Source: Vulcanisaeta moutnovskia 768-28
Lineage (GTDB): Archaea; Thermoproteota; Thermoprotei; Thermoproteales; Thermocladiaceae
Assembly (NCBI RefSeq): GCF_000190315.1
Contig: NC_015151.1
Span: forward strand, 496,001 to 560,000
Length of the DNA stretch: 64,000 nucleotides
Direction of reading: 5' to 3'
Shown: piece by piece, positions 1-64,000 of the stretch
Layout of the letters: each line of letters starts with the position of its first letter
How positions within the stretch are numbered: position 1 is the first letter of the stretch
Position numbers and translations under genes: made by a program
The notes under the pieces: generated by a model
Told to the model about the DNA's origin: nothing
What the model saw: only the letters and a program-made list of their open reading frames with translations
The model's database searches: none

Positions 1-2
1 AT

Positions 3-620
3 AGTACTGCGGATATACATCCCAAGCGTCAGCAGGAGATAGATGAAGGACTTAGTAAATTACTTAGTATGGACATACCAGGGAATCTGAGGAAGAAACT
101 TGGGATCCATTATTGGGAGGTTCATTGGAATGAGATCAAGGAGGATGATATGTCGCGATTTATTAGGGAACTGGATGACACACCCAGGAGAAGGATATTA
201 TATACATTGAGAGCTAACGAAAGTACGAAATTGGCATTGAAGGTTATTAAGGGAGAGGCCGTTGATATTAAGGACTTAATAAAAACGCTTAACTTAAGTA
301 ATACTGAGGTAGATAGCTTAGTTTCCAGTTATGATTGGAGGGAGACGTTAATTGGTAAAGTTATGACCTATCAACATAAATTACTTAGTGAGTACTATGA
401 CGTTAGCCTACCTGAAATAGATAAGTTAGTTAATTTCCTAGTGAGCGAGGGTGCCTATGGAGCTAAATTATCTGGGGCTGGTCTGGGAGGTTCTGTCATA
501 GCACTTGTTAGGGATGAGGATAAAGCTAAGGAGTTGTTAGGTAAGGTCCTGGATAGGGGCTTGGCTCCCAGGGGCTGGGTTGTTAGTATAGACAGTGGGG
601 TGACTATACATGGGCAGTAA
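3..620 (+). CDS. galK: galactokinase (GHMP kinase), 3' part
   Basis: The frame is open from the first bases of the window, so the true start lies upstream and only the C-terminal 205 or so residues are present. GHMP kinases phosphorylate small alcohols with ATP; galactokinase makes galactose 1-phosphate. The visible signature is the third GHMP motif, AKLSGAGLGGSVIALV, near residue 155 of the visible part. The next gene is galT and overlaps by 11 bp, so the pair forms a Leloir-pathway operon, which is the main reason for choosing galactokinase over mevalonate or homoserine kinase. The substrate is inferred from context. Confidence 0.85.
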   Translation, partial: STADIHPKRQQEIDEGLSKLLSMDIPGNLRKKLGIHYWEVHWNEIKEDDMSRFIRELDDTPRRRILYTLRANESTKLALKVIKGEAVDIKDLIKTLNLSNTEVDSLVSSYDWRETLIGKVMTYQHKLLSEYYDVSLPEIDKLVNFLVSEGAYGAKLSGAGLGGSVIALVRDEDKAKELLGKVLDRGLAPRGWVVSIDSGVTIHGQ

Positions 621-1590
621 GCCTACGATGGAGCTCAGGTGGGATCCAATACTGAGGGAATGGGTCTTGGTATCCAATATTAGGCGCTTCAGACCATGGC
701 AACCAAGTAATTATTGCCCGTTTTGCCCTGGAAATCCAGAGACTGGTTATGGATGGAGGGCCCTCATTCTAGAGAATAGGTACCCAATGTTGATGGAAAA
801 CCCACCGGAACCTGGTAATCACTGGTTCTATAAAACAAGTAGGTCAGTGGGTAAGTGCTATGTGGTCGTTGAGACCCCTGAGCATAATATTGATGATATC
901 AGTGACTTACCCATTGACCAGATAGAGTATGTCCTAAGTATGATAATTAATAAGGTGAGGGAAGAATCAGGTAAGGACTATGCGCATTACTTTCTTTGGT
1001 TTAGAAATAAGGGTAGGGAAATCGGTGTTTCATTAACACACCCACATAGTCAAGTTTACGTATTGCCCTTCACGCCAAGCAGAATTGAGAGAGAACTCGA
1101 TAGTGCCAGGGAATACTTCAATAATTATGGTAGGTGTCTCTTCTGCGACATAGTTAAGGCCGAGCTTAAAGACTATGCTAGGATAATTTATAACAATGAT
1201 CAGTGGGTCTCATTCATGCCGTTTTATTCCCATTGGCCCTTTGAGGTACATATATACCCAAAAAGGCACATTCAATTGATCACTGAACTCACGAATGAGG
1301 AAGTTAGAAGCCTGTCAGAAGTCCTTAAGGTATCATTATGTGGATTAACACATGTATTTAGTAAACCCATGCCATACATACTAGTATTACACCAGGCGCC
1401 CTTAAGGGGTGACTATGCATATTATCATCTGCACATTGAGGTTTATGGTATATTGAGGGAGGAGGATAAGATTAAGTACGCAGCTGGCATGGAGACTGGA
1501 GGCGGTAATTTCACGTACGACTCGGTACCCGAGGAAAATGCGCAAAGGATTAGGGATTCGGTGATGAGGAATTGTATTCATAATAGTTAG
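610..1590 (+). CDS. galT: galactose-1-phosphate uridylyltransferase
   Basis: This 326-residue protein exchanges UMP between UDP-glucose and galactose 1-phosphate. The active-site HPHSQ (His144 to Gln148) carries the nucleophilic histidine of the HIT superfamily, and the CPFC pair at residues 36-39 together with the histidines forms the family zinc site. A second CxxC (LFCDI) lies near 178. Length fits archaeal GalT. The start overlaps the end of galK by 11 bp, so translation is probably coupled. Soluble and cytosolic. Confidence 0.92.
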   Translation: MGSKPTMELRWDPILREWVLVSNIRRFRPWQPSNYCPFCPGNPETGYGWRALILENRYPMLMENPPEPGNHWFYKTSRSVGKCYVVVETPEHNIDDISDLPIDQIEYVLSMIINKVREESGKDYAHYFLWFRNKGREIGVSLTHPHSQVYVLPFTPSRIERELDSAREYFNNYGRCLFCDIVKAELKDYARIIYNNDQWVSFMPFYSHWPFEVHIYPKRHIQLITELTNEEVRSLSEVLKVSLCGLTHVFSKPMPYILVLHQAPLRGDYAYYHLHIEVYGILREEDKIKYAAGMETGGGNFTYDSVPEENAQRIRDSVMRNCIHNS

Positions 1591-1637
1591 TAATTAGCTG
1601 CGTTAGGTTTTTATTGAATTCTGCTCTTTACGGCACA

Positions 1638-2645
1638 ATGAGCAGCACCTTCAAGATCTCAGTCACTAAGATGGATTTTGGAGTTAGTGAAGAATTGACT
1701 GGAAAGGTTTATGATACTATAATAATTGGCGGAGGCCCTGCAGGCTTATCAGCAGCGATTTATGCGGCTAGGTATGGAATGAGCACCATAATAATTACGG
1801 AGGAAATAGGCGGGCAGGTTGGTAAGTCTGGCTGGGTTGAGAATTACCTCGGCTATACAAGGATAATGGGTCCTGACCTAGTGACTAAATTTGAGGAACA
1901 CGTTAAGTACTACAATGTGCCGATAATTATTGATTCTGTGGAGAATGTGGAGAGGGATGGCGAATTATTCAAGGTTTATACTCTAAATGGAGATGAGTAT
2001 ACGGGTAGAACCATAATAATCGCTGTTGGTGAGAAGAAGAGGAAGCTTAACGTGCCTGGTGAAGATGCATTCAATGGTAGGGGCGTTAGTTATTGCGCCC
2101 CCTGTGATGCACCATTATTTAAGGGTAAGGTTGTCGCTGTGGTTGGTGGTGGTGATTCAGCTGCGTCAGCAGCACTATTACTAACTGAGTATGCCAGTAA
2201 GGTTTACCTGATACACAGAAGGAACCAATTAAGGGCACAGAAGTATTACCAGGATTTACTGCTTAAGAATCCGAAGATAGAGATCATTTGGAATGCCGTT
2301 GTTAAGGAATTGCAGGGCGATAAGTTACTCAGAAAGGCAGTGCTACAAAGAGTAGATACTAAGGAGATCTTTGAGTTGCCATTGGATGGATTATTTGTCG
2401 AAATAGGCGCAGAGCCGCCTATTGAGTTGTTTAAGAGGATAGGTCTTGAACTTTCACAGGATGGTTACATAAAGGTTAATCACCTAATGGAAACAGGCAT
2501 ACTAGGTATTTATGCGGCTGGTGACTGCATTGACTTAACGCCAAGGGACTTTAGGCAAATCGTGGTAGCCGCTGGTCAAGGCGCCCTAGCAGCTTACTCA
2601 GCCTATAACTACATAATTAGGAAGTACGGGTTTAACAGACGTTAA
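1638..2645 (+). CDS. trxB: thioredoxin reductase-like flavoprotein
   Basis: An NAD(P)H-dependent FAD disulfide reductase. It shows an FAD-binding GGGPAG near the N terminus, the redox pair CAPC (CAPCDA), a second dinucleotide motif VGGGDSAASAA, and a C-terminal AAGDC FAD motif. A TTG at 1614 is in frame, but the ATG at 1638 lies about 26 nt below the box-A-like TTTTTATTG at 1608-1616, so the leaderless ATG is preferred. The order and spacing of domains are those of low-molecular-weight TrxB. The partner (thioredoxin or glutaredoxin-like protein) is not adjacent. It sits 47 bp behind galT with its own promoter. Confidence 0.9.
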   Translation: MSSTFKISVTKMDFGVSEELTGKVYDTIIIGGGPAGLSAAIYAARYGMSTIIITEEIGGQVGKSGWVENYLGYTRIMGPDLVTKFEEHVKYYNVPIIIDSVENVERDGELFKVYTLNGDEYTGRTIIIAVGEKKRKLNVPGEDAFNGRGVSYCAPCDAPLFKGKVVAVVGGGDSAASAALLLTEYASKVYLIHRRNQLRAQKYYQDLLLKNPKIEIIWNAVVKELQGDKLLRKAVLQRVDTKEIFELPLDGLFVEIGAEPPIELFKRIGLELSQDGYIKVNHLMETGILGIYAAGDCIDLTPRDFRQIVVAAGQGALAAYSAYNYIIRKYGFNRR

Positions 2646-2695
2646 GGTAAAGGGAAACTTTATTTATATTAGGAATATTAGCTTAATTTATTGTA

Positions 2696-3562
2696 ATGAA
2701 GAGCGAGCATAATGGGGAGGAGACTGTAGGCGCACTTGAGGAATTACCTCTCTCGGCTAGATTGATTATTAATTATTTAGAATTTGAGCACTTAATAAAT
2801 AATAAGAATTATATAACATTTAAGGAGATAATTGATGGTACGGGCCTTGGGACAAGAACGGCAAGGAATGCCATTAATCTACTGCGTAAGAGAGGATTGA
2901 TAGAGGCTTACCTGGATGTTAAGGAGAGGAGGAGGTACATGTACAGGCTTAATTTTAGGAATCTCACACAGGATAGGATTGACGTAACACCTGGGCTTTA
3001 CGTCATAGATATTGGGCTTGGCACAATACCAAGCATGACATTTAGGATCTATAGGGTACTAAGGGCTACTGCAGTGGCCTTTTATACTGATAGTGTTCCA
3101 ACGAGTTACCTTGAGTTCACTAAATGTACTTGTGCCATGCAGAGGTTGGTGAATTATGAACCGCAGGGTTTTGAGGAAATAGTGTATACAGTCGCTAATA
3201 ATGGTGGTTCTGCGGCATTGGTTATGGATTCATTACTAGACTCCCAGGTTGTAAAGCCGTACCTGGATGCGATCTATCAATCAGGTGATGGTAATAACAG
3301 AATAATGATCTATAGGGTCGTTGGCGTCTCACCAATACAAGTTGCTCTTGAGTTATTACTAATGGAGAGAGAGGATAGAGTATCGTATAGGAGAGACAAT
3401 ATTATAATACGTGTAATAACGACTAAGGAGACTCTTCAATTAAGGGATTACATTAAGGCATATATCTTAGCAATGGGTAATGATGGATTGTGGTTTAAGG
3501 AATATGATCAAGGTAACGATTTTAATGGATTAAAAGCATACATTGTTTACTTAAAGGCATAG
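2696..3562 (+). CDS. winged-helix protein with degenerate tetrapyrrole-methylase-like domain
   Basis: A 288-residue protein of two parts. Residues about 20-80 read as a winged helix-turn-helix (FKEIIDGTGLGTRTARNAIN followed by LRKRGLIEA and a basic wing). From about residue 100 the pattern LYVIDIGLG, then T-FRIYRVLRA, then VVGVSPIQ, resembles the start and middle of diphthine synthase/uroporphyrin methylases, but the usual GDP loop that binds SAM is replaced by MDSLL. It may therefore be a regulator with a non-catalytic ligand-binding domain. The methylase relation is my reading of sequence patterns and is not certain. It ends directly against the minus-strand DUF1641 gene. Confidence 0.55.
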   Translation: MKSEHNGEETVGALEELPLSARLIINYLEFEHLINNKNYITFKEIIDGTGLGTRTARNAINLLRKRGLIEAYLDVKERRRYMYRLNFRNLTQDRIDVTPGLYVIDIGLGTIPSMTFRIYRVLRATAVAFYTDSVPTSYLEFTKCTCAMQRLVNYEPQGFEEIVYTVANNGGSAALVMDSLLDSQVVKPYLDAIYQSGDGNNRIMIYRVVGVSPIQVALELLLMEREDRVSYRRDNIIIRVITTKETLQLRDYIKAYILAMGNDGLWFKEYDQGNDFNGLKAYIVYLKA

Positions 3563-4195
3563 TTACTTAGTCTCACTTTCGCTCAATTGCCTACCCAAGT
3601 ACTTAGCTGCCAGTAATAGGAACCTTAATCCTCTCCTGGCATCATTATCTCTTAACGCCTCACTCATTGTTTCGGCTATGGATTTGCCGTCAGTAGTGGC
3701 TTCCCTTGCAGCATTTAGAGACGCCACATATGCGCAGCATCTAATGCGTGCCATGAACTCAAGCAGTGTATCTAAATTAGTCATTAAATATGTACTATTC
3801 TCATTGATAAGCGTATGTACTAATTCATTCAATACCTCGGGATCACCGAGTAAATCCCTTAATGTATCTAATAACCCAACATTACCCATTGCGCCTACCA
3901 GGTCAAGTGCCTTTTCAAGACCTTCCTTTACATGAGGCTCTGTGAGCTTTACAAGTATGGATAGCAGCTTATCATAGTCATTGAGCAACTTAATAATGTT
4001 TGTTGTTAATAGATTCTTCGTAATGTCCTCAATAACCTCATTATTCAATAAGTCACTTAATGAATCAAGTATACCAAGTTCATCAAGTCTCTTCACAACC
4101 TTTAGGAATTTAATGAGAGGCTCAAGGTACTCAGGCGTTAACACCTCAAGAAGCTTGCTCTCAAACTCTAGCTGATTCTCGAACATGTCACTCAC
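3563..4195 (-). CDS. DUF1641 family protein of the sulfide operon
   Basis: A mostly helical 210-residue protein with repeated Leu-rich LLD/LLN segments, typical of DUF1641, a family found beside sulfide:quinone reductases and TusA/DsrE genes. Biochemical role unknown; a scaffold or accessory role at the membrane quinone reductase is plausible. It is the last gene of the dsrE-tusA-sqr-DUF1641 operon: its GTG start overlaps the TGA of sqr by 4 bp (GTGA). It has one CC pair near residue 153. No membrane segment is obvious. Confidence 0.75.
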   Translation of the reverse strand: MSDMFENQLEFESKLLEVLTPEYLEPLIKFLKVVKRLDELGILDSLSDLLNNEVIEDITKNLLTTNIIKLLNDYDKLLSILVKLTEPHVKEGLEKALDLVGAMGNVGLLDTLRDLLGDPEVLNELVHTLINENSTYLMTNLDTLLEFMARIRCCAYVASLNAAREATTDGKSIAETMSEALRDNDARRGLRFLLLAAKYLGRQLSESETK

Positions 4196-5403
4196 CTATA
4201 CAGATAACGTAGTTTCGCGGGTTCCGTTGCCTCAAAATAAGCCTCGAATATGGAATCCCAGAGCTCTGGATATAGTATTATGTCCCAATAAGCTGCCGCA
4301 AAGGCTACCTTAAATAAGTGATTAATTCTATTTATCGGATACTTAATAGTCGAGTTATTGAAATCACTTATTACGAATGTACCAAGACCATAACCAACAT
4401 CAAATGGGCAGTTAGTACGCCCAGTATTGTGGGCATCCTCACCCTGAAGTATCCTAGCAACAACATCAGCCTGTAGATGAGCAGTAACTCCAGTCTTAGC
4501 CACCGGCAGTGCTGAGGCATCACCAATCACGAATGCATCATCAAACCCCTTGATCATATTCGTGAACTTGTCAGCTTGGACGAACCTATCGCTATCAAGT
4601 ACGTCATCAGGTACATACTTAATATCAACACCGACATGCGGCGGTATGACTATCGCAGCGTCGAACTTAAGCTCCTCACCTTCCATTGAGTAGGCAACCC
4701 TCTTCTCAGGGTCTATATGGTCAAGTGTGTAGAAGGTTATGTAATCAATACCTCTTTCCTTAAGTAGTGGCTCTATCAACTCGTTTATTGGCTCTGCCGG
4801 GTAAGGCCTTGGGTAGAAAGTGGCAAAGACAATCCTCACCTTGTCCCTTAAACCTCTCCTCCTGAAGAATTCCTCGGCAAGGAATGTACCCTCCAACGGG
4901 CTTGGTGGGCATCGATATGCACCTGGGGCCAGTATGACCGCTAATGTACCCTCCCTCATACTATTCAGCGTCTGCCAAACCCTCCAGGCATTCTCCTCAT
5001 TGCTGTGGTAATTACCGTACATCTCTGTGACCTTATCGAGACCAGGAACTCTCGAGTAATCCACAGTAGCTCCGGTGGCTATCACAACATAGTCATAATC
5101 CAGTCTTTTCCCACTTTCAAGCTCTACGTACTTATCCTTGAGATTAATAACTCTAACATCCGACTGAATAAAGTTGACCCAGTGTTTAAGTACTGAACGT
5201 ATTTCACGCTTAATGGGTCTCCTAGAACCTCTGAACGCTATGTACAGCAGCCAGGGCCAGAAGTAATTATAGGGTTGCCTATCAATAATGGTAACCTCAA
5301 ACTCATCCCTAGGAAGCCTATTGGCAAGCATTGCGCCGCCAGTACCGCCACCAATAATAATGACCTTCTTTTTAACGGAGGACATGGTCTTTGCCCCAAT
5401 CAC
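4192..5403 (-). CDS. sqr: sulfide:quinone oxidoreductase-like flavoprotein
   Basis: An NADH-dehydrogenase-2/SQR superfamily flavoprotein, 403 residues from the GTG at 5403 (an ATG at 5385 is also possible). It has an N-terminal FAD motif GGGTGG, an ATG motif (VVIATGATVD) and a C-terminal FAD motif IGDAS. The only two cysteines, Cys165 in RCPPSP and Cys332 in NCPFDVGYG, sit where SQRs carry their redox disulfide. The third cysteine of some SQR types is absent. It would oxidise sulfide to zero-valent sulfur and reduce membrane quinone. Operon context with TusA and DsrE supports this; a plain type-2 NADH dehydrogenase is the alternative. Confidence 0.8.
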   Translation of the reverse strand: MIGAKTMSSVKKKVIIIGGGTGGAMLANRLPRDEFEVTIIDRQPYNYFWPWLLYIAFRGSRRPIKREIRSVLKHWVNFIQSDVRVINLKDKYVELESGKRLDYDYVVIATGATVDYSRVPGLDKVTEMYGNYHSNEENAWRVWQTLNSMREGTLAVILAPGAYRCPPSPLEGTFLAEEFFRRRGLRDKVRIVFATFYPRPYPAEPINELIEPLLKERGIDYITFYTLDHIDPEKRVAYSMEGEELKFDAAIVIPPHVGVDIKYVPDDVLDSDRFVQADKFTNMIKGFDDAFVIGDASALPVAKTGVTAHLQADVVARILQGEDAHNTGRTNCPFDVGYGLGTFVISDFNNSTIKYPINRINHLFKVAFAAAYWDIILYPELWDSIFEAYFEATEPAKLRYLYR

Positions 5404-5642
5404 TTCTTTGCCGTTACCCTAATTACCGCGACTATTTTATCAGGCTCCTTCCTGAGATCCAGGAGTTGGTTACCAGTTCTCTGAATCCATGCCTTTATGT
5501 CTGGTTCGAATCCTGGATCCGTGGCCCATATCTCAATCACGTCGCCATTCTTCGCATTCCTATATGCCTTAACAACCTCAGTAATTGGCCCGGGACAAGC
5601 AATGCCCCTTGCGTCGACGAGTATCTTATTACCCTGGCTCAT
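5400..5642 (-). CDS. tusA: TusA-family sulfur carrier protein
   Basis: A small sulfur-transfer protein of about 80 residues with the family CPGP motif in DARGIACPGPI; the cysteine carries persulfide or thiosulfonate. In archaeal sulfur oxidisers TusA exchanges sulfur with DsrE and feeds heterodisulfide-reductase-like complexes. The start is uncertain: GTG at 5651, ATG at 5648 and ATG at 5642 are in frame. The last is preferred because GAGGTG lies about 6 nt ahead of it as a ribosome binding site. The stop codon overlaps the GTG of sqr. Confidence 0.9.
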   Translation of the reverse strand: MSQGNKILVDARGIACPGPITEVVKAYRNAKNGDVIEIWATDPGFEPDIKAWIQRTGNQLLDLRKEPDKIVAVIRVTAKK

Positions 5643-5652
5643 TACCATCACC

Positions 5653-6069
5653 TCATATGAATAATACCTGCCCTCCCTTGGCCATTTCTAGGAAGGTTGT
5701 TACACCAACGACATCATCAACCAGCGATGGGTCAAAGTCCTCCTTCTTAAGGCCGGCGGCCGACGACATCATTGAGCACACATACACCTTAGCACCCATG
5801 TTCTTGGCTTCCCTGAGCATGTCGAGCCATGTAGGCGCCTTTATCTTAGCCATACCCTCCTGAAGCCTAGGCACGAACTGCTCAAACTCCCTAGGCCAAA
5901 CGGGTGGTGTTGGGTTCTTCAGTAGCTTAAACATTGCCCATCCAGTGAAGAAGATATTTACCTCGTAACCAAGCGCCGCAGCCGCCTGCGAAATCACACC
6001 GACCGGTATTAACTTGTCCTCAGTCCCCGAGAACACGATCATGCTTATTTTATCCTTACCCGAGCTCAT
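5653..6069 (-). CDS. dsrE: DsrE-family sulfur transfer protein
   Basis: A DsrE/DsrE2-like protein with the Rossmann-type pattern ISMIVFSGTED and the active-site cysteine in VYVCSMMSSA near residue 98. It is expected to pass sulfur to or from TusA. It is the first gene of the operon. A TTG at 6090 is in frame, but box A TTTTATTATTTTTAT (minus strand, 6096-6110) lies about 34 nt above the ATG at 6069 and too close to the TTG, so the ATG is chosen. Downstream tusA follows within a few bases. Cytosolic. Confidence 0.85.
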   Translation of the reverse strand: MSSGKDKISMIVFSGTEDKLIPVGVISQAAAALGYEVNIFFTGWAMFKLLKNPTPPVWPREFEQFVPRLQEGMAKIKAPTWLDMLREAKNMGAKVYVCSMMSSAAGLKKEDFDPSLVDDVVGVTTFLEMAKGGQVLFI

Positions 6070-6095
6070 ACAAGGATACGGAGTATTCAAATGAA

Positions 6096-6110
6096 TAAAA
6101 ATAATAAAAT
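6096..6110 (-). promoter_or_regulatory. box A of the dsrE-tusA-sqr operon
   Basis: Read on the minus strand this A/T-rich stretch gives TTTTATTATTTTTAT, placed correctly to start transcription just upstream of the dsrE ATG at 6069. It is the only promoter-like sequence seen ahead of the four-gene operon. Confidence 0.55.
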
Positions 6111-6113
6111 CAA

Positions 6114-6128
6114 GTGCATTTTATGCAC
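6114..6128. promoter_or_regulatory. palindromic operator candidate upstream of dsrE
   Basis: GTGCAT-TTT-ATGCAC is a perfect 6-bp inverted repeat with a 3-nt centre. It abuts the upstream edge of the dsrE box A, where an archaeal activator or repressor would contact the BRE/TATA region. No matching regulator gene is adjacent. The regulatory role is inferred from position only. Confidence 0.4.
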
Positions 6129-6216
6129 CTAAAAAATAATCTTATAAAACTAAACAAAAGACTAAGAAAAAATATAAATAAAAACAAAACAGTATAAAAG
6201 CATTCGTAAGTCAATA

Positions 6217-7063
6217 ATGTCCATACTACGTAACTTATCGTGGAGACTCCTAATGATCAGTTACTGAGTAGGTTAACCTACATGCCAAGTGCATTCGTTG
6301 TGTCTCCTGGCAATGTCAAGTCATATCAATTGTTAATTGGTGTCAATGAATCCTTCAACAGGTGGGTCTACCTAATCAGCCTCGAGAGGAAGGTTAAGGG
6401 GTTGGGTAGGTTAAGTCGTCAATGGGCTTTAGGGTTATGGCGTTTAGGGAGAAACTGGCATCTAGGATTCACAAAAACAAGGGGCTTTACAATGTTGTTA
6501 AGTCAATCATGATTGTTCACCATGAATTCACCAAGGCAATGAATGCATTAAGTAGGTCACTCCAAGTAAACCACCCTGCATAGACCGGGCTTAGGCGTTA
6601 CTTACCTAGCTACAGTGACCAAGGTCCACTGACAAAACCGATTGAGACTTTGATTGAGGACTGGGGCAAGTTGCTTGATGCCGAGAAGCTTAGGCAACTA
6701 TTGGCGTTAGTCAACATGAATGTTAAGCCCCTAGATAGATCATTAGTTGATGAAGTCGATGTGAAGTTGATTGTTTACGTGGATAATAGCGGCTACGTGA
6801 AGCTTAGGACCGTGCGTATGGATTATGGGGGTGCCATGAGTATTTTGGAGAGGTTGAAGAGAACAAGTTATAATGGAGCTGAGCTGACTAAATGGAGCGG
6901 AAGATGCATGGCCTACATGAGCATGAATGAAATCGAGAAATACCAAGACCTCGTGGTCGAGATCTGCAAAGTACTAAAGAGGATGTGTAGAAAGGCAATG
7001 AGCAAAGGCAGGACAAGGAGAATGATAACAATAACAAGTGTTATGACCAACCTAAACTGCTAA
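6217..7063 (+). pseudogene. decayed gene, about 280 codons, possibly PaRep2a-like
   Basis: Pieces of one protein are spread over different frames. An ATG at 6217 follows box-A-like TATAAAAG at 6193-6200, but this frame stops at once. The reading continues in the frame from 6240 (MPSAFVV, then NRWVYLISLERKVKGL), moves to another frame at about 6422 (MAFREKLASRIHKNKGLY), meets an in-frame TAG near 6581 within HPA-stop-TGLRRYLP, and runs on to 7063 (DWGKLLDAEKLRQLLA). The pieces join without overlap in meaning, so this is a broken gene. The fold is not recognised. Its style and its neighbour recall the PaRep2 families of Pyrobaculum, which I could not check. Confidence 0.6.
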
Positions 7064-7119
7064 AACCCCACCCAAAGCCCACTGCCTAAAACGCCAATAC
7101 ACAAACTAATAAAATTTCC

Positions 7120-7215
7120 TGGAGCCCCGGCCGGGATTCGAACCCGGGAAGATTGGGTGTCTGCATTAGAAATTGATCCTGCAGCCCAACGCCTTCACCA
7201 CTCGGCCACCGGGGC
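7120..7215 (-). tRNA. tRNA-Cys (GCA) with a 20-nt intron
   Basis: The minus strand gives a 7-bp acceptor stem (GCCCCGG with CCGGGGC), a D arm, anticodon stem TTGGG/CCCAA and a T arm CCGGG-TTCGAAT-CCCGG. Between the anticodon strands lie 27 nt, 20 more than a normal 7-nt loop. Splicing at the canonical 37/38 site gives loop CTGCAGA, anticodon GCA. CTGC can pair with GCAG inside the intron, leaving 3-nt bulges as in a bulge-helix-bulge motif. The discriminator is T, the known cysteine identity base, and CCA is encoded at 7122-7120. A box-A-like CTTAAATC lies upstream near 7231-7241. Confidence 0.93.
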
Positions 7216-7351
7216 ATTTTTATGCTCTTGTACGGGAGATTTAAGCCTTTCGGCAGGTTCGGTTTGAATAATTTTTATCCTTTATAATTCGGATCAAGTT
7301 TCGTCAATGCCCTGATTATTCGTTCTTTCCTTTTCTCATTCTTCGTCCTAT

Positions 7352-8466
7352 TTAACATTTCATAAAGCTTAGGAATGACCGACATTTTAATGTCTTCACG
7401 TGCCTAACCTCATCCCAGGGAATTACAACCTTTACACACTTCCCAGCCCTTCTCTTCCTAACATCAAAATCCTCACCGTATATTTGTTTTAATTGCTTAA
7501 TAATTTTATGCGCATCAACCTCATTGCATCTCACAACCCTTAGTTCGACGCCCCTCTTAAGAACATCTATAGAAAACCTTATACCAGCTATCTTAATTTG
7601 AGAGATGCCTCTTATTGGCATTAAATCAGACATTTGTTTCAATTTATTCCACTTATCAATATTAAGAACATCAAATAATATCCTTATTACCGGTGGTGTA
7701 GTATCAAATATTTTCCTCGCCAAGTTAATGGCATTGTTACCTCTAATAAATATTGGAACCTCACCTTTCGCGCTGTTGAATATCTCATAGTCAATGTCAT
7801 GATTTTTTAGCATGCTAAGAATCGGTTCCCATTCATTAAACTCAACCTGGCCAATGGATATTTTAATCACGGGCTTTAGCCTGGCTTTACTGTTACTATG
7901 TTTTAGTAAGGTTACATTGCCATCGCCAAGTATTACCGTACTCATAAACCTTAGTAACTCCTCATAATTAAATCCTCTAAGTATATCAATAGCCTTGTTT
8001 TTCAGTGAGACATAATCATTAGCCACCAAGTACCATTTAATTTTTACGTCATTTTTGTTTATGTCGATAGCGTTGATGCTGATGTATATCTTGTCTGGGT
8101 ATAGTACCATCCATAGTATGGTTTGCCATAGGTGTGCTGCGATCATTGTTGGTCTGTTATTTGCGTCTCTTCCTTCGTCGGTTATTGCAAGCCCTAGTCT
8201 TAGTGGTGTTAGTGTTTCTTTTTTCGAGTTTTTCGTAGTCTTCATTGTTCATGGTTTCCCTGAATATGTTGGGTATTTGTATTTTGAGTCCGTTTAGGCC
8301 TTTGAGTCTTTTGTATTGTTATGCTTTTGTCGTTGTTTCGTATTTTGTTTATGCTTAGCCCCACGTGGTTTTTATAGACGTGGACTGCAAGAGTCTTGCT
8401 TGTCCTGTTTATTATTACGCGGGCCCTCCTACTCGTTATCTCCCGGATTAATTCCGCAACCTCATT
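7352..8466 (-). pseudogene. PaRep2b-like gene with frameshifts
   Basis: The longest intact part, 7352-8245, codes for 297 residues (APLRLGLAITD-like start, LWQTILWMVLYP, VILGDGNVTLL, then a basic C terminus). The upstream DNA continues the same protein in other frames. The frame holding LKGLNGLKIQIPNIFRE at about 8228-8320 joins at an A6 run (8219-8224 on the plus strand as T6), and the frame holding LAVHVYKNHVGLSINKI covers about 8320-8463. No start codon is visible at the 5' end. The LGDG element and layout resemble the PaRep2b or LAGLIDADG-like families; this is tentative. The 297-residue part could still be expressed. Confidence 0.55.
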
Positions 8467-8566
8467 TTAGGTGTAGTATTACTTATATGCGCTGTTGTGG
8501 CGTTGGTATCAACATTAGTAATAAAAAGGGTAACGAGGGCAGGATAAGGAACCCAATTATCTATCC

Positions 8567-9985
8567 TTATTTAATTTTATTTATGAGCTCATTTTTAACA
8601 TCCTTACCTAACCTCATCAATATTCCCCACGCAGCCAAGACGCCCGTGGCTGCAGCTACATTTATGCCCCTTGATAAACCAGCACCATCACCGGCTGCGA
8701 ATATTCCATCGACTGTGGTTTCCATGGATTTATTAGTAATGGCTCTCATACTATAGTACTTAATCTCTGGTGCGTAGAGCAATGTGTATTTTGAGGCGAG
8801 TCCAGGTATTACATTATCCACCTTGTGTAGGAACTCCATTAAATTATCGAGAACCCTATGTGGTAATGCCATCCCTATGTCACCTGGTGTTACAAACTTA
8901 AGCGTTGGCTCAATAACATTCCTCCTGACCCTATCCCACGTAGACCTCCTACCATCTTCAAGATCACCAAGCCTCTGAATTATTGGCTTACCACCACCTA
9001 ACTTCGTAGCCAACCTAGCAATTGACTTACCATACTCTATCGTATCCTCCATGGGATCCGTAAGCCTAATCGAAGTTAATAATGCAAAGTTAGTGTTATT
9101 GCTATTCCTATCTACGTATGTCTCCCCATTAACACCAACCGTACCATCATCATATCTCTCCATGACCACAAAACCCCCTGGATTAACGCAGAATGTTCTA
9201 ACCTTATCATCATGAGATTTCGTATACATAATAACCTTTGGATCCATATACAGGCTAGTTATTGGGTCCATAACGTACTTAGGAACCTCAACCCTAACAC
9301 CAACATCGAGTGGATTAGGCATTAACTCAATGCCTAGCCTTCTCGCCTCATCCCTAAACCACTCAGCTCCAGCCCTGCCTGGTGCCATTAGTACCGTCCT
9401 AGCCTCAATAATTCCTCTCTTAGTCTTTAACGAGAAGAACCCATTACCTCGCTCTATACGCTCAACCGCAGTACCAATAATGAACTTAACTCCGGCCTCT
9501 GTTAAGTATGAAGCGAAGTTTTCAATAACTCTTATAGAACCGTCAGTACCAATGTGCCTCTGCCTAATGGGCACGAGCTGGGCACCAACACGAGCCAGTG
9601 ATCTCTGGTACTCCTCGAATGCAGACCCCCTAGGCTCAAAAACCCTATCCTGCGGCGACCCAAACTTTAGGAAGATCCTATCAATGTAATCAATGAGTAG
9701 GTTAGCTGCATCCCAACTATTGAGGATTTCCTGAAGATCACCACCAATGTCAGGCCTTAGGTTAATAATACCACTACTGAAGAGCCCAGCGCCACCAATA
9801 CCATGAGTTATGTGACAAGGCACACAGACACACTTACCAATATTAGCCAATGGACAATGCCTTTGCCTAGGCATGTAGCCTTTATCAACCAACACAACGC
9901 TTGTATCCCTAGTGTTTTCTACAATCTCATAAGCCGCAAATAAACCTGCAGGTCCACCTCCAATTATCGCCACATCATACATCAT
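8567..9985 (-). CDS. FAD-dependent dehydrogenase (COG2509 type)
   Basis: A 472-residue flavoprotein with FAD motif IGGGPAGLFAA at the N terminus and a C-terminal AAGDGAGLSRGI motif typical of the COG2509 uncharacterised FAD dehydrogenases. A cysteine cluster, CPLANIGKCVCVPCHI near residues 44-59, follows the first motif and could hold a metal or redox centre. Its start overlaps the end of purA by 4 bp, so it is translated with the purine enzyme, though no link to purine synthesis is known. Substrate unknown. The family is related to the BaiN/HI0933-type flavoproteins. Confidence 0.75.
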   Translation of the reverse strand: MMYDVAIIGGGPAGLFAAYEIVENTRDTSVVLVDKGYMPRQRHCPLANIGKCVCVPCHITHGIGGAGLFSSGIINLRPDIGGDLQEILNSWDAANLLIDYIDRIFLKFGSPQDRVFEPRGSAFEEYQRSLARVGAQLVPIRQRHIGTDGSIRVIENFASYLTEAGVKFIIGTAVERIERGNGFFSLKTKRGIIEARTVLMAPGRAGAEWFRDEARRLGIELMPNPLDVGVRVEVPKYVMDPITSLYMDPKVIMYTKSHDDKVRTFCVNPGGFVVMERYDDGTVGVNGETYVDRNSNNTNFALLTSIRLTDPMEDTIEYGKSIARLATKLGGGKPIIQRLGDLEDGRRSTWDRVRRNVIEPTLKFVTPGDIGMALPHRVLDNLMEFLHKVDNVIPGLASKYTLLYAPEIKYYSMRAITNKSMETTVDGIFAAGDGAGLSRGINVAAATGVLAAWGILMRLGKDVKNELINKIK

Positions 9986-10998
9986 GGCCCAACCACCTCA
10001 CGGCGCATGTCAATCATGTCCATGGAATCCTCGCCAGTCCCTACTAACGTAACCGGTACCTTCAGAGCCTCACTAACGCTCTCAATCCACCTCCTAGCCT
10101 CAACTGGTAGGTCATCCCACCTCCTCCTTCCACGAATACTTGGAAATAATGCGTCAAACTTTGTTATGGCTATCTGAGTTGGTCTATTTAGCATTATAGC
10201 CCTCCTGGCTAAGTCAATATTAAATGGCGCAGCGCGTCTTGGCCTACCAGTGACTGTACCCCTCTCAGCCCAGCCCCTCGTGACCACCTCATCCATACTT
10301 AACTCACCAGGTAATTCACCAGCACCTACCCTAGTCACATAGGCCTTAAACACGAGTATAATATCACCAACAAGCCTTGGACTAACCCCAACCTCACTAA
10401 TCACGCCTGCGGCCGTGGTATCCCTCGAAGTCACGAATGGATAAGTACCATGATAAAGACTTAGGAAAGTTCCCTGAGTACCCTCAATAATTACATTACC
10501 ATCCCTATCCAACTCCTCATTAACCTCCTTACTAACGTCAGTTATTAAGTCCCTAAGCTCAGGAAACTCCTTGGCTGTCTTCAAAACCCTCAACACCCTA
10601 TCAACCATTGCCGCACCCACGCCCTGACCAGTTGAACCAATGACCTTCATTAAATACTCATTACTCCTCTCACTCTCCACGTGCCTATCCTCAATGACGC
10701 CTGCATTAGCGTCAACCCAAACCCTACCCCTACTACCTGTCTCCTCGATCTCCCTGAACAAAACATCAATCTTAAGCAATGCGCCTGGCGCTATCATGAG
10801 CCTGGTCGATGTATTAATGAAGCATGAAGGTATAATCCTAAGCTTCCAGGACTTCCCGCCGTAATTTACGGTATGACCAGCATTTATAGAACCAGTCCTA
10901 ACGCAAATGCTTGGTTTATCCACGAGACCTAAGTAAGACACTACCTTACCCTTGCCCTCATCGCCAAACCATCCACCAACAACTACTGTTAGTGGCAC
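9982..10998 (-). CDS. purA: adenylosuccinate synthetase
   Basis: Forms adenylosuccinate from IMP, aspartate and GTP in AMP synthesis. The N terminus carries the GTP-binding glycine loop GGWFGDEGKGK with the catalytic Asp, followed by GSINAGHTV with the catalytic His. At 338 residues it is the short archaeal form (bacterial enzymes are about 430). The start is a GTG at 10998, about 28 nt below box A GTTTAAATAAG (minus strand, 11021-11031), so the transcript is probably leaderless. purB, the next step, diverges from the same intergenic region. Confidence 0.95.
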   Translation of the reverse strand: MPLTVVVGGWFGDEGKGKVVSYLGLVDKPSICVRTGSINAGHTVNYGGKSWKLRIIPSCFINTSTRLMIAPGALLKIDVLFREIEETGSRGRVWVDANAGVIEDRHVESERSNEYLMKVIGSTGQGVGAAMVDRVLRVLKTAKEFPELRDLITDVSKEVNEELDRDGNVIIEGTQGTFLSLYHGTYPFVTSRDTTAAGVISEVGVSPRLVGDIILVFKAYVTRVGAGELPGELSMDEVVTRGWAERGTVTGRPRRAAPFNIDLARRAIMLNRPTQIAITKFDALFPSIRGRRRWDDLPVEARRWIESVSEALKVPVTLVGTGEDSMDMIDMRREVVGP

Positions 10999-11020
10999 TT
11001 TTTAATTAAAGACATCAACA

Positions 11021-11090
11021 CTTATTTAAACATTGCTTCAGCAGGTACACGTAATACATGGTCACTATCATTAAATAAATTTTTAAATAA
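11021..11090. promoter_or_regulatory. divergent purA/purB promoters
   Basis: Two box A elements face away from each other. GTTTAAATAAG on the minus strand at 11021-11031 serves purA, and ATTTTTAAATAA on the plus strand at 11079-11090 serves purB. Each is 24-28 nt from its GTG start. The two are about 60 bp apart, so a single bound regulator could control both. Confidence 0.6.
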
Positions 11091-11108
11091 CGATACCATT
11101 AAGTTACT

Positions 11109-12530
11109 GTGGATTATATATCACCACTGGATGATAGGTATTACGATGAATTGAGGGATTACGCGGCAGTGATTTCCGAAAAGGCATTCGTGAAGTATAG
11201 ATTGAGGGTTGAGATTCTATACCTTAACTTCGTAGTTAATGTACTAAGTAGGGTAGGTCTAGTGAAGCCATTGACTAAAGAGGAGAAGGAAAGATTACTT
11301 TCATTGAAGTTTAGTGATGATGATTACGAGAGGTTTAAGGAAATAGAGAGTAAACTCGGTCACGATGTTAAGGCAATTGAGTACCTGTTCAGGGAGAAAT
11401 TAAGTGGCGTTGGTCTCGTTAGGATAACCCATTTAACGCACCTTGGATTGACCTCTGAGGATGTGAATAACTTGGCTCTTGGAATCCTCGTTAGAATTGC
11501 CACGTACAATTACTTAATGCCTGAACTAACTAATTTATTAAGTACGTTGGTTACTCTAATGGAGAGGTACGCCAGTTTACCAATGCTTGGGAGGACTCAT
11601 GGACAGCCAGCAACACCGACAACCCTTGGTAAGGAGATTGCATACCACGCCTGCAGGTTAACCCACTGGTTTAGCGTGATTGCTGACATTAAGTTGCAGG
11701 GTAAGGTTTCAGGAGCCACTGGTTCAATGGCGAGCTTCTCAATGATTAGTAGAGATATTGATTGGATTGACGAGTTGAACAGATTCGTTAGAGGACTTGG
11801 TTTCGAACCTGCGCTGGTCACAACGCAAATACTGCCCCCTGACTCACTGTCTCAATTGTTAACGTCCATTGGCCTAATGTCTCAGGCACTTATTAATCTC
11901 GCCCAGGACCTATGGATCTATAATATGCTTGGTTATGTACATGTCCGTGGTAAACCAATAGGCTCATCCACAATGCCCCATAAGGTAAACCCGGTGGATC
12001 TGGAGAATGCTGAGGGTAATCTAAAGCTTGGTTCTTCAATCCTCATGGAGATAAGTAGGCATATCCAAGTGAGTAGGCTTCAGAGAGACTTAAGTGATTC
12101 AACTATTAAGAGGAATATTGGGCTTGGCGTTGCCCACGTGATCCTTGGGGTAAGGAGACTGAATGCCGTATTGAGTAGTATTGATGTTGATGAGGATACT
12201 ATAAGCAAGGACTTGAATGATCATTGGGAGGTACTTAGTGAAGCTGTTCAGGTTAGGCTTAGGGCGTTGGGTATGGCTGATGCCTATGAAAGGGCATTAA
12301 CAATATTCAGGGTATCCAGGATGGGTGCAGAGGATTATGAGAGGGCGCTGGGTGAATTGGGTGTTAATGATGATACCCTGCGTGGACTGAGCCCGGGTAA
12401 ATACATTGGTTATGCCAGGGAGTTAACTATGAACTGCGTGAGCCAGTGTAAATACGTGCTGGATATAATTAAGTCTAGGGTAAATTATGAGATTAATACC
12501 ATGAAATCCCTCGGATTCCTTGAGCAGTAA
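11109..12530 (+). CDS. purB: adenylosuccinate lyase
   Basis: Cleaves adenylosuccinate and SAICAR to release fumarate in purine synthesis. The fumarase/aspartase superfamily signature GSSTMPHKVNP is present near residue 285, and THGQPATP, holding the catalytic His region, near 160. The opening ISPLDDRYYDE matches the PurB subtype. At 473 residues the length is usual. The start is a GTG 24 nt from box A. It is followed by a small unrelated gene. Confidence 0.95.
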   Translation: MDYISPLDDRYYDELRDYAAVISEKAFVKYRLRVEILYLNFVVNVLSRVGLVKPLTKEEKERLLSLKFSDDDYERFKEIESKLGHDVKAIEYLFREKLSGVGLVRITHLTHLGLTSEDVNNLALGILVRIATYNYLMPELTNLLSTLVTLMERYASLPMLGRTHGQPATPTTLGKEIAYHACRLTHWFSVIADIKLQGKVSGATGSMASFSMISRDIDWIDELNRFVRGLGFEPALVTTQILPPDSLSQLLTSIGLMSQALINLAQDLWIYNMLGYVHVRGKPIGSSTMPHKVNPVDLENAEGNLKLGSSILMEISRHIQVSRLQRDLSDSTIKRNIGLGVAHVILGVRRLNAVLSSIDVDEDTISKDLNDHWEVLSEAVQVRLRALGMADAYERALTIFRVSRMGAEDYERALGELGVNDDTLRGLSPGKYIGYARELTMNCVSQCKYVLDIIKSRVNYEINTMKSLGFLEQ

Positions 12531-12595
12531 TATGGATAACGTAACTAACTAAAATAACTCATGCAGTAATTAAAGACCATTAATAAGTAAATTAT

Positions 12596-12829
12596 GTGCA
12601 AAGCAATAAGTATGAACTAAGGAGGAGGTTAATGGGCATTACCGTGAAGGAATTGGACATGGCAATAGCAGATGGTGAACATACATATAGATTAATGATT
12701 AAGAAAGGTGATGATTGTATTCGATTAATCCTAATAAGTGATGATTATGAAATGATAGAGAGTAAATGCCTGCATGATGTGAAACTAGGTACAATAATAA
12801 GTTTCCTAAGAAAGGCACTACTGCACTAA
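12596..12829 (+). CDS. small hypothetical protein, 77 aa
   Basis: A charged small protein with no recognised family. The GTG at 12596 lies about 24 nt below a box-A-like AGTAATTAAAG, which supports it over the ATG at 12632. Its stop overlaps the end of the opposing gene at 12826, an end-to-end convergent arrangement. The strand pattern looks like alternating beta and helix, with no signal peptide or membrane segment. Confidence 0.5.
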   Translation: MQSNKYELRRRLMGITVKELDMAIADGEHTYRLMIKKGDDCIRLILISDDYEMIESKCLHDVKLGTIISFLRKALLH

Positions 12830-13074
12830 ACGAACCACCTCATTATCAATGCCAGGATAAAGCCTACGACCACGGCAATGATCATTGACGGCACAGCCTC
12901 AATAGTCCTCCTCAACCTAACCCAAAACCTTCTAGCCGCACTCGGTCTCCTATAAATAATGAACTCAATACTCAACGAGTTAGGACCGCCCCTGACGTAA
13001 TAAGCCCTAACCACACCACTAAATCCCGAGTCACTTAAATCCTCTACAAGCCTAACCAAAGTCCTACTAGGCAC
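12826..13074 (-). CDS. small C-tail-anchored membrane protein, 82 aa
   Basis: The first 55 residues are basic and soluble (RRPSAARRFWVRLRR). The last 22 form one hydrophobic helix (MIIAVVVGFILALIMRWF), so the protein should be tail-anchored with a cytosolic domain. Starts at GTG. Family not recognised. Related proteins may be sought in Thermoproteales only. Confidence 0.5.
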   Translation of the reverse strand: MPSRTLVRLVEDLSDSGFSGVVRAYYVRGGPNSLSIEFIIYRRPSAARRFWVRLRRTIEAVPSMIIAVVVGFILALIMRWFV

Positions 13075-13144
13075 TGGTGAAGAAAAATAATAACTAATTA
13101 ATATAAGTTATTTCTATAAACGATTATGAGTCAAATATGGTTAA

Positions 13145-13180
13145 AAGGCCTAACGCGTTCATACCGCTACAAGGCCTAAC
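13145..13180. repeat. direct repeat AAGGCCTAAC upstream of the AbrB gene
   Basis: Two exact copies of AAGGCCTAAC (13145-13154 and 13171-13180) are spaced 26 bp start to start, 15-50 bp ahead of the AbrB-like start codon. AbrB-type proteins often bind their own upstream region, so these could be operator half-sites. GGCC also makes each copy partly palindromic. Confidence 0.4.
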
Positions 13181-13194
13181 TGCTTAGCCCTACT

Positions 13195-13425
13195 ATGATT
13201 GAGGAAACTAAAATTACCAGGAATTATCAGGTAACGATACCGGCAGCCATTAGGAGGAAACTTAGACTAAGAGTTGAGGATACGCTCATAGTTAGGCTTG
13301 AGGGTGATCGAATAATCCTAGAATCAAAGAGGAGGAGTATCACGGAGATAAGGATTAGGTTGAGGAAAAGGATAGATTGGAGGTATGTTGAGGAGACCAT
13401 AAGGGAGGTAACTGAGAAGGAGTAG
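13195..13425 (+). CDS. AbrB/SpoVT-type DNA-binding protein
   Basis: A 76-residue protein whose first 45 residues form the swapped-hairpin AbrB fold (KITRNYQVTIPAAIRRKLRL, then DTLIVRLEGDRIILES). The rest is a charged helix. Such proteins are usually VapB-type antitoxins, but no PIN-domain toxin follows: the next gene is on the other strand. It is therefore an orphan antitoxin or a stand-alone regulator. Confidence 0.8.
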   Translation: MIEETKITRNYQVTIPAAIRRKLRLRVEDTLIVRLEGDRIILESKRRSITEIRIRLRKRIDWRYVEETIREVTEKE

Positions 13426-13500
13426 TATGAGTTTCGTAATTGATATAATAATTAATTAATTCTGTTGATATTTAATAACGATCAATAGAGCACAAAGACC

Positions 13501-14253
13501 TTAATACTTACTATAGTCCTTAACTACCCTGCCAAAATCGAGTACGTAATCAAAGGTCCCGTAAACACATCTAATGACCCTTCTCAGCCCCAACCTATAG
13601 AGTGGGTCAATATCGCTCCTATTATTGAACACCAGCGTGCAGGGACCAGCCCAAACACTCTTGGGAGCCAACCTATGCCTATACCTATCAACTAATTGAA
13701 TCAATGGCTCAGCACCATCACCAGCCGGTGGAATAACCTTAAGGGCAAGCCTGGTGATTGGCAGTGGCTCGATCTTAGCGGGCTCCTCAGGCCTAATAAC
13801 AGCGGTGACAAGCCTCAATCCCTCAGGTCTTTCTAGGAATCCATAGACCAAGTCAAAGCTCCTCTTAATATCGAGGACCGCGAATTTTTTAGGTACGCCC
13901 CATATTTCCCTGCCTGCGGCTAAACCAACGTCACTATTAACATAGTTATAAGCCGTATAATACTTCTCCTGACCATCAAGCAACACCTTAATGTCCACGG
14001 CAAACTCATTATAAGGCCCCAGAGTACTGAATGGGAATTTAAAGAATGTGATAATGGCTTCAGTAGGTACTGGAAGTTCTAAATCCTCAGGAACAACCTC
14101 AGCAGCACCATCTGGATCAGCCTCAAAGAATACCTGCAAAACCTCGGCATCAGGGAAATACTGCGGCAACTTTGCAAAGAGCGGCGTATTACCCGGCATT
14201 GACCAGAGATCCTTAATGGGGAGTTTACCTTTAATCTTATTTTGCGCTGTCAT
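13501..14253 (-). CDS. acetoacetate decarboxylase-like protein
   Basis: A 250-residue member of the acetoacetate decarboxylase fold. The segment GREIWGVPKKFA matches the region holding the Schiff-base lysine of the family (REIWGFPKK in clostridial enzymes). Known members decarboxylate acetoacetate or act as aldolase-dehydratases on keto acids. It diverges from the sugar-acid transporter gene, so it may act on a keto acid of that pathway. Box A TTTAAATAT on the minus strand near 14276-14285 suits the ATG at 14253. The exact reaction is not decided by sequence. Confidence 0.75.
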   Translation of the reverse strand: MTAQNKIKGKLPIKDLWSMPGNTPLFAKLPQYFPDAEVLQVFFEADPDGAAEVVPEDLELPVPTEAIITFFKFPFSTLGPYNEFAVDIKVLLDGQEKYYTAYNYVNSDVGLAAGREIWGVPKKFAVLDIKRSFDLVYGFLERPEGLRLVTAVIRPEEPAKIEPLPITRLALKVIPPAGDGAEPLIQLVDRYRHRLAPKSVWAGPCTLVFNNRSDIDPLYRLGLRRVIRCVYGTFDYVLDFGRVVKDYSKY

Positions 14254-14541
14254 GAAGGTTAATTTATGGAGAGAACATATTTAAAATTTAAATTCTGCAA
14301 TAAGTAATTTGGGTTATATATGGTATTAAAATGCTATAGACGGTGTAGTAAATATGAGAATGATGAAATATTATACACTAATTGTATTAGGAGGTGCATG
14401 AATAATAGTGAAAAGAAAAGTGGTTTCTTGAGATACTTATTTTTATGGTTTTATTTGAGAGGTTTATGGAAATATATTTAAAATTAATGAGGAAAAATGA
14501 GCGCAATATTTTTAAAATAAATAAAAAATATTAAAATAACT

Positions 14542-15828
14542 ATGTCTACTCAGCCTGGGCAGGTTACGCTTGAGAAGGTTGTTAGTAAGTTATGGAGTCG
14601 TATAATACCCTTCGTATTTGTATTATATATAATAGCATTTCTTGATAGGACCAATATAGGGTTCGCTATAGTACCGATGCATGAGCAGTTAGGCTTTTCT
14701 TACGCAGCTTTAGGTTTAGCTTCAGGAATATTCTTCATAGGATACTTTATATTCCAAATGCCAGGTACGTACCTAGTCGACAAGATTGGTGCAAGGACTA
14801 TAGTTGCCATATTTCTTTTTGGATGGGGTCTCTTCGGATTATTAGTGGGTACTGTAACGAACATAATTCAGCTTTACGTATATAGGTTCATGGTAGGCTT
14901 CATGGAAGGGGCTTTCTTCCCCGGAATAATTTATTATTTATCGTTATGGTTCCCACAAAAATGGAGAGCACAGGCAGTGTCCTTATTTATGACGGCAATA
15001 CCCGTGTCAACAATAATAAATAGCCCATTGGCCAGTTACATAATAGTAACGTTTGGTTGGCGTTGGGTATTTTACATAGAGGGCCTACTAGCAATGATAT
15101 TTGCCCCAATAGCGTACTTCTTCATTACGAATAGACCCAGAGATGCTAAGTGGCTTAGTGATGAAGAAAAGAACGTACTTGAACAAGCATTAAATACTGA
15201 AAGGGAGGAGGCTGCTAAGAGAGCTAGACAGAGCATTTGGTCAGCCTTGGCTAATCCTGTTACGATAATACTTGCGCTGATATACTTCTTCTGGATTACG
15301 GACCTTTATGCAGTCAACATTTGGACGCCAGCCATTGAGAAGTTGGGTAGTAGTTATGGTTATATGGTAATTGGTATCATAGTAGCTGTTATTTGGATAA
15401 TCGGATTAATATGGATGGTTTTATGGGGTAGGCACTCCGACAGGACCATGGAGAGACTTCATCATACGGCCATACCTCTCATAATAGGTGCCATAGGATC
15501 AGCCTTGGCATTAGCCTTTCCAAGTAACTTTACAATAGTAACCATAGCACTCGTACTAATGACCATGGGCATACTAGGTGGTTTTGGTTCCTTCTGGAGT
15601 TTACCAACACTATATTTATCCGGTGCGGCGGCGGCCGTGGCTATTGGGTTTATAAACTCAGTTGGTAACTTAGGTGGTTTCGTAGGGCCCTATATCGTCG
15701 GCTACGTAGAAACCGCAACACATAGTTTTGTATTAGCATATTTAATACTCACCATTTTCTTTGTTATAGATGCAGCATTAGTATACTCATTAAAATTATT
15801 TAAACAAGTACAAGTTAGTGCTAAGTAA
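14542..15828 (+). CDS. MFS transporter, anion:cation symporter type (sugar acids)
   Basis: A 12-helix major facilitator of 428 residues. The first loop reads FLDRTNIGFA, the hallmark of the anion:cation symporter branch that carries hexuronates, tartrate, phthalate and other organic acids. PGTYLVDKIGAR is the loop 2-3 motif. Box A ATTTTTAAAATAA at 14507-14519 is 28 nt from the ATG. It heads a plus-strand group with ilvD-like and isopropylmalate-dehydrogenase-like genes, which points to uptake of a sugar acid. Confidence 0.85.
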   Translation: MSTQPGQVTLEKVVSKLWSRIIPFVFVLYIIAFLDRTNIGFAIVPMHEQLGFSYAALGLASGIFFIGYFIFQMPGTYLVDKIGARTIVAIFLFGWGLFGLLVGTVTNIIQLYVYRFMVGFMEGAFFPGIIYYLSLWFPQKWRAQAVSLFMTAIPVSTIINSPLASYIIVTFGWRWVFYIEGLLAMIFAPIAYFFITNRPRDAKWLSDEEKNVLEQALNTEREEAAKRARQSIWSALANPVTIILALIYFFWITDLYAVNIWTPAIEKLGSSYGYMVIGIIVAVIWIIGLIWMVLWGRHSDRTMERLHHTAIPLIIGAIGSALALAFPSNFTIVTIALVLMTMGILGGFGSFWSLPTLYLSGAAAAVAIGFINSVGNLGGFVGPYIVGYVETATHSFVLAYLILTIFFVIDAALVYSLKLFKQVQVSAK

Positions 15829-15883
15829 TAATTATAAGTAATAGCCAGGTAAAAACTTAAAAATATATTATACTTTTTTGTTT

Positions 15884-17587
15884 ATGACTACGGGCAAAAT
15901 AACAATTAAAGTTAGAAGTAGGGTCGTTACCGAAGGCCCTGAAAGAGCCCCACATAGAAGTCTCTTTAAAGCTGCCGGATTTAGCGATGAGGATTTAGCC
16001 AAACCATTAGTTGCAATTGCAAATTCGTGGAATGAGATTGTGCCTGGTCATATACATTTAAATGAGTTGGCTAAGTATGTTAAGGAAGGCGTTAGAGTAG
16101 CGGGCGGTACCCCGATAGAGTTCAACACCATAGCTATCGATGATGGTATAGCTATGGGTCACGAGGGCATGAAATATTCACTGGTTAGTAGGGAGACTAT
16201 TGCGGATTCTGTAGAGGAAATGGTTATGGCTCATGGCCTTGATGCTGTCGTCTTGCTAGCTAGTTGTGATAAGATTGAACCCGGCATGCTTATGGCCGGG
16301 GCTAGAATGAATATCCCTGCCATATTCTTTAATGGTGGTCCCATGATGACTGGCTTCCTTGGCGAGAAAATGCTGTCATTAGGTGATGCGTTTGAGGCCG
16401 TAGGTGCATATTATGCAGGAAAGATAACGCTTGAGGAATTAAAGTTAATAGAGAACAATGCATGTCCAGGACCTGGTTCATGCGCTGGGCTCTATACTGC
16501 AAATACAATGGCCATACTAGCTGAGGCATTAGGCATGGCCTTGCCTGGAACCTCGACAATACCTGCTGTGGATTCTAGGAGAAGGATTGCTGCTCGTGCA
16601 GCTGGCGAAGCAGTGATGAAGTTATTAGAGCTTGGTATTAAGCCTAGGGACATATTGACTTATGAGGCGTTTGAAAATGCCATAGCCATTGATGCCGCGA
16701 TGGGTGGTTCAACAAATGCCGTACTTCATCTACTCGCAATAGCCCATGAGGCCGGGGTTAAATTAACCCTTGATGACTTCGACAGAATTTACTCAAAGAC
16801 TCCCTACATAGCTGATTTGCTACCAGGGGGTAGATACGCGGTTTGGCAGTTAGATAGGTTAGGTGGATTACCATTGGTATTAAGAAGATTGCTTAAGAAG
16901 GGATTAATCCATGGCGATGTATTAACTGTAACTACGATGACGTTGAAGGAGAACCTTGAGAAGTATAAGGCTCCGTGGCTTTTACCTGTTAGGGAGGAGG
17001 ATAAGACCATAGTTAAAGATGCTGATTCACCAATACTGCCCATGGGAGGCATTGTGATTCTAAAGGGTAACTTAGCACCTGAAGGCGCTGTTGTTAAGAT
17101 TGCCGGAGTTAAGCGATTAAGACATGAAGGACCGACACGTGTCTTTGATAATGAGGAAGATGCATTTAAGGCCGTAACAAGAGGCGAGATTAAGCCTGGT
17201 GATGTTGTGATCATTAGATACGTAGGTCCTAAGGGTGCACCTGGTATGCCAGAAATGCTTTCAGTAACTTCGGCAATAGTTGGTGCTGGACTTGGGGATA
17301 CGGTTGCGTTAATCACTGACGGAAGATTTAGTGGCGCTACGCGAGGGTTCATGGTAGGCCACGTTGCACCCGAAGCTGCCGTCGGCGGTCCAATAGCAAT
17401 TGTTAAGGATGGAGATATAGTTGTCATTGACGCCTATGAAAAGAGGTTAGAGGTTAAGTTGAGTGATGATGAGATAAAAAATAGAATGAAGAATTGGACA
17501 CCACCAAAACCTAAATACACAACGGGAGTATTGGCTAAGTATGCTAAGTTGGTAACAAGTGCATCAAGAGGTGCTGTCCTAGAGTAG
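15884..17587 (+). CDS. ilvD: IlvD/Edd-family dehydratase (dihydroxyacid or sugar-acid dehydratase)
   Basis: An iron-sulfur dehydratase of 567 residues. It shows the conserved [11 protein letters not shown] start, SCDKIEPGM with one cluster cysteine, CPGPGSC with others, and a C-terminal RFSGATRGF motif. Family members remove water from dihydroxyacids: 2,3-dihydroxyisovalerate in valine synthesis, or gluconate, xylonate and other aldonates. Archaeal enzymes are often promiscuous. Its position between an acid-sugar transporter and a hydroxyacid dehydrogenase suggests a catabolic role, but a biosynthetic one is not excluded. The ATG at 15884 is 25 nt from box A AACTTAAAAATATA; a TTG at 15878 is less likely. 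Confidence 0.85.
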
Positions 17588-17645
17588 ACCTTATAGATCA
17601 GAATTGGTAGAACTTAAAAGGATCATTAAATGTAAGTATTGATAT

Positions 17646-18569
17646 ATGGATATAATGGTTTTACCTGGCGATGGTATTGGACCTGAAATTATGAGAAGCG
17701 CACTAAGAATCCTTGAAATAATGCGTAGTAATTTTAATGTTAAGATTGAATCACAGGTTTACGATAACATAAATGCGAGGAATATAGCCTCTGGTAAAGT
17801 AACCCTTGATTACGTACTTGATGAGGCAAGGAAGTATAGGGCCATTTTAAAGGGACCTATGGGTGACCCAAATATTAGGACCAAGGATGGTGTTGAGGCT
17901 GGCTTGGACATAATACTTGGACTTAGGTTTAACCTTGACCTTTACGCAAATGTAAGGCCTATTAAGTTGCTTCCTGGCGTTCAATCTCCATTGAGGGACT
18001 ATGGTGATGGTAGTAAAACAATTGACTATGTGTTAATAAGGGAGAACAGTGAGGGACTTTATTCAAGTCATTTTGGTGGTTTAATACTTAGGGATGATGT
18101 AGCTATTGATATTCAAACAATAACTAGGAAAGGTACTGAGAGAATAGTGAGATTTGCATTTGAATTAGCTAGGAGAAGTAAGGGCAATGCCTATGGTGAA
18201 AAAGTCGTGACATGCGTTGATAAGAGCAATGTTTTAAAAAGTTTCTATTTCTTTAGGAAGGTATTCACGGAGGTCGCCAGGAATTACTCAGATGTTAAGT
18301 ATAACTTTATGTATGCTGATGCCATGGCTCAGTTCATGATATTACACCCAGAAATGCTAAATATTGTGGTTACTGAGAATATGTTCGGTGATATACTTTC
18401 TGAGCTAGCCGCGGCTACCGTGGGCGGTGTTGGGCTTGCATGGTCTGGTAATATTGGTGATGATAGAGCAATGTTTGAGCCTGTTCATGGTAGTGCGCCT
18501 GACATTGGCGGTAAGGTAACTACGGAGGAATTTACAAACGAAATAATAAATAGGGTTTTAAGGCGCTAA
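17646..18569 (+). CDS. isocitrate/isopropylmalate/tartrate dehydrogenase family protein
   Basis: An NAD(P)-dependent beta-decarboxylating dehydrogenase of 307 residues, somewhat shorter than the usual 330-360. It keeps GDGIGPE, the arginine/tyrosine region RENSEGLYS, the lysine in CVDKSNVLK and the metal aspartates in ADAMAQ and ENMFGDILSE. LYANVRPIKLLPGVQSPL resembles both isopropylmalate and tartrate/malate dehydrogenases. In this cluster a role on a hydroxyacid such as tartrate or a threonate derivative is more likely than leucine synthesis, as no leuCD gene is present. Box A ACTTAAAAGG gives it its own leaderless start. Confidence 0.8.
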   Translation: MDIMVLPGDGIGPEIMRSALRILEIMRSNFNVKIESQVYDNINARNIASGKVTLDYVLDEARKYRAILKGPMGDPNIRTKDGVEAGLDIILGLRFNLDLYANVRPIKLLPGVQSPLRDYGDGSKTIDYVLIRENSEGLYSSHFGGLILRDDVAIDIQTITRKGTERIVRFAFELARRSKGNAYGEKVVTCVDKSNVLKSFYFFRKVFTEVARNYSDVKYNFMYADAMAQFMILHPEMLNIVVTENMFGDILSELAAATVGGVGLAWSGNIGDDRAMFEPVHGSAPDIGGKVTTEEFTNEIINRVLRR

Positions 18570-18581
18570 TAATTTTTAAAT

Positions 18582-19400
18582 TCATGGTATGTTTGGTTCG
18601 TACCTTCCATCTATTGCTGTCCATCCACCATCAACGTAAATCACGGTACCCGTTATGTAAGACGCTGCTGGCGTCGCCAGAAATATTGCTGGACCAGCTA
18701 TCTCCCTAACTGTTGCCCACCTCTTTAGAGCAGGCTTAGTTCTATATGCCTCATACCATGCCGTATCCTTCTTAATTTGTTGCGTTAATTCTGTCTCAAC
18801 TACGCCAGGTGCAATAACATTAACCCTAACATTATACTTAGCCCACTCTGCAGCGGCTGTCCTAGCTAATTGTACCATTGCAGCCTTAGTGGCTGCATAG
18901 ACTGATTGACCAGGCTCAACAACCAAGTGCCTAATTGATGACATTAACACTATTGAACCACCTCTCGGATTCTTAACCATGACATTACCAAACTCCTTAA
19001 GTAGGTAATACGTACCCCATAGATTAACCCTAAGAACTCGCTCAAACTCATCATAAGTATAACTAAGTATTGACTTTCTAACATTGATACCAGGAACTAT
19101 ATAAAGCGCATCAATATTACCAAAGGCCTTCATTGACTCATTAACTAGCCTCTTAACGTCATCAAGCTTCGTAACGTCAGCAGCAACACTAACAACATCA
19201 TTGGTAACGCTCCTAATCTCCCTCTCAGTCTCCTTAAGTCCATCCTCATTAATATCACTGATAACAAGCTTACCGCCATTGGCAGCCCACGCAAAGGCAA
19301 TACCCTGACCAATACCCGAAGCAGCACCAGTAACCACAGCAACCAAACCCCTAATAGAAAATAAATCCCTCATCTCATCGACATTAGAATATTTACCCAT
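18582..19400 (-). CDS. short-chain dehydrogenase/reductase
   Basis: A classical SDR of 272 residues with TGAASGIG for cofactor binding, a Ser in LMSS, and YAATK with the catalytic Tyr and Lys. The usual NNAG is replaced by VPGIN. SDVIN-type acid after beta-2 (ISDINEDG) suggests NAD rather than NADP. It likely oxidises a sugar or sugar acid hydroxyl. Its stop is 12 bp from the convergent dehydrogenase gene. A box-A-like TTTAAAAATA at about 19418-19428 gives it a separate promoter near the 3' end of pdxA2. Confidence 0.85.
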   Translation of the reverse strand: MGKYSNVDEMRDLFSIRGLVAVVTGAASGIGQGIAFAWAANGGKLVISDINEDGLKETEREIRSVTNDVVSVAADVTKLDDVKRLVNESMKAFGNIDALYIVPGINVRKSILSYTYDEFERVLRVNLWGTYYLLKEFGNVMVKNPRGGSIVLMSSIRHLVVEPGQSVYAATKAAMVQLARTAAAEWAKYNVRVNVIAPGVVETELTQQIKKDTAWYEAYRTKPALKRWATVREIAGPAIFLATPAASYITGTVIYVDGGWTAIDGRYEPNIP

Positions 19401-19423
19401 ATACCGTTATATTGTGTTTATTT

Positions 19424-20419
19424 TTAAATATTACCATTAGTATCCTTATAATATCGTGAATAATTCTCCTTATACTTAACTGCGTATTTAACAGCTTTTT
19501 TAATAGCCTCCACCATACTTGTTTCATCAGCAATCCCTTTACCGGCTATATCAAATGCTGTTCCATGATCAACTGATGTTCTTAAGAACGGCAACCCAAG
19601 TGTTAAGCTCACGGTTCTCCTGAAATCATACATTTTAGCAGCTATATGTCCTTGATCATGGTATAGTGAAATCACAATATCATAATTACCCCTGGCAGCC
19701 ATATAAAATACAGAATCGGCTGGAAACGGCCCGTAAACCTCAATATCGTACTTTGTCCTAGCCTCCTCAATTGCAGGTTTTATTTCATCAATTTCCTCAC
19801 GACCTAGTAATCCATCCTCACCAGCATGGGGATTTAAGGCGGCAACTGCGATCTTACCGTTATTAACGCCTAATAACTTAAGTGATAAATCGGCTTCGAA
19901 TATTCCCCTTATTATTTTATCTTTAGTAACTTCAGAAACTATTTTACTAAATGGTATATGCCTAGTTAGGAAGTATATCCTTAACTTTTTAACTTCAAAA
20001 ATCGTTATGGATTTACTGGAGTTTGTTAAATCCTGAAGTAACGTAGTATGATCAATATGTTTAGAGCCAGCTAATTTCCAAGCTTCTTTATTTATTGGTG
20101 CGGTTACCAATGCGTCAATTTCATTCTTCATTGCTAGTTCAACTCCTAATTTAACACTCTCAAGAGATATCCTGCCGGCTTCCCTTTGCACTTTACCAAA
20201 CTCTATATCTTGACCAGGAATTTCAATAAAATCAATACTTCTTAATATATCAGTTGGCTCTAAATTAAGTATTTTTAGTACCTTTAGAAATTGATTCTTA
20301 TTCCCAACTAGGATGAAATCCGCATTACTTTTATCCTTTAATTTACTTAGTGCCTTGGCAGTAATCTCATACCCAATTCCAGCTGGGTCTCCTAAGGTTA
20401 TACCTATCTTGGGCCTCAC
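19424..20419 (-). CDS. pdxA2: PdxA2-like 4-phospho-tetronate dehydrogenase
   Basis: A PdxA-fold enzyme of 331 residues with GITLGDPAGIG and three metal-binding histidine sites (HIDHTT, NPHAGE, YHDQGH). Archaea do not make vitamin B6 by the PdxA route. In bacteria PdxA2 proteins next to DUF1537 kinases oxidise and decarboxylate D-threonate or erythronate 4-phosphate to dihydroxyacetone phosphate. The DUF1537 kinase gene is 17 bp upstream here, so the same job is inferred. The start is GTG. Confidence 0.85.
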   Translation of the reverse strand: MRPKIGITLGDPAGIGYEITAKALSKLKDKSNADFILVGNKNQFLKVLKILNLEPTDILRSIDFIEIPGQDIEFGKVQREAGRISLESVKLGVELAMKNEIDALVTAPINKEAWKLAGSKHIDHTTLLQDLTNSSKSITIFEVKKLRIYFLTRHIPFSKIVSEVTKDKIIRGIFEADLSLKLLGVNNGKIAVAALNPHAGEDGLLGREEIDEIKPAIEEARTKYDIEVYGPFPADSVFYMAARGNYDIVISLYHDQGHIAAKMYDFRRTVSLTLGLPFLRTSVDHGTAFDIAGKGIADETSMVEAIKKAVKYAVKYKENYSRYYKDTNGNI

Positions 20420-20436
20420 GATCCATTAAGTACTTA

Positions 20437-21555
20437 TCATCTATTTTTATTTTTCGCACTTAAACCTAGTAGGAAATCCCTAATTATTACGTAGGTATCC
20501 TCCTTTCCAATGAACCCTCCCTTAGTTACAATCAACTTACCATCTAATATGCCTCCTTTTATAATACCGACACCAATTAATGGCATAATATCGGCAATAC
20601 TTTCAATAAACAAACCGCCAGATAATTCAAAAATGAAATTTGCGGTTTCCCCACCACTCAGAACTATCGCATCAAAATTCATTAAATACTTTACCAATTC
20701 CTGCGTTAGTAACCCTCTATCTCTCATGTAATCAAAGTAAATGATAATCCAATCATTATCAACAGCATAATTTGTTTTGATTAAATCATAAAGTCCAATT
20801 ACATAAAAACCATGACTCTTAGCATAATTTATTTGCTTAATTGTCATTTCCTGCGTACTACCAATAACAAAAGCTATTCTCCTAGTGACTTTATTCATTA
20901 TTAGGCGTGACTGTTCCTGGTGAATTAATGCAGCATGCTGCTGAGCGGTATAGGCAATTAAATATAATGGATCCACAGGTACTATATTTTGATTTCTTGT
21001 AATAAAATTAGCTATCTTCCTTAAGTCATCATGAGACCTTGAGTCGATTATAAATACCTTACCAGTAGTATTCTTTATATCAATCAGTTTGTTAATGTCA
21101 TTTATTATGATTGGAGTAACACGACTGAATCTAGTAAGTATGCTATCCCTTGAATTATTTATTACCGTAAAGCCATTAGTTGTATATCTACCATATTCAG
21201 GTATCGTATCGGTGATTACAATAATAAATCCTCTTTCAATGAAGGGTAGAATTTCATCCTCAATATTCCCCCTTAATGCACTGTCAATTCTCTTACCAAA
21301 TCTATACCTGCCATTATTAAATAACCCTAGTACATAATTTACACAGTTCTTTGCACTTACGCCGTCTATCATTCTACTCTTAGTATTTACAACTACGCAA
21401 TTATATGGTAAAGAAGCTACATCATTGATAAAGCTATTATCATAATTAATAACAATAGAATTACAGAAACGAGACATGAAGCCAGAAATACCATTTGCGC
21501 CAGTTAAATCATCTGAAATCACAATGAACTTCAGATCCATATAAACCTCAAGCAT
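20437..21555 (-). CDS. DUF1537 four-carbon acid sugar kinase
   Basis: A kinase of 372 residues with the N-terminal substrate domain motif SDDLTGANG and C-terminal nucleotide-domain motifs LSGGETA and TKGGFIGKEDT. Known members (OtnK, DtnK, LtnK) phosphorylate D-erythronate or threonate at O4. Paired with pdxA2 it would turn a C4 acid into DHAP and CO2. Starts at 21555 or 21540 (both ATG) are possible; box A CTTAAAATA lies at about 21571-21579. It is the first gene of the minus-strand group. Confidence 0.88.
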   Translation of the reverse strand: MLEVYMDLKFIVISDDLTGANGISGFMSRFCNSIVINYDNSFINDVASLPYNCVVVNTKSRMIDGVSAKNCVNYVLGLFNNGRYRFGKRIDSALRGNIEDEILPFIERGFIIVITDTIPEYGRYTTNGFTVINNSRDSILTRFSRVTPIIINDINKLIDIKNTTGKVFIIDSRSHDDLRKIANFITRNQNIVPVDPLYLIAYTAQQHAALIHQEQSRLIMNKVTRRIAFVIGSTQEMTIKQINYAKSHGFYVIGLYDLIKTNYAVDNDWIIIYFDYMRDRGLLTQELVKYLMNFDAIVLSGGETANFIFELSGGLFIESIADIMPLIGVGIIKGGILDGKLIVTKGGFIGKEDTYVIIRDFLLGLSAKNKNR

Positions 21556-21714
21556 AATTCCCTATTATATTTTAAGTATTACTATTTTATCAAATAAAAA
21601 TGTAGAGATAATGAATTACAATATATAAATAATTTAACGCAATCTTTATCATTCGTAAATAATAAAATATCATCTTAAGGCAAGTTAAATTTTTAAATTA
21701 TTAAATGACTCTTT

Positions 21715-22671
21715 ATGTTCGTGTCTCTTGACTGGTTTAAGTCCTTAAGGGATGTCATTGTGACCAGTCTTAGGGATTCCTGGCTTCCATTTCCCGTTGA
21801 TAAGTCAATATGTAACAAGTGGAGAGAGGGTCTGGCCTTTGATAGTGATAGTGGCACTGTACTGTATACCTCGTGTCTTTACCAATTAGCTCCTGTTATT
21901 GAAAGAGCTGTTACTGAACTTGAGAGATTTGGCGTCACTAAGGGCGGCGTATTAGCTAGATTTGCAGCTGTTGGTACCAAGGTTTTTGGTAAGGCATTAC
22001 TTAGGCCCAGTGACGAGGAGCTTAATAGGGCTAATGTAATCGTTAAGAACATATACAACACGCTTAGGGCCTTGGGCATCAAATTTAGGGTCCTCGATAA
22101 CGAGCCTTACAGTGGCGCCCTGCTCTATGAGTTAGGTTTCGTAAATGATTTTGCCGATTACGCCAAAAGTGTTTACAAGATTTTTAGGGATAATAATGTG
22201 AATGAGGTAATAACCATAGATCCACATACCCAGCATACTCTCGAGAAGCTCTATCCAAAGTACGTACCTGAATTCAACATTAAAATTAGGAGTTACTTAG
22301 ATTACCTAGACCCAGGTCGAGTCCGCGTTAAACTTGGTGAGTTCGCAATACATGATTCATGCCTATACGCAAGGTACCTAAATAAGTATGACTTAATTAG
22401 GGGTTTATTTAGGGGTAAGGCTGATGTTAAGGAGGACCCAGTAATAACGGGTAGAGATACCTCGCACTGCTGTGGCGGACCCATTGAGTCTACATACCCA
22501 GAGATAGCGGGTAAGGTGGCTAGCAATAGGGTTAAGGAGTTGGCTAGGCTCTCCCGTAACGTAATTGTTCAATGCCCAATATGTTACGTAAACCTAAGGA
22601 GAGGCGTCAAACTCAGCGGCGTTGAGGTTAATCTTTACGACATTGCCGAAGCTATTGAGGTGAGTGGTTAA
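21715..22671 (+). CDS. CCG-domain iron-sulfur subunit of a 2-hydroxyacid dehydrogenase
   Basis: A 318-residue cysteine-rich protein with Cys54 (YTSCLYQ), Cys216 (HDSCLYARY), Cys252-253 (HCCGGP) and Cys287/290 (QCPICY). These are the CCG motifs that hold non-cubane clusters in HdrB, GlcF and LutA. It is the first gene of a three-gene set with a ferredoxin-like protein and a GlcD flavoprotein, so it should pass electrons from the flavin to quinone at the membrane. Box A ATTTTTAAATT at about 21688-21698 fits a leaderless ATG. A close paralogue lies at 31486-32418. Confidence 0.85.
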   Translation: MFVSLDWFKSLRDVIVTSLRDSWLPFPVDKSICNKWREGLAFDSDSGTVLYTSCLYQLAPVIERAVTELERFGVTKGGVLARFAAVGTKVFGKALLRPSDEELNRANVIVKNIYNTLRALGIKFRVLDNEPYSGALLYELGFVNDFADYAKSVYKIFRDNNVNEVITIDPHTQHTLEKLYPKYVPEFNIKIRSYLDYLDPGRVRVKLGEFAIHDSCLYARYLNKYDLIRGLFRGKADVKEDPVITGRDTSHCCGGPIESTYPEIAGKVASNRVKELARLSRNVIVQCPICYVNLRRGVKLSGVEVNLYDIAEAIEVSG

Positions 22672-22985
22672 TGATGAGTATTAAGGAAGTTTATGAGGAG
22701 GTTAGGAAGTGCCAATTCTGTGGGTTCTGTGAGTTCCCATGCCCAACATTCAACACCCTACGCAGTAGGGCTTATGGACCCAGGGGTAGGATTAACCTAA
22801 TTAAGACGCTAATCGAGAATGGTTTTGGGCAAGGTAAGGACGTGGGGCTTGGTGGTGACGTTATTAATCCAATAATGACCTGCCTACACTGTGCCGCCTG
22901 CGATACTCAGTGTCCAGCGGGTATTAGGATTGCCGATGCTATACATAGTTTTAAGGCAATTATCTTAGAAACAATGCTTAAGTAG
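22671..22985 (+). CDS. 2[4Fe-4S] subunit (HdrC/GlcF-N-like)
   Basis: A 104-residue protein with two cluster motifs, CQFCGFCEFPC and CLHCAACDTQC, separated by a helical linker, as in HdrC or the N-terminal half of GlcF. In bacteria this and the CCG part are often one polypeptide; here they are two genes in the order CCG then ferredoxin. Its start shares a base with the stop of the previous gene and its stop overlaps the GTG of glcD, so all three are translationally coupled. Confidence 0.88.
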   Translation: MMSIKEVYEEVRKCQFCGFCEFPCPTFNTLRSRAYGPRGRINLIKTLIENGFGQGKDVGLGGDVINPIMTCLHCAACDTQCPAGIRIADAIHSFKAIILETMLK

Positions 22986-24409
22986 TGGTGTTTAGTATGG
23001 TTAGTATGGTCCAGAGACAGGGTGATGTGATTAAGGAGCTTGAGGCAGTGTTTAAGGATAGGTTATTCACGGAACCACATATATTGTCTTTGTATAGTCA
23101 TGATGCATCCTCGGAGGTCGGTGTTAAACCAATGGCTGTTATTCAACCGGTGAGCGTTGATGAGGTTGTTAAGATAGTTAAGTTAGCCATTGATTATGGT
23201 TTTAAAATAATACCGGTTGGCTCATCAACAAGTCTATCTGGTAACGCAACACCTAAGCTTGAGAATACGGTAATAGTCTCCCTAGAGAGAATGAACTCAA
23301 TAATTGAGATTTCTGACATTGATTGGTACGCTAGGGTCCAGCCTGGAATTAAAGATGATGAACTAAACCTGGAGTTAATGAGCTACGGCCTTCAGTGGCC
23401 TGTGGATCCTGCATCATCAAAAACCGCGACAGTCGGCGGTGTAATTAGTAATGGTGGTGGCGGAATGAGAGGCGCTAAGTATGGCCCGGCTTCACATTGG
23501 ATTCTTGGTCTTGAGGCTGTTATCGGTACTGGTGATGTTATTAGGATTGGCTGTAGGACTGTTAAGTGCCGTGAGGGGTACAACCTAGTCCAAACTTTCA
23601 TTGGTTCTGAAGGTACGTTGGGAATAATCACAGAGGCAACGTTAAGGTTGGCACCATTACCTGAATCCTTTGTAGGGTTAATGGCAAGGTTCAGGGATGC
23701 CGAATCACTAGTTAATGCTGTGATTAGGGTTAAGAGAGATAAATTATGGCCCATGGTAACTGAGTTCATTGATTATATGATTGCACAAGTACTCGGTCTT
23801 GAACCTATGTATTACCTATGGATTGGTATTGACACCTACAGTGGTAGTGAACAGCAAATACTTTCTAAGCTTAATAATGACGTATCACTAAGTGGTGGTG
23901 AGATTATTGATAAGGCATTCACGTGGCAGGAATTCTCGAAGATCTTGGAACCAAGAAGAATGCTTTACTCAGCAACGTTAAAGGCCGCATTTAATGATTA
24001 TGGCACAGACGCCTTCGTAGCCTTCGAGGATATTGCAGTACCAACAAGCAAGTTACCAGAAGCAGTTAGGGAGATACAGACCCTTGGCCAGAAGTATAAT
24101 GTTAAGATGGTCATTGGTGGGCACATTGGTGATGGGAATTTACACCCAACTGTTTGGGCTAGGCGTTCTGATAAGGATGAAATGGAGAGGATTATGAAGT
24201 TCTTTGAGGATGTTGGTAAACTGGCTATAAGGCTTAATGGTACGGTAAGCGCTGAGCATGGGATTGGAGTACAGAAGAAGGGATTATTACGGGAGGCAAT
24301 TAGTAGTAGGAATGATGGTAATAGCGACTATGTAATAAACTTAATGAAGAACATTAAGAGGGTATTTGACCCATATGGCATATTTAACCCAGGTAAGATA
24401 TTTGATTAG
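22985..24409 (+). CDS. glcD: FAD-linked 2-hydroxyacid dehydrogenase (glycolate/D-lactate), GlcD type
   Basis: A 474-residue VAO-family flavoprotein. It has the FAD-binding PVGSSTSLSG loop, TVGGVISNGGGG, SEGTLGIITEA and the C-terminal GHIGDGNLHP and EHGIG motifs of GlcD and D-lactate dehydrogenases. It oxidises glycolate, D-lactate or a related 2-hydroxyacid and passes electrons to the two upstream iron-sulfur subunits. GTG at 22985 overlaps the previous stop; ATGs at 22997 and 23006 are alternatives. The substrate is not decided by sequence. Confidence 0.88.
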   Translation: MVFSMVSMVQRQGDVIKELEAVFKDRLFTEPHILSLYSHDASSEVGVKPMAVIQPVSVDEVVKIVKLAIDYGFKIIPVGSSTSLSGNATPKLENTVIVSLERMNSIIEISDIDWYARVQPGIKDDELNLELMSYGLQWPVDPASSKTATVGGVISNGGGGMRGAKYGPASHWILGLEAVIGTGDVIRIGCRTVKCREGYNLVQTFIGSEGTLGIITEATLRLAPLPESFVGLMARFRDAESLVNAVIRVKRDKLWPMVTEFIDYMIAQVLGLEPMYYLWIGIDTYSGSEQQILSKLNNDVSLSGGEIIDKAFTWQEFSKILEPRRMLYSATLKAAFNDYGTDAFVAFEDIAVPTSKLPEAVREIQTLGQKYNVKMVIGGHIGDGNLHPTVWARRSDKDEMERIMKFFEDVGKLAIRLNGTVSAEHGIGVQKKGLLREAISSRNDGNSDYVINLMKNIKRVFDPYGIFNPGKIFD

Positions 24410-24464
24410 AGCCCGTGTCTTTAACCCATAGGGCTTAAAAGTACGCCTTAGATTGCCGGGTTTG

Positions 24465-25355
24465 ATGATTGGTAAGGTTTTGAGTTATTTGCAGGCATGG
24501 ACTGTCATTGTTAGGGCCTGGTCAATGCCTATGACCATAGCCTCAATCTCACTTGGTGCGGCGTATGCCTATTACCTCGGTTACAGAATTAACATTGTAT
24601 TCTTTATCCTGGCATTAATTGGTGCATTACTGCTTCATATGAGCGTTAATGTGATTAATGATTACTACGACACATTGTATGGAGTAGATGCACCTGATGT
24701 ACTTAAGTACAGGCCTCATGCAATATTCATGGGTATTGTAAACACTAGGTCAATGCTCAACATAGGCCTTATATTACTAATAACAGGTTCATTAATAGGG
24801 ATTTACCTATCCATTGTGGTAAGTCCATTAATACTAATACTCGGTATCACCGGCATATTCCTGGTCTATGAATACACGGGACCACCACTGAAACTCAAGT
24901 ATAGGGCCCTTGGTGAATTATCGGTGTTTCTGGCATGGGGTCCATTAATGACGTTAGGATCCATAGTTGCTTCAACCGGCCTTATTAATTACGCGGTTGC
25001 TATAGTATCGGTGCCCGTGGCTCTCCTTGTGGTTGCCACATTGTATGCAAATAATGTTAGAGATATTGAGAGGGATAGAGGTAGGGGTGCGTATACACTA
25101 GCCATTAGACTTGGTAGTAATGCTAAGTGGTTTTACGTGACATTGTTAGCAAGTGCCTATGCAACCCAGTCAGTGCTAATATTACTTAGGTTATTACCCA
25201 TTTATACATTAATAACCATTGCATTGATCCCATTAACAATTAAGATGATTAGGAATGCTACTAATGGGGTTTTTGAGCACCTTGATGAGACCACGTCACT
25301 ATACTCCCTGGCATATACAATACTACTAGTCATAGGATTACTAATTAGGTTTTGA
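24465..25355 (+). CDS. menA: UbiA/MenA-family prenyltransferase
   Basis: A membrane prenyltransferase with about eight or nine helices and the two aspartate motifs NVINDYYDTLYGVD and NNVRDIERDRG that bind prenyl diphosphate through magnesium. The second motif with RDxxxD matches MenA (1,4-dihydroxy-2-naphthoate prenyltransferase) more than UbiA. It would attach the isoprenoid tail of the quinone used by the dehydrogenases in this window. The ATG at 24465 is about 28 nt below box A GGCTTAAAAG; a TTG at 24453 is less likely. Confidence 0.78.
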   Translation: MIGKVLSYLQAWTVIVRAWSMPMTIASISLGAAYAYYLGYRINIVFFILALIGALLLHMSVNVINDYYDTLYGVDAPDVLKYRPHAIFMGIVNTRSMLNIGLILLITGSLIGIYLSIVVSPLILILGITGIFLVYEYTGPPLKLKYRALGELSVFLAWGPLMTLGSIVASTGLINYAVAIVSVPVALLVVATLYANNVRDIERDRGRGAYTLAIRLGSNAKWFYVTLLASAYATQSVLILLRLLPIYTLITIALIPLTIKMIRNATNGVFEHLDETTSLYSLAYTILLVIGLLIRF

Positions 25356-25386
25356 TTTTAATTTTATTTCTCGATTATTTAAAGTG

Positions 25387-25725
25387 TCATTGGTTAATAA
25401 CGGATGGTCTTATGGATAGTACCTTAATGGTATCGCCAGGTCCAATACCATACAATTCCCTAACACCCCTGGGTATTGTGAATTGTCTCGAGTCAGTATG
25501 CCTAGTCCTCAGCAACCTAACACCCTTCAGCTCGATTACAAAGCCCTTATACTCAAGGTCAACATCAGCGAACCTTATGTGGGTTATACCCAAAGCCCTA
25601 ACTAAGCTTGCTGGTAATAACACCTGGTTATTTATGTACAACCTAACCGTGAAGGGCAGTGTGGTCACATTAAACCTCTCCAACTTCCTACGTACAGTCA
25701 CCCTAACAACCACGTCTATCACCAA
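25387..25725 (-). CDS. protein with two AbrB-like swapped-hairpin segments
   Basis: A 112-residue protein. The C-terminal half, RQFTIPRGVRELYGIGPGD followed by TIKVLSI, is a good AbrB/SpoVT pattern. The N-terminal half, NQVLLPASLVRALGI followed by a strand pair, looks like a second, diverged copy. It would be a DNA-binding or antitoxin-like protein working as a pseudo-dimer in one chain. No toxin gene is adjacent. The first half is my pattern reading. Confidence 0.6.
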   Translation of the reverse strand: MVIDVVVRVTVRRKLERFNVTTLPFTVRLYINNQVLLPASLVRALGITHIRFADVDLEYKGFVIELKGVRLLRTRHTDSRQFTIPRGVRELYGIGPGDTIKVLSIRPSVINQ

Positions 25726-25878
25726 TCAGTTCCTCAATACTACCACACTTAAGTAATACTCCGTGGAAAATACGTGAAACCAAATTGAAAATGCACCAAC
25801 ATGCACAGTGGTAAATAAAGGTTTCACGTAAGATAAAGAACAGAAAGAGATTTAAAGAAGGGATTGAACACAAACCAA

Positions 25879-26109
25879 ATGCCCAGCAGAGCAATAGGCA
25901 TGGGCATGTGCCCAAGGTGCGGAAAACCAGGAACAGTAGTAATAAAGGCAGGAAACTACGTATACATAAAGCACGGAAATACCTGGCACTACATAGGAAC
26001 AATAGACAAAGTAAACCTAAACAAAATACTAATAAAAGACAATAAAACATCGGAAGAATTAAAAGAAAATAACATATATAATCATAAAGATACTAAAAAT
26101 AAAAAATAA
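25879..26109 (+). CDS. small zinc-ribbon-like protein
   Basis: An archaeal small protein with CPRCGKPGTV at its start and KHGNTWHYIG about 20 residues later, so one CxxC and two histidines could bind zinc. The C-terminal third is Asn/Lys-rich low complexity. Box A AGATTTAAAG at 25848-25857 is 26 nt from the ATG at 25879; an upstream TTG at 25864 is less likely. Codons end almost only in A or C, unlike the genes before it. The frame ends TAA at 26109, directly where an open membrane-protein frame begins (see next entry). Confidence 0.65.
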   Translation: MPSRAIGMGMCPRCGKPGTVVIKAGNYVYIKHGNTWHYIGTIDKVNLNKILIKDNKTSEELKENNIYNHKDTKNKK

Positions 26110-26381
26110 TTGTTATTAGTATAACTTTATTACTAATAATACTAGGAGTTCTTATTTATAGTGTATTTTCTATAGTTCCAAAATATGTTATAAATAATGA
26201 AAATAGAAATAATACGATAGTTACTTTGTTTTCTCAATGCCATTTAGTTAAATATAATAATGATATATATGAATTTTCATGCAATAATATAACAAATACA
26301 GCAAATGTATCAGTTAATTATATTTATAATTTTAATCTAACAAAGTATAATATATCGGATACATATACTATGATTAAATGA
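26109..26381 (+). other. open frame for a membrane/extracellular segment, no start codon
   Basis: In the -1 frame relative to the zinc-ribbon gene, 90 codons are open up to TGA at 26379-26381. They code for a hydrophobic helix (ITLLLIILGVLIYSVFSIV) and an Asn/Tyr-rich tail with two Cys (SQCHL, FSCNN). There is no ATG or GTG and the only TTG is midway. A single -1 slip on the A6 run at 26101-26106 would join it to the zinc-ribbon protein as a cytosolic-ribbon/one-TM/outside-tail fusion. It may also be a decayed or mis-sequenced gene. Confidence 0.4.
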
Positions 26382-26383
26382 AT

Positions 26384-26836
26384 CTATCCTACCAAGAATA
26401 TATATATTGTTGCACTAACAGTATATGGGCTCACATTATATACAAGAACATACCAAGAACCATATCCTGGGTTAAATATGAGTAAAGCAGAACCACCACT
26501 AACGTAGCCTCCATATCCTGACCATGTATTTGCATTTATCACTCCCACAAATAAAGTCGCAGATGATGGTGACCAAGTTACATAAACCCCTAATTCTTGG
26601 CCTGAACTTAGTGTGTATGGTCCTATTAATACGCCCGTATTTGGCGGTAGTGTTGGGTCTATTCTGTGGGTTGGTGGTAATGTCTTTAGTTTTAGTGCTG
26701 TTACTTCTTTGATTATTGTTACGCCTGGTGTGTCTGGCTTTATTTTTGCTGCTTGCATTGCCATTGTTGTTCCTGCCATTAGTGCTACTACGAGTAGTAA
26801 AGCGGGTAGTACTAGTGCTAGGGCTTTCCTCGTCAT
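26384..26836 (-). CDS. secreted protein of unknown function
   Basis: About 150 residues with a Sec-type signal peptide (basic MTRK, then ALALVLPALLLVVALMAG, cut near an AMA site). The mature part ends in a beta-rich, Gly/Tyr/Ser domain (SGQELGVYVTWSPSSATLFV, SGYGGYVSGGSALLIF, YGSWYVLVYN) that looks like a small beta sandwich of the pre-peptidase C-terminal kind. The ATG at 26836 lies 26 nt below box A CTTAAAAA (minus, 26858-26866), so the ATG at 26851 is rejected. The signal-peptide part uses A/C-ending codons and the rest does not. Confidence 0.6.
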   Translation of the reverse strand: MTRKALALVLPALLLVVALMAGTTMAMQAAKIKPDTPGVTIIKEVTALKLKTLPPTHRIDPTLPPNTGVLIGPYTLSSGQELGVYVTWSPSSATLFVGVINANTWSGYGGYVSGGSALLIFNPGYGSWYVLVYNVSPYTVSATIYIFLVG

Positions 26837-27002
26837 AGGTAATATTCTCATTTAATATTTTTAAGTATTACCTCTGTAGTACTTTCGGTGTACTTTGTTC
26901 CTTATTTCTATTTTATTATTTCAATTTATAAAGAGAGTCTTTTAGAAATAGAAAATGAGAAGTAGATCGCAATTAACAGGTTGAAAGAGCTAGTCAGTAA
27001 CG

Positions 27003-27066
27003 GTTAAATCAGCACTCGGCAAATTCGTCACTTCTCTGGCAGTCGAGGTCCCTACTCATCATACTG
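27003..27066 (-). ncRNA. C/D box sRNA (2'-O-methylation guide), candidate
   Basis: On the minus strand the parts come in the canonical order: C box ATGATGA (27062-27056), 13-nt guide, D' CTGC (27042-27039), 7-nt spacer, C' GTGACGA (27031-27025), 12-nt guide, D box CTGA (27012-27009). The span of 54 nt is normal for archaea. A TATA element CTTATAAG at 27085-27092 lies 26 nt ahead of the expected 5' end. The D guide is complementary to CACUCGGCAAAU, close to the conserved ACUCGGCAAA of 23S rRNA (near E. coli 1670, from memory). L7Ae, fibrillarin and Nop5 would bind it. Confidence 0.7.
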
Positions 27067-27084
27067 CCTAAATTATTACCCTAT

Positions 27085-27092
27085 CTTATAAG
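27085..27092 (-). promoter_or_regulatory. box A of the C/D sRNA
   Basis: CTTATAAG is a near-ideal archaeal TATA box. Counting 26 nt from its centre places the start at about 27063, one base ahead of the C box at 27062. No protein gene begins there. Confidence 0.55.
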
Positions 27093-27259
27093 CCTTGAGG
27101 TTGTATGCCTATTATATGGTAAGCAGGTTATTCGGTATCTTACTTAATGTTCTAATGGTATCTAAAACACCAAGGCAATCCTGAACTCTAATCATGATAA
27201 TTACCCTTATTAAATATGCATTCAATATAGCCTGCAAAGCTTGATAGACATCTGAGGGT
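27093..27259. other. gene-poor stretch beside the sRNA
   Basis: Together with the sRNA and the upstream region of the secreted-protein gene (26837-27002), this forms a 420-bp stretch without a convincing protein gene. On the minus strand at about 27120-27259 there is an open run of 45 codons (DVYQALQAILNAYLIR at its start) with no start codon, ending in TAA; it could be a remnant of a helical protein. Confidence 0.3.
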
Positions 27260-28393
27260 TTAGAGGGTGATTTTTAGGATTCTGTAGATTAGTGATGATA
27301 GGATTATTAGAGCCCCAATCATTACCCAACCAAACATTCCAAAGTATTGTATTGCATATCCCATGACTATACCTGCTATTGATCCTATTATTGAGGATAC
27401 GGTGAGTAAGTAACTAGTGGATTGGGCAATTAGTATTGGACTTACGAGATCATTCACAACATACAATGTCAAGAGTAGGATTAGTGTAAATGTGAAACCC
27501 ACAATAACTAGGATTATTGTTTGAGCCTTGGCAATACCCATAAGCATTGTTAATGCACCGAGGGCTACCGTTAAGTACAACAATGCCTTACGTCTCTCAG
27601 TCTTTATGGAATGCCTAAACCTATAAAGCAATGGGGTTAGGGCTAGTGGCGCTGTTAATTCAGTGATCCCTAAGTAACTACCTGCATTAATAACGAGAGG
27701 GAGAAGACCTAGGTATACTCCCCAGGGTATTGAGAAGGCTATGGATAGCATGAGAATGTCTGGGTTATTCATAACGGCCATTACCGAGACACTCTTTATT
27801 ATTACGGCATCCTTCATAGTAAAGAGAATGAGGATGGCAAGTACAATAGATGCTATGCCTAGGTATAATGCCGTGTTTTGTGTTATACCCATAGTAATTA
27901 CTGATGAAAGTAGAATCAGTGTCGTTATTGATGATAAGTAAGTAACCTGAACCCACCTAGTCAACCCTCTAATGCTCCACCAACCAAGTATTAACAGGAG
28001 TGAGGGCATTAGGTATAGCCCAAGACCCATACCTGCCAGGAATCTAAGGAGAAGTGCCGTGTGATAACTACCTGTTGTTGAGAAGATGAGAGAGAGACCA
28101 TTTAGTATCAAGCCTAGGAACATGGAGACCCTATTACCAAACCTGCTAAATAGGAGTGTAGCTGGTAATTGCATTGTAGCGAAGCCCATCATCGCGGTGG
28201 CCATGGGTATTACATAATACACGGCGTTGAGTACCACCTTCTTTATAGCCATTATATTAAACATTATTGCTGACAAGCTTAACCAATTAAACATTATTAA
28301 TGATAGACCTGCTATACTAATGCCGAGCACATAATAGGCTCTCTTGATGACTAATGCATCCAATTCCTCAATAGGCTTATTATTAACCCCCAC
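27260..28393 (-). CDS. MFS transporter
   Basis: A major facilitator of 377 residues with about 11-12 hydrophobic helices. The loop 2-3 region LLFSRFGNRVSM is a weak form of the MFS motif A, and RFLAGMGLGLYLMP matches the helix 4 pattern. The substrate cannot be read. It stands alone between the sRNA region and the radical SAM gene. Confidence 0.75.
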   Translation of the reverse strand: MGVNNKPIEELDALVIKRAYYVLGISIAGLSLIMFNWLSLSAIMFNIMAIKKVVLNAVYYVIPMATAMMGFATMQLPATLLFSRFGNRVSMFLGLILNGLSLIFSTTGSYHTALLLRFLAGMGLGLYLMPSLLLILGWWSIRGLTRWVQVTYLSSITTLILLSSVITMGITQNTALYLGIASIVLAILILFTMKDAVIIKSVSVMAVMNNPDILMLSIAFSIPWGVYLGLLPLVINAGSYLGITELTAPLALTPLLYRFRHSIKTERRKALLYLTVALGALTMLMGIAKAQTIILVIVGFTFTLILLLTLYVVNDLVSPILIAQSTSYLLTVSSIIGSIAGIVMGYAIQYFGMFGWVMIGALIILSSLIYRILKITL

Positions 28394-28458
28394 ATGAAAC
28401 TAGCATTAAAGCCCCTTATCAAGGTTTCTAACTATTGGCAGTTAAGATAAAGAGAAAC

Positions 28459-30147
28459 TCATGAATTATTATCCTGCTCACCCCTATCCAGTTTTATGGA
28501 TATTACGGCCCTACTCACCTCCTCCTTAATCCTCTCCTTGAACTCTCCGTATTGCTCAATCAATGAACCAAGCTTCTCCTTATACCTCTTGAGCACCAGG
28601 TTGAAGCTACTAACGGCTATGTACCCAATAAGTCTCTTGACAATGAAATTCTCAACCTTCCTAGTTATAAGACTACTAAATGCCTTAGCCTCCTCAAAGG
28701 ACTTTATCAATGCCTTAAGTATGAACTCACGCCTCAATGGATCATCAAGCATCTTATCAAGTATTGTGAAGTCCCTCCTCCTTAATGCACCCATTGGTAT
28801 GAAGGGTAATGGGAACGTAAGAACCCTAAGCTTACTGATCCTATCAAGTAGTTCGAGACTCTTAACAACATCATCGTCAGTCTCACCAGGTAGATTAAGT
28901 ATCATTGTACCAACAACAACCCAATAATTATCATTGAGTATTCCAATTGCCTCCTCAACAACGTCTGGGTACTGCTCAGGCTTATACGGAAGCGCCTTAC
29001 CAGCCATTAACATCCTTAGTAACCTAGGTGAACCTGTTTCAATGCCCATCTCGATAAAGTGCCATGTTCCTCCTTCATTCATATACTCCGAAACTTCCTT
29101 AATAAGCTTCGGTGCATACTTCACGACAGCGGCTGTGGTGAAGTCCGTGGTTAATTCATGGTCGTCACCATAGGACTTAACGAGCTTATAGGCCTTCACT
29201 GTCAAATCAAGTACCTTATCTGGGTTTGGCTCAATACCCTTTGCACCATACCTGAAGAATTCCTCACTATGAAGCGTTATCTCACTAAAGCCTCCAACCT
29301 CAATGTTGAGCTTAATCTCCCTATCGATATGACCCTCAAATGGAAATGACCTAATCATACCACTCAATGTTGGTGTACAGAACTGACAACCCCTACCACA
29401 ACCCCTCGTAACCTCAACCATACCACCAATTGATGGTGTTACTATCGTTGGTACCATATCAATAGGCACAGGTCTATGGGCAACAACCCTCTCGGGAATG
29501 GGCTCGCCCTTCATTATTTTATCAAATAATTGTGGCCCATCCTCCTCAAACTCACCCTCATAAACGACATCAATCCCTAATTCCCTTTGCCTACCAGTAT
29601 CAATGATTTGCCAACCAGCTGGTCCACCAACGACAATCTTTAAATGGTCTTTATGTCTCTTAATTGCTGGATGATTAATGACTTGAAAGAATGACTTGGC
29701 AATATATGGTAAGCCTCTGTATGGTAGGTCCGCCAATTTCAATATCCAGTAAACTATGCCGGAACCATAACTCAAACCTAGTGGATCCATTACGTAAATA
29801 CCAATGACACGTGTATTAGGGCCAATGACCTTATCGAGCTTATATGGATCAGCTATAATGACATCATTCCTCGTATAGCCATGAGCAAGTAGTGCAGCTT
29901 CCACCTTGGCTAAGCCGTATGGAGCCCTCAAAACCCTACCATATTTATCACTTTTAACCCTGAAAAACCTACGGGCAGCCCAATCCCTGAAGTAATTCTC
30001 CGGTATTGCACTTGCGAATCCAACCACAGATGAACCGTGCGTGTCACTCATTGTTGCAATCTCGCCCGTTAAAACGATTGGATATCCATCAAATGACACA
30101 GTTTGGCTATATACCTGGAGTAAATAAAAACCCTTCCTCATTAACAT
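28459..30147 (-). CDS. radical SAM protein with B12-binding-like N domain
   Basis: A 562-residue COG1032-type protein. The N-terminal 200 residues resemble a cobalamin-binding Rossmann domain, and the radical SAM cluster motif is CGRGCQFC (Cys250, Cys254, Cys257). IEMGIETGSPRLL is the beta-strand motif that follows in B12-radical SAM enzymes. Such enzymes methylate or rearrange unactivated carbons or modify RNA or lipids; the substrate is unknown. A corrinoid adenosyltransferase gene lies at 38410. Starts at 30147 or the next in-frame ATG (30141) are both possible. Confidence 0.8.
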   Translation of the reverse strand: MLMRKGFYLLQVYSQTVSFDGYPIVLTGEIATMSDTHGSSVVGFASAIPENYFRDWAARRFFRVKSDKYGRVLRAPYGLAKVEAALLAHGYTRNDVIIADPYKLDKVIGPNTRVIGIYVMDPLGLSYGSGIVYWILKLADLPYRGLPYIAKSFFQVINHPAIKRHKDHLKIVVGGPAGWQIIDTGRQRELGIDVVYEGEFEEDGPQLFDKIMKGEPIPERVVAHRPVPIDMVPTIVTPSIGGMVEVTRGCGRGCQFCTPTLSGMIRSFPFEGHIDREIKLNIEVGGFSEITLHSEEFFRYGAKGIEPNPDKVLDLTVKAYKLVKSYGDDHELTTDFTTAAVVKYAPKLIKEVSEYMNEGGTWHFIEMGIETGSPRLLRMLMAGKALPYKPEQYPDVVEEAIGILNDNYWVVVGTMILNLPGETDDDVVKSLELLDRISKLRVLTFPLPFIPMGALRRRDFTILDKMLDDPLRREFILKALIKSFEEAKAFSSLITRKVENFIVKRLIGYIAVSSFNLVLKRYKEKLGSLIEQYGEFKERIKEEVSRAVISIKLDRGEQDNNS

Positions 30148-30187
30148 AAACTATTGACTAAATGTACTTTAACCTAGAAATTGAAAA

Positions 30188-30613
30188 TTAACTAATACTC
30201 TTCCTGGGAGTCCTCGCTCCGCAAGCAGTGCACACGAGTACGTATATCCTACCCTCCCTCTCCAGGTAAGTATCTATTGAGTGGCACACTGGGCACTCAA
30301 CATAGAATTTAATGTACCTCTCATAAACAGCCTCGAGAGTCCTTGGACTCCTCTCTGCATACAGAACAAGGGCATTACCCTCAATATTACCTGGAAGAGC
30401 CAGTTCCTTAAGGAAGAACCTGGCTATGTGCGTTGGGTCCCTATTAAGTCTCTGTGCAACATCCCTAAAGTTCTGAATAATAGTCTTCTTAGGCTGGACT
30501 TGAATGCTTAACCTGGGTATTTCCTGCCTTCTCTGGATCCTTGGCGTTATCAATGTGTAGGCCTTATCTAATAACTTCATGTATAGCTCATCGTAATTAC
30601 CCTCATTTGGCAT
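30188..30613 (-). CDS. eif2b: translation initiation factor aIF2 subunit beta
   Basis: A 141-residue subunit of the heterotrimer that brings Met-tRNAi to the small ribosomal subunit. The central domain (PTHIARFFLKELALPGN) and the C-terminal zinc ribbon CPVC-x(17)-CTAC match aIF2-beta. Length is usual. Box-A-like CTTATTAAG on the minus strand near 30640 gives a leaderless ATG. It lies 40 bp ahead of the radical SAM gene on the same strand. Confidence 0.93.
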   Translation of the reverse strand: MPNEGNYDELYMKLLDKAYTLITPRIQRRQEIPRLSIQVQPKKTIIQNFRDVAQRLNRDPTHIARFFLKELALPGNIEGNALVLYAERSPRTLEAVYERYIKFYVECPVCHSIDTYLEREGRIYVLVCTACGARTPRKSIS

Positions 30614-30749
30614 ACCAGTCTCAGGAGACTTAACACTTTGCTTAATAAGTTCTTGCCTTCATAGCACTGCATCATCAATTTCCTAGGATTTTACCTCTCG
30701 AATCTACGGCCAGTCTGGTTTAAAGTCTCTGCGCTTTATTAAATCATTA

Positions 30750-31412
30750 ATGACCTTACTCGTAATTAAGACTGCCAATAGGCGTGGAATGCTTCATGAG
30801 ATATCTGGTATAATTAAGGACTATACGAGCATTGAGTGGGTCTTCGTATCAATACCATCAGAGACAGAGAGAGTTATTGCAATGAGACTTAGCGATTCCC
30901 TACCAATAAGTGCCCTTGATAAACTAAGGAGTATTAATGGTGTTCATGATGTTTGGGCAAGCCATGAGGCGCCAATGGAGCTTGTGGGCTTTGATAAGGA
31001 GATTCTCAGGAGTATATTAATGCGTATGGTGCAAAGTGGTGGCGAGGTTCATGCATTCTTAACAAAGCTTGGTTATGAAATGGGTCTATCAATGGCAAGT
31101 ACAATGCTTAGGACTAAGTATGAAATACCGGCAAATGCAGCTATGAATAAGGTCCTTGAAACAGCCATAAACATGCTAGTTGTTATGAACCTTGCAAGGA
31201 GTATTGAGAATATAAACCTTAATCTAGAGAGGGACGGTAATGTGGCCAGTATATCGTTAATAGAACCCTTTGACTTAGACGCCGGCCTACCATTCACTAG
31301 GGGCTATATACTCGGTTTAATGAAAATACTTCTTAAGTGTGATTGTAATCTTGACGCCATAATAAACAAATCCAAGGTTAACTTCTACATCAAGAGTAAT
31401 AAGTCTGCGTAA
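30750..31412 (+). CDS. ACT domain protein with V4R-like C-terminal domain
   Basis: Residues 1-70 form an ACT domain (LLVIKTANRRGMLHEISGII, then a second strand pair), which usually binds amino acids. The rest (KLGYEMGLSMA, then FTRGYILGLMKILL and a final strand) is like the V4R/hydrocarbon-binding fold that binds small hydrophobic ligands. A ligand-sensing role is inferred, but no DNA-binding part is seen. Box A GGTTTAAAGTC centred near 30722 is 28 nt from the ATG. The V4R assignment is tentative. Confidence 0.5.
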   Translation: MTLLVIKTANRRGMLHEISGIIKDYTSIEWVFVSIPSETERVIAMRLSDSLPISALDKLRSINGVHDVWASHEAPMELVGFDKEILRSILMRMVQSGGEVHAFLTKLGYEMGLSMASTMLRTKYEIPANAAMNKVLETAINMLVVMNLARSIENINLNLERDGNVASISLIEPFDLDAGLPFTRGYILGLMKILLKCDCNLDAIINKSKVNFYIKSNKSA

Positions 31413-31485
31413 GTATTAATTTATTTTTATAAATAATAAATAATACTTAAATACTGGGTGACTTAGGGATCCTTGGTGAATCTTC

Positions 31486-32418
31486 TTGGAGAGTTGGGCT
31501 AAATCATTAATCGATATAATGAAGAGAAGCCTTAATTCTAATGGCCTGCCAATACCGATGGATAAATCCTACTGCACAGAATGGGCAAGTGGGTTGGGTA
31601 TACCTAGGGGTGGTGATACGGTTATCTACACGTCATGCCTTTATCAAATGGCTCCGATGATTAATCAATTAGTGCCGTGGATAGAGAAGATTAGAGGAAC
31701 ACCATTGAGTGGATTAGCCAGCGTCCTATCTAGGTTTGCCGGTTTTGTGGTGAAACCTAATAGGGCTGATATTGATAGGGCCAATGGTATTCTTAGGAAT
31801 ATAGCAAGGGCATTACAGAGGGCTGGAATTAACTTTGGCTTTCTTTATGAGGATGAACCATACAGTGGTGCGTTACTATATGAAGTTGGTGCCGAGGATA
31901 TTTTCAGGGAGTACTTTGAGAATACCGTACTTAAGACGTTTAGGAAGTATGGAGTTAAGAGGGTAATAACGATAGATCCACATACCCATAATGTACTGGT
32001 GAATGCGGCGCCCAATTACTTTAAGCTTGATTTTGAGGTCGTTAATTACCTAGACCTACTGAGAGGCATTAAAGTTAAGTCCAGGGTGAGGAGTGATGTG
32101 GTAATACATGACTCATGCCTATACGCAAGGTATCTGGGTAAGTACGATGTTTATAGATCAATACTTGACAATACAGGTATTAAGCATATTGAGGACCCAG
32201 TAATAACTGGTAAGGAAACATCAACATGCTGTGGAGGACCACTTGAGTCACTTAGCCCTGAACTCTCGAGGAAGATTGCTAAGATTAGGATTGAGAATTT
32301 GGCTAAATTGTCGAAGACCGTGGTGACCGTATGCCCAATATGCCTGGCAAACCTTAGTAGAAATGCTGAGGGTGCTGTAGAGGTACTGGATATAAATGAG
32401 GTTATTGGGACCGAGTAG
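31486..32418 (+). CDS. CCG-domain iron-sulfur protein, orphan paralogue
   Basis: A 310-residue protein strongly similar along its whole length to the gene at 21715-22671, sharing YTSCLYQ-AP, DEPYSGALLYE, HDSCLYARYL-KY, CCGGP-ES and CPIC. No ferredoxin or GlcD partner is adjacent. It may be an alternative subunit for the same dehydrogenase or for a second one elsewhere. The start is TTG at 31486, with an ATG 33 nt inside. It is followed by a candidate C/D sRNA. Confidence 0.82.
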   Translation: MESWAKSLIDIMKRSLNSNGLPIPMDKSYCTEWASGLGIPRGGDTVIYTSCLYQMAPMINQLVPWIEKIRGTPLSGLASVLSRFAGFVVKPNRADIDRANGILRNIARALQRAGINFGFLYEDEPYSGALLYEVGAEDIFREYFENTVLKTFRKYGVKRVITIDPHTHNVLVNAAPNYFKLDFEVVNYLDLLRGIKVKSRVRSDVVIHDSCLYARYLGKYDVYRSILDNTGIKHIEDPVITGKETSTCCGGPLESLSPELSRKIAKIRIENLAKLSKTVVTVCPICLANLSRNAEGAVEVLDINEVIGTE

Positions 32419-32449
32419 GTTTTAAATACCGACTTTTTAATCTAGTAAT

Positions 32450-32510
32450 CATCAATGATGATGCGATGGCTGTTCAGACAATAATGACGAGTAAGGTGTT
32501 AGCTGAGACC
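32450..32510 (+). ncRNA. C/D box sRNA, second candidate
   Basis: C box ATGATGA (32455-32461), 13-nt guide, D'-like CAGA (32475-32478), short spacer, C'-like ATAATGA (32481-32487), 15-nt guide, D box CTGA (32503-32506). The total of 52 nt is typical. Box A GGTTTTAAATACC at 32418-32430 is 26 nt above the expected 5' end at about 32450. D' and C' are imperfect. The guides are complementary to AACAGCCAUCGCA and CUAACACCUUACUCG; I do not recognise the targets. Confidence 0.5.
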
Positions 32511-32558
32511 CACCATTAAGGAAAGTGTTTTTATTCTGGTCTAAACTACGAGATCTTG

Positions 32559-33005
32559 ATGAGCTTCACACCCGTGTATGAAAGGGATTTGGAGGTGCCA
32601 ATAAAAATAAGTAAATCGGCCAACGATGATGCAAAGAGAAAGAGACTTGAGAGGTGGCCTAGGGAAGCTGGCTTATCGGTGCCTCTTGATGATTCTGGCA
32701 CTAGTTTCATGCAGCTTGTTAAGTCGTTCTCCACGGACTATGGATTAACACCTGGTGAGAGAACATGGGATATTAAGGATGTAGGCGGTAAGTACAATAT
32801 TAACATGGTTTGGAAGTTGATGAGGAGTAATGAGGAGAAGGGTTATGCCAGGGTTACTGGTGAAATACCGCTAACACCAACTGGCGAGGAGGGTAACAAT
32901 GTTGTTTATACTGCGAGACTTAAGTACGTGATTGAGATAAGCAATGACGTGCTTAGTGAGAAGGCCACTGCAGAGAATGTTCCTGAGGTTAATTTATTCG
33001 GTTAG
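32559..33005 (+). CDS. hypothetical protein, 148 aa
   Basis: A soluble charged protein with no recognised family. The ATG at 32559 is about 28 nt below box-A-like GTTTTTATT (32527-32535); a TTG three bases before it is less likely. The N-terminal half is Lys/Arg-rich, and the C-terminal half alternates beta strands (ARLKYVIEI). No cysteine, signal peptide or membrane helix. Confidence 0.45.
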   Translation: MSFTPVYERDLEVPIKISKSANDDAKRKRLERWPREAGLSVPLDDSGTSFMQLVKSFSTDYGLTPGERTWDIKDVGGKYNINMVWKLMRSNEEKGYARVTGEIPLTPTGEEGNNVVYTARLKYVIEISNDVLSEKATAENVPEVNLFG

Positions 33006-33048
33006 AAGTGGATAATTCATTAAAATGATTTTAAAGTAATAATGAACG

Positions 33049-34242
33049 ATGTACACAGTACCGACTAGGGAATTTGAGAGAAGACTAAACCTGCTTTATA
33101 GGGTAATGGATGAGAAGAAGCTGGATGCTGCCTACATAGTTAATCCAATAAACATTACGTACTTCATAGGGTTTTACTACCTACAAACAGAGAGACCGGC
33201 GGCCATAATTGTGCGTAGGAATGGCGATATTTACTTCTTTGGACCACTCCTTGAAAGCGACCATGTACTAAACCAGACAAAGTTCGTGAGTAGGGTGTAT
33301 ACATATAGGGATTACCCAGGTGAGGTACATCCAATGCGATTATTTGCTGATTGGCTTAAGGAACTTCGGTTGGATAGCTCCGCCATTGGTTATGATACAT
33401 CGCCAGGCTATGTAGGTTATTGGGGATACAAAGGGCCAAGCCTAGCTGAACTTCTTCCTGGTGTTAAGTTCGTGAGCATATCAGTCGATATTTACTCCAT
33501 GAGGTTAATAAAGAGTGACGTGGAGATCGAATTACTTAGGGAAAGTGCTAAATGGTCAAATCTTGCTCATTCACTCCTTCAAGACTATACGGCACCTGGT
33601 ATATATGACTACGAGGTATCACTGAGGGCTTCACTTGACGCTTCTATAATGATGAAGAAGGCCTTAGGGTCTGGGTATAAACCGGTGAGGTCTGAGTATC
33701 CTGCTTACGCGGGTTTTAGGGGCCAGGTTGGTGAGCATGGCGCCTATCCTCACTCAATAAGTGTTGAGAGACCGATTAAGGTTGGTGATGTGTTGGTGAC
33801 AGGAGCCTCGGCAGATGTTGGTGGCTACATGGCGGAACTAGAAAGAAATCTCTTTGTTGGTAAGCCGAGTAATGATGTTATTAAGTACCATGAATTAATG
33901 CTTAAGCTTCAGGATGCTGCATTAAGTATTTTAAAGCCTGGGGTTAAGGCTTCGGATGTTGATAAGGCCGTTATAAGGACTGCAGAGGAACTCGGCGTGA
34001 CTGAATATTTGCTGCATCATAGTGGTCATGGGATTGGGTTAGAGGGTCATGAAGCGCCATTTTTGGATGCCGGTGATGATACTGTGCTTAGGCCTGGCAT
34101 GGTTGTTACTGTTGAACCGGGTATATACATAAGGGGTCTTGGTGGTTTTAGGCATTCGGATACTGTCGTTATTCATGAGGATCATGTTGAGGTAATAACT
34201 TACTATCCAAGAGATACTGAATCACTTATGGTTGAGATTTAA
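33049..34242 (+). CDS. M24 (pita-bread) family protein with altered metal site
   Basis: A 397-residue protein with a creatinase-type N domain (residues 1-150) and a pita-bread C domain, as in Xaa-Pro dipeptidases. Of the five metal ligands, His327 (GHGIG) and Glu356 (VEPGIY) are kept, but the first Asp is Thr251, the second is Glu263 and the last Glu is Ser370 (RHSDT in place of RIEDT). It may be a non-metal creatinase-like hydrolase or lyase rather than a peptidase. Start ATG at 33049. Confidence 0.7.
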   Translation: MYTVPTREFERRLNLLYRVMDEKKLDAAYIVNPINITYFIGFYYLQTERPAAIIVRRNGDIYFFGPLLESDHVLNQTKFVSRVYTYRDYPGEVHPMRLFADWLKELRLDSSAIGYDTSPGYVGYWGYKGPSLAELLPGVKFVSISVDIYSMRLIKSDVEIELLRESAKWSNLAHSLLQDYTAPGIYDYEVSLRASLDASIMMKKALGSGYKPVRSEYPAYAGFRGQVGEHGAYPHSISVERPIKVGDVLVTGASADVGGYMAELERNLFVGKPSNDVIKYHELMLKLQDAALSILKPGVKASDVDKAVIRTAEELGVTEYLLHHSGHGIGLEGHEAPFLDAGDDTVLRPGMVVTVEPGIYIRGLGGFRHSDTVVIHEDHVEVITYYPRDTESLMVEI

Positions 34243-34282
34243 TTTTGGGTGAAGTATAAAAAGATAGTTTCATCTTTATCAT

Positions 34283-34849
34283 GTGGGTGCTAAGCAATTT
34301 CTAGCGTATACAGGTATGGTGGCTGCAGTACTTGCTTGGTTATTCATAGCCATTAGTATAATTGTTAATCCATGGTTCGTTTTCACGAAAAACGCATTCA
34401 GTGATTTAGGAGGACCGCATGCTACTGATCCCTGGATTTACAATTATGGATTAATAATAACGTCAATATTTATTGTTCTATACTCAATAAACCTATTACT
34501 AATATCAAGAAACAAGGTTGAGAATTTCGCCTCAGCCTTCGTATTTGTGGCGGGTATATTCCTGGCACTAATAGGTATTTACCATGCTGGGACCCGACCG
34601 CATGTCTTTGTCTCAACCTGGTTCTTTGCCCAGATGGATATGGCATTAATTACGTGGGGAATTGGCTCATTAATGGCTAAAGATAGGGTGTTGGGCTCAT
34701 TCTCATTAATTCTCGGTATCATAGCGCCAATAATAGCATTGATTGTTCCATGGCCATCTGCCGCTACGGAAGAAGCCTATGGAATAGCAGTAATAGATTC
34801 CTGGGTAGCAGTAATGACCTATCTCGAGATTAGACACGTGATTAAATGA
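34283..34849 (+). CDS. DUF998-like membrane protein
   Basis: A 188-residue protein with six hydrophobic helices. The first loop holds NAFSDLGG, the signature of DUF998-type membrane proteins, whose function is unknown. The start is GTG at 34283, 24 nt from box A GTATAAAAAG. It stands alone. Confidence 0.65.
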   Translation: MGAKQFLAYTGMVAAVLAWLFIAISIIVNPWFVFTKNAFSDLGGPHATDPWIYNYGLIITSIFIVLYSINLLLISRNKVENFASAFVFVAGIFLALIGIYHAGTRPHVFVSTWFFAQMDMALITWGIGSLMAKDRVLGSFSLILGIIAPIIALIVPWPSAATEEAYGIAVIDSWVAVMTYLEIRHVIK

Positions 34850-35013
34850 CCCATGGTATCACGTTAAAACATGTATCAGGAAAATCAAGATTATTCTTCT
34901 TCGCTTCATCTTATAACACTCAAGGCAATGAATCCTCAAATAAAATGAACACGAACACTAAATACCGCACTTAGCATTTAATCTTTTTAAGCTAATCATT
35001 ATTAACTGCCTTA

Positions 35014-35562
35014 ATGTCTGATGAGTGGTTGATTAAGGATATTAGGAGAGTGCTGGAGAAGGTCGAGGGTGTTGGGCTTGGTTTTAGAGCTCAAAGCTCT
35101 AGACTACTTATTGTGATCTTTTACGATCTATACTGCCCTGGCTGCGCATTGCTTGAGGACGAGGCTGGCGATTACTTACTCGAGCTTTTCAGGGAGGGTA
35201 AGGCATCGCTTTATTTCGTTGATTACCCAGTGCATAGGGGTGTTGAGAAGTTTCATGCGGCCTTTAGGTGCATTTACAAGAGGGATCCGTTGATTTTCCT
35301 GGAAGTTCTTAAGAGACACTATGAGGCTTACCTAAGCGGTAAATTAAAGGGTGAGGAGACTATTACTGGAGCTAGTAATGATTGTATTAATGAGGAGCTT
35401 CAGAGAGTTATGGAGGCTAAGTCAATAGCTAAGGAACTAGGTGCGCCAGGAACACCAACAATAATAATTGGTAATCTGGTAAAGAATATTGGACAAGGAG
35501 TATTTGGCTATCCAGGACTTATGAAGTTTATGAAGATTATTGAGGAACTCTACATATATTAA
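35014..35562 (+). CDS. DsbA-like thioredoxin-fold oxidoreductase
   Basis: A 182-residue protein with CPGC (Cys41, Cys44) in YDLYCPGCALLE, a helical insert at 80-130, and a cis-Pro loop GAPGTPTII near 150, the layout of DsbA and thioredoxin-like disulfide carriers. There is no signal peptide, so it acts in the cytosol, where many hyperthermophile proteins are disulfide-bonded. Box-A-like ATCTTTTTAAG lies at 34980-34990. Confidence 0.78.
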   Translation: MSDEWLIKDIRRVLEKVEGVGLGFRAQSSRLLIVIFYDLYCPGCALLEDEAGDYLLELFREGKASLYFVDYPVHRGVEKFHAAFRCIYKRDPLIFLEVLKRHYEAYLSGKLKGEETITGASNDCINEELQRVMEAKSIAKELGAPGTPTIIIGNLVKNIGQGVFGYPGLMKFMKIIEELYIY

Positions 35563-35578
35563 AACTACCTATATCAGT

Positions 35579-36148
35579 TTATTTACGGCGAATACTAATG
35601 TTTGGTGAATACCTTCTCCTTACCTGCATTAAGGCAATCACTATTAGCGCATTACCCACGGCATTTATTGCCGTACCAATCTCCATAACCCTGGGAATCA
35701 ATGTTAACCACATAATTACTGCAATTATCGAGATTACTACCCCAATCCTACCTAGGTTATTCCTGAACTGATTACTAATTATATAAGCACCGACATAACC
35801 TGACACTGATAGTCCGAGTGTTATACTTACGGCTATTAGGAATAGTAGGGCGGCCGCAACCCCATTGCTGTACAGGTAAAGTATGTAAGAAAAGGCCATT
35901 ATTGGTATTACAATAAACATTACATACCTATAAATAGTTGATAATCTACAGGTACCCTTACTGATTATACAAACCCCACCCCAACCAAACATTGCCATGC
36001 CTATCCAAAGTATTGCTATTATCAATTGCAGTATATCGTAGATTATATCCGTAAAACCAATGAGCAATAGTAACTTTAGGGCTATGTCAAATATGAAACC
36101 ATAAATTACTGCCGTTAATCCCTCATAAACACCCCTAACAATGCTCAT
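35579..36148 (-). CDS. membrane protein of unknown function
   Basis: A 189-residue protein with five or six hydrophobic helices and a short basic tail (QVRRRYSPNISIRRK). It lies 39 bp downstream of nuoN on the same strand and could be carried on the complex I transcript. No family recognised. Two cysteines (GVCIISKGTC) sit in the loop after helix 2. Confidence 0.5.
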   Translation of the reverse strand: MSIVRGVYEGLTAVIYGFIFDIALKLLLLIGFTDIIYDILQLIIAILWIGMAMFGWGGVCIISKGTCRLSTIYRYVMFIVIPIMAFSYILYLYSNGVAAALLFLIAVSITLGLSVSGYVGAYIISNQFRNNLGRIGVVISIIAVIMWLTLIPRVMEIGTAINAVGNALIVIALMQVRRRYSPNISIRRK

Positions 36149-36187
36149 TGTTGTTTAATGAATGTATCTTATTTTTAAGTAGATTGT

Positions 36188-37462
36188 TTATAGATTGAGG
36201 ATTAGGTAATTAACTAAGTTCATTATTGGTTTTATTAGCCATGAGGGTGGTATTGTTGTTGACAGCACTATTATCGTAAACACTATTATCAAGCCCTCAG
36301 CCAAGCTACCCTTCCAACCAGTCCCTAACTCCCTGGCAAGTCTAACGTAGTATGGTACTGAGATCACTGAGTTTATGACAAGGAGAATAGCGAGCCATGT
36401 CAGGTTTCCATAAACTAGAGCTAGTATTATGTATAGCTTTGACCAGAAACCCAGAAGTGGTGGTGTGCCTATGAAGGCTAGCGATATTAACCAAGTACTC
36501 ACGGCATTATTGCCCTTTGAAAATACTGTGTTAAAGAACCCCATTTTACCAACCGCATTCATGAACAACTGAAGTAATAAACCAACTAATGCTAATCCAA
36601 GTGTTATGCCCATTTCCTGGGCACCCATTATTGCCGCTGCAAAGGCTGACATTACGTAACCCATATTCGCTATTGATGAGTATGCCAATACCCTGGGGCT
36701 CTCTTTACTTGTTAATGCGCCTATGTTGCCTAGGAACATCGATATTACCGCGAAGGCACTGGCTATGTAGGCCAAGTAATAGGGTGATACCTTGTATAGT
36801 TCCATCGACGTTAGTGTTATCTTAACTGCAACAATGAATGGTGCTATCTTAGCTATTGATGCTATTATTGAGACAGGTATTGGATTACCGGCAGTGAATA
36901 CGTCGGGAACCCACTCATGCATTGGTGCTACACCGACCTCAAGAGATAGACCAAGCAATAATAGGGAGAAACCTATTATGTATGTTATTAGTGATGGTCC
37001 TGAACTAATCATTATTGCTCCTACGAAGAATAGTACCGTGGCTATTATCATGTTGACCACGTACTTAACACCAACCTCAATGCTAATGCTTGGGTCGCCC
37101 ATTAGGATTAATAAGTACGTTGGTGCTGAAACAAGCATTAGCGATAGTAGGACAAGGGCTAGGTCACTCGTGTATAGGGCTAGTACTGTGGCTATTATCA
37201 TTATGGAAACAAGCATATAATCAACGCCTCTTATTGGCGAGTTTAACCTCATTAATGTGACCACACCCAGCGCTCCAATAATCACCAGGAAGGCTATGTA
37301 AGCCATTAGGTAAATGTTAGTTGTTATAAGGAGTATCACCATTGAAATTAATGGTGCTATCCATGAGTACTTCCTGGTCTCCTCACTAAGTAATGTTGGT
37401 GCCGTACCAACCACGCTAATTATCGTTGCGGCAAGGAGAATGTATGTGTATGGTATGGACAC
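36188..37462 (-). CDS. nuoN: NADH-quinone oxidoreductase subunit N-like
   Basis: An antiporter-like proton-pumping subunit of complex I, 424 residues, with about 14 helices. It shows LEVGVAPMHEWVPDVF with the conserved acidic/histidine region, a lysine-bearing middle helix (SIIASIAKIAPFI) and LAYSSIANMGYV, hallmarks of the NuoL/M/N family. Its length and its place after J and K favour N. The start is GTG. It lies 25 bp downstream of nuoK. The L, M and hydrophilic subunits are not in this window. Confidence 0.85.
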   Translation of the reverse strand: MSIPYTYILLAATIISVVGTAPTLLSEETRKYSWIAPLISMVILLITTNIYLMAYIAFLVIIGALGVVTLMRLNSPIRGVDYMLVSIMIIATVLALYTSDLALVLLSLMLVSAPTYLLILMGDPSISIEVGVKYVVNMIIATVLFFVGAIMISSGPSLITYIIGFSLLLLGLSLEVGVAPMHEWVPDVFTAGNPIPVSIIASIAKIAPFIVAVKITLTSMELYKVSPYYLAYIASAFAVISMFLGNIGALTSKESPRVLAYSSIANMGYVMSAFAAAIMGAQEMGITLGLALVGLLLQLFMNAVGKMGFFNTVFSKGNNAVSTWLISLAFIGTPPLLGFWSKLYIILALVYGNLTWLAILLVINSVISVPYYVRLARELGTGWKGSLAEGLIIVFTIIVLSTTIPPSWLIKPIMNLVNYLILNL

Positions 37463-37487
37463 TTCGCATCACCCTTAACCATGCGAT

Positions 37488-37817
37488 TTAAGTATTACTC
37501 TTCGCCTCAACATACTGCTCCCCACCAGCCTTAATCTCCTCAACCCTAACGGACTTCCTAACCTTATCCATTGCCATTATCGCCGTTATTAATGTCATGA
37601 ATTCCGTGGATGATGTCAATATTGTAACGATAAGAATACCGAAAGCCGCGATGGCATTCACGGCAAAAAACGGCACTAATGTTAGGAATATTGCGTTGAA
37701 CATTAACTCCAGTGATATTAATACCCTAATTAAATCACTAGCCCTCAATGCGCTGTAGTAACCAATCATCAGTAATATTGACGCAAATCCATAGATTATC
37801 GCGGCATTCACCTCCAT
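37488..37817 (-). CDS. nuoK: NADH-quinone oxidoreductase subunit K
   Basis: A 109-residue membrane subunit with three helices. LISLELMFNAIFL carries the conserved Glu of NuoK in helix 2. The C terminus has an added charged tail. It overlaps the end of nuoJ by 10 bp, as is usual for this pair. It contributes to the proton path of complex I. Confidence 0.87.
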   Translation of the reverse strand: MEVNAAIIYGFASILLMIGYYSALRASDLIRVLISLELMFNAIFLTLVPFFAVNAIAAFGILIVTILTSSTEFMTLITAIMAMDKVRKSVRVEEIKAGGEQYVEAKSNT

Positions 37818-38290
37818 CGGCCACTCACCTCCAGGTAGTACATTATTAATCCAATCATTATGGCCATCAAGAGCGAGGACAATAATGCGATTAATAATAT
37901 GCTGTCTGGTGTTGATGCGAAGCTTATTAATGATTGACTAGTGACTGGTACAACGTTATAGTTTGTCCATACTGAGGCAATGATTATGGTTGCTATGAAT
38001 AACAACATTGGTAGTATCCAGGACTTACCAATACCGCCTCTGAACTCAATGCGCCTATACGTTGCAGCTAGGACTATTGTTATTGTTATTGTCGCCCCAA
38101 CAAATACTAGGTATATTAGTATGAAACCATAGGTTATTCCAAATAAGCCGTAAACGGCACCAATGAGCCCCGTCGTTATTGCCAGGTATATCGCTGCGTA
38201 TAGGTTGTCCTTGGTTACAGTGATACCTATGGCTGATAATACGGCGAAAACGCCAAGCGTTATTAATGCACCAATGTACGTGCTAACCAT
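37808..38290 (-). CDS. nuoJ: NADH-quinone oxidoreductase subunit J
   Basis: A five-helix membrane subunit. The conserved NuoJ segment is DNLYAAIYLAITTGLIGAVY and IYLVFVGATITI. A GTG at 38311 is in frame, but box A ACTTAAAAATAC (minus, 38314-38325) is too near it. The ATG at 38290 lies about 30 nt from the box and begins just before helix 1, so it is preferred. First gene of the J-K-N group. Confidence 0.85.
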   Translation of the reverse strand: MVSTYIGALITLGVFAVLSAIGITVTKDNLYAAIYLAITTGLIGAVYGLFGITYGFILIYLVFVGATITITIVLAATYRRIEFRGGIGKSWILPMLLFIATIIIASVWTNYNVVPVTSQSLISFASTPDSILLIALLSSLLMAIMIGLIMYYLEVSGRWR

Positions 38291-38409
38291 AGCAAGGAAA
38301 ACATAACTCACGTATTTTTAAGTATAACCAATCGACATTCTACAAGTGTTTACTAAAGGATACAGAGCATCACAGTAATGCAAATTAAGCTGGTTCATAA
38401 GGTGTCTCG

Positions 38410-38910
38410 ATGGGGCTAATACTGCTTTATACAGGGGATGGTAAGGGGAAGACAACGGCAGCCCTGGGATTAATGCTTAGGGCTGTTGGTCATGACTACA
38501 GAGTAGTAATCGCCCACTTAATGAAGACCCTAATCTACAGGGGTGAGTACGTTGGTGAGTACTTGGCAATTAAGAAGTTCCTTAGTGGCTATGTCGATGT
38601 CTACTCACTAGATCCAGACCAGCATTTAACACCTAGAGATGTATTTAAGATAGCGCTGAGTAGAGCTATGGAGATTAAACCATTCCTACTAATTCTAGAT
38701 GAGGTTAATAATGCAGTATCGAGTGGATACTTAACGGCAAGGGAGGTGATTGATGGTATTAAGTCATTACCACCCGAGGTTAATGTCGTATTAACAGGTA
38801 GAGACATACCCCATGAGTTTATGGAGTTGGCTGACTTAATAACTGTTATGGAAGCCAAGAGACACTACTTCGATAAGGGCGTGGTGGGTGTAAGGGGTCT
38901 TGAATGGTAA
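38410..38910 (+). CDS. cobO: ATP:corrinoid adenosyltransferase
   Basis: A 166-residue BtuR/CobO-type enzyme that adenosylates cob(I)yrinate or cobalamin. The P-loop YTGDGKGKTTAALG and the DEVNNAVSSGYL strand are diagnostic. It lies 32 bp ahead of btpA and may share a transcript. It supplies adenosyl- or activated corrinoid, consistent with a B12-type radical SAM gene nearby. Confidence 0.9.
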   Translation: MGLILLYTGDGKGKTTAALGLMLRAVGHDYRVVIAHLMKTLIYRGEYVGEYLAIKKFLSGYVDVYSLDPDQHLTPRDVFKIALSRAMEIKPFLLILDEVNNAVSSGYLTAREVIDGIKSLPPEVNVVLTGRDIPHEFMELADLITVMEAKRHYFDKGVVGVRGLEW

Positions 38911-38942
38911 TATTATTTAATTCCTTATCTGACCATTAATCA

Positions 38943-39737
38943 ATGCCTACATTGAAGTTTCGGGACGATCGACCAACACTCATAGGAGTCGTACACTTGC
39001 CACCACTACCTGGCTCTATTAGGTATGGTGGTCTTGACATTAGCACGATAATAGACTTCGCCGTGAGAAATGCCAGGGTACTTGATGAGGCTGGTTTTGA
39101 TGCGATAATTCTCGAGAACTTCAATGACTATCCATTTAGGGTTAGGGTTAAAGAAACTGAAACAATCGCTTCGATGGCGATTATAGCACGAGAAGTGGTG
39201 AGAACCATGACAATACCTGTGGGTATAAACTTACTCAGGAATTCAGGACCTGAGGCAGTGGCCATAGCTGCTGTTACTGGTGTATCCTTCATTAGATCAA
39301 ATGCATACTGCGAATCCATAGTTAGTGCCGAGGGTATAATCGAGCCTGTGTCCAGGGAAGTCCTTGAGGTAATGACCAGGCTTAACACTAAGGTCACGGT
39401 GCTCGCGGACATATTTGTCAAGCACGCAAGCCCACTGCACAGGATGACTGTTGAAGACGTGGCCAAGGACTGCGTGGAGAGGGCCCTGGCCGATGCACTG
39501 GTAGTCACTGGGCCAAGGACCGGGGAACCACCAGACCCGCTACTACTTAGGCGAGTCATAAAGTCCGTAAACACAAAGGTACTAGTTGGGAGCGGCATAA
39601 ACCCAAATAACATAAACGACTACAGGGAGGCCCACGGTTTCATAGTAGGCACATACCTAAAGGACGAGGAGGGACAAATAGACCTCGCAAAGGCCAGGAA
39701 CATAGTAAATGCAGTAAAGGCACTAGCAAGACCATGA
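38943..39737 (+). CDS. btpA: BtpA/SgcQ-family TIM-barrel protein
   Basis: A 264-residue TIM barrel. IGVVHLPPLPGS at the N terminus, DAIILENFNDYPF and the end motif VGSGINPNNIND are those of BtpA (named for photosystem I assembly) and SgcQ. In non-photosynthetic archaea the role is unknown; a nucleoside or phospho-sugar related reaction is possible. The last 200 bp switch to A/C-ending codons. Confidence 0.85.
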   Translation: MPTLKFRDDRPTLIGVVHLPPLPGSIRYGGLDISTIIDFAVRNARVLDEAGFDAIILENFNDYPFRVRVKETETIASMAIIAREVVRTMTIPVGINLLRNSGPEAVAIAAVTGVSFIRSNAYCESIVSAEGIIEPVSREVLEVMTRLNTKVTVLADIFVKHASPLHRMTVEDVAKDCVERALADALVVTGPRTGEPPDPLLLRRVIKSVNTKVLVGSGINPNNINDYREAHGFIVGTYLKDEEGQIDLAKARNIVNAVKALARP

Positions 39738-39747
39738 ACAACATTCC

Positions 39748-39767
39748 TACGACCCAGGGAAGTCGTA
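39748..39767 (+). terminator. hairpin after btpA
   Basis: TACGAC and GTCGTA form a perfect 6-bp stem around an 8-nt loop, 10 bp behind the btpA stop. Position fits a transcript 3' end or processing site. There is no long U tract, so intrinsic termination by this hairpin is uncertain. Confidence 0.35.
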
Positions 39768-39792
39768 TTATCTGTCAAATCCTGGACTGAAA

Positions 39793-39824
39793 GAGCGGAG
39801 ATAAGAATAATCTTACCTCCACTC
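39793..39824. repeat. imperfect inverted repeat downstream of btpA
   Basis: GAG-GGAG-TAAG pairs with CTTA-CTCC-CTC (11 pairs, two mismatches) around the loop AATAAT. It lies in the 250-bp gap between btpA and the next gene on the minus strand. It could be a terminator, an operator or part of a small RNA. Confidence 0.35.
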
Positions 39825-39989
39825 TGCCTACCCAATCCTCAACTCCTAATAATCATTCAGGTCCTAAACCGTTTTTAATAGACAATTAATGGCTACTTAC
39901 TTAAATCTAGTCCTTTAGTTATGCGTACTTAATAGCATTTCCTGCTAACTTAACGGGTGGGAAAGCACCAGTTATTCATTATAGCTTCA

Positions 39990-40271
39990 TTAAAGCCTTG
40001 ATATGACGTACAATAGTGATATCACGACTAGGTTCAGTATTGTGATTAGTAGCGTTGGCGCTGCGACTTCCATTCCAAGGCCTAGGCTCAGCCACATGTA
40101 GTATATAGCTATCATCGATATGCTCTCAACAAGGAGTATTGCTGATACCGAGAGTAGTATCCTGCCAATTTTCGTAAAACCAATCCCTAGGTAATTCTTG
40201 AATATTAATGCCACAATTACTGTCTGTGCAACTGCGGCGCCAATGTCTATGTACCATAGGTAATGCGTCAT
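39990..40271 (-). CDS. small membrane protein paired with a regulator
   Basis: A 93-residue protein with three hydrophobic helices and almost no loops. Its start overlaps the stop of the winged-helix gene by 4 bp, so the two are co-translated. Membrane partners of ArsR-like archaeal regulators of this kind are common but uncharacterised; a sensing or anchoring role is only an inference. Confidence 0.55.
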   Translation of the reverse strand: MTHYLWYIDIGAAVAQTVIVALIFKNYLGIGFTKIGRILLSVSAILLVESISMIAIYYMWLSLGLGMEVAAPTLLITILNLVVISLLYVISRL

Positions 40272-40597
40272 GACTTACCACCCCCTGCCTCCTCTTCATC
40301 AATGCCTATTATACTCATAACATCCTTAATAAGGTCCCACCTTTTTTCAAGTTTATCACTAATGAAGTATGGTGCTCCGTAACCTACGTCAAGCCTACTC
40401 ACTAGCTCGTACCTCTCAAGGAGCTCCAGGTGGTAAATCACGGTCCTGTAATTCACGTTCAACGCCCTAGCCAGTTGGTGGGGATTCATGGGCTTCTTCT
40501 TAAGTAGTAGTAGGATTTTTAACCTCATTAAACCTCCGCGGGAACCGCCAAGCAACCAAATAAGTATTTTCTTCAAATCCTTCTCATACTCAACCAT
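40268..40597 (-). CDS. winged-helix transcriptional regulator (ArsR-like)
   Basis: A regulator of about 109 residues with a clear winged helix: RLKILLLLKKKPMNPHQLAR, then VNYRTVIYHLELLERYEL as recognition helix region. Box A ACTTATAAATC (minus, 40624-40634) supports the ATG at 40597; an ATG at 40642 is in frame but lies upstream of the box. Co-transcribed with the small membrane protein at 39990. Confidence 0.72.
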   Translation of the reverse strand: MVEYEKDLKKILIWLLGGSRGGLMRLKILLLLKKKPMNPHQLARALNVNYRTVIYHLELLERYELVSRLDVGYGAPYFISDKLEKRWDLIKDVMSIIGIDEEEAGGGKS

Positions 40598-40854
40598 TAG
40601 ATAGGCAGCATTACCTGTCAATGATTTATAAGTTTTAAGCATTAACGTGCATTAGGTGAATCAATTAATAAGGCAGTTGCGCATTTGGGCTGTGGGCATT
40701 AATAATGAAATGGAAACTAAATTGTAATAACACTGCAATAACCCAAAAGTACTGTCTAACTCACCAATTAGGTAAATTAATAGTTACGACGAGATTACGA
40801 GCATTATGAAAGGCAATTTAGTGTTTTTAACGAAATTTGAATACGCAATACGTA

Positions 40855-42300
40855 TTATGAGTAGCCTCCCGATGAGTAGCTTGTCGATGATTGACTCATT
40901 GACGTCACCATGGTGCCTGTCATGTTTGCGAAGCCGTGTATTGGCGCCACGAATATCCAGGGCACTGGCTTAACGAACACGGCATTCACTATGTAATCAT
41001 CACCCACCAGCCATGGGTCCGCAAAGGCGTAATTACCACCGAGTAACGTCCCGTCTGGTAACTCCGTATAGCCTAACCAGGTCCATGATGCCGTAACCTT
41101 AGTAGGCATCATCATACTGCTCGGATTATAGAAGGCCTGTGGTGGTAGGAAGGCAATAGTTATCACGGGTGTTGGGGAGCCCGAGGCATTTACGAAGGTG
41201 TATCCTGGGCTTATCTCATTATTCACTGCGAAGGCGTAGGAGAATATTGGCCAGTATATGGTACCACTCGCATTTAGGTAGACCAAGTTGTAGAGGGCTT
41301 GGTATACTAGGCTGAAGTTGTACGTATTAAGTATTTGACCGCTCGGGGTCTTAACGTACGTGCTCGGCGGTATTATTGCCAGTAAATTACCTACGGTAAT
41401 GGCGCCTCCCTGAGTTGCGTTCACAGTTATTGTGCCTATGCTAACGGGCACTAACTCGGGCTCCATCGTCGTTATTTCCGTACTATTTGGTGTGGTCTCT
41501 GAGGTGTACACTGTCATTGACATTGCCGGCATCCCAGTGTATACGAATACCCAGGGCACTGGTTTAACGAATTGGTAATTCACGAATATGCCAGAGCCAA
41601 CATACACCCAGTTGTCTGGGAAGGCGTAGTGACCGCCGATTAATGTACCATTAGACTCCTCGGTGAATCCAAGCCATGTCCAAGTGGTCCACGTGCTCGG
41701 CATCCTAACAACAGTGATTATCGCCTGCGGCTTACCCTCCTGGTTAACGAATGTGTATCCCGGCGATACCTGTCCATTAACGGCATAGGCGAAGGCGTAA
41801 ATTGGTGGCGAACCTCCCATGCCCATCTCCATGGGCGTTGGCTCAACATTCTCTAGCATGTAGTCTATTATTGAGAATTGATACGTACTAAGTACCTGCC
41901 CACTTGGTGTTTCCATGTACGTGCCCGGCCTAATCACGGCTATTATGTTGCCAAGCCTAACCGTGGCTCCTTGTGTGGCGTTTACCGTCACCGTAGCCTC
42001 ACCAACTGGTATTAACTCTGGCTGCATAATGCCCATACTTGAGTTGGACATGCCCTCCAGTGATTGGTACTGGCCTTGTAGGCTCATGTATTGATTCTCT
42101 AGGTTTGTGTAGTTTGTCATTAGGCTTGAGTACTCACTCTTAAGGGTCTCATACTTACTCTGCAACTGCTGGTATTGGCTTTGAAGTATCATATACTTAC
42201 TGGCTATTGACGCGGTGGTTGAGTATAGGTAACCCACGTATCCTAGTCCTATTGCGAGTATTACCACCAGTATTACCAGTCCTATTGTTTGGGTGTTCAT
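40855..42300 (-). CDS. membrane-anchored coiled-coil surface protein with tandem duplication
   Basis: A 481-residue protein. Residues 5-27 are a membrane anchor or uncleaved signal. Residues 36-83 are a heptad-like coiled coil (YMILQSQYQQLQSKY). Then come two copies of a beta-rich domain, about residues 94-253 and 281-453, sharing PEL-PV, TVNATQG, GNI-AVI-P-TY, TPSGQ-L-TY, SPGYTFVN, TWLG-TE, GTL-GG-YAF and FVKPVPW-FV. The C-terminal tail is Ser/Thr-rich. It should project from the cell surface. Box A GTTAAATAAG (42323-42332) gives a leaderless ATG. Function unknown. Confidence 0.6.
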   Translation of the reverse strand: MNTQTIGLVILVVILAIGLGYVGYLYSTTASIASKYMILQSQYQQLQSKYETLKSEYSSLMTNYTNLENQYMSLQGQYQSLEGMSNSSMGIMQPELIPVGEATVTVNATQGATVRLGNIIAVIRPGTYMETPSGQVLSTYQFSIIDYMLENVEPTPMEMGMGGSPPIYAFAYAVNGQVSPGYTFVNQEGKPQAIITVVRMPSTWTTWTWLGFTEESNGTLIGGHYAFPDNWVYVGSGIFVNYQFVKPVPWVFVYTGMPAMSMTVYTSETTPNSTEITTMEPELVPVSIGTITVNATQGGAITVGNLLAIIPPSTYVKTPSGQILNTYNFSLVYQALYNLVYLNASGTIYWPIFSYAFAVNNEISPGYTFVNASGSPTPVITIAFLPPQAFYNPSSMMMPTKVTASWTWLGYTELPDGTLLGGNYAFADPWLVGDDYIVNAVFVKPVPWIFVAPIHGFANMTGTMVTSMSQSSTSYSSGGYS

Positions 42301-42525
42301 CGACTACGTACCCACGGTCTTATTTAACTCTATTTTTCGTAATCTCTTACAAATTCTTACCTAATTACTAAGTACTATTTAAATTAAGGAAAATCTTGGT
42401 CATTAAGTAACTAAATATGGTTATCGTTGAACAACAGACCTGACACAACCAGTGGTAGGGCTGTTTCTAGTTCCGTAGAGCTTTTAACTACTGGATTTGG
42501 ATTTTAATGAATGATAAACATATCA

Positions 42526-43869
42526 CTAGACATAGCTCTTAACTTCCTTTACGCCCAATGCATTCTCAAGCATCTTCTTCGCCGTGTAGTACCTCCTACA
42601 ATCTGGGCATAGGTATAGCCACTCCGGGTCTCCCTTGATACCGAGCTTAATCTTCATAGTCATTATGTGTCTCCTCGTGTCGAAGGGCTTACCGCACATC
42701 CTACATGTGACTACCTCGTCATAGACCACGTCTGTGCTATCGCTCATCGGGAATTCCCTAGCCCTATTAATTGTTATTGCCTTCTCAGGGCATAACCTCG
42801 CGCAGTGGCCACAACCAATACACTTGAGACTGTTGAACTTAAGCACTGTCTTATTGCCATCCCTACCAACATCAAACGCCCTCTCAGGGCATTTAGCAAA
42901 GCACACCCCGCAGAATGAGCACTTAACATCATCAATGTGAATACTAAATATCTTAAGTAATTCATTAGTAACGCCTTTACTCCTCGGCCTAAGCCTTACC
43001 AATGCCTTAACATAGTCATTACGCCTAATACCCATGTAAATAATTCTCTCACTCAACGTTTCGTCAGTGGCCATCGACAATGCGTCATCCTTGGTAATAC
43101 CCAGCTTAAACGACCCCATAAACGCGTTGATTAATCCCTTAGCATAGTCAGCACCGCCCAATTTACATGACTGGTCAGGGCATTCAATACTTACTTCAAG
43201 GGATTTGGCAAGCGCCATTGTCACCCACTCAGGGCTAACGGCATCGACACATGGCACCCTGTAAATGTACTCGCCATTCCTAGGCTCCCTAGTATTCAAT
43301 GGGCATGTGAATGTTATTCTTTTAATGCCCTTCACGTCATTTAACTTATTGAGTAGGGCTACGTACTCATTATCATCTGCGCCAACCATTGCCAGGGCAC
43401 CTGTTGGGCACTTTGACACGCATAGACCGCACTCAATGCATGCATTCTCGTTAATGACAACCCTATTATTAACAATTGATGTTGCATTGGTTGGGCATGC
43501 ATTAACGCAATCATTACATCCAAACCTAGCACTGCATGCGTTTTCGAAGTACGTGGGTACGTTCTTCTCAATGACCTTGACAACCCTACCTATCAATAAC
43601 TCCCTCCTGCTGATGGGGCCCTCGATGGCGACCTCCCTCGTGCTTGTTCTCCTAGCCATTAACTGTGCCTTTAACGCCTCTAACTCCTCATCACTCGGCG
43701 ACTTAAGTATGTAAATGTTCATTGGGTGCTTACCCTGGACATTGACACTACCTAACTTCCTAAGTACTATAATTATTGGGCCATTATGCTCCCTAGCCCT
43801 ATTCAATTCCTCATCACTTGGATCCTCAAGGATTAGTAATTTGCCCTCCTCACTTACCACCATAGACAT
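42526..43869 (-). CDS. polyferredoxin with four [4Fe-4S] motifs
   Basis: A 447-residue electron-transfer protein. Cluster motifs are CNDCVNACP, CIECGLCVSKCP, CSFCGVCFAKCP and CIGCGHCARLCP; extra cysteines (CPLN, CVDAV, CPDQSC) lie between, and a zinc-ribbon-like CRMC...CPDC ends the protein. It overlaps torD by 20 bp and follows a PsrB/DmsB-like subunit, so it likely connects a Mo/W oxidoreductase to other electron carriers. No membrane segment or signal peptide, so it acts in the cytosol. Confidence 0.8.
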   Translation of the reverse strand: MSMVVSEEGKLLILEDPSDEELNRAREHNGPIIIVLRKLGSVNVQGKHPMNIYILKSPSDEELEALKAQLMARRTSTREVAIEGPISRRELLIGRVVKVIEKNVPTYFENACSARFGCNDCVNACPTNATSIVNNRVVINENACIECGLCVSKCPTGALAMVGADDNEYVALLNKLNDVKGIKRITFTCPLNTREPRNGEYIYRVPCVDAVSPEWVTMALAKSLEVSIECPDQSCKLGGADYAKGLINAFMGSFKLGITKDDALSMATDETLSERIIYMGIRRNDYVKALVRLRPRSKGVTNELLKIFSIHIDDVKCSFCGVCFAKCPERAFDVGRDGNKTVLKFNSLKCIGCGHCARLCPEKAITINRAREFPMSDSTDVVYDEVVTCRMCGKPFDTRRHIMTMKIKLGIKGDPEWLYLCPDCRRYYTAKKMLENALGVKEVKSYV

Positions 43870-44524
43870 CCCTCATAATCTTAATGACCTCCCTATCCTG
43901 AGTCATGAAATCCTTCGTGAAATTGAGCAGAAGCTTAAGGTAATCAGTCCTCACAAGCTTGAGCGATGTACTTACGAATATTGAGACCCAATTAACTAGG
44001 TGATTATTTATGAAGTAATCCTCTTCCTCAATATACCTAGTAGCATTACTCCAATCATCATATTCCTCATAGGCCAGGAAGCTCATGAAGGCAAACTCAA
44101 CGGCAATGTGATCACTTCTCAAATCCCTAAATTCCTTATTCACGATAAGGTTATAATCTGCATAAATCCTCTTAAGCGATATCTCAGTGTTCATATCAAG
44201 ATAACCAGTATGAGTGTAGCCCTCGTAGGGTATCGCCCCATAATCAATCCTAGTGAAGTCTACCTGTATTGGCGTTAATGCATTATAATCATTAATATCC
44301 TTAGCAATGTCTAACAACTTAATTAGGTTATTCATTGATGAGTAAAGTCTCGCCAGTGCCTCGGCAACATCCCTAACCCTACTAATCCTTGACTTAATTA
44401 ACTTCTCAAAATCATTAAGCCTATACGGGTATATGTAGGATGAGGCTAGAAAGTCGTAAATAATAGAACGGGAAAATGCAAGTGATTTTAAAGCCTGAGG
44501 ATCTAAGTTCTCCATATTAATCAC
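43850..44524 (-). CDS. torD: TorD/DmsD-family chaperone
   Basis: An all-helical 224-residue protein with the family pattern VDFTRIDYGAIPYEGYT and DHIAVEFAFMSFLAYEE. TorD-like chaperones bind the signal peptide and apo-form of molybdopterin enzymes of the DMSO reductase class until cofactor insertion and Tat export. It lies between the B-type subunit and the polyferredoxin with short overlaps on both sides. The client catalytic subunit is not in this window. Confidence 0.8.
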   Translation of the reverse strand: MINMENLDPQALKSLAFSRSIIYDFLASSYIYPYRLNDFEKLIKSRISRVRDVAEALARLYSSMNNLIKLLDIAKDINDYNALTPIQVDFTRIDYGAIPYEGYTHTGYLDMNTEISLKRIYADYNLIVNKEFRDLRSDHIAVEFAFMSFLAYEEYDDWSNATRYIEEEDYFINNHLVNWVSIFVSTSLKLVRTDYLKLLLNFTKDFMTQDREVIKIMRDVYGGK

Positions 44525-45312
44525 GTGCCTTGACCCTTAGCATTACCTACTCCACCACTGCAGTGACCACCGGTTGGTTTAACGTTCTTCAGCTTCTGTA
44601 ATAAGGTTGGTAAATCAGCTGCACCAGTTCTTAGGGCAAATTCCTCAGGTTCTTCACTAGTTACTATCCTTGTTGATTCGTTAGTCTGTACGCCGGGCAT
44701 TACATAAAGGCTAGGTGGGTCTGTGCCGAACTCAGGGCCCATTGGTACTGCACCCTTTCTCATGGCAGTTCTATAAACTATACTGTTAGGGTCATCCATG
44801 TCACCGAATACCCTAGCACCGGCTGGACAGTTCCTAACGCAGGGTGGTACCCTCTCGTAGAGTGGTAATGACTCATCGTAAACCCTATCAATAGCCATGA
44901 CACACTTCTTACTAACGCCCTCCACTGGGTCAAATATTATGTTACCATATGGACATGCATTCTCACAATACCTGCAGCCAATACATACCTCATAGTTAAT
45001 AACTACTACACCATCCTCCCTCCTCTTATATATGGCCCCAGTTGGGCATACCGTAACACATGCTGGGTTCTTACACTGGAAGCAACTAATTGGCACACTA
45101 AACGTCTTAGTGTTTGGGAACGCACCAACCTCAACCTGCAGTACCCTCATGAAGAATACTGACCATGGTGCCTTACCGGGTTCTGGACCCCATGGCTTCA
45201 GATCTGTCATTGGTCCATAACAACCACTGGAATGCCACTCCTTGCATGCCAACATACATGCATTACATCCAAAGCATTTACTTAGGTCTGTGAGTATGGC
45301 TAGCTGGACCAT
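44521..45312 (-). CDS. iron-sulfur subunit of a DMSO-reductase-type oxidoreductase (PsrB/DmsB)
   Basis: A 263-residue protein with four [4Fe-4S] motifs in the usual order: CFGCNACMLAC, CFQCKNPACVTVCP, CIGCRYCENACP and a distal C-x(n)-CVRNCPAGA. This is the B subunit of complex iron-sulfur molybdoenzymes (polysulfide, DMSO, nitrate, formate and similar). The C-terminal tail has an extra HCSGG. Neither the catalytic A subunit nor the NrfD-type membrane subunit is next to it. Its stop overlaps the torD start by 4 bp. Confidence 0.85.
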   Translation of the reverse strand: MVQLAILTDLSKCFGCNACMLACKEWHSSGCYGPMTDLKPWGPEPGKAPWSVFFMRVLQVEVGAFPNTKTFSVPISCFQCKNPACVTVCPTGAIYKRREDGVVVINYEVCIGCRYCENACPYGNIIFDPVEGVSKKCVMAIDRVYDESLPLYERVPPCVRNCPAGARVFGDMDDPNSIVYRTAMRKGAVPMGPEFGTDPPSLYVMPGVQTNESTRIVTSEEPEEFALRTGAADLPTLLQKLKNVKPTGGHCSGGVGNAKGQGT

Positions 45313-45317
45313 TTAGG

Positions 45318-45458
45318 TCACCCCTGCCCATTTTTCTTACTCTTTGGATCCGTACCTGAGTTTGAATTTGAACTAGATGATGGGGTTGTGGTATTGGAGA
45401 ATGAATAACCCATTGAGTGTCTAATAGTTTCTTGGAATTGAAGCCACTGAATGAACAA
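45318..45458 (-). CDS. short Ser/Asn-rich open frame ahead of the B subunit
   Basis: On the minus strand 58 codons are open, ending TGA at 45318, 5 bp before the B-subunit ATG. From a TTG at 45458 it would code for 46 residues (FIQWLQFQETIRHSMGYSF, then a Ser/Asn/Thr-rich tail ending KKNGQG). It could be a small gene, or the 3' end of a lost catalytic or membrane subunit. Coding is not proven. Confidence 0.3.
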   Translation of the reverse strand: MFIQWLQFQETIRHSMGYSFSNTTTPSSSSNSNSGTDPKSKKNGQG

Positions 45459-45791
45459 GAAGGATTTGAAGTAATAAGATATGGTAATTATCTAAATGAT
45501 AGATATCCATGCTGACCGCCAAATATAAGAAGAATTAGTTATATTTTTAACTTTTATTGTCAAAAAAATGACAATACAGTCATCAGCAATAAATGAAAGT
45601 GAATGTGCTAATTAGACGCAGAAAGTAAAGATGCAATAATTTATAAATTATAGAAAAATATATTAATGAATTTATTTAAATATTTACACAATCGCGATAT
45701 TTTAATGATTGTTAACTTCCTTTGGCAGATAAAAATCAATAGTTAGAAATTAATCTTTAAGAAATGAATTGCTATCATTGATTTGATAGAT
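45459..45791. other. A/T-rich intergenic region between B subunit and doxD
   Basis: Very A/T-rich DNA with no convincing gene. It should hold the minus-strand promoter for the B subunit group (CTTATATTT near 45522-45530) and the plus-strand doxD promoter (TCTTTAAGAA near 45755). A short inverted pair, GTCA-TTTTTTTG-TGAC-like, lies around 45562-45576. Confidence 0.35.
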
Positions 45792-46340
45792 ATGACACAA
45801 ATAAGCAAAACTTTAGAAAAAGCAGTAGAAAATTTCGTTATTGAAAGATATCTGCCAATTTTAAGAATTACGCTAGGCTGGATGTATTTCTCAGCGTTTC
45901 TTAGGAGGACCATTAATGTGCCTGCTAAACTTAATCCATTGTCTACAGCATATGTTGGTGGTAAGTTAATAACATTCTTACCACATGCATGGCAGCCTAT
46001 CGTTGGCCAACTCGAGTGGATATTACTGCATCCACACCTACTTTACATGTTCTTACTTCTCTTCACTGCCGTTGAGGGATTGTTCGGCCTATTAATGATA
46101 CTTGGCCTTACAACGAGACTATCAGGACTTGTAATAACTCTCTTAGCCTGGAGCATTGGGGCTGCTGGTGGTTGGTTGGGGCCCACGTGCGTTGATGAGT
46201 GGCAGATAGCGGCTGTTGAGGGGGCTGCTGCATTAATGTTCATGTTTACTGGTAGTAGGTGGTTATCAATAGATCAATACTTAGCGAAGAAGTACCCAAG
46301 AGGATTGAAAATATGGAAATTCTACATACCATTATGGTAA
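45792..46340 (+). CDS. doxD: thiosulfate:quinone oxidoreductase subunit DoxD
   Basis: A membrane protein of about 182 residues with four helices and DoxD-type motifs ([40 protein letters not shown]). With DoxA it oxidises thiosulfate to tetrathionate and reduces quinone. A TTG at 45783 is in frame; the ATG at 45792 is chosen. DoxA follows within 5 bp. Confidence 0.9.
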
Positions 46341-46344
46341 GGTG

Positions 46345-46857
46345 ATGAGCATGGATAGGATGACAGCACTGGCTTTGCTGGGCTTCATAATTGCCACGGG
46401 AGTGACAATGGGCCTATACCAAATAAACTTCCAGGGATTCACCCACCTAACCAATTATTCAAAGACACCCGCATACTCACTGGCCGGCACCCAATTATTT
46501 AAGAATGGCACATTACTACTGCACGTCATCAGGGTAGCTGGTCCAGACACCTACGGCGGATTCATAGTGCTTGTACAAGTACTCTACCCAAACGGCACGG
46601 TAGCCTATGAGTGGAACTCTACATATTTAGGCCACATATCGCAGTACGACATCATAAATAAGTACAATTTACCAGGGCACCTAGTGCACTCTGATGGCTT
46701 CGCACTCGTAGTGCCACTAGGCCAATCAGCCATTGTTAAGCTCTATGCCCCAGTAACCTTTAGTCCAGGTACATACATAGTCAGGGTCTACGATGCTGAT
46801 GGGCAATACGAGGCATATGGTATTAAGTTCCAGGTATACGTAACGGTTAACGAATAA
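46345..46857 (+). CDS. doxA: thiosulfate:quinone oxidoreductase subunit DoxA
   Basis: A protein of 170 residues with one N-terminal helix (TALALLGFIIATGVTMGLY) and an outward beta-rich domain (VYDADGQYEAYGIKF at its end), as in Acidianus DoxA. It is the second subunit of the thiosulfate-oxidising complex. The start (GTG 46342 or ATG 46345) lies behind AAGGTG, a ribosome binding site, as expected for a second operon gene. Codons end mainly in A/C. Confidence 0.88.
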   Translation: MSMDRMTALALLGFIIATGVTMGLYQINFQGFTHLTNYSKTPAYSLAGTQLFKNGTLLLHVIRVAGPDTYGGFIVLVQVLYPNGTVAYEWNSTYLGHISQYDIINKYNLPGHLVHSDGFALVVPLGQSAIVKLYAPVTFSPGTYIVRVYDADGQYEAYGIKFQVYVTVNE

Positions 46858-46915
46858 TCACTAATTAATTAAATTACGGTTAAAAATAAGAATTTCAATT
46901 TCTTCTCTCACAGCA

Positions 46916-47389
46916 TCAAATCTTAACCTCCCTCCTAAGTTCCTCAATTAATGGAGTTATGTACTTAACCCTCCTCCTAACCTCATCAATTCCTATCCTG
47001 ACCTCGTGAAAGCCATTGATATGTAGGAAGTATGCCGCATCCCAAGCCCTTTCCACTATTTCACCAAGCTTTGACGCTGCATTGTCCAGTAGGCTTACTG
47101 TCCACCTACCCTTGCTCAGGGCTTCTTTGGCCTCGTCTAAGCCCCTGACAATAGCTAAGGCCTTGATACACTCTTCCACCGCCTTATACAACTTCTCGCT
47201 GGCTTGCATTACGTCACCTTTATCAACGAAACTTAAACCCTCGTTAAATGCCGTCAATGCTAATTCTGCATGTGCCCTTGCGGCATCTGATGGGTCTAGT
47301 TCGAGTTTTGTCGTTAGGATATCAATTATGTAATCAACATCAAGGCCCCTCCTCCTGAGCACATCAATTAATGACTGAGGTATACTCAT
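46916..47389 (-). CDS. PaREP1 family protein
   Basis: An all-helical 157-residue protein with AELALTAFNEGLSFVDKGD, QASEKLYKAVEECIKALA and a C-terminal AAYFLHINGFHE pattern, characteristic of PaREP1, a family expanded in Thermoproteales and related to HEPN proteins. Function unknown; many members lie near nucleotidyltransferases or mobile DNA, which are not adjacent here. Confidence 0.78.
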   Translation of the reverse strand: MSIPQSLIDVLRRRGLDVDYIIDILTTKLELDPSDAARAHAELALTAFNEGLSFVDKGDVMQASEKLYKAVEECIKALAIVRGLDEAKEALSKGRWTVSLLDNAASKLGEIVERAWDAAYFLHINGFHEVRIGIDEVRRRVKYITPLIEELRREVKI

Positions 47390-48057
47390 ACTATGTATAA
47401 TCCTTAGCTTAATTAATTATAAATCTTCTCAATATCTATTCAGGGCTTATGCTGTAAATCCTAACTAGGACAACTAGCTTAACAGTCTCACGCTTAGGTT
47501 GTTTTATCCAGACCATGGGCTCATTATTCCTTGGTGGTGCATATGAAGAACTTAACCCTAGACTCAATAAAACTCTTAAGCAATAATCTCCTCTTTAACT
47601 GGTCCATATACCTAGACATCGCTAATAATCACTAGTCAATATCACTAATATCCATGTAATTACCCTAAACTTGCCAGTCCGGGAAAACGTCAATTACGTG
47701 CCCAATCTCCAGAAATAAATGGGTATAATAAATAATTGGTGTATTGCACAAAGTGCCGGGTTTACAGTCAACAGAAACATGGTTAACACAATGAACATAT
47801 TTCTTAAGGATACCTAAGCATGTGTGGGTTCACCAAGGTCACCCTGAACGTTCTTCTAATGAGAAATGAAAGGGGAAGAAGAAACAGGTATGAAGGAATG
47901 AGGACTATAATCACAGACACCACTTGCTAATAATCAACAAAGAGACCTGAACCCTTACCCATCCAACCACCTTCCTAACTCAAGAACTCTCTTGGTCTTA
48001 CCTTCAGTATATATTTTATAGAATGATCCATTAATAGCATTTAGTAAGGCTACTAAA
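47390..48057. other. 668-bp stretch without a recognised gene
   Basis: Both strands were read; only short open runs occur (for example 30 codons from ATG near 47543, MKNLTLDSIKLL). No tRNA, C/D box or repeat was seen. It should contain the promoter of the PaREP1 gene at its left end. It may be degraded former coding DNA. Confidence 0.4.
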
Positions 48058-48933
48058 TCACACCTTGGGTATGCCTTTGTAAATGCTCCTGCTCCATGCG
48101 TATCCTGCCTCAAATAGTACTATGAACATTATGAACCAGAGCAATGTACTGATTAGTGTTGGATCTGGGTTCACTATGGCTATTGCCACTAAAACGCCGA
48201 AGTATATGTAGGGCCTATTCCTAGAGAGCATGTCAGGGGTTACAAAACCAACCTGCGTTAGTAAGGCCATTATTACTGGAGTCTCGAAGAGGAAACCTGC
48301 AAAAAATAACGTGGCTATGAAGGTGTCCAGGAAACCACTCGTAGTAAGTAAGTGCACAAAACCAAATAGGCAACTCCAGAATAGGCTTATCCTCAGGAAG
48401 GCTGGGAATACGAAGTAATAACCAATGAACATGCCTATATAAAATAATACCGTAGCTATCCAGACATACCTCCTAACAGCCCTGAGCTCATGCGGATAAA
48501 GAGCTGGCTTAACGTATTGATATACTTCATAAATAAGCACTGGTATTGTAACAAGTAATGCAATCACCATGCTAAGCTCAACGCTGAAGACAAAGGGGCC
48601 GAGTACCGTAGTCGATATAATGCCTATAGGCTGAGTGGAATTACCAATAATGTAATTACTGGCACAGGATACGGACTTAGCTGAGGAGATTACTTGATTA
48701 AGTATGTAGCTCTTGAATATGTAGGCGATTATTGGGTTGTACTTCATGGTGAAGAACCCAATGGCTATCTGGACAATGTTATTACTATGAACGCCAGGCA
48801 TTGGTAACCAAAGAGCTGCAAAGACTATTGCGAAGACTATCAAGGCCCTCCTCAATCTAACCCCAAGTTCACGAATATGCTCCCAAAAGGGTAACTCTCT
48901 GTCAAATGGAGGTTTATTCTCACCTTCACTCAT
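48058..48933 (-). CDS. tatC: Sec-independent protein translocase TatC
   Basis: A 291-residue six-helix membrane protein. The N terminus FWEHIRELGVRLRRALI carries the twin-arginine-recognition glutamates and arginines, and YQYVKPALYPHE and the periplasmic loop after helix 3 fit TatC. The first external loop (residues 50-115) is longer than in bacteria and has two cysteines. It forms the receptor complex with the TatA and TatB-like proteins at 49443-50229. Confidence 0.92.
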   Translation of the reverse strand: MSEGENKPPFDRELPFWEHIRELGVRLRRALIVFAIVFAALWLPMPGVHSNNIVQIAIGFFTMKYNPIIAYIFKSYILNQVISSAKSVSCASNYIIGNSTQPIGIISTTVLGPFVFSVELSMVIALLVTIPVLIYEVYQYVKPALYPHELRAVRRYVWIATVLFYIGMFIGYYFVFPAFLRISLFWSCLFGFVHLLTTSGFLDTFIATLFFAGFLFETPVIMALLTQVGFVTPDMLSRNRPYIYFGVLVAIAIVNPDPTLISTLLWFIMFIVLFEAGYAWSRSIYKGIPKV

Positions 48934-49062
48934 TATTACCTATGAAGTTAAATACTGGGTAAAAATTCCTTTTTCACATAAATGATAAGTAAATAGATAT
49001 AACAATTATTATAGGAACATTGCTTATTTCAAAAAAGATAAAGTTCTGTATTTATTTTACCC

Positions 49063-49437
49063 ATGATTGACATGAGTGTGAGTGTTAGGTTTAGGGTTTG
49101 GGTTGAGGTTGGTGGTAGGCATGTTATTGGTCCTGGTGGTTATGAGATTCTTAAGGCTGTTGATGAGGTTGGTTCGATTAGTGGTGCCGCCCGTAAGTTG
49201 AGCATGTCGTATCGTTTCATTTGGAATTACATTGATAGGATGGAGAAGACACTGGGCATTAAACTGGTTGATGCATGGAAGGGAGGTAGAGGAAGGGGTG
49301 GAGCAAAACTAACACCAGAAGGACAAGCCCTACTACAGTACTACGAAGAAATACTCAAGGAAATGAACGAAATAGCAAACAAATGGACACAACAATTAAC
49401 GGAAAGGCTAAAGAACATGGGTGAGGAAGGTCAATAG
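49063..49437 (+). CDS. ModE-type winged-helix regulator
   Basis: A 124-residue protein with the LysR/ModE N-terminal HTH (KAVDEVGSISGAARKLSMSY, then IDRMEKTLGIKLV). There is no molybdate-binding (MOP) domain, so it is the short archaeal form. It sits between tatC and tatAB, near TorD and Mo-enzyme genes, so control by molybdate or tungstate is plausible. The first half uses T/G-ending codons almost only and the second half A/C-ending codons. Confidence 0.75.
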   Translation: MIDMSVSVRFRVWVEVGGRHVIGPGGYEILKAVDEVGSISGAARKLSMSYRFIWNYIDRMEKTLGIKLVDAWKGGRGRGGAKLTPEGQALLQYYEEILKEMNEIANKWTQQLTERLKNMGEEGQ

Positions 49438-49442
49438 TTATT

Positions 49443-49814
49443 TTATTTATTATTACTTGATAGCTTCTTCATTATTTCATCTATTACCTCCTGCCTAGAT
49501 CTTCCCTGCGTGCTTATGTTTAGGGCTTTGGCTATCCTGAGCAGGTCTGGGTCTATTGCATCGTTTATTGTCCTTTTTATATCCAATGTGGTATTGTTTA
49601 TTGATGCCTTTGTCTCGTTAATAGGTTCATTAATCTCCCTGAGGAAGTCATCCATTGACCTCCTGGCCCAACTATACCACTTGCCAAGTTCCCTGGCTAT
49701 CCTAGGCAAGGCCTCTGGTTTCCAGGCGATTAGGATTAGGAAGAATAGAAAGATCAAAATACTGGTCTGCTCATCAAGGACTAGGTAGATGTGCATTTTG
49801 AGTCCCTTGAGCAT
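49443..49814 (-). CDS. tatB: TatA/TatB-like translocase subunit with C-terminal helical motif
   Basis: A 123-residue protein with one N-terminal helix (ILIFLFFLILIAW), the hinge KPEALPRIARELG, then an amphipathic helix, as in TatA/B. Residues 88-118 carry a Rho-N/SAP-like helical motif (LLRIAKALNI, then GRSRQEVIDEI) which the neighbouring TatA has twice. An ATG 18 nt inside the frame is an alternative start. It follows tatA by 7 bp. Confidence 0.7.
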   Translation of the reverse strand: MLKGLKMHIYLVLDEQTSILIFLFFLILIAWKPEALPRIARELGKWYSWARRSMDDFLREINEPINETKASINNTTLDIKRTINDAIDPDLLRIAKALNISTQGRSRQEVIDEIMKKLSSNNK

Positions 49815-49821
49815 CCCTTAC

Positions 49822-50214
49822 TTACTTGTTACTTAGCCTCCAATTAATCTCCTTGATTAAATCCTCCTCAGACTTACCCTTAGTATTAATTCCAAGTCTC
49901 TCGGCAATCTCAAGAACCTTTGGATCAACACTGGGCTTCTCCACAACGGTTTTCTGCTGACCTAACATATTATTAATCTCCGTGAGCAACTCATCCCTGG
50001 TCTTACCCGTTGGGTCTATGCCCAACTTCCTGGCAACCTCAATAAGCTCAGGCTCCGGCTCATTCTCAGCAGCACCACGCTTAAACTCCCTAATTGACTG
50101 ACCAAGGCTCCTAGCCAACTGAGGAATCTTACTCGGACCCCAAATAACAAGGACAATGAAGGCTATGATAATCAAAATCAAGGTCTGAGTATCAATAAAC
50201 AAAACAACACCCAT
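49822..50214 (-). CDS. tatA: TatA translocase subunit with two C-terminal helical motifs
   Basis: Single N-terminal membrane helix, WGPSKIPQLARSLG hinge and amphipathic helix typical of TatA, which forms the pore for folded proteins. Beyond it come two copies of a 30-residue motif (ELIEVARKLGIDPTGKTRDE and KVLEIAERLGINTKGKSEED) that resemble Rho-N or SAP domains. Box A TTTTTAAGTT (minus, 50238-50248) fits the ATG at 50214 better than the ATG at 50229. Heads the tatA-tatB pair. Confidence 0.82.
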   Translation of the reverse strand: MGVVLFIDTQTLILIIIAFIVLVIWGPSKIPQLARSLGQSIREFKRGAAENEPEPELIEVARKLGIDPTGKTRDELLTEINNMLGQQKTVVEKPSVDPKVLEIAERLGINTKGKSEEDLIKEINWRLSNK

Positions 50215-50358
50215 CAATATGGGTATCATAGGTTAACTTAAAAACTTTGCTAACAATTATATGAAAATTCTTACCTGAATTAATAAATGAAATTGAATGT
50301 AAGAGTAAAGACATTAACCCTTTATTAAAAGTAGAGCTGAAATTAACCACCACAACCA

Positions 50359-51144
50359 TTATAAACTCCTAACTAAGTTCCTATGAATAACTGCTAATAG
50401 AACCAATGTAATTAGCGTTAGGAGCGGTAGTACTATTAATGAATAGTGTATTAATTCGAGAACATTGATATCAAATACACTCATAACAATCATCGCCATT
50501 GGTGAAACGCTGAAGGCGGGTGCCGTACAAACTCCCAATCCACAGGCCGAACCGATAAACGCTGCCGTGCCTGTAGACGCTGCAATACCCACGGTACTAC
50601 CAATAGCACTACCTAACCTGCTAATTATGCGTTTGGTCGCGATCCTCAACTGCAGGTAAGAAATACTAATTATTAACCACGTACTCAATACCAGGTTAAC
50701 AATGCCTATTATCATGAGCGTTAAATTAACTGGATTAATTAATGGGAAATTATTAGGGGTTATGTAATTAGAATTCGTTACCCTCAGAATGCCTGAACTA
50801 ACTAGGTAAGTGATCACCGCTGGTATCAACAATAATAGGTATAATTGAATTAATTTTTTATTGATGAAAATGTCGAAAATACCGTGAGAATGGTAAATCC
50901 TTATCATATCACGCATGACAAACCTCACTAATGATGAACTATACCTATAGACCAAAAACGCACCCGATACTAAAAGTAATATCACACCAACCATTACCTC
51001 GAGATACTTACTAACGAGAATCCTAACATTAACAGCATTAATATAACCCATTAAGAAATCAAGTGGGGTCAATGCCAATGGTAATATCACAGTAAATACT
51101 ACAAAAACATACATGATCAATAACGCAACACCCTCATTACTCAT
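50359..51144 (-). CDS. membrane protein of unknown function
   Basis: A 261-residue protein with six or seven hydrophobic helices. The segment IGSACGLGVCTAPAFSVSP has two cysteines near a possible pore-like helix. No family recognised. It is a single gene between tatA and the peroxiredoxin gene. Confidence 0.5.
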   Translation of the reverse strand: MSNEGVALLIMYVFVVFTVILPLALTPLDFLMGYINAVNVRILVSKYLEVMVGVILLLVSGAFLVYRYSSSLVRFVMRDMIRIYHSHGIFDIFINKKLIQLYLLLLIPAVITYLVSSGILRVTNSNYITPNNFPLINPVNLTLMIIGIVNLVLSTWLIISISYLQLRIATKRIISRLGSAIGSTVGIAASTGTAAFIGSACGLGVCTAPAFSVSPMAMIVMSVFDINVLELIHYSLIVLPLLTLITLVLLAVIHRNLVRSL

Positions 51145-51334
51145 AATCCACCACCTTCAATATCGGCATATTAAATTTAAAGTAATTTAATACACGTATT
51201 TTAAATGATCCCTATAAACACATGATTCACATACTCATTGTATAAATACCAAGACATTCCTAACTATTTGCCTAGTAAATTTAAAATAACAAAGAAACCT
51301 TACTTAAATGTATGGCTGCTTACTGAGTCGTAGT

Positions 51335-52027
51335 ATGCCAATAACAATTCCATCAATAGGAGAAAAATTCCCCGAGCTAAATGTAGTGACTACACACGGA
51401 CCAATGAAACTGCCGGATGCCTTCAAGGGCAAGTGGTTCATACTCTTCAGCCATCCAGGTGACTTCACGCCAGTATGTACCACAGAGTTCGTGAGCTTTG
51501 CCAAGCACTACGACGACTTCAAGAAGTTAAATACTGAGTTGATAGGACTTAGTGTTGATACGGACATCAGCCACATTGAGTGGGTGCAGTGGATTGAGAA
51601 GTCTTTAGGCGTTAAAATACCATTCCCAATAATCGCCGATCCACTGGGCAACGTCTCAAAGGTCTTAGGAGGGTTACATGCAGAGTCGGGTACAACTACT
51701 GTTAGGATAGTATTCATAGTTGATGACAAAGCGACAATAAGAACAATACTGTATTACCCACTGGAACTTGGTAGGAACATACCAGAGATACTCAGAATAG
51801 TTAGGTCGTTACAGCTCATTGATAAGTATGGTGTTGTTATGCCGGCGAATTGGCCGTACAACGAGATAATTGGCGAAAATGTGCTGAATCCACCACCGCA
51901 CCATGTTGAGGAGGCTCCAAAGAGACTCCAGCAGTATAAGGGCTATGCTTGGTGGTTAACCTACAAGGAGTTGCCGAAGGATGAGGTTGAGGAGACCAAG
52001 AGGATTATTAAGATTAGAATTGAGTAA
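51335..52027 (+). CDS. peroxiredoxin, 1-Cys (Prx6-like)
   Basis: Reduces hydrogen and organic peroxides. The peroxidatic Cys lies in [13 protein letters not shown], residue 48 from the ATG at 51335. Archaeal relatives of this length carry C-terminal resolving cysteines near a DWWxC segment, but here the segment reads YAWWLTY and no other cysteine remains, so a 1-Cys mechanism is expected. An ATG at 51308 adds nine residues; the family start favours 51335. Confidence 0.9.
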
Positions 52028-52093
52028 AATTATTAATGTTGTTGATCTTAAAAATATAAATAAGTCATTATTTTATGAATTCTTGGACTTCTC

Positions 52094-52483
52094 ATGAAGT
52101 TTAAGGGAGAGACCTTGTTTGGAAGTGGCATTATTAATGGTGAATTGGTGGTTTATCGCGAGTCACTTTCCTTTCTTGGGGATGTTGATGGTAAGAGCGG
52201 TACCATAAGGACCATTAACACTAGTATTGTGGGTAAGATACTGGTAATACCGAATTCGAGGGGTTCTACCGTAGGTCCCTACGTCATGTACCAACTGAGT
52301 AAGTATGGCAAGGCACCATTGGCAATACTTAGCGTTAAGGCAGATACCATGCTCATCATTGGCGCCATTATGGCACAAATACCAATAATGACCAATTTAC
52401 CCAAGGAAATACTCAATCTGAGTAGTGGAATTACGGCACGTGTAGACTTAGATAAGGGTGAGATTTATGTCAGTGAGTCCTGA
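52094..52483 (+). CDS. phosphomevalonate dehydratase small subunit (AcnX-S, DUF126)
   Basis: A 129-residue swivelling domain of the aconitase superfamily, with the DUF126 pattern RGSTVGPYVMYQLS. In archaea it joins a DUF521 large subunit to dehydrate phosphomevalonate in the archaeal mevalonate pathway for isoprenoids. The large subunit is not in this window. The box-A-like TATTTTATG near 52070 suits the start. The next gene overlaps its end by 17 bp. Confidence 0.85.
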   Translation: MKFKGETLFGSGIINGELVVYRESLSFLGDVDGKSGTIRTINTSIVGKILVIPNSRGSTVGPYVMYQLSKYGKAPLAILSVKADTMLIIGAIMAQIPIMTNLPKEILNLSSGITARVDLDKGEIYVSES

Positions 52484-52769
52484 GGCTAGGCTGGCATTAT
52501 TATTACTTGAGGAACTTGAGTTAAGGAACGGTAAGGCAAAACTTAGGTACTTAAAGGTGTATAGAATGATGATGTATTGGCTCGGTCGTGAGTATGTTAA
52601 AGCAATACTCAATAAGCTAGTCTCGACTGGTTACATAAGTATTAAGGATAATGAGGTCGAATTACTACGTAGGTTCAAAACCGATAAGAGCCAGGTGCGG
52701 GTATATAGGGAGGCTAGAGACATTATCATTAATACTTACTTATTAATGCAACGTTCACTGAGTAAATAG
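52467..52769 (+). CDS. small winged-helix-like protein, 100 aa
   Basis: A basic protein with a helix-turn-helix-like middle (EYVKAILNKLVSTGYISIKD followed by a wing-like strand). It overlaps the DUF126 gene by 17 bp and is probably co-translated. Its 3' end overlaps the convergent AGOG gene by 34 bp. Family not recognised; a regulator is possible. Confidence 0.5.
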   Translation: MSVSPEARLALLLLEELELRNGKAKLRYLKVYRMMMYWLGREYVKAILNKLVSTGYISIKDNEVELLRRFKTDKSQVRVYREARDIIINTYLLMQRSLSK

Positions 52770-53587
52770 AGTAGCTCAAGGACCTTCTCATTATATGCAT
52801 TGAGAATCCTTAACTCATTAATTGCCCTATCTACATTAAATGATGAGTTAATTAGTAAACCACCGAGAACCCAGATCACAGAGTCAAGGTTAAGCGGTGG
52901 TATGCCGCTGAGTCTACCAATCTCACTCCATACTCCCTGTATTTCTCTCCTGTGCCTAGTCATTAATTCCCTCGCTAGGTCAGTCACCTTGTTGGAATTA
53001 CCTATAATCGGCATTAAACCGCTGCATATTGTCATAACCGTAACCCTATAATCAACTGGTATTGGTATATCCATTGGAACCGATAAATCAAGACCGCAGG
53101 CCCTACCCACGTAATAAGCCATCTTAACTGCAAACACTATGGTCTTTTCATCACCATGCGTGTTGGTTATCCTCGAAAGTAATCTCCATAGTGATGCTAG
53201 GTCATTAAGATAATTACTAAGGCTTAACCTAGCTATTTGTGGGCAGGTACTCCGAATCCTCTTCACCTTTGAATCCCTATACCGAGCTAAGTACCTACTA
53301 TTCATTACGTAATTAATGAAGTCCCTACATAAATCGACTGGCTTATTCCCAATAAAGTAATTGGCAAAGTAATTCCAGTGATCCTCACCCTTACCCGTTA
53401 ATTGATAACTGACTAGGGCATTAAGTATTGTTAGTTTTAGGATCTTGTCGACATCATGTTCCAACTCACGGCATAGCCTAGTCACAGCGGCATATTGAGG
53501 ATCCCTCTCCTCGAAGCCCCTAACCCAAACAATACCAAGTTCACGTAATATACCCGCTATTCTCTCCTTAATACCACTCATCCTCAA
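52736..53587 (-). CDS. 8-oxoguanine DNA glycosylase/lyase AGOG
   Basis: A helix-hairpin-helix glycosylase of 283 residues that removes 8-oxoguanine. The signature KTIVFAVKMAYY with the catalytic Lys148, and MDIPIPVDYRV with Asp179, match the Lys/Asp pair of the Pyrobaculum AGOG. GEDHWNYFANYF at residue 67 is also typical. It overlaps the upstream membrane-protein gene by 4 bp and so lies at the end of a four-gene operon with an M50 protease. Confidence 0.88.
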   Translation of the reverse strand: MRMSGIKERIAGILRELGIVWVRGFEERDPQYAAVTRLCRELEHDVDKILKLTILNALVSYQLTGKGEDHWNYFANYFIGNKPVDLCRDFINYVMNSRYLARYRDSKVKRIRSTCPQIARLSLSNYLNDLASLWRLLSRITNTHGDEKTIVFAVKMAYYVGRACGLDLSVPMDIPIPVDYRVTVMTICSGLMPIIGNSNKVTDLARELMTRHRREIQGVWSEIGRLSGIPPLNLDSVIWVLGGLLINSSFNVDRAINELRILNAYNEKVLELLYLLSERCINK

Positions 53588-54084
53588 CCCCGCATTAACT
53601 TACGAATTGAGTAGAACCTCCAAATAGTTATTAATGTAATGACTTGACCCCAATCAAGGTAGAGGAGTGGTTTACCCACGGTGATCATAATGTAAGCGAA
53701 CGGGTAAATAATTATGGGTGCACCTATTGTGAATAGATAAATGTAGTGGGTAATCACATAGGAAATGCCGTAAATAATGCCAGAGGAGTCAAGTACTATT
53801 GATGGTTTAATAATATAGGCGATGTATGTAATTATCCACGCAAGGAATAATAGGGATGAAATTCTCCACATGTATAGGTAAGTCGGTAAATAACCAACAT
53901 GGATTATACTCCCAGATCTGTAAATCACGTAACCATAAACCCTAGACTCTAGGGCAAATGCCTCACCAAAATTAGAAAGACCCAGTGGAAAGAACAAAAT
54001 CGTAATCACTACACCAAGTATGAACCCTCTCCTAATCCTCGTCCTTACGTCATCACGCCTATTCACAATATCATTACTACCCAT
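53584..54084 (-). CDS. membrane protein of unknown function
   Basis: A 166-residue protein with four hydrophobic helices and a basic N terminus (RRDDVRTRIRRG). It sits between the M50 protease and the AGOG gene, with 38 bp to the first and a 4-bp overlap with the second. No family recognised. Confidence 0.5.
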   Translation of the reverse strand: MGSNDIVNRRDDVRTRIRRGFILGVVITILFFPLGLSNFGEAFALESRVYGYVIYRSGSIIHVGYLPTYLYMWRISSLLFLAWIITYIAYIIKPSIVLDSSGIIYGISYVITHYIYLFTIGAPIIIYPFAYIMITVGKPLLYLDWGQVITLITIWRFYSIRKLMRG

Positions 54085-54122
54085 TATTAAATGCCCTATT
54101 GAGTGGTTATTAAAGAATCACG

Positions 54123-55367
54123 CTAAATCAACCTGTACAAGCCGGTTATTAATGTGTAGTATAGTGTTAAGCCTATGAGTGACCATAGGACCACCGATAT
54201 TACTATCATGACCTTACTCCTAAATGCTTGATTCTTTATCACATTTGCGAGTAAGGCATCTAGGAATTGACCACCATCTAGTGGATACGCAGGGAAGGTA
54301 TTAAGTAAGGCCAGGGTTAGATTTAACGTGTATATCCAAAACATTAGGTTATAGAAGGACCTACTCTCAACAACGACACCCCACGGACCTACATAGAGCG
54401 CTGAGTAACCAAGTAATTCCATTGTTAGATTCCTCGTGCTTAAGACTTCATTAAATACAGCACCATTTACTGGATTAAAAATCGTTAATGTAACATTATT
54501 TGAACTAACGGAGCTAAGTATTGAGATCAATGTGTAAATGCTGGCTATGGGATGGTTATTCACCGCCGTTATTATATAACCACTCCTGAGCACGGCATCC
54601 GTAGAATTAGCCGTATAAACGATCGTCGTACCTAAAAGACCCTGGGTTAATTGAGGACTTATTAGGGCTAATTCCACAAGGGCTACGGCTAAGTAGGCTA
54701 GTACTATATTCATGAAGACACCGCTCGAATATACGGCAAGCCTTATGAGAGTGCTTCTGCTCCTTAATTCATCTTCATCAATCTCAACAAAACCACCAAA
54801 TGCCAGAAATAAAAGTGCGAAGGCCCCCCCTGACTTTATCCTTATGCCATACCTCGATGATACCGCCCCATGAGCAAGCTCATGAAGTAGTATTCCAATG
54901 CCTATGGCCACTATTATGTAGATGAACGTATATAGCGAAACAGTGACTCCAGGTATTAACGGCGCTAATGGTGTAAATCCCTTCTCTACAGTCTCTATGG
55001 GACTAAATCTATGCATTATGGCTATGATCATTAAGACGATGTTCTTAAACATCAGATAGAGCATTGATGGTAGGCCCCACTCATTAATACTCATTATTAT
55101 TAGTGGTATTGGTACTATAATGAACATGGAGACCGAGAAGAGACCCACCGTTAATACTATGATGAGCCAACTTGGAACCCTACGTAGTAAGTTACCGAGT
55201 GGCGCTATCACCTCCTTAACTAACTCCTCATCCTTAAGCATGATGAATATCCCATAGTAAACCTTAACCGGTACCCTAACACCAAGAAGTCTCAGTAGGT
55301 ATATTATGCCGACAATCACGAACCAAGCTGCAATAACAATTATCAAACCAAGGTATTGCATAACCAC
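54123..55367 (-). CDS. M50 (site-2) intramembrane metalloprotease
   Basis: A 414-residue membrane protease. HELAHG, with the two zinc histidines and the catalytic Glu, lies in one helix, and PLDGGQ, holding the third zinc ligand, near residue 370. Between them is a PDZ-like insertion (STDAVLRSGYIITAVNNHPI). It cleaves substrates within the membrane, often anti-regulators. It starts right behind the metallo-beta-lactamase-like gene. Confidence 0.87.
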   Translation of the reverse strand: MVMQYLGLIIVIAAWFVIVGIIYLLRLLGVRVPVKVYYGIFIMLKDEELVKEVIAPLGNLLRRVPSWLIIVLTVGLFSVSMFIIVPIPLIIMSINEWGLPSMLYLMFKNIVLMIIAIMHRFSPIETVEKGFTPLAPLIPGVTVSLYTFIYIIVAIGIGILLHELAHGAVSSRYGIRIKSGGAFALLFLAFGGFVEIDEDELRSRSTLIRLAVYSSGVFMNIVLAYLAVALVELALISPQLTQGLLGTTIVYTANSTDAVLRSGYIITAVNNHPIASIYTLISILSSVSSNNVTLTIFNPVNGAVFNEVLSTRNLTMELLGYSALYVGPWGVVVESRSFYNLMFWIYTLNLTLALLNTFPAYPLDGGQFLDALLANVIKNQAFRSKVMIVISVVLWSLIGLTLYYTLITGLYRLI

Positions 55368-56081
55368 TCACCCAAACCTCAGTATAGAACCTACGCCGAC
55401 ATCATGGGCATTCCTATAACTACTCACCAACTCCTTCCTCAATATGGGTCCCGTACCATGAAGTGGATAAACACCTCTCAGATCTCTAATGATATCCCTT
55501 AATAATGCGCCCTGGTATTCGCTTATTGATGTAGCCCCTAAACCACCCACGAAGTACCTAATATCTAATTCCCTGAAAAACTTCATTATTTCATCGTCGC
55601 TAATAAGCCATAGGTTCAATCCACAACCACTAATTAGCAAATTATGGCTTGGTAAATAAATAAGTAACTCACCAACTCTCCTATTACCAACTCTAATAAA
55701 CTCAACAGTACCAAAACTAAGTTTAACCTTCTCTCTACCGCCAACCTCAATAACGTCAAGACCAAGTTCATCCAGTTTATTCCTAAGTTCGAACCCATGT
55801 ATCGTATTATCAACAGGCATTATAACCGTGGATACACCCGTCAATGCTTCAATACCACCCCAGTGATGATTAACTGGTGTCGTTACAACAAGCAGCCTAG
55901 GTTTAATGTTAATACTCAATACTTTACTATTACTAATTAATTTATTAATACTTGAACAGGCATCAATTAATAACTCATTATTAATAAGTAATGATATAGA
56001 ATTATCCCCCTCCACGTTAGGCGCCTTAACCTCATTATCACATATTACGCTTATTGCTAATTTACCATTAGCGTTCATTTT
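55368..56081 (-). CDS. metallo-beta-lactamase-fold protein with degenerate metal motif
   Basis: The end region (YPLHGTGP, then VGVGSILRFG) and ISVICDNEVK start match the archaeal MBL branch with dihydropterin-ribofuranosyl synthase. But the HxHxDH motif is replaced by TPVNHHWGG, so most metal ligands are gone. The ATG at 56081 lies about 26 nt from box A GATTTATTTT (minus, 56104-56113); the longer frame to 56189 is rejected. First gene of the operon with M50 protease. Confidence 0.65.
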   Translation of the reverse strand, partial: KMNANGKLAISVICDNEVKAPNVEGDNSISLLINNELLIDACSSINKLISNSKVLSINIKPRLLVVTTPVNHHWGGIEALTGVSTVIMPVDNTIHGFELRNKLDELGLDVIEVGGREKVKLSFGTVEFIRVGNRRVGELLIYLPSHNLLISGCGLNLWLISDDEIMKFFRELDIRYFVGGLGATSISEYQGALLRDIIRDLRGVYPLHGTGPILRKELVSSYRNAHDVGVGSILRFG

Positions 56082-56174
56082 CACTAAGTGAATAATTATG
56101 TAAGAAAATAAATCTTTTCTCACACCCACTGACACTTGGTAAGGTTTTAAATGGGTATTAGAGTTAAAAATGGG

Positions 56175-57053
56175 ATGTTTACTCAACAAAACAATCTAAG
56201 GAGTAAGGTACTTAGGTATCTATGGCCAATACTATTCACAATAGTATTCGCATTAGTTGGGGCTTGGGGTAATGTATCCCATGAAACCTCTATCACGTAC
56301 ATAATAGTTATTGCATATCTGGCAATATTCTTTGGAATAGTCATAACAATAGGTATTAGGAGTACCAGAGTTAGATTTAGGGAGATTGAGGAGTACATGA
56401 AGTCCACAAAGTCGGGGGCTATAGAAAAGCTTACACGCGATGATTTCATGAAGGCCATGGAAAAGGACACTGAATATGCACAGGAAATGAACAAGTTCGT
56501 AAAGGCTCAGATGAAAAATCTAGTGATTCTCATGGTCGTCCTAATAGGATTACTAATGCTCTATACATACGTACTTTCAGGACCATTTATTACCCTGGCA
56601 AAGTACATATCAAATGCTGTAAATATTGGTTACTACCTAAAGCCCTGGTTTACACAAACCATTGAGGAAGCCAACCTATACTATGCATATTTCATTGATT
56701 ACCTCATATACTTTGGAGTCTTCTTCGTACTTATGTACGTAATATTTAGAATGATGAGGATGCCCTTCATGACGACCAACGTACAAGTAACTGATTACCC
56801 ATACACAGTAACTAAGGAATTAATAATCTTTAAGGATGCAATGCTCATAGATGGCATGTACCTACTCAAGTCGCCAATACCTGTTAAGCAGATAATAATT
56901 AATGAGAAGCGTAGATTCATAGAGTTCCAACTATCAAAGCCACTATCTGGACTTCCATATACCAAGATAAGGATTTATCATAAATCACCAAGGGAATTAT
57001 GGGATAAGGTGATGAAGAATTTATTTAAGGTCGAGGATAGCACTGCCAAATAA
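56175..57053 (+). CDS. membrane protein of unknown function, four TM
   Basis: About 292 residues with two N-terminal helices, a charged helical region (residues 60-105), and two further helices near 115-135 and 185-205, ending in a basic domain. The layout recalls DUF106/EMC3-like membrane proteins but I see no firm match. Box A GGTTTTAAAT (56136-56145) favours the ATG at 56175 over 56151. Confidence 0.55.
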   Translation: MFTQQNNLRSKVLRYLWPILFTIVFALVGAWGNVSHETSITYIIVIAYLAIFFGIVITIGIRSTRVRFREIEEYMKSTKSGAIEKLTRDDFMKAMEKDTEYAQEMNKFVKAQMKNLVILMVVLIGLLMLYTYVLSGPFITLAKYISNAVNIGYYLKPWFTQTIEEANLYYAYFIDYLIYFGVFFVLMYVIFRMMRMPFMTTNVQVTDYPYTVTKELIIFKDAMLIDGMYLLKSPIPVKQIIINEKRRFIEFQLSKPLSGLPYTKIRIYHKSPRELWDKVMKNLFKVEDSTAK

Positions 57054-57089
57054 TTTTGAATTAATAATGCTTGATAAATGAATTTTAAA

Positions 57090-57431
57090 TTAACCAAATA
57101 GACTCGCAAGGCCGGCTGCGATCTCCTCCTCGCTCGGACCCTCCTTCTTCTCTTCAGCCTTCTTCTCCTCAGCCTTAGTCTCAGCCTTCTGCTCACCACC
57201 AGCCGCAGCACCACCTGCCTGAGCAGTGGTTGTGGGGGCAGCGGCCACGGGCATTGCAGCCGCCGTCTTTATTGCCTCATCAATGTTGACCTCCTTTAAG
57301 GCAGCAACTAGCGCCTTAACCCTAACCTCATCAACCTGTATCCCAGCTGCCTGTAAAACCTTAACCACATTCTCCTCACTAATGGGCTGCTTACCGTAGT
57401 GCAATAGTAATGCTGCATATACGTACTCCAT
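57090..57431 (-). CDS. rpl12: ribosomal protein P1 (L12)
   Basis: The acidic stalk protein of the large subunit. [13 protein letters not shown] opens the dimer domain; an Ala/Gly hinge and a Lys/Glu-rich tail lead to GLASLFG, the factor-binding end. The ATG at 57431 has GAGGAGAT ahead of it and a TTTTTAAAG box 28 nt upstream; a 6-residue longer start is rejected. The usual partners L10, L1 and L11 are not adjacent. Confidence 0.95.
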
Positions 57432-57494
57432 ATCTCCTCGACATGTCACTTGAAAACCGCTTTAAAAACATTACTTAATTCAATAGATCATAGG

Positions 57495-57773
57495 ATGCCG
57501 AAGAAAATAATCATAGTAACAGCCGAGTGGGACTACTTTAAGGATAGACTAAGTAACCTATGCTCACAATTAATTAAGGCTGGTATTAACTGTGAAATTA
57601 AGGACTATAGGGATCCTGAGGCCATGCGATTAATAATTAAGTATGGGGTTAGTAATGGTATTGTAAGAATACCACAAATATACCTTATCAATGATTATGA
57701 AGTTAAACAAATTAAATATTATATTACAAATGACTTAAGGCTTATTATGAATGAACTTAGTAATTATTCGTAA
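57495..57773 (+). CDS. thioredoxin-fold-like small protein
   Basis: A 92-residue protein with a beta-alpha-beta start (KKIIIVTAEWDYFKDRL) and VRIPQIYLIN, a cis-Pro-like segment typical of glutaredoxin-type folds, but with no CxxC. It diverges from rpl12. It may be a non-redox member or a subunit. The ATG at 57495 is chosen for fold start; the frame is open upstream to 57450. Confidence 0.5.
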   Translation: MPKKIIIVTAEWDYFKDRLSNLCSQLIKAGINCEIKDYRDPEAMRLIIKYGVSNGIVRIPQIYLINDYEVKQIKYYITNDLRLIMNELSNYS

Positions 57774-57784
57774 TTAATTTAAGG

Positions 57785-57850
57785 ATGAAATATGGCCGGG
57801 GTAACCCACGACCTTCATAGGCCCGCTCGTCGGGTCTCTGTGTGGTTGAT
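57785..57850. ncRNA. G+C-rich island, candidate structured RNA
   Basis: A 60-bp G+C-rich stretch within A/T-rich intergenic DNA. It can form GGG-GTAA-CCC (GNRA loop) and GGCCCG-CTCGT-CGGGTC hairpins. In A/T-rich hyperthermophile genomes such islands often mark functional RNAs. Strand, ends and class are unknown; no C/D box set is complete. Confidence 0.3.
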
Positions 57851-57885
57851 TAATGGTGTTGAAATTATTTAATAATTTTTCGCCA

Positions 57886-58686
57886 CTATAAGCCCTGGAA
57901 CCGGGGCTGTCTCTTCTCCTTGAATGCCTCGATACCCTCCTGAAAGTCCTGGCTATATCGCAGTAGTGCGAAGGTCTTCCTTTCAATGTCAAAGCCAATC
58001 CCCATTGGCGAGTCCTGGATGAGTTTAATAGCCTCCTTCAATGCCTTAATGGCCAGTGGCGATAGTGACATTAAGTCCCTGGCTATCTCCATAACCCTAT
58101 CATAAATCCTCGCTGACTCAACAACCTCATGAAGTAGACCAAGCTGCAGCGCCTCCTCCGGCTTAATCCTCCTGCCAAGAAGTAAATAATACTTTGCGCG
58201 GAGTGGGCCGAGTGACTTTACGATCCTTGTTAAACCACCGCTAGCCGGCACCATGCCAAGCCTTATCTCGGGAAGCCCTATCTCCACGTCTGGCGTGCCT
58301 ATCCTAATGTCGCATGCGAGGGCTAATTCCGTGCCTGCGCCAAGTACGTAGCCCCTAAGGAGGGCTATTGTTGGTTTGCTGAGGTTCTCCACGGCCTCTA
58401 TTGTTTTACCCCAGTTAATTAGGTCATTTGGTGTTGTGTTTAGGAACTCGGTAACGTCGCCACCAGCCGAAAATGCCTTGTCACCACTACCCTCAAAAAC
58501 CACAACTCTCACATTATTATCCTGCTCTAACTCATTAATTATCCCGCCCAGGTCCATCCTCATTTCAAGCGTTATTATATTAAGCGGTGGTCTATTTATT
58601 ACGACCTCGGCGACGCCATTGTTAACCCTAACTAACCAACCACTCGAGTAGGGCCTCTCCACAGATTCTGAATTAAAATAACCCAT
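57886..58686 (-). CDS. enoyl-CoA hydratase/isomerase family protein
   Basis: A crotonase-fold protein of 266 residues. AFSAGGDVTEF forms the oxyanion hole, and the two catalytic glutamate positions are filled (GAGTELALACDI and GLPEIRLGMVP). It likely hydrates 2-enoyl-CoA in fatty acid, amino acid or 4-hydroxybutyrate-type metabolism. Alone on its strand; the aldehyde oxidoreductase diverges 56 bp away. Confidence 0.88.
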   Translation of the reverse strand: MGYFNSESVERPYSSGWLVRVNNGVAEVVINRPPLNIITLEMRMDLGGIINELEQDNNVRVVVFEGSGDKAFSAGGDVTEFLNTTPNDLINWGKTIEAVENLSKPTIALLRGYVLGAGTELALACDIRIGTPDVEIGLPEIRLGMVPASGGLTRIVKSLGPLRAKYYLLLGRRIKPEEALQLGLLHEVVESARIYDRVMEIARDLMSLSPLAIKALKEAIKLIQDSPMGIGFDIERKTFALLRYSQDFQEGIEAFKEKRQPRFQGL

Positions 58687-58756
58687 TTTAAATGAGTATT
58701 GAGATTAACACATTTGAGTAAGTCCTTTTAATTAGTTATTCTTGCTGCATGTTAAT

Positions 58757-60538
58757 ATGCATGGTTATGCCGGTAGGATATTATGGATTAATCTGAGTCG
58801 AAACAACACAAGAGCGGAGGGTATTAATGAAGGTAACGCCAGGCTCTTCATAGGAGGTAGGGGATTAGGGCTTAAGATAATCTTTGACCTAAATCTAGGC
58901 CTTAATAATATTGATCCATACGGTGCTGAGAACCCGTTAATAATAACTACAGGCCCACTGGGTGGAACGAGGATACCACTGACCACTAGAGCCGCTGCTA
59001 TATTTAAGTCACCACTTACGAATAGGTGGAGTTACTCGACAGTTGGTGGAACCCTGGGCGCCTACATGAAGTATGCAGGTGTTGATGTAGTAGTGATTAC
59101 TGGAATAAGCCCGAGACCTGTTCATTTAGTGATTAGTGATGGTCGAGTTGAGTTTAGGGATGCCAGGGAGTTATGGGGTTTGGATACTGTCGAGACTGAG
59201 CACGTGATCAAGAGGGAATTTAGGGACTCCGCAGTCCTAACGATTGGACCTGCTGGTGAGAATAAGGTGCCATATGCATGTATTGGTCATGAGGATTGGA
59301 GACAGTTTGGACGTACTGGGGCTGGGGCTGTTATGGGTAGTAAGAATGTGAAGGCCATAACCTTCGTGCCGGTTGGTAAGACCGTGGATGTGGCTGACGA
59401 TAAGGCTTACCAGGACTTAGTTAGGAACTTAGGTAGGCAAGCCGTGACTAACCCAGGCATGGTACCGTATAGGCAGGGTGGTACCGTGAGGTTAGTAGAT
59501 ACTGGTAATGGCATGGGGTTCTTCCCATCAATTTATTGGACTAGGGTAGTCATGCCTAATTGGGAGAATATCTCGTGGGAGAAGACCTTGAAGCCTAAGT
59601 ACTTCATTAAAAATGGCGCATGCCTATACTGCCCAGTGGCTTGTCATAAGGTGGTTAGATCAAGCGATGGGGAGTATGACCTTGAGTATGAGACTATGAT
59701 GGCTCTTGGAGGATTAACGGGAATTCATGATCCGCAGAGACTTATTGATCTCGCTGAATTAGCTGATAGGCTTGGTTTCGATACGATAAGCCTCGGGAAC
59801 ACAATAGCCTTTCTAATATACCTCGGTGATAAGGGTATTATTAAGGATGCACCAAAGTGGGGTGATTATGAAGGCATTAAGCAATTAATAATTAACACAG
59901 CCTATAGGCGTGGACTTGGTGAGCTAGCTGCACTGGGTACTAAGGCCATTGCCGAGAAACTGAGTGTGCCAGACCTGGCAATTCATGTTAAGGGTCTTGA
60001 GCCTGCTGCTTACGATCCAAGAACTCTTAAGGGCATGATACTTAACAATGCTATTTCCGAGAGAGGCGCTGATCACTTATGGGCGAGTGCTTACGCCGTT
60101 GATATTGCTGGTCAGGCAGGTGGTAGGTTTGCCACGGGTGAGGATAAGGTTAGGGCTATAATGGATATTGAGGAGAGGAATGCCTTGTATGACTCAATGC
60201 TTCTCTGTAAGTTCGGTAGGGCTATATATACATGGGATGTCATTAGGGACGTCATGAATGCAGTGACTGGCTTTAATTATACTATTGATGAGCTAAGGGA
60301 GACCGCTCAGAGGATTATTGTGCTTCATAGGTACATGAATGGAACCACAATAGAACAGGATAAAATACCGCCAAGGTGGTTAAGGGAACCCGTGGAGTAT
60401 GACGGTAAGAAATACGTGGTTACTGAGGAGGAGTGGTCATTCATGGTTAGGAAATACTACGAGCTCAGAGGCTATGACGAATTGGGAAAACCCAGGCAGG
60501 ATACGTTGGTCAGGCTTAAGATATTGTCTCAGAGTTAA
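58757..60538 (+). CDS. aor: tungsten-containing aldehyde:ferredoxin oxidoreductase
   Basis: An AOR-family enzyme oxidising aldehydes to acids with ferredoxin as acceptor. The [4Fe-4S] ligands CLYCPVAC and a later CKFGR cysteine (residues 294, 297, 301 and 489 counted from 58742) are complete, and TGPLGGTRIP and GRTGAGAVMGSKN are cofactor motifs. The ATG at 58757 is 28 nt from box A TCCTTTTAATT. Family branch (AOR, GAPOR or FOR) is not clear. Ends overlap the convergent methyltransferase by 4 bp. Confidence 0.88.
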   Translation: MHGYAGRILWINLSRNNTRAEGINEGNARLFIGGRGLGLKIIFDLNLGLNNIDPYGAENPLIITTGPLGGTRIPLTTRAAAIFKSPLTNRWSYSTVGGTLGAYMKYAGVDVVVITGISPRPVHLVISDGRVEFRDARELWGLDTVETEHVIKREFRDSAVLTIGPAGENKVPYACIGHEDWRQFGRTGAGAVMGSKNVKAITFVPVGKTVDVADDKAYQDLVRNLGRQAVTNPGMVPYRQGGTVRLVDTGNGMGFFPSIYWTRVVMPNWENISWEKTLKPKYFIKNGACLYCPVACHKVVRSSDGEYDLEYETMMALGGLTGIHDPQRLIDLAELADRLGFDTISLGNTIAFLIYLGDKGIIKDAPKWGDYEGIKQLIINTAYRRGLGELAALGTKAIAEKLSVPDLAIHVKGLEPAAYDPRTLKGMILNNAISERGADHLWASAYAVDIAGQAGGRFATGEDKVRAIMDIEERNALYDSMLLCKFGRAIYTWDVIRDVMNAVTGFNYTIDELRETAQRIIVLHRYMNGTTIEQDKIPPRWLREPVEYDGKKYVVTEEEWSFMVRKYYELRGYDELGKPRQDTLVRLKILSQS

Positions 60539-61236
60539 GTCCTCACAGCTCTTATTAGTAAGAATATTCCTAAATACGTTTGATATGATTCTATATTGCC
60601 AACTAACTCCTTGATTAACTCCCTTAACCACGAAATACTTCCGATACCTCTAACCGTAATCCTCATTGTGGCGTAATCCCGAACCTCCCTTGGTGCCACA
60701 ATCGACACCAACAATGGCAGTGCAAACACAAGGTAAAATAATAGGACAGCGTATGTTAGTGGATTATCAGGTCTCCAAAACTCGAGAACTATAAATGATC
60801 CATCCTTTCTGAGGATCCGGCGTACCTCAATTAGAGCGAGCGGCTTATTATTAAACTGCCTTAACGCAAATGACGTATAAACAGTGCATATCGACCCACG
60901 CTTAAGCGGCAGGTACTCACTAACACCAACGACCCTATCAACCAATTCAGAGTGTAGGTTTCCCATTGACCTGAGGCCACTAATTGCTGGGTCGAGCAAT
61001 ATTATTGGCCTATGCCTGAAGCCGTTACTTATTATGAACCTGGTCATTGAGCCATCCCCAGCACCAAGGTCAAGTAGATAACCATTGCAATTACGTACTG
61101 AGGTCATTACCTCCTGAAAGGCCCAATACCTAAGTCTCCTCAGTTGGAAGAGCGTGATAGCCGTATTTACTAATTCATAGTTTGAATATGCAAAGACCTT
61201 ATTCATTACATCCTTAAAGAATTGGGACAAGCTCAC
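60535..61236 (-). CDS. UbiE/MenG-type SAM methyltransferase
   Basis: A 233-residue class I methyltransferase with LLDLGAGDGSMTR (SAM loop) and SEYLPLKRGSICTVYTSF and LRKDGSFIVLEFWRP, the order seen in demethylmenaquinone methyltransferases. A hydrophobic segment (AVLLFYLVFALPLLVSI) suggests membrane contact. It would finish quinone synthesis begun by MenA. It follows pth2 by 4 bp. Confidence 0.75.
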   Translation of the reverse strand: MSLSQFFKDVMNKVFAYSNYELVNTAITLFQLRRLRYWAFQEVMTSVRNCNGYLLDLGAGDGSMTRFIISNGFRHRPIILLDPAISGLRSMGNLHSELVDRVVGVSEYLPLKRGSICTVYTSFALRQFNNKPLALIEVRRILRKDGSFIVLEFWRPDNPLTYAVLLFYLVFALPLLVSIVAPREVRDYATMRITVRGIGSISWLRELIKELVGNIESYQTYLGIFLLIRAVRT

Positions 61237-61240
61237 ATAA

Positions 61241-61606
61241 TCACCTTAGTAACTTCAACGAGCCAGTGACCTTATTAATTAAATCCTCAGGCCCAGGTCC
61301 AATCGCTAATACCGTGACTGTACCTGGCGGTAACTCCGTGAGACCGGCATCCTCAACTAGAAATGTAGGTAAACCCAACTTCTCAGCCTTCTCCTTAAGC
61401 TTGAGTAACTCATCTAATGAATTAACTATCAAAACAACCTTCTTCTGACCGGAGGACTCCCAGGCCCTAAACCACTCAAGCCATTCCCTCTTACCATTCT
61501 CAAGGACTCTGAGTACAGCCCCAACGGCTCCATGAGCCACTTGAGCCGCAGTTTTACCGCAGGATATCCCAAGGTCAGCTCTAACCACAATAACCTGCTT
61601 ATACAT
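61241..61606 (-). CDS. pth2: peptidyl-tRNA hydrolase, archaeal type
   Basis: Releases tRNA from stalled peptidyl-tRNA. The 121 residues match Pth2: [24 protein letters not shown], then [10 protein letters not shown] and [10 protein letters not shown]. Central gene of a three-gene minus-strand group with the oxidoreductase (6 bp before it) and the methyltransferase. Confidence 0.95.
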
Positions 61607-61612
61607 GGGTAA

Positions 61613-62914
61613 TCACCTCAGCGAACTCCAATCACTGAGTATTTTCCTGGCCGCGTTATAACCAGGCACGCCGGTTACTTGTCCGCCAGGCCACGTACCT
61701 GCACCACCCAGGTAAAGGCCCTTTATTGGCGTTGAGTAGCCCCAACCAGGTATGGGCCTATTACTGAACATGTACTCCTCAGTCATTGGTAAGTGATTAA
61801 GGTTACCGCCAGCCAATCTAAACATGGACTCGTAATCACTCGGCGTTATTAATTCAAAGGCCTTTACAACTGACCAGTCAATATCCACGTACTCACTAAG
61901 CTCATCCCTGGTCGGTAAGCCCGTGACTATTAGGTAATTGTCATGAACCACAGTCTCTCCAAAGGGTAGTTGGAGAATTGAGTCCCTGTAATTATTCAAC
62001 TCATTCCTTAACTTAATCGGCCCATTATTAACAATGACAAGCCTAGATGCACCTCCCAACTGCACATTCATTAACCTATCAACTATGGACTTATCGAAGT
62101 ATTCCTTACCAACCAGGTTAATCAATGTATTTATTGGGCTGGCGGTGGATAATACGGCCCTCGCCTCAATCCTCCTTCCATCATCAGTCAACACGCCCCT
62201 AACCCTACCACTATCAACAATTACCTTCTTAACGCCCAGGCCAAGCACGACCTTAGCGCCAGCCCTCAGAACAGCATTGTATAGTTCATGCGCGAAGACT
62301 TGAATGCCAACCTCGCCGTTCTTGGCAGGAAACCACCAATCAGTGTCGGGGTTGTAATAACCAATCATGAAAGCCGGCTGATCCAGGTACGGCTCGAATA
62401 TGAACATATCCCAAAACTCCCTGGGCAAATATTGACTAAGGAATTCCCAACCCTTTGACCTAATGAACTCGCTCAACACAGGGTCATTTAGTAGTTCCTC
62501 CTTACTTGGTGGATTCAATCTGTATAGATATTTACGTAATGCCCTATGAAAGTCCATAATCTTGTTCCACATGGCCCTTAGGTTATCGCCGAGACCCCAC
62601 CTATTAAATTCGCGAATCCTATCCTCAAGGCTTCTCCACCATCTGACCAACTCACTGCCCTTAACATATACCGCAATTGGCTCAGGCTTATACTGCTCAA
62701 TACCTATTCCCAACTCACTCATTAGGTCATTGGGTATTAGACCAAGTACGTACGCGCCAATGGGCACCTCAATACCACTAATCACGTGATAGCCAGCCAT
62801 ACCTCCTGGCCATGTTACATGGTCTATCACCAGTACGTCTAATCCTGCCTTAGCCAATACTATACTAGCAATTAATCCATTATGCCCTGCGCCAATTACT
62901 ATAACATCAACCAC
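61613..62914 (-). CDS. phytoene desaturase-like FAD oxidoreductase
   Basis: A 433-residue flavoprotein with GAGHNGLIASIVLAKAG at the N terminus and GLYLGGAGTWPGGQVTG at the C terminus, as in CrtI/PYROXD2-type proteins. It may saturate or desaturate isoprenoid chains (for example menaquinone tails or lipids) given the neighbouring quinone methyltransferase; the substrate is inferred only. Starts at 62914 (ATG). Confidence 0.78.
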   Translation of the reverse strand: MVDVIVIGAGHNGLIASIVLAKAGLDVLVIDHVTWPGGMAGYHVISGIEVPIGAYVLGLIPNDLMSELGIGIEQYKPEPIAVYVKGSELVRWWRSLEDRIREFNRWGLGDNLRAMWNKIMDFHRALRKYLYRLNPPSKEELLNDPVLSEFIRSKGWEFLSQYLPREFWDMFIFEPYLDQPAFMIGYYNPDTDWWFPAKNGEVGIQVFAHELYNAVLRAGAKVVLGLGVKKVIVDSGRVRGVLTDDGRRIEARAVLSTASPINTLINLVGKEYFDKSIVDRLMNVQLGGASRLVIVNNGPIKLRNELNNYRDSILQLPFGETVVHDNYLIVTGLPTRDELSEYVDIDWSVVKAFELITPSDYESMFRLAGGNLNHLPMTEEYMFSNRPIPGWGYSTPIKGLYLGGAGTWPGGQVTGVPGYNAARKILSDWSSLR

Positions 62915-62944
62915 AATTTGTAGTAATTAGGATTTTTAATTAAC

Positions 62945-63928
62945 TTAACTAAGGAATTCCTCATAATGCCTCACATACATTCTTAATGACTCGGGTACCT
63001 TTATTGCAAGTGCTGCGGCGCCTATTATGCCAATGTCATCGCCGAATTTCGTGAAATCAATACGCGCTGGCTTAACTGCCACGTACTCCCTTAGATACTT
63101 TTCAATTCCTATTCTAAATAAATCCACATTATTAAGAGCCATAGAACCGCCTAGTACTATTAATTCCGGGTCATATGCATTCATTACATTAGCCAAACCA
63201 ACTGCATGGACTCTCATTAAGTAATTATCGATGAAATCCCTAGCAAGTTCATCACCATCATAGTATGCTTGGAATATCTCCTCAGTACTTACATGCTCAC
63301 CTCTAACGAGTTTTTCATAAATTCTTGACTTGTAGGACTTATTCTTAATGAATTCATTAATAACCCTCGGTATATTAGCGCCCGAGCCAAGGCCTTCCCA
63401 ATGGCCATATCCACCACAACCGCATTGAATCCTTGAGTTTATGTCAATAACTATATGCCCGACTTCGTGGGCATTACCATCTTTACCAACGAGTAGATGC
63501 CCATCAACTATTACGCCAGCACCAATTCCAGTGCTAAAGGTTATGTAAACCAGGTTATTAATGCCCTTCCCAATACCGAATAGGTATTCACCCCAAACAG
63601 CGGCCATAGCATCATTACCTAGAATCACCGTTACCTTAAACTCCCTAATTATTGGTTCCACAAGCTTAAACCTCTTGATGGGCGCATTGGGTGCCCAGGG
63701 AACAATGCCCTTACTTAGATCTAAAGGTCCAATTGAGCCAATGCCTATACCATCAATATGAATACCATTAGTTAGCTCCTTTATTGACTTTATAATTACG
63801 TTTGCTACAGTATTCTCATCGCCACTCACAGGTTGTCTAATCTTTACCTTATTAATGACGCTACCATCCTCGCGTATTAAACCAATTCTTATGTACGTTG
63901 CGCCAACATCAACTCCCACATAAACCAT
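62945..63928 (-). CDS. ROK-family sugar kinase (glucokinase/hexokinase)
   Basis: A 327-residue ATP-dependent sugar kinase: GVDVGATYIRIG phosphate loop, NDAMAAVWGE, STGIGAG, and the ROK zinc motif QCGCGGYGHWE, with HEVGHI supplying the histidine. Archaeal relatives phosphorylate glucose and other hexoses. Box A CTTAAAAAC (minus, 63953-63961) gives a leaderless ATG. Gap to the oxidoreductase is 30 bp. Confidence 0.87.
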   Translation of the reverse strand: MVYVGVDVGATYIRIGLIREDGSVINKVKIRQPVSGDENTVANVIIKSIKELTNGIHIDGIGIGSIGPLDLSKGIVPWAPNAPIKRFKLVEPIIREFKVTVILGNDAMAAVWGEYLFGIGKGINNLVYITFSTGIGAGVIVDGHLLVGKDGNAHEVGHIVIDINSRIQCGCGGYGHWEGLGSGANIPRVINEFIKNKSYKSRIYEKLVRGEHVSTEEIFQAYYDGDELARDFIDNYLMRVHAVGLANVMNAYDPELIVLGGSMALNNVDLFRIGIEKYLREYVAVKPARIDFTKFGDDIGIIGAAALAIKVPESLRMYVRHYEEFLS

Positions 63929-64000
63929 ATAAGTTCTTCGATAAAAATCTCCGTTTTTAAGTTATTATATGGATCATAATTGATGGGTTTATAAAGGGTG

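Follow-up and report, generated by a model that had tools for sequence, protein, structure and literature searches.

The window, a 64,000-nucleotide stretch of the Vulcanisaeta moutnovskia 768-28 genome (2,298,983 bases, designated G000; the genomes compared with it carry labels of the same kind, such as G001 and G010), carries a short zinc-ribbon frame whose stop codon overlaps the beginning of a second frame encoding a membrane helix. The features of the locus and its surroundings are as follows.

25387 to 25725, minus strand: divergent neighbour, a protein with an AbrB/MazE-like DNA-binding domain (Pfam PF04014, E=1e-5, above the cut-off).
25771 to 25830, no strand: inverted repeat TACGTGAAACC / GGTTTCACGTA with perfect 11-bp arms, in the divergent promoter region.
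25852 to 25858, plus strand: ATTTAAA, a TATA-like box about 24 bases 5' of the ATG, invariant in 8 of 8 aligned genomes.
25879 to 26109, plus strand: first frame, 76 amino acids from ATG 25879 to TAA 26107-26109, encoding a zinc-ribbon domain with a Lys-rich linker.
26101 to 26106, plus strand: run of six A (A6) at the frame change, which is A7 in the near-identical copy of G005.
26103 to 26381, plus strand: second frame, offset by -1 and lacking a usable start codon; its 92 codons encode a membrane helix followed by an Asn-rich outer tail with two Cys.
26384 to 26851, minus strand: convergent neighbour, a small secreted or anchored protein without a Pfam match.

The open reading frame list placed the start of the first frame at an upstream TTG (25864) and not at ATG 25879. 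The second frame was stop-free over all 92 codons (26103-26381), in agreement with the original prediction of a start-less frame of about 90 codons that overlaps the first TAA and contains a clear transmembrane helix. Its hydropathy maximum, calculated over a 19-residue window, was 2.89 at residues 2-20. The earliest ATG, GTG or TTG in this frame is TTG 26226, which sits 3' of the helix, and the frame is therefore left without a usable start. The stretch 26034-26381 has a G+C content of 18%; none of 5000 dinucleotide-preserving shuffles of it contained a stop-free run of at least 92 codons (mean 35, maximum 88), so the open length of the second frame is not a product of chance. Across the A-run, the codons in the first frame read AAT AAA AAA TAA.

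Upstream of the gene, ATTTAAA may serve as the promoter of the zinc-ribbon frame, with a leaderless start. The inverted repeat lies between the AbrB-like gene and the zinc-ribbon gene and represents a possible operator; the TTTCACG of its right arm is invariant in 8 of 8 aligned genomes, and its left arm varies. On the other side, homologues of the convergent neighbour, covering most of its length, adjoin the gene in seven of the eight other genomes that hold the locus, the G001 contig ending before this point.

Twelve genomes of the genus were searched, including that of the window, and nine hold the locus, that is, eight besides G000. Over matched stretches, the first frame was 75-87% identical to its orthologues in G002, G003, G004, G007, G008 and G010. 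Four of the eight other genomes contain the gene as an uninterrupted single frame (G007, 172 amino acids; G008, 165; G010, 169; G003, 166). The G005 copy stays open through the junction, over 132 codons, on a contig whose first base already lies within the zinc ribbon, so that the start is not visible. The G001 contig stops before the junction, and the copies in G002 and G004 are broken, both in drafts with frequent frameshifts. Out of eight relatives, the two parts thus share one frame in the four intact copies and, across the junction, in G005, as anticipated if both frames belong to one protein joined at the A-run. Orthologues split into two genes with clear starts of their own, which would have spoken against this view, were found in none of the eight. 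Two frames are present in this assembly, yet it is extremely improbable that they are two separate genes; no start codon precedes the helix, and the orthologues contradict such an arrangement. Comparison within the genus therefore indicates that the locus is one gene, not two.

The intact Vulcanisaeta product would be a single-pass membrane protein of about 165-172 amino acids, in which a Lys-rich linker and a helix connect a cytoplasmic zinc ribbon to an outer tail of about 65 residues. Conserved in the ribbon are CPxCG, an H that never varies and, in most copies, W[H/C]Y. C11, C14, H32 and H/C37 are the likely zinc ligands, and the exchange between H and C at the last of these sites suggests a metal ligand. 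Among the four intact copies, the pre-helix linker contains 5-7 Lys or Arg. Helix, two Cys and 4-5 N-glycosylation-type sequons were found in all five tails examined (G000, G003, G007, G008 and G010), compared with 0-1 sequons before the helix; the enrichment over shuffled tails was modest, since 53 to 367 of 2000 shuffles matched it. The positive charge of the linker and the sequons of the tail suit an N-inside, C-outside topology. The intact protein probably crosses the membrane once, with its zinc ribbon inside and an Asn-rich, fast-evolving tail with two Cys outside. An AlphaFold2 model (7-row alignment, mean pLDDT 64.8) placed strands in blocks with a pLDDT of 82-88 and a single helix at 55-103, and gave no confident tail.

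The two halves of the protein differ in their rates of evolution. The zinc ribbons of the four intact copies were 91-94% identical over 53 codons (dN 0.024-0.050, dS 0.33-0.73) and their tails 36-54% identical (dN 0.32-0.61, dS 0.93-1.71), the resulting dN/dS ratios being about 0.1 for the ribbon versus about 0.3-0.5 for the tail. The tail frame of the window was 64% identical to the G010 tail at the amino acid level over 89 codons, with dN 0.22 against dS 0.73; this excess of synonymous change shows that the second frame was under purifying selection as a protein before it was broken. Base composition follows the same boundary: in the four intact copies the ribbon has 38-42% G+C and the tail 18-23%; the corresponding values for the gene of the window are 42% and 18% (41% for the whole window). 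All four intact copies therefore show an abrupt within-gene shift from a conserved ribbon of about 40% G+C to a fast-evolving tail of about 20% G+C.

Of 45 genomes of the order, 22 contain zinc-ribbon relatives, and several of those that were read had, by eye, hydrophobic segments 3' of the ribbon. The assignment of the first frame to a zinc-ribbon gene, made in the original prediction, is supported by the conserved CPxCG...H...W[H/C]Y pattern and by a weak profile match to PDB 2X5C (E=0.0037 over 29 profile positions). This structure, PSV ORF131, belongs to PF22415 (PSV ORF131-like), a family that shares the CPxCG...H motif and to which the membrane tail of the Vulcanisaeta protein remains unaligned. 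PF22415 scored 19 bits on the window, below the Pfam gathering cut-off of 27; nine of ten members of the family alignment (A1) matched it at E <= 0.1, with a best value of 0.00034 and 16.2 bits for the first member, G007. Foldseek with the AlphaFold2 model did not return 2X5C among the 50 matches listed, none of which reached E <= 0.001. A viral origin was considered and rejected, as the zinc-ribbon alignment (A2) had no relative among viral contigs. Searches of PHROGs gave weak matches only, PADLOC gave no match, and NCBIfam gave nothing near a cut-off.

The closest copy of the gene is that of G005. Over 25983-26697 (about 715 bases), the window and G005 differ by one substitution and the A6/A7 indel and by nothing else. 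Beyond the shared tract the identity of the G005 contig to the window declines, reaching 74-76% farther along. A segment of about 1.1 kb is 97% identical between the two genomes (window 25983-27062; G005 contig C15, 11513-12592), with farther parts at 74-76%. Near-identity over the tract against 74-76% farther on indicates that it was exchanged recently between the two lineages, as a recombination tract between species that spans the zinc-ribbon gene and its convergent neighbour. The run length most likely changed after this exchange and, since the shared tract is very recent, the shortening would be very recent too. At the junctions of G003, G007, G008 and G010 there is no run of six or more, and A/T runs of 5-7 occur at various places within the gene in these intact copies.

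In this assembly the A-run at the junction of linker and helix is one base shorter than in the near-identical copy. Translation would then stop at TAA 26107 and release a 76-residue soluble zinc ribbon without its anchor. We consider it very probable that the locus is a single gene, interrupted where the A-run, in this strain only, is shortened by one base, either through a recent slip mutation or through a residual homopolymer calling error.

Assembly noise was assessed by reading the proteins of five sets (G000, G001, G005, G007 and G010) against each stretch to count frameshift sites. Four public Vulcanisaeta drafts were noisy, with 12 sites in 19.8 kb of comparable coding sequence for G002, 7 in 14.6 kb for G003, 9 in 10.6 kb for G004 and 17 in 31.6 kb for G008; with a frameshift roughly every 1-2 kb of coding sequence, they cannot be relied on to show whether a gene is intact. 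Ion Torrent PGM was used for the sister JCM draft BBBK (PMC9872577), and these four drafts may have been made in the same way. Because G003 and G008 are so rich in frameshifts, their intact copies are weaker evidence than those of G007 and G010. The broken copies in G002 and G004 are uninformative for the same reason, and the idea that the gene was repeatedly and independently broken, drawn from these two copies, was dropped. The remaining stretches were cleaner (G000, 2 sites in 34.8 kb; G007, 1 in 25.1 kb; G005, 0 in 8.4 kb; G010, 1 in 19.5 kb; G001, 1 in 7.5 kb). The two G000 sites were the A-run break itself and 22662; the latter is also the single site in the G007 and G010 regions and reflects a peculiarity of G001.

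A wider comparison read 306 G007 proteins (440 kb) on 464 kb of G000. It gave three frameshift calls in two genes over 286.8 kb of coding sequence, a count that covers sites other than 26106, since the tails are too divergent for the thresholds of this G007-only test and the break is missed. The reverse comparison, with 307 G000 proteins over 287.7 kb of coding sequence in G007, gave no frameshift call. The G000 assembly is fairly clean but imperfect.

These counts bear on the origin of the shortened run. One reading, to which we give just short of an even chance, is that a homopolymer error persists in the deposited genome and that the gene is intact in the cell, with A7. In its favour, the sole near-identical copy, that of G005, carries A7, frameshifts are frequent in the four related drafts, and 454 reads were reportedly used for the V. 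moutnovskia 768-28 genome. A literature search on pyrosequencing listed no paper on how this genome was sequenced, and one on Ion PGM in Vulcanisaeta found none. The 464 kb of G000, however, do not look under-called: A/T runs of exactly 7 are not depleted (six there, three in the 440 kb of G007), a result that lends no support to systematic under-calling, and none of the three other frameshift calls in G000 falls at an A/T run of six or more.

A genuine and recent replication-slip deletion would instead mean that the gene is a young pseudogene or still produces a truncated, soluble zinc ribbon; this we hold to be somewhat short of an even chance. It fits surroundings that are fairly clean of frameshifts and a gene that evolves fast and is exchanged between species. 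Another G000 gene, located just outside the window, is broken twice relative to G007 (494900 and 495117, contig C1), in keeping with genuine breakage. Against a deletion, the tail shows no further decay, with one substitution relative to G005, and the sequence itself has nothing to tell a deletion from a calling error. Between mutation and calling error the odds are about even. The situation resembles the singleton frameshifted genes of GeneTack, with a poly-A frame change in one genome and intact homologues elsewhere; in the accessible part of that study, its authors attribute such singletons to sequencing errors or recent indels (PMC3711429). Unlike those singletons, the Vulcanisaeta gene has a continuous copy that is nearly identical, that of G005, and the event can thus be dated as very recent.

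It is quite unlikely that a -1 slip at the A6, programmed or transcriptional, yields both the 76-residue soluble form and the full-length membrane form. A P-site tRNA paired with the AAA codon ahead of TAA is able to slip and re-pair one base earlier, and a hairpin starts 4 nt 3' of the run (z -1.81 at 37 °C, with 10 of 200 shuffles folding as well). This hairpin is almost all A-U, is unfolded in the model at 80 °C, and does not amount to a stable structure 5-9 nt downstream. As defined in the accessible part of a review (PMC8211752), a -1 slippery heptamer reads X-XXY-YYZ in frame; such a heptamer is absent here, the site reading T-AAA-AAA. The run itself is unconserved, as G003, G007, G008 and G010 all stay in frame without it, and A6 is shorter than the run length, more than 7, that the accessible part of PMC3711429 associates with transcriptional slippage. 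A literature search on archaeal transcript slippage found nothing decisive. The archaeal precedent is fucA1, the Saccharolobus solfataricus alpha-L-fucosidase; the accessible part of PMC8211752 describes no other -1 frameshift in a cellular archaeal gene. Like the Vulcanisaeta gene, fucA1 has two frames with a -1 offset at an A-run, and full-length relatives of fucA1, too, are set apart by a single A even though fucA1 is truly recoded, so that programmed recoding is still conceivable. According to the same source, however, fucA1 has an in-frame A-AAA-AAT, conserved surroundings and demonstrated expression, whereas the Vulcanisaeta run is unconserved and lacks the heptamer. G005 is a fragment, and a one-base error in its A7 is possible; if the true run were A6 in both genomes, slippage would regain ground.

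A phase-variable on/off switch, with a run length that flips in the population, is very unlikely. The product would be membrane-exposed, and the A6/A7 difference lies inside a near-identical tract; but the run has only 6-7 bases and is unique to the allele of the window and G005, other alleles having no run of six or more at the junction. More broadly, the A-run could be a real length switch between a soluble 76-residue ribbon and a membrane-anchored form with its variable outer tail, operated either by slip mutations arising in the population or by P-site slippage ahead of the TAA, in an allele that recombination carries from one Vulcanisaeta species to another; this we regard as unlikely.

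Four causes had originally been put forward for the frame change. The continuous A7 copy of G005 and the four copies that are in frame without such a run at the junction support two of them, recent mutation and sequencing error; the other two, programmed and transcriptional slippage, are unlikely. Collectively, a single gene interrupted by a shortened A-run remains the preferred reading, and the locus should be recorded in annotation as one interrupted gene. The case is otherwise ordinary. The intact family has a small interest of its own, as it combines a nearly invariant cytoplasmic ribbon with a very A+T-rich, fast-changing outer tail. If the A6 is real, the locus would give a simple way to test recoding in Archaea on a second example, next to the one cellular case counted in the accessible part of PMC8211752.

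Follow-up and report, generated by a model that had tools for sequence, protein, structure and literature searches.

A conserved minus-strand C/D box sRNA gene of Vulcanisaeta moutnovskia with two predicted guides for 23S rRNA methylation

The analysis of a 64,000-nt stretch of the Vulcanisaeta moutnovskia 768-28 genome (the window) identified a locus which, with high confidence, can be assigned to a promoter-driven double-guide C/D box sRNA predicted to direct methylation of C1837 and G2125 in 23S rRNA. The anatomy of its sequence, its complementarity to the targets and the conservation of sRNA and promoter are shown below; its expression, its assembly into an RNP, both methylations and any chaperone role are inferred. 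The sRNA is an ordinary conserved member of a well-known class.

27085..27092, minus strand: TATA box CTTATAAG, with a conserved CAAGG (BRE-like side) just before it
27056..27062, minus strand: C box ATGATGA (RTGATGA), in which only R varies among the 12 genus sequences
27043..27055, minus strand: D' guide GTAGGGACCTCGA, 13 nt, pairing with 23S CGAGGUCCC
27039..27042, minus strand: degenerate D' box CTGC, putatively assigned by alignment with CCGA/CTGA of order-level orthologues
27025..27031, minus strand: C' box GTGACGA, of which TGACGA is constant across the 12 genus sequences
27013..27024, minus strand: D guide ATTTGCCGAGTG, 12 nt, pairing with 23S ACUCGGCAAAU over 11 bp
27009..27012, minus strand: D box CTGA, invariant across all orthologues compared
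27005..27066, minus strand: approximate mature sRNA as predicted from the boxes and the TATA spacing, from about 4 nt before the C box to about 4 nt after the D box
27260-28393, minus strand: upstream neighbour, a predicted membrane transporter gene (MFS-like by eye)
26384-26851, minus strand: downstream neighbour, a gene for a small predicted secreted protein

The sRNA overlaps neither neighbouring gene. A C box (RUGAUGA), a D box (CUGA) and internal C' and D' boxes are present in the order and with the spacing of archaeal C/D box sRNAs, the D' box reading CTGC. The sequence-only reading had placed C, D', C' and D elements in this order on the minus strand, and all four were recovered, but the D' box is degenerate rather than canonical. 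An alternative D' box, CAGA, which would give a 17-nt guide and a GAA spacer, was considered, but CTGC was preferred because its N+5 site equals the one derived from the CCGA/CTGA boxes of order-level orthologues. In other genera the C' box takes the forms GTGGCGA, GTGAGGA and the like. No clear terminal stem of the sRNA was seen in the sequence.

The TATA element, resembling CAAG(G/A)CTTWWWAA, lies upstream of the sRNA in 10 of the 11 other genus genomes, and in these its CTT starts at a near-fixed distance of 30–33 nt upstream of the C box (30 nt in the window). The minus-strand promoter proposed earlier is supported. Archaeal transcription starts about 26 nt from the TATA element, and the observed distance to the C box places the start a few nucleotides before that box. 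One member of the genus (L020) carries the sRNA in a different context, with a weaker TATA-like element. The sRNA is predicted to be transcribed from its own promoter on the minus strand. Separately, strong conservation in 11 of 12 genus members was observed in about 120 nt upstream of the gene for the small secreted protein (window 26850-26990, minus strand), a stretch that includes TTTCAACCTGTTAATT, TTTCTATTTCTAAAGGA and TTGAAATAATAAAATAGAAATA. Its conservation exceeds the needs of a plain promoter, and it is possibly an operator or a leader RNA of that gene.

The sRNA core was found in all 11 other genus genomes searched (86–94% identical). The C box, both guides, the C' box and the D box are nearly invariant in the genus alignment, and variation is seen in the D'–C' spacer, between the TATA and C boxes, and in the sequence immediately 3' of the sRNA. 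The sRNA stretch of Vulcanisaeta sp. UBA163 (L046) is identical to that of G001, a genome of the genus. Further genera and families of the order also have orthologues, the boxes and the guides being conserved in these relatives.

The genome has a single 23S gene and a single 16S gene. Against its own 23S rRNA (AACUCGGCAAAU) the D guide forms 11 contiguous Watson-Crick pairs; the rRNA at this target reads AACTCGGCAAAT, and an A opposite the guide nucleotide adjacent to the D box leaves that nucleotide unpaired. The N+5 rule predicts 2'-O-methylation of C1837, which aligns with A1672 of E. coli. Complementarity of about 10–12 nt to rRNA or tRNA with a paired N+5 nucleotide, as expected for a D and/or D' guide, is thus present, and the D duplex ranks first within the own 23S rRNA in all 13 species tested. 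The earlier reading had named CACUCGGCAAAU as the D guide target, had located it near E. coli position 1670 and had expected methylation of the C in ACU-C-GG. Alignment of the guide with the organism's own 23S rRNA, which it had proposed as a check, yielded the 11-bp complementary site, and both the region and the methylated base agree with our prediction; the pairing, however, spans 11 bp and not 12, and the full 12-mer is absent from rRNA. As an exact target, this 12-mer (CACTCGGCAAAT) was rejected: in the genome it occurs only within the sRNA gene itself.

Of 398 genomes of the phylum, 63 contain the motif formed by the D guide and CTGA (TTTGCCGAGTNCTGA); the matches listed comprise 71 places, compared with 3 when the pattern is reversed as a control. 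Thermococcus, Desulfurococcales and other archaea (L039-L042, L044, L045, L047) have a guide, ATTTGCCGAGTNCTGA, that would direct methylation to the same C, but there it precedes the D' box rather than the D box and its partner guide is unrelated, as in a shuffled guide module. The predicted C1837 site is thus widespread, and its guide module looks mobile or convergent, as has been described for other guides (PMC4644070).

The sequence-only reading overlooked a 23S target of the D' guide, which is added here. The duplex of the D' guide with CGAGGUCCC consists of 9 bp, one mismatch and 2 further bp, at a site 288 nt downstream of the D target. The N+5 rule predicts 2'-O-methylation of G2125, aligned with U1982 of E. 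coli. The duplex (-20.6 kcal/mol) is the best among all windows of the own 23S rRNA, and all 14 23S genes examined share an identical target sequence. Outside the genus, the D' guide of most orthologues has a one-base bulge in place of the mismatch, and the pairing comprises about 11–12 bases. No better conserved target of the D' guide was found in 16S rRNA. A longer gapped match, GTGGTCGGGGTGCTTAC, was set aside; it falls within the 16S portion of the rRNA locus, outside 23S, and contains a mismatch and several G-U pairs. The distance between the D and D' targets ranges from 283 to 1563 nt in the 23S genes of some relatives (L050, L056, L058, L059, L060), which indicates large insertions within domain IV between both sites, probably 23S introns.

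The D' side is the one on which a simpler reading can be built, namely that the D guide alone is functional and the D' side just completes the RNP. The D' box is CTGC and not CTGA, the D' pairing contains a mismatch in the middle of the duplex, and orthologues of the sister genus of the same family (g4; G014 tested) keep the D guide and have lost D' complementarity to 23S rRNA altogether, G014 having an unrelated D' guide and the D' guide being replaced in L023 and L025 by an A-rich sequence without a 23S target match (by eye for L023). This loss implies that paired targeting is not indispensable. Nevertheless, GACCTCG is kept in nearly all other orthologues despite variable neighbouring positions, and wherever the guide is retained its duplex is the best or near-best in 23S rRNA (first in 10 of 12 guide-keeping species, third and eighth in the remaining two). 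We therefore regard a single-guide function as rather unlikely and retain the double-guide assignment.

In the predicted mode of action of the double-guide sRNA, the C/D and C'/D' motifs would adopt k-turn and k-loop folds to which L7Ae, Nop5 and fibrillarin would bind; genes for the cognate proteins fibrillarin and Nop5 are both present and adjacent (genome 1305465-1307030). The predicted sites of 2'-O-methylation are then C1837 (E. coli A1672) for the D guide and G2125 (E. coli U1982) for the D' guide. Simultaneous binding of both targets may also join them during rRNA folding, since they flank the closing helix of 23S domain IV.

The position of the two targets was read from the Rfam LSU consensus structure. 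In it, the 5' strand of the helix closing domain IV, which we take to be helix 61, is followed without a gap by the D target, a single-stranded segment. The D' target makes up the 3' side of a neighbouring long-range helix of 9 bp, and its end lies 4 nt before the 3' side of the closing helix. An sRNA bound to both would tie together segments separated by 288 nt; the targets are far from each other in sequence and near in secondary structure, as expected for a bridging sRNA, with the chaperone activity itself being putative. A chaperone role was proposed for sRNAs with such sequence-distant but structure-near targets, the candidates including Tte sR51 of Thermoproteus tenax (Dennis et al. 2015, PMC4644070).

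Tte sR51 is a double guide detected by RNA-Seq; in alignment numbering of 23S, its D guide targets C1947 and its D' guide G2249, with a second D' target at 1980 (Dennis et al. 2015, PMC4644070, Table 3). Its D target is a C and its D' target a G, the same nucleotides as in the sRNA described here, and the targets are 302 alignment columns apart, compared to 288 nt here, both pairs being near in secondary structure. The alignment numbering is offset by 266 from that of E. coli at A1912 (A2178 in the alignment; PMC4644070). E. coli 1982 is expected near 2248-2249 in this numbering, G2249 corresponding to an offset of 267. Judging from these target positions, Tte sR51 is probably the orthologue of the sRNA in the window. 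A Sulfolobus ribosome cryo-EM paper contained no 2'-O-methyl data. At the level of RNA families, no Rfam family scored above threshold for the window region or for 14 orthologue loci. The sRNA shares the C/D box layout with sR35 (RF01123) but differs from it in the guide sequences, and membership in this family was rejected (21.6 bits versus a gathering threshold of 60 bits).

The location of both targets beside the closing helix and the listing of Tte sR51 among the candidates of Dennis et al. (PMC4644070) would also fit an sRNA that acts mainly as a folding chaperone bridging the sides of this helix, with methylation being secondary. At both predicted sites, though, the N+5 nucleotide is properly base-paired, as active methylation expects; moreover, g4 has the D guide but not the D' guide, and Thermococcus and other archaea have the former in the D' position, so that we consider a predominantly chaperone function quite unlikely. 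A more specific idea, offered as a speculation of low probability, is that the double-guide sRNA is a conserved Thermoproteales tool for the folding of 23S domain IV: its guides would hold the single-stranded segment that directly follows the 5' strand of the closing helix and the 3' side of the neighbouring long-range helix, the closing helix would form before this latter strand is let go, and the methyl marks would be by-products or a release signal.

To estimate how often such a box arrangement occurs by chance, we compared the window with 200 windows of equal composition simulated by a first-order Markov model. The strict pattern (RTGATGA-N20-30-RTGAYGA-N10-14-CTGA) was present at 2 places in the 64,000-nt window and at none in the 200 simulated windows, a looser pattern having a frequency of 0.005 per simulated window. 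The 11-bp match of the D guide was equalled by a shuffled guide in 0.075% of trials (P about 0.00075), and for the D' guide match alone the corresponding figure is about 7%. The boxes, guides and promoter being deeply conserved and the box pattern being absent from simulated windows, a chance resemblance or an inactive relic is highly improbable.

The window also contains a second C/D box sRNA candidate, located between two ORFs (32455-32506, plus strand). It reads ATGATGA-TGCGATGGCTGTT-CAGA-CAATA-ATGACGA-GTAAGGTGTTAG-CTGA, preceded by a TATA-like TTTTAAATA and followed by a T run. In the own 23S rRNA, the D guide of this candidate has an 11-bp match at position 1240 (TAACACCTTAC) and the D' guide a 9-bp match at position 1218 (CAGCCATCG), the two matches being 22 nt apart. 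In addition, a tRNA gene of 93 nt (window 7123-7215, minus strand) matches the whole Rfam tRNA model; it is longer than usual and probably has an intron or a long variable arm.

In summary, the double-guide sRNA yields two precise predictions of rRNA methylation for a hyperthermophile; its gene is without an Rfam family, and routine annotation would miss it. Its D guide represents a widespread module (Cm, E. coli position 1672) that appears to take the D or the D' position depending on the archaeal lineage, and the sRNA as a whole is a good test case for double guides that may bridge distant rRNA segments.
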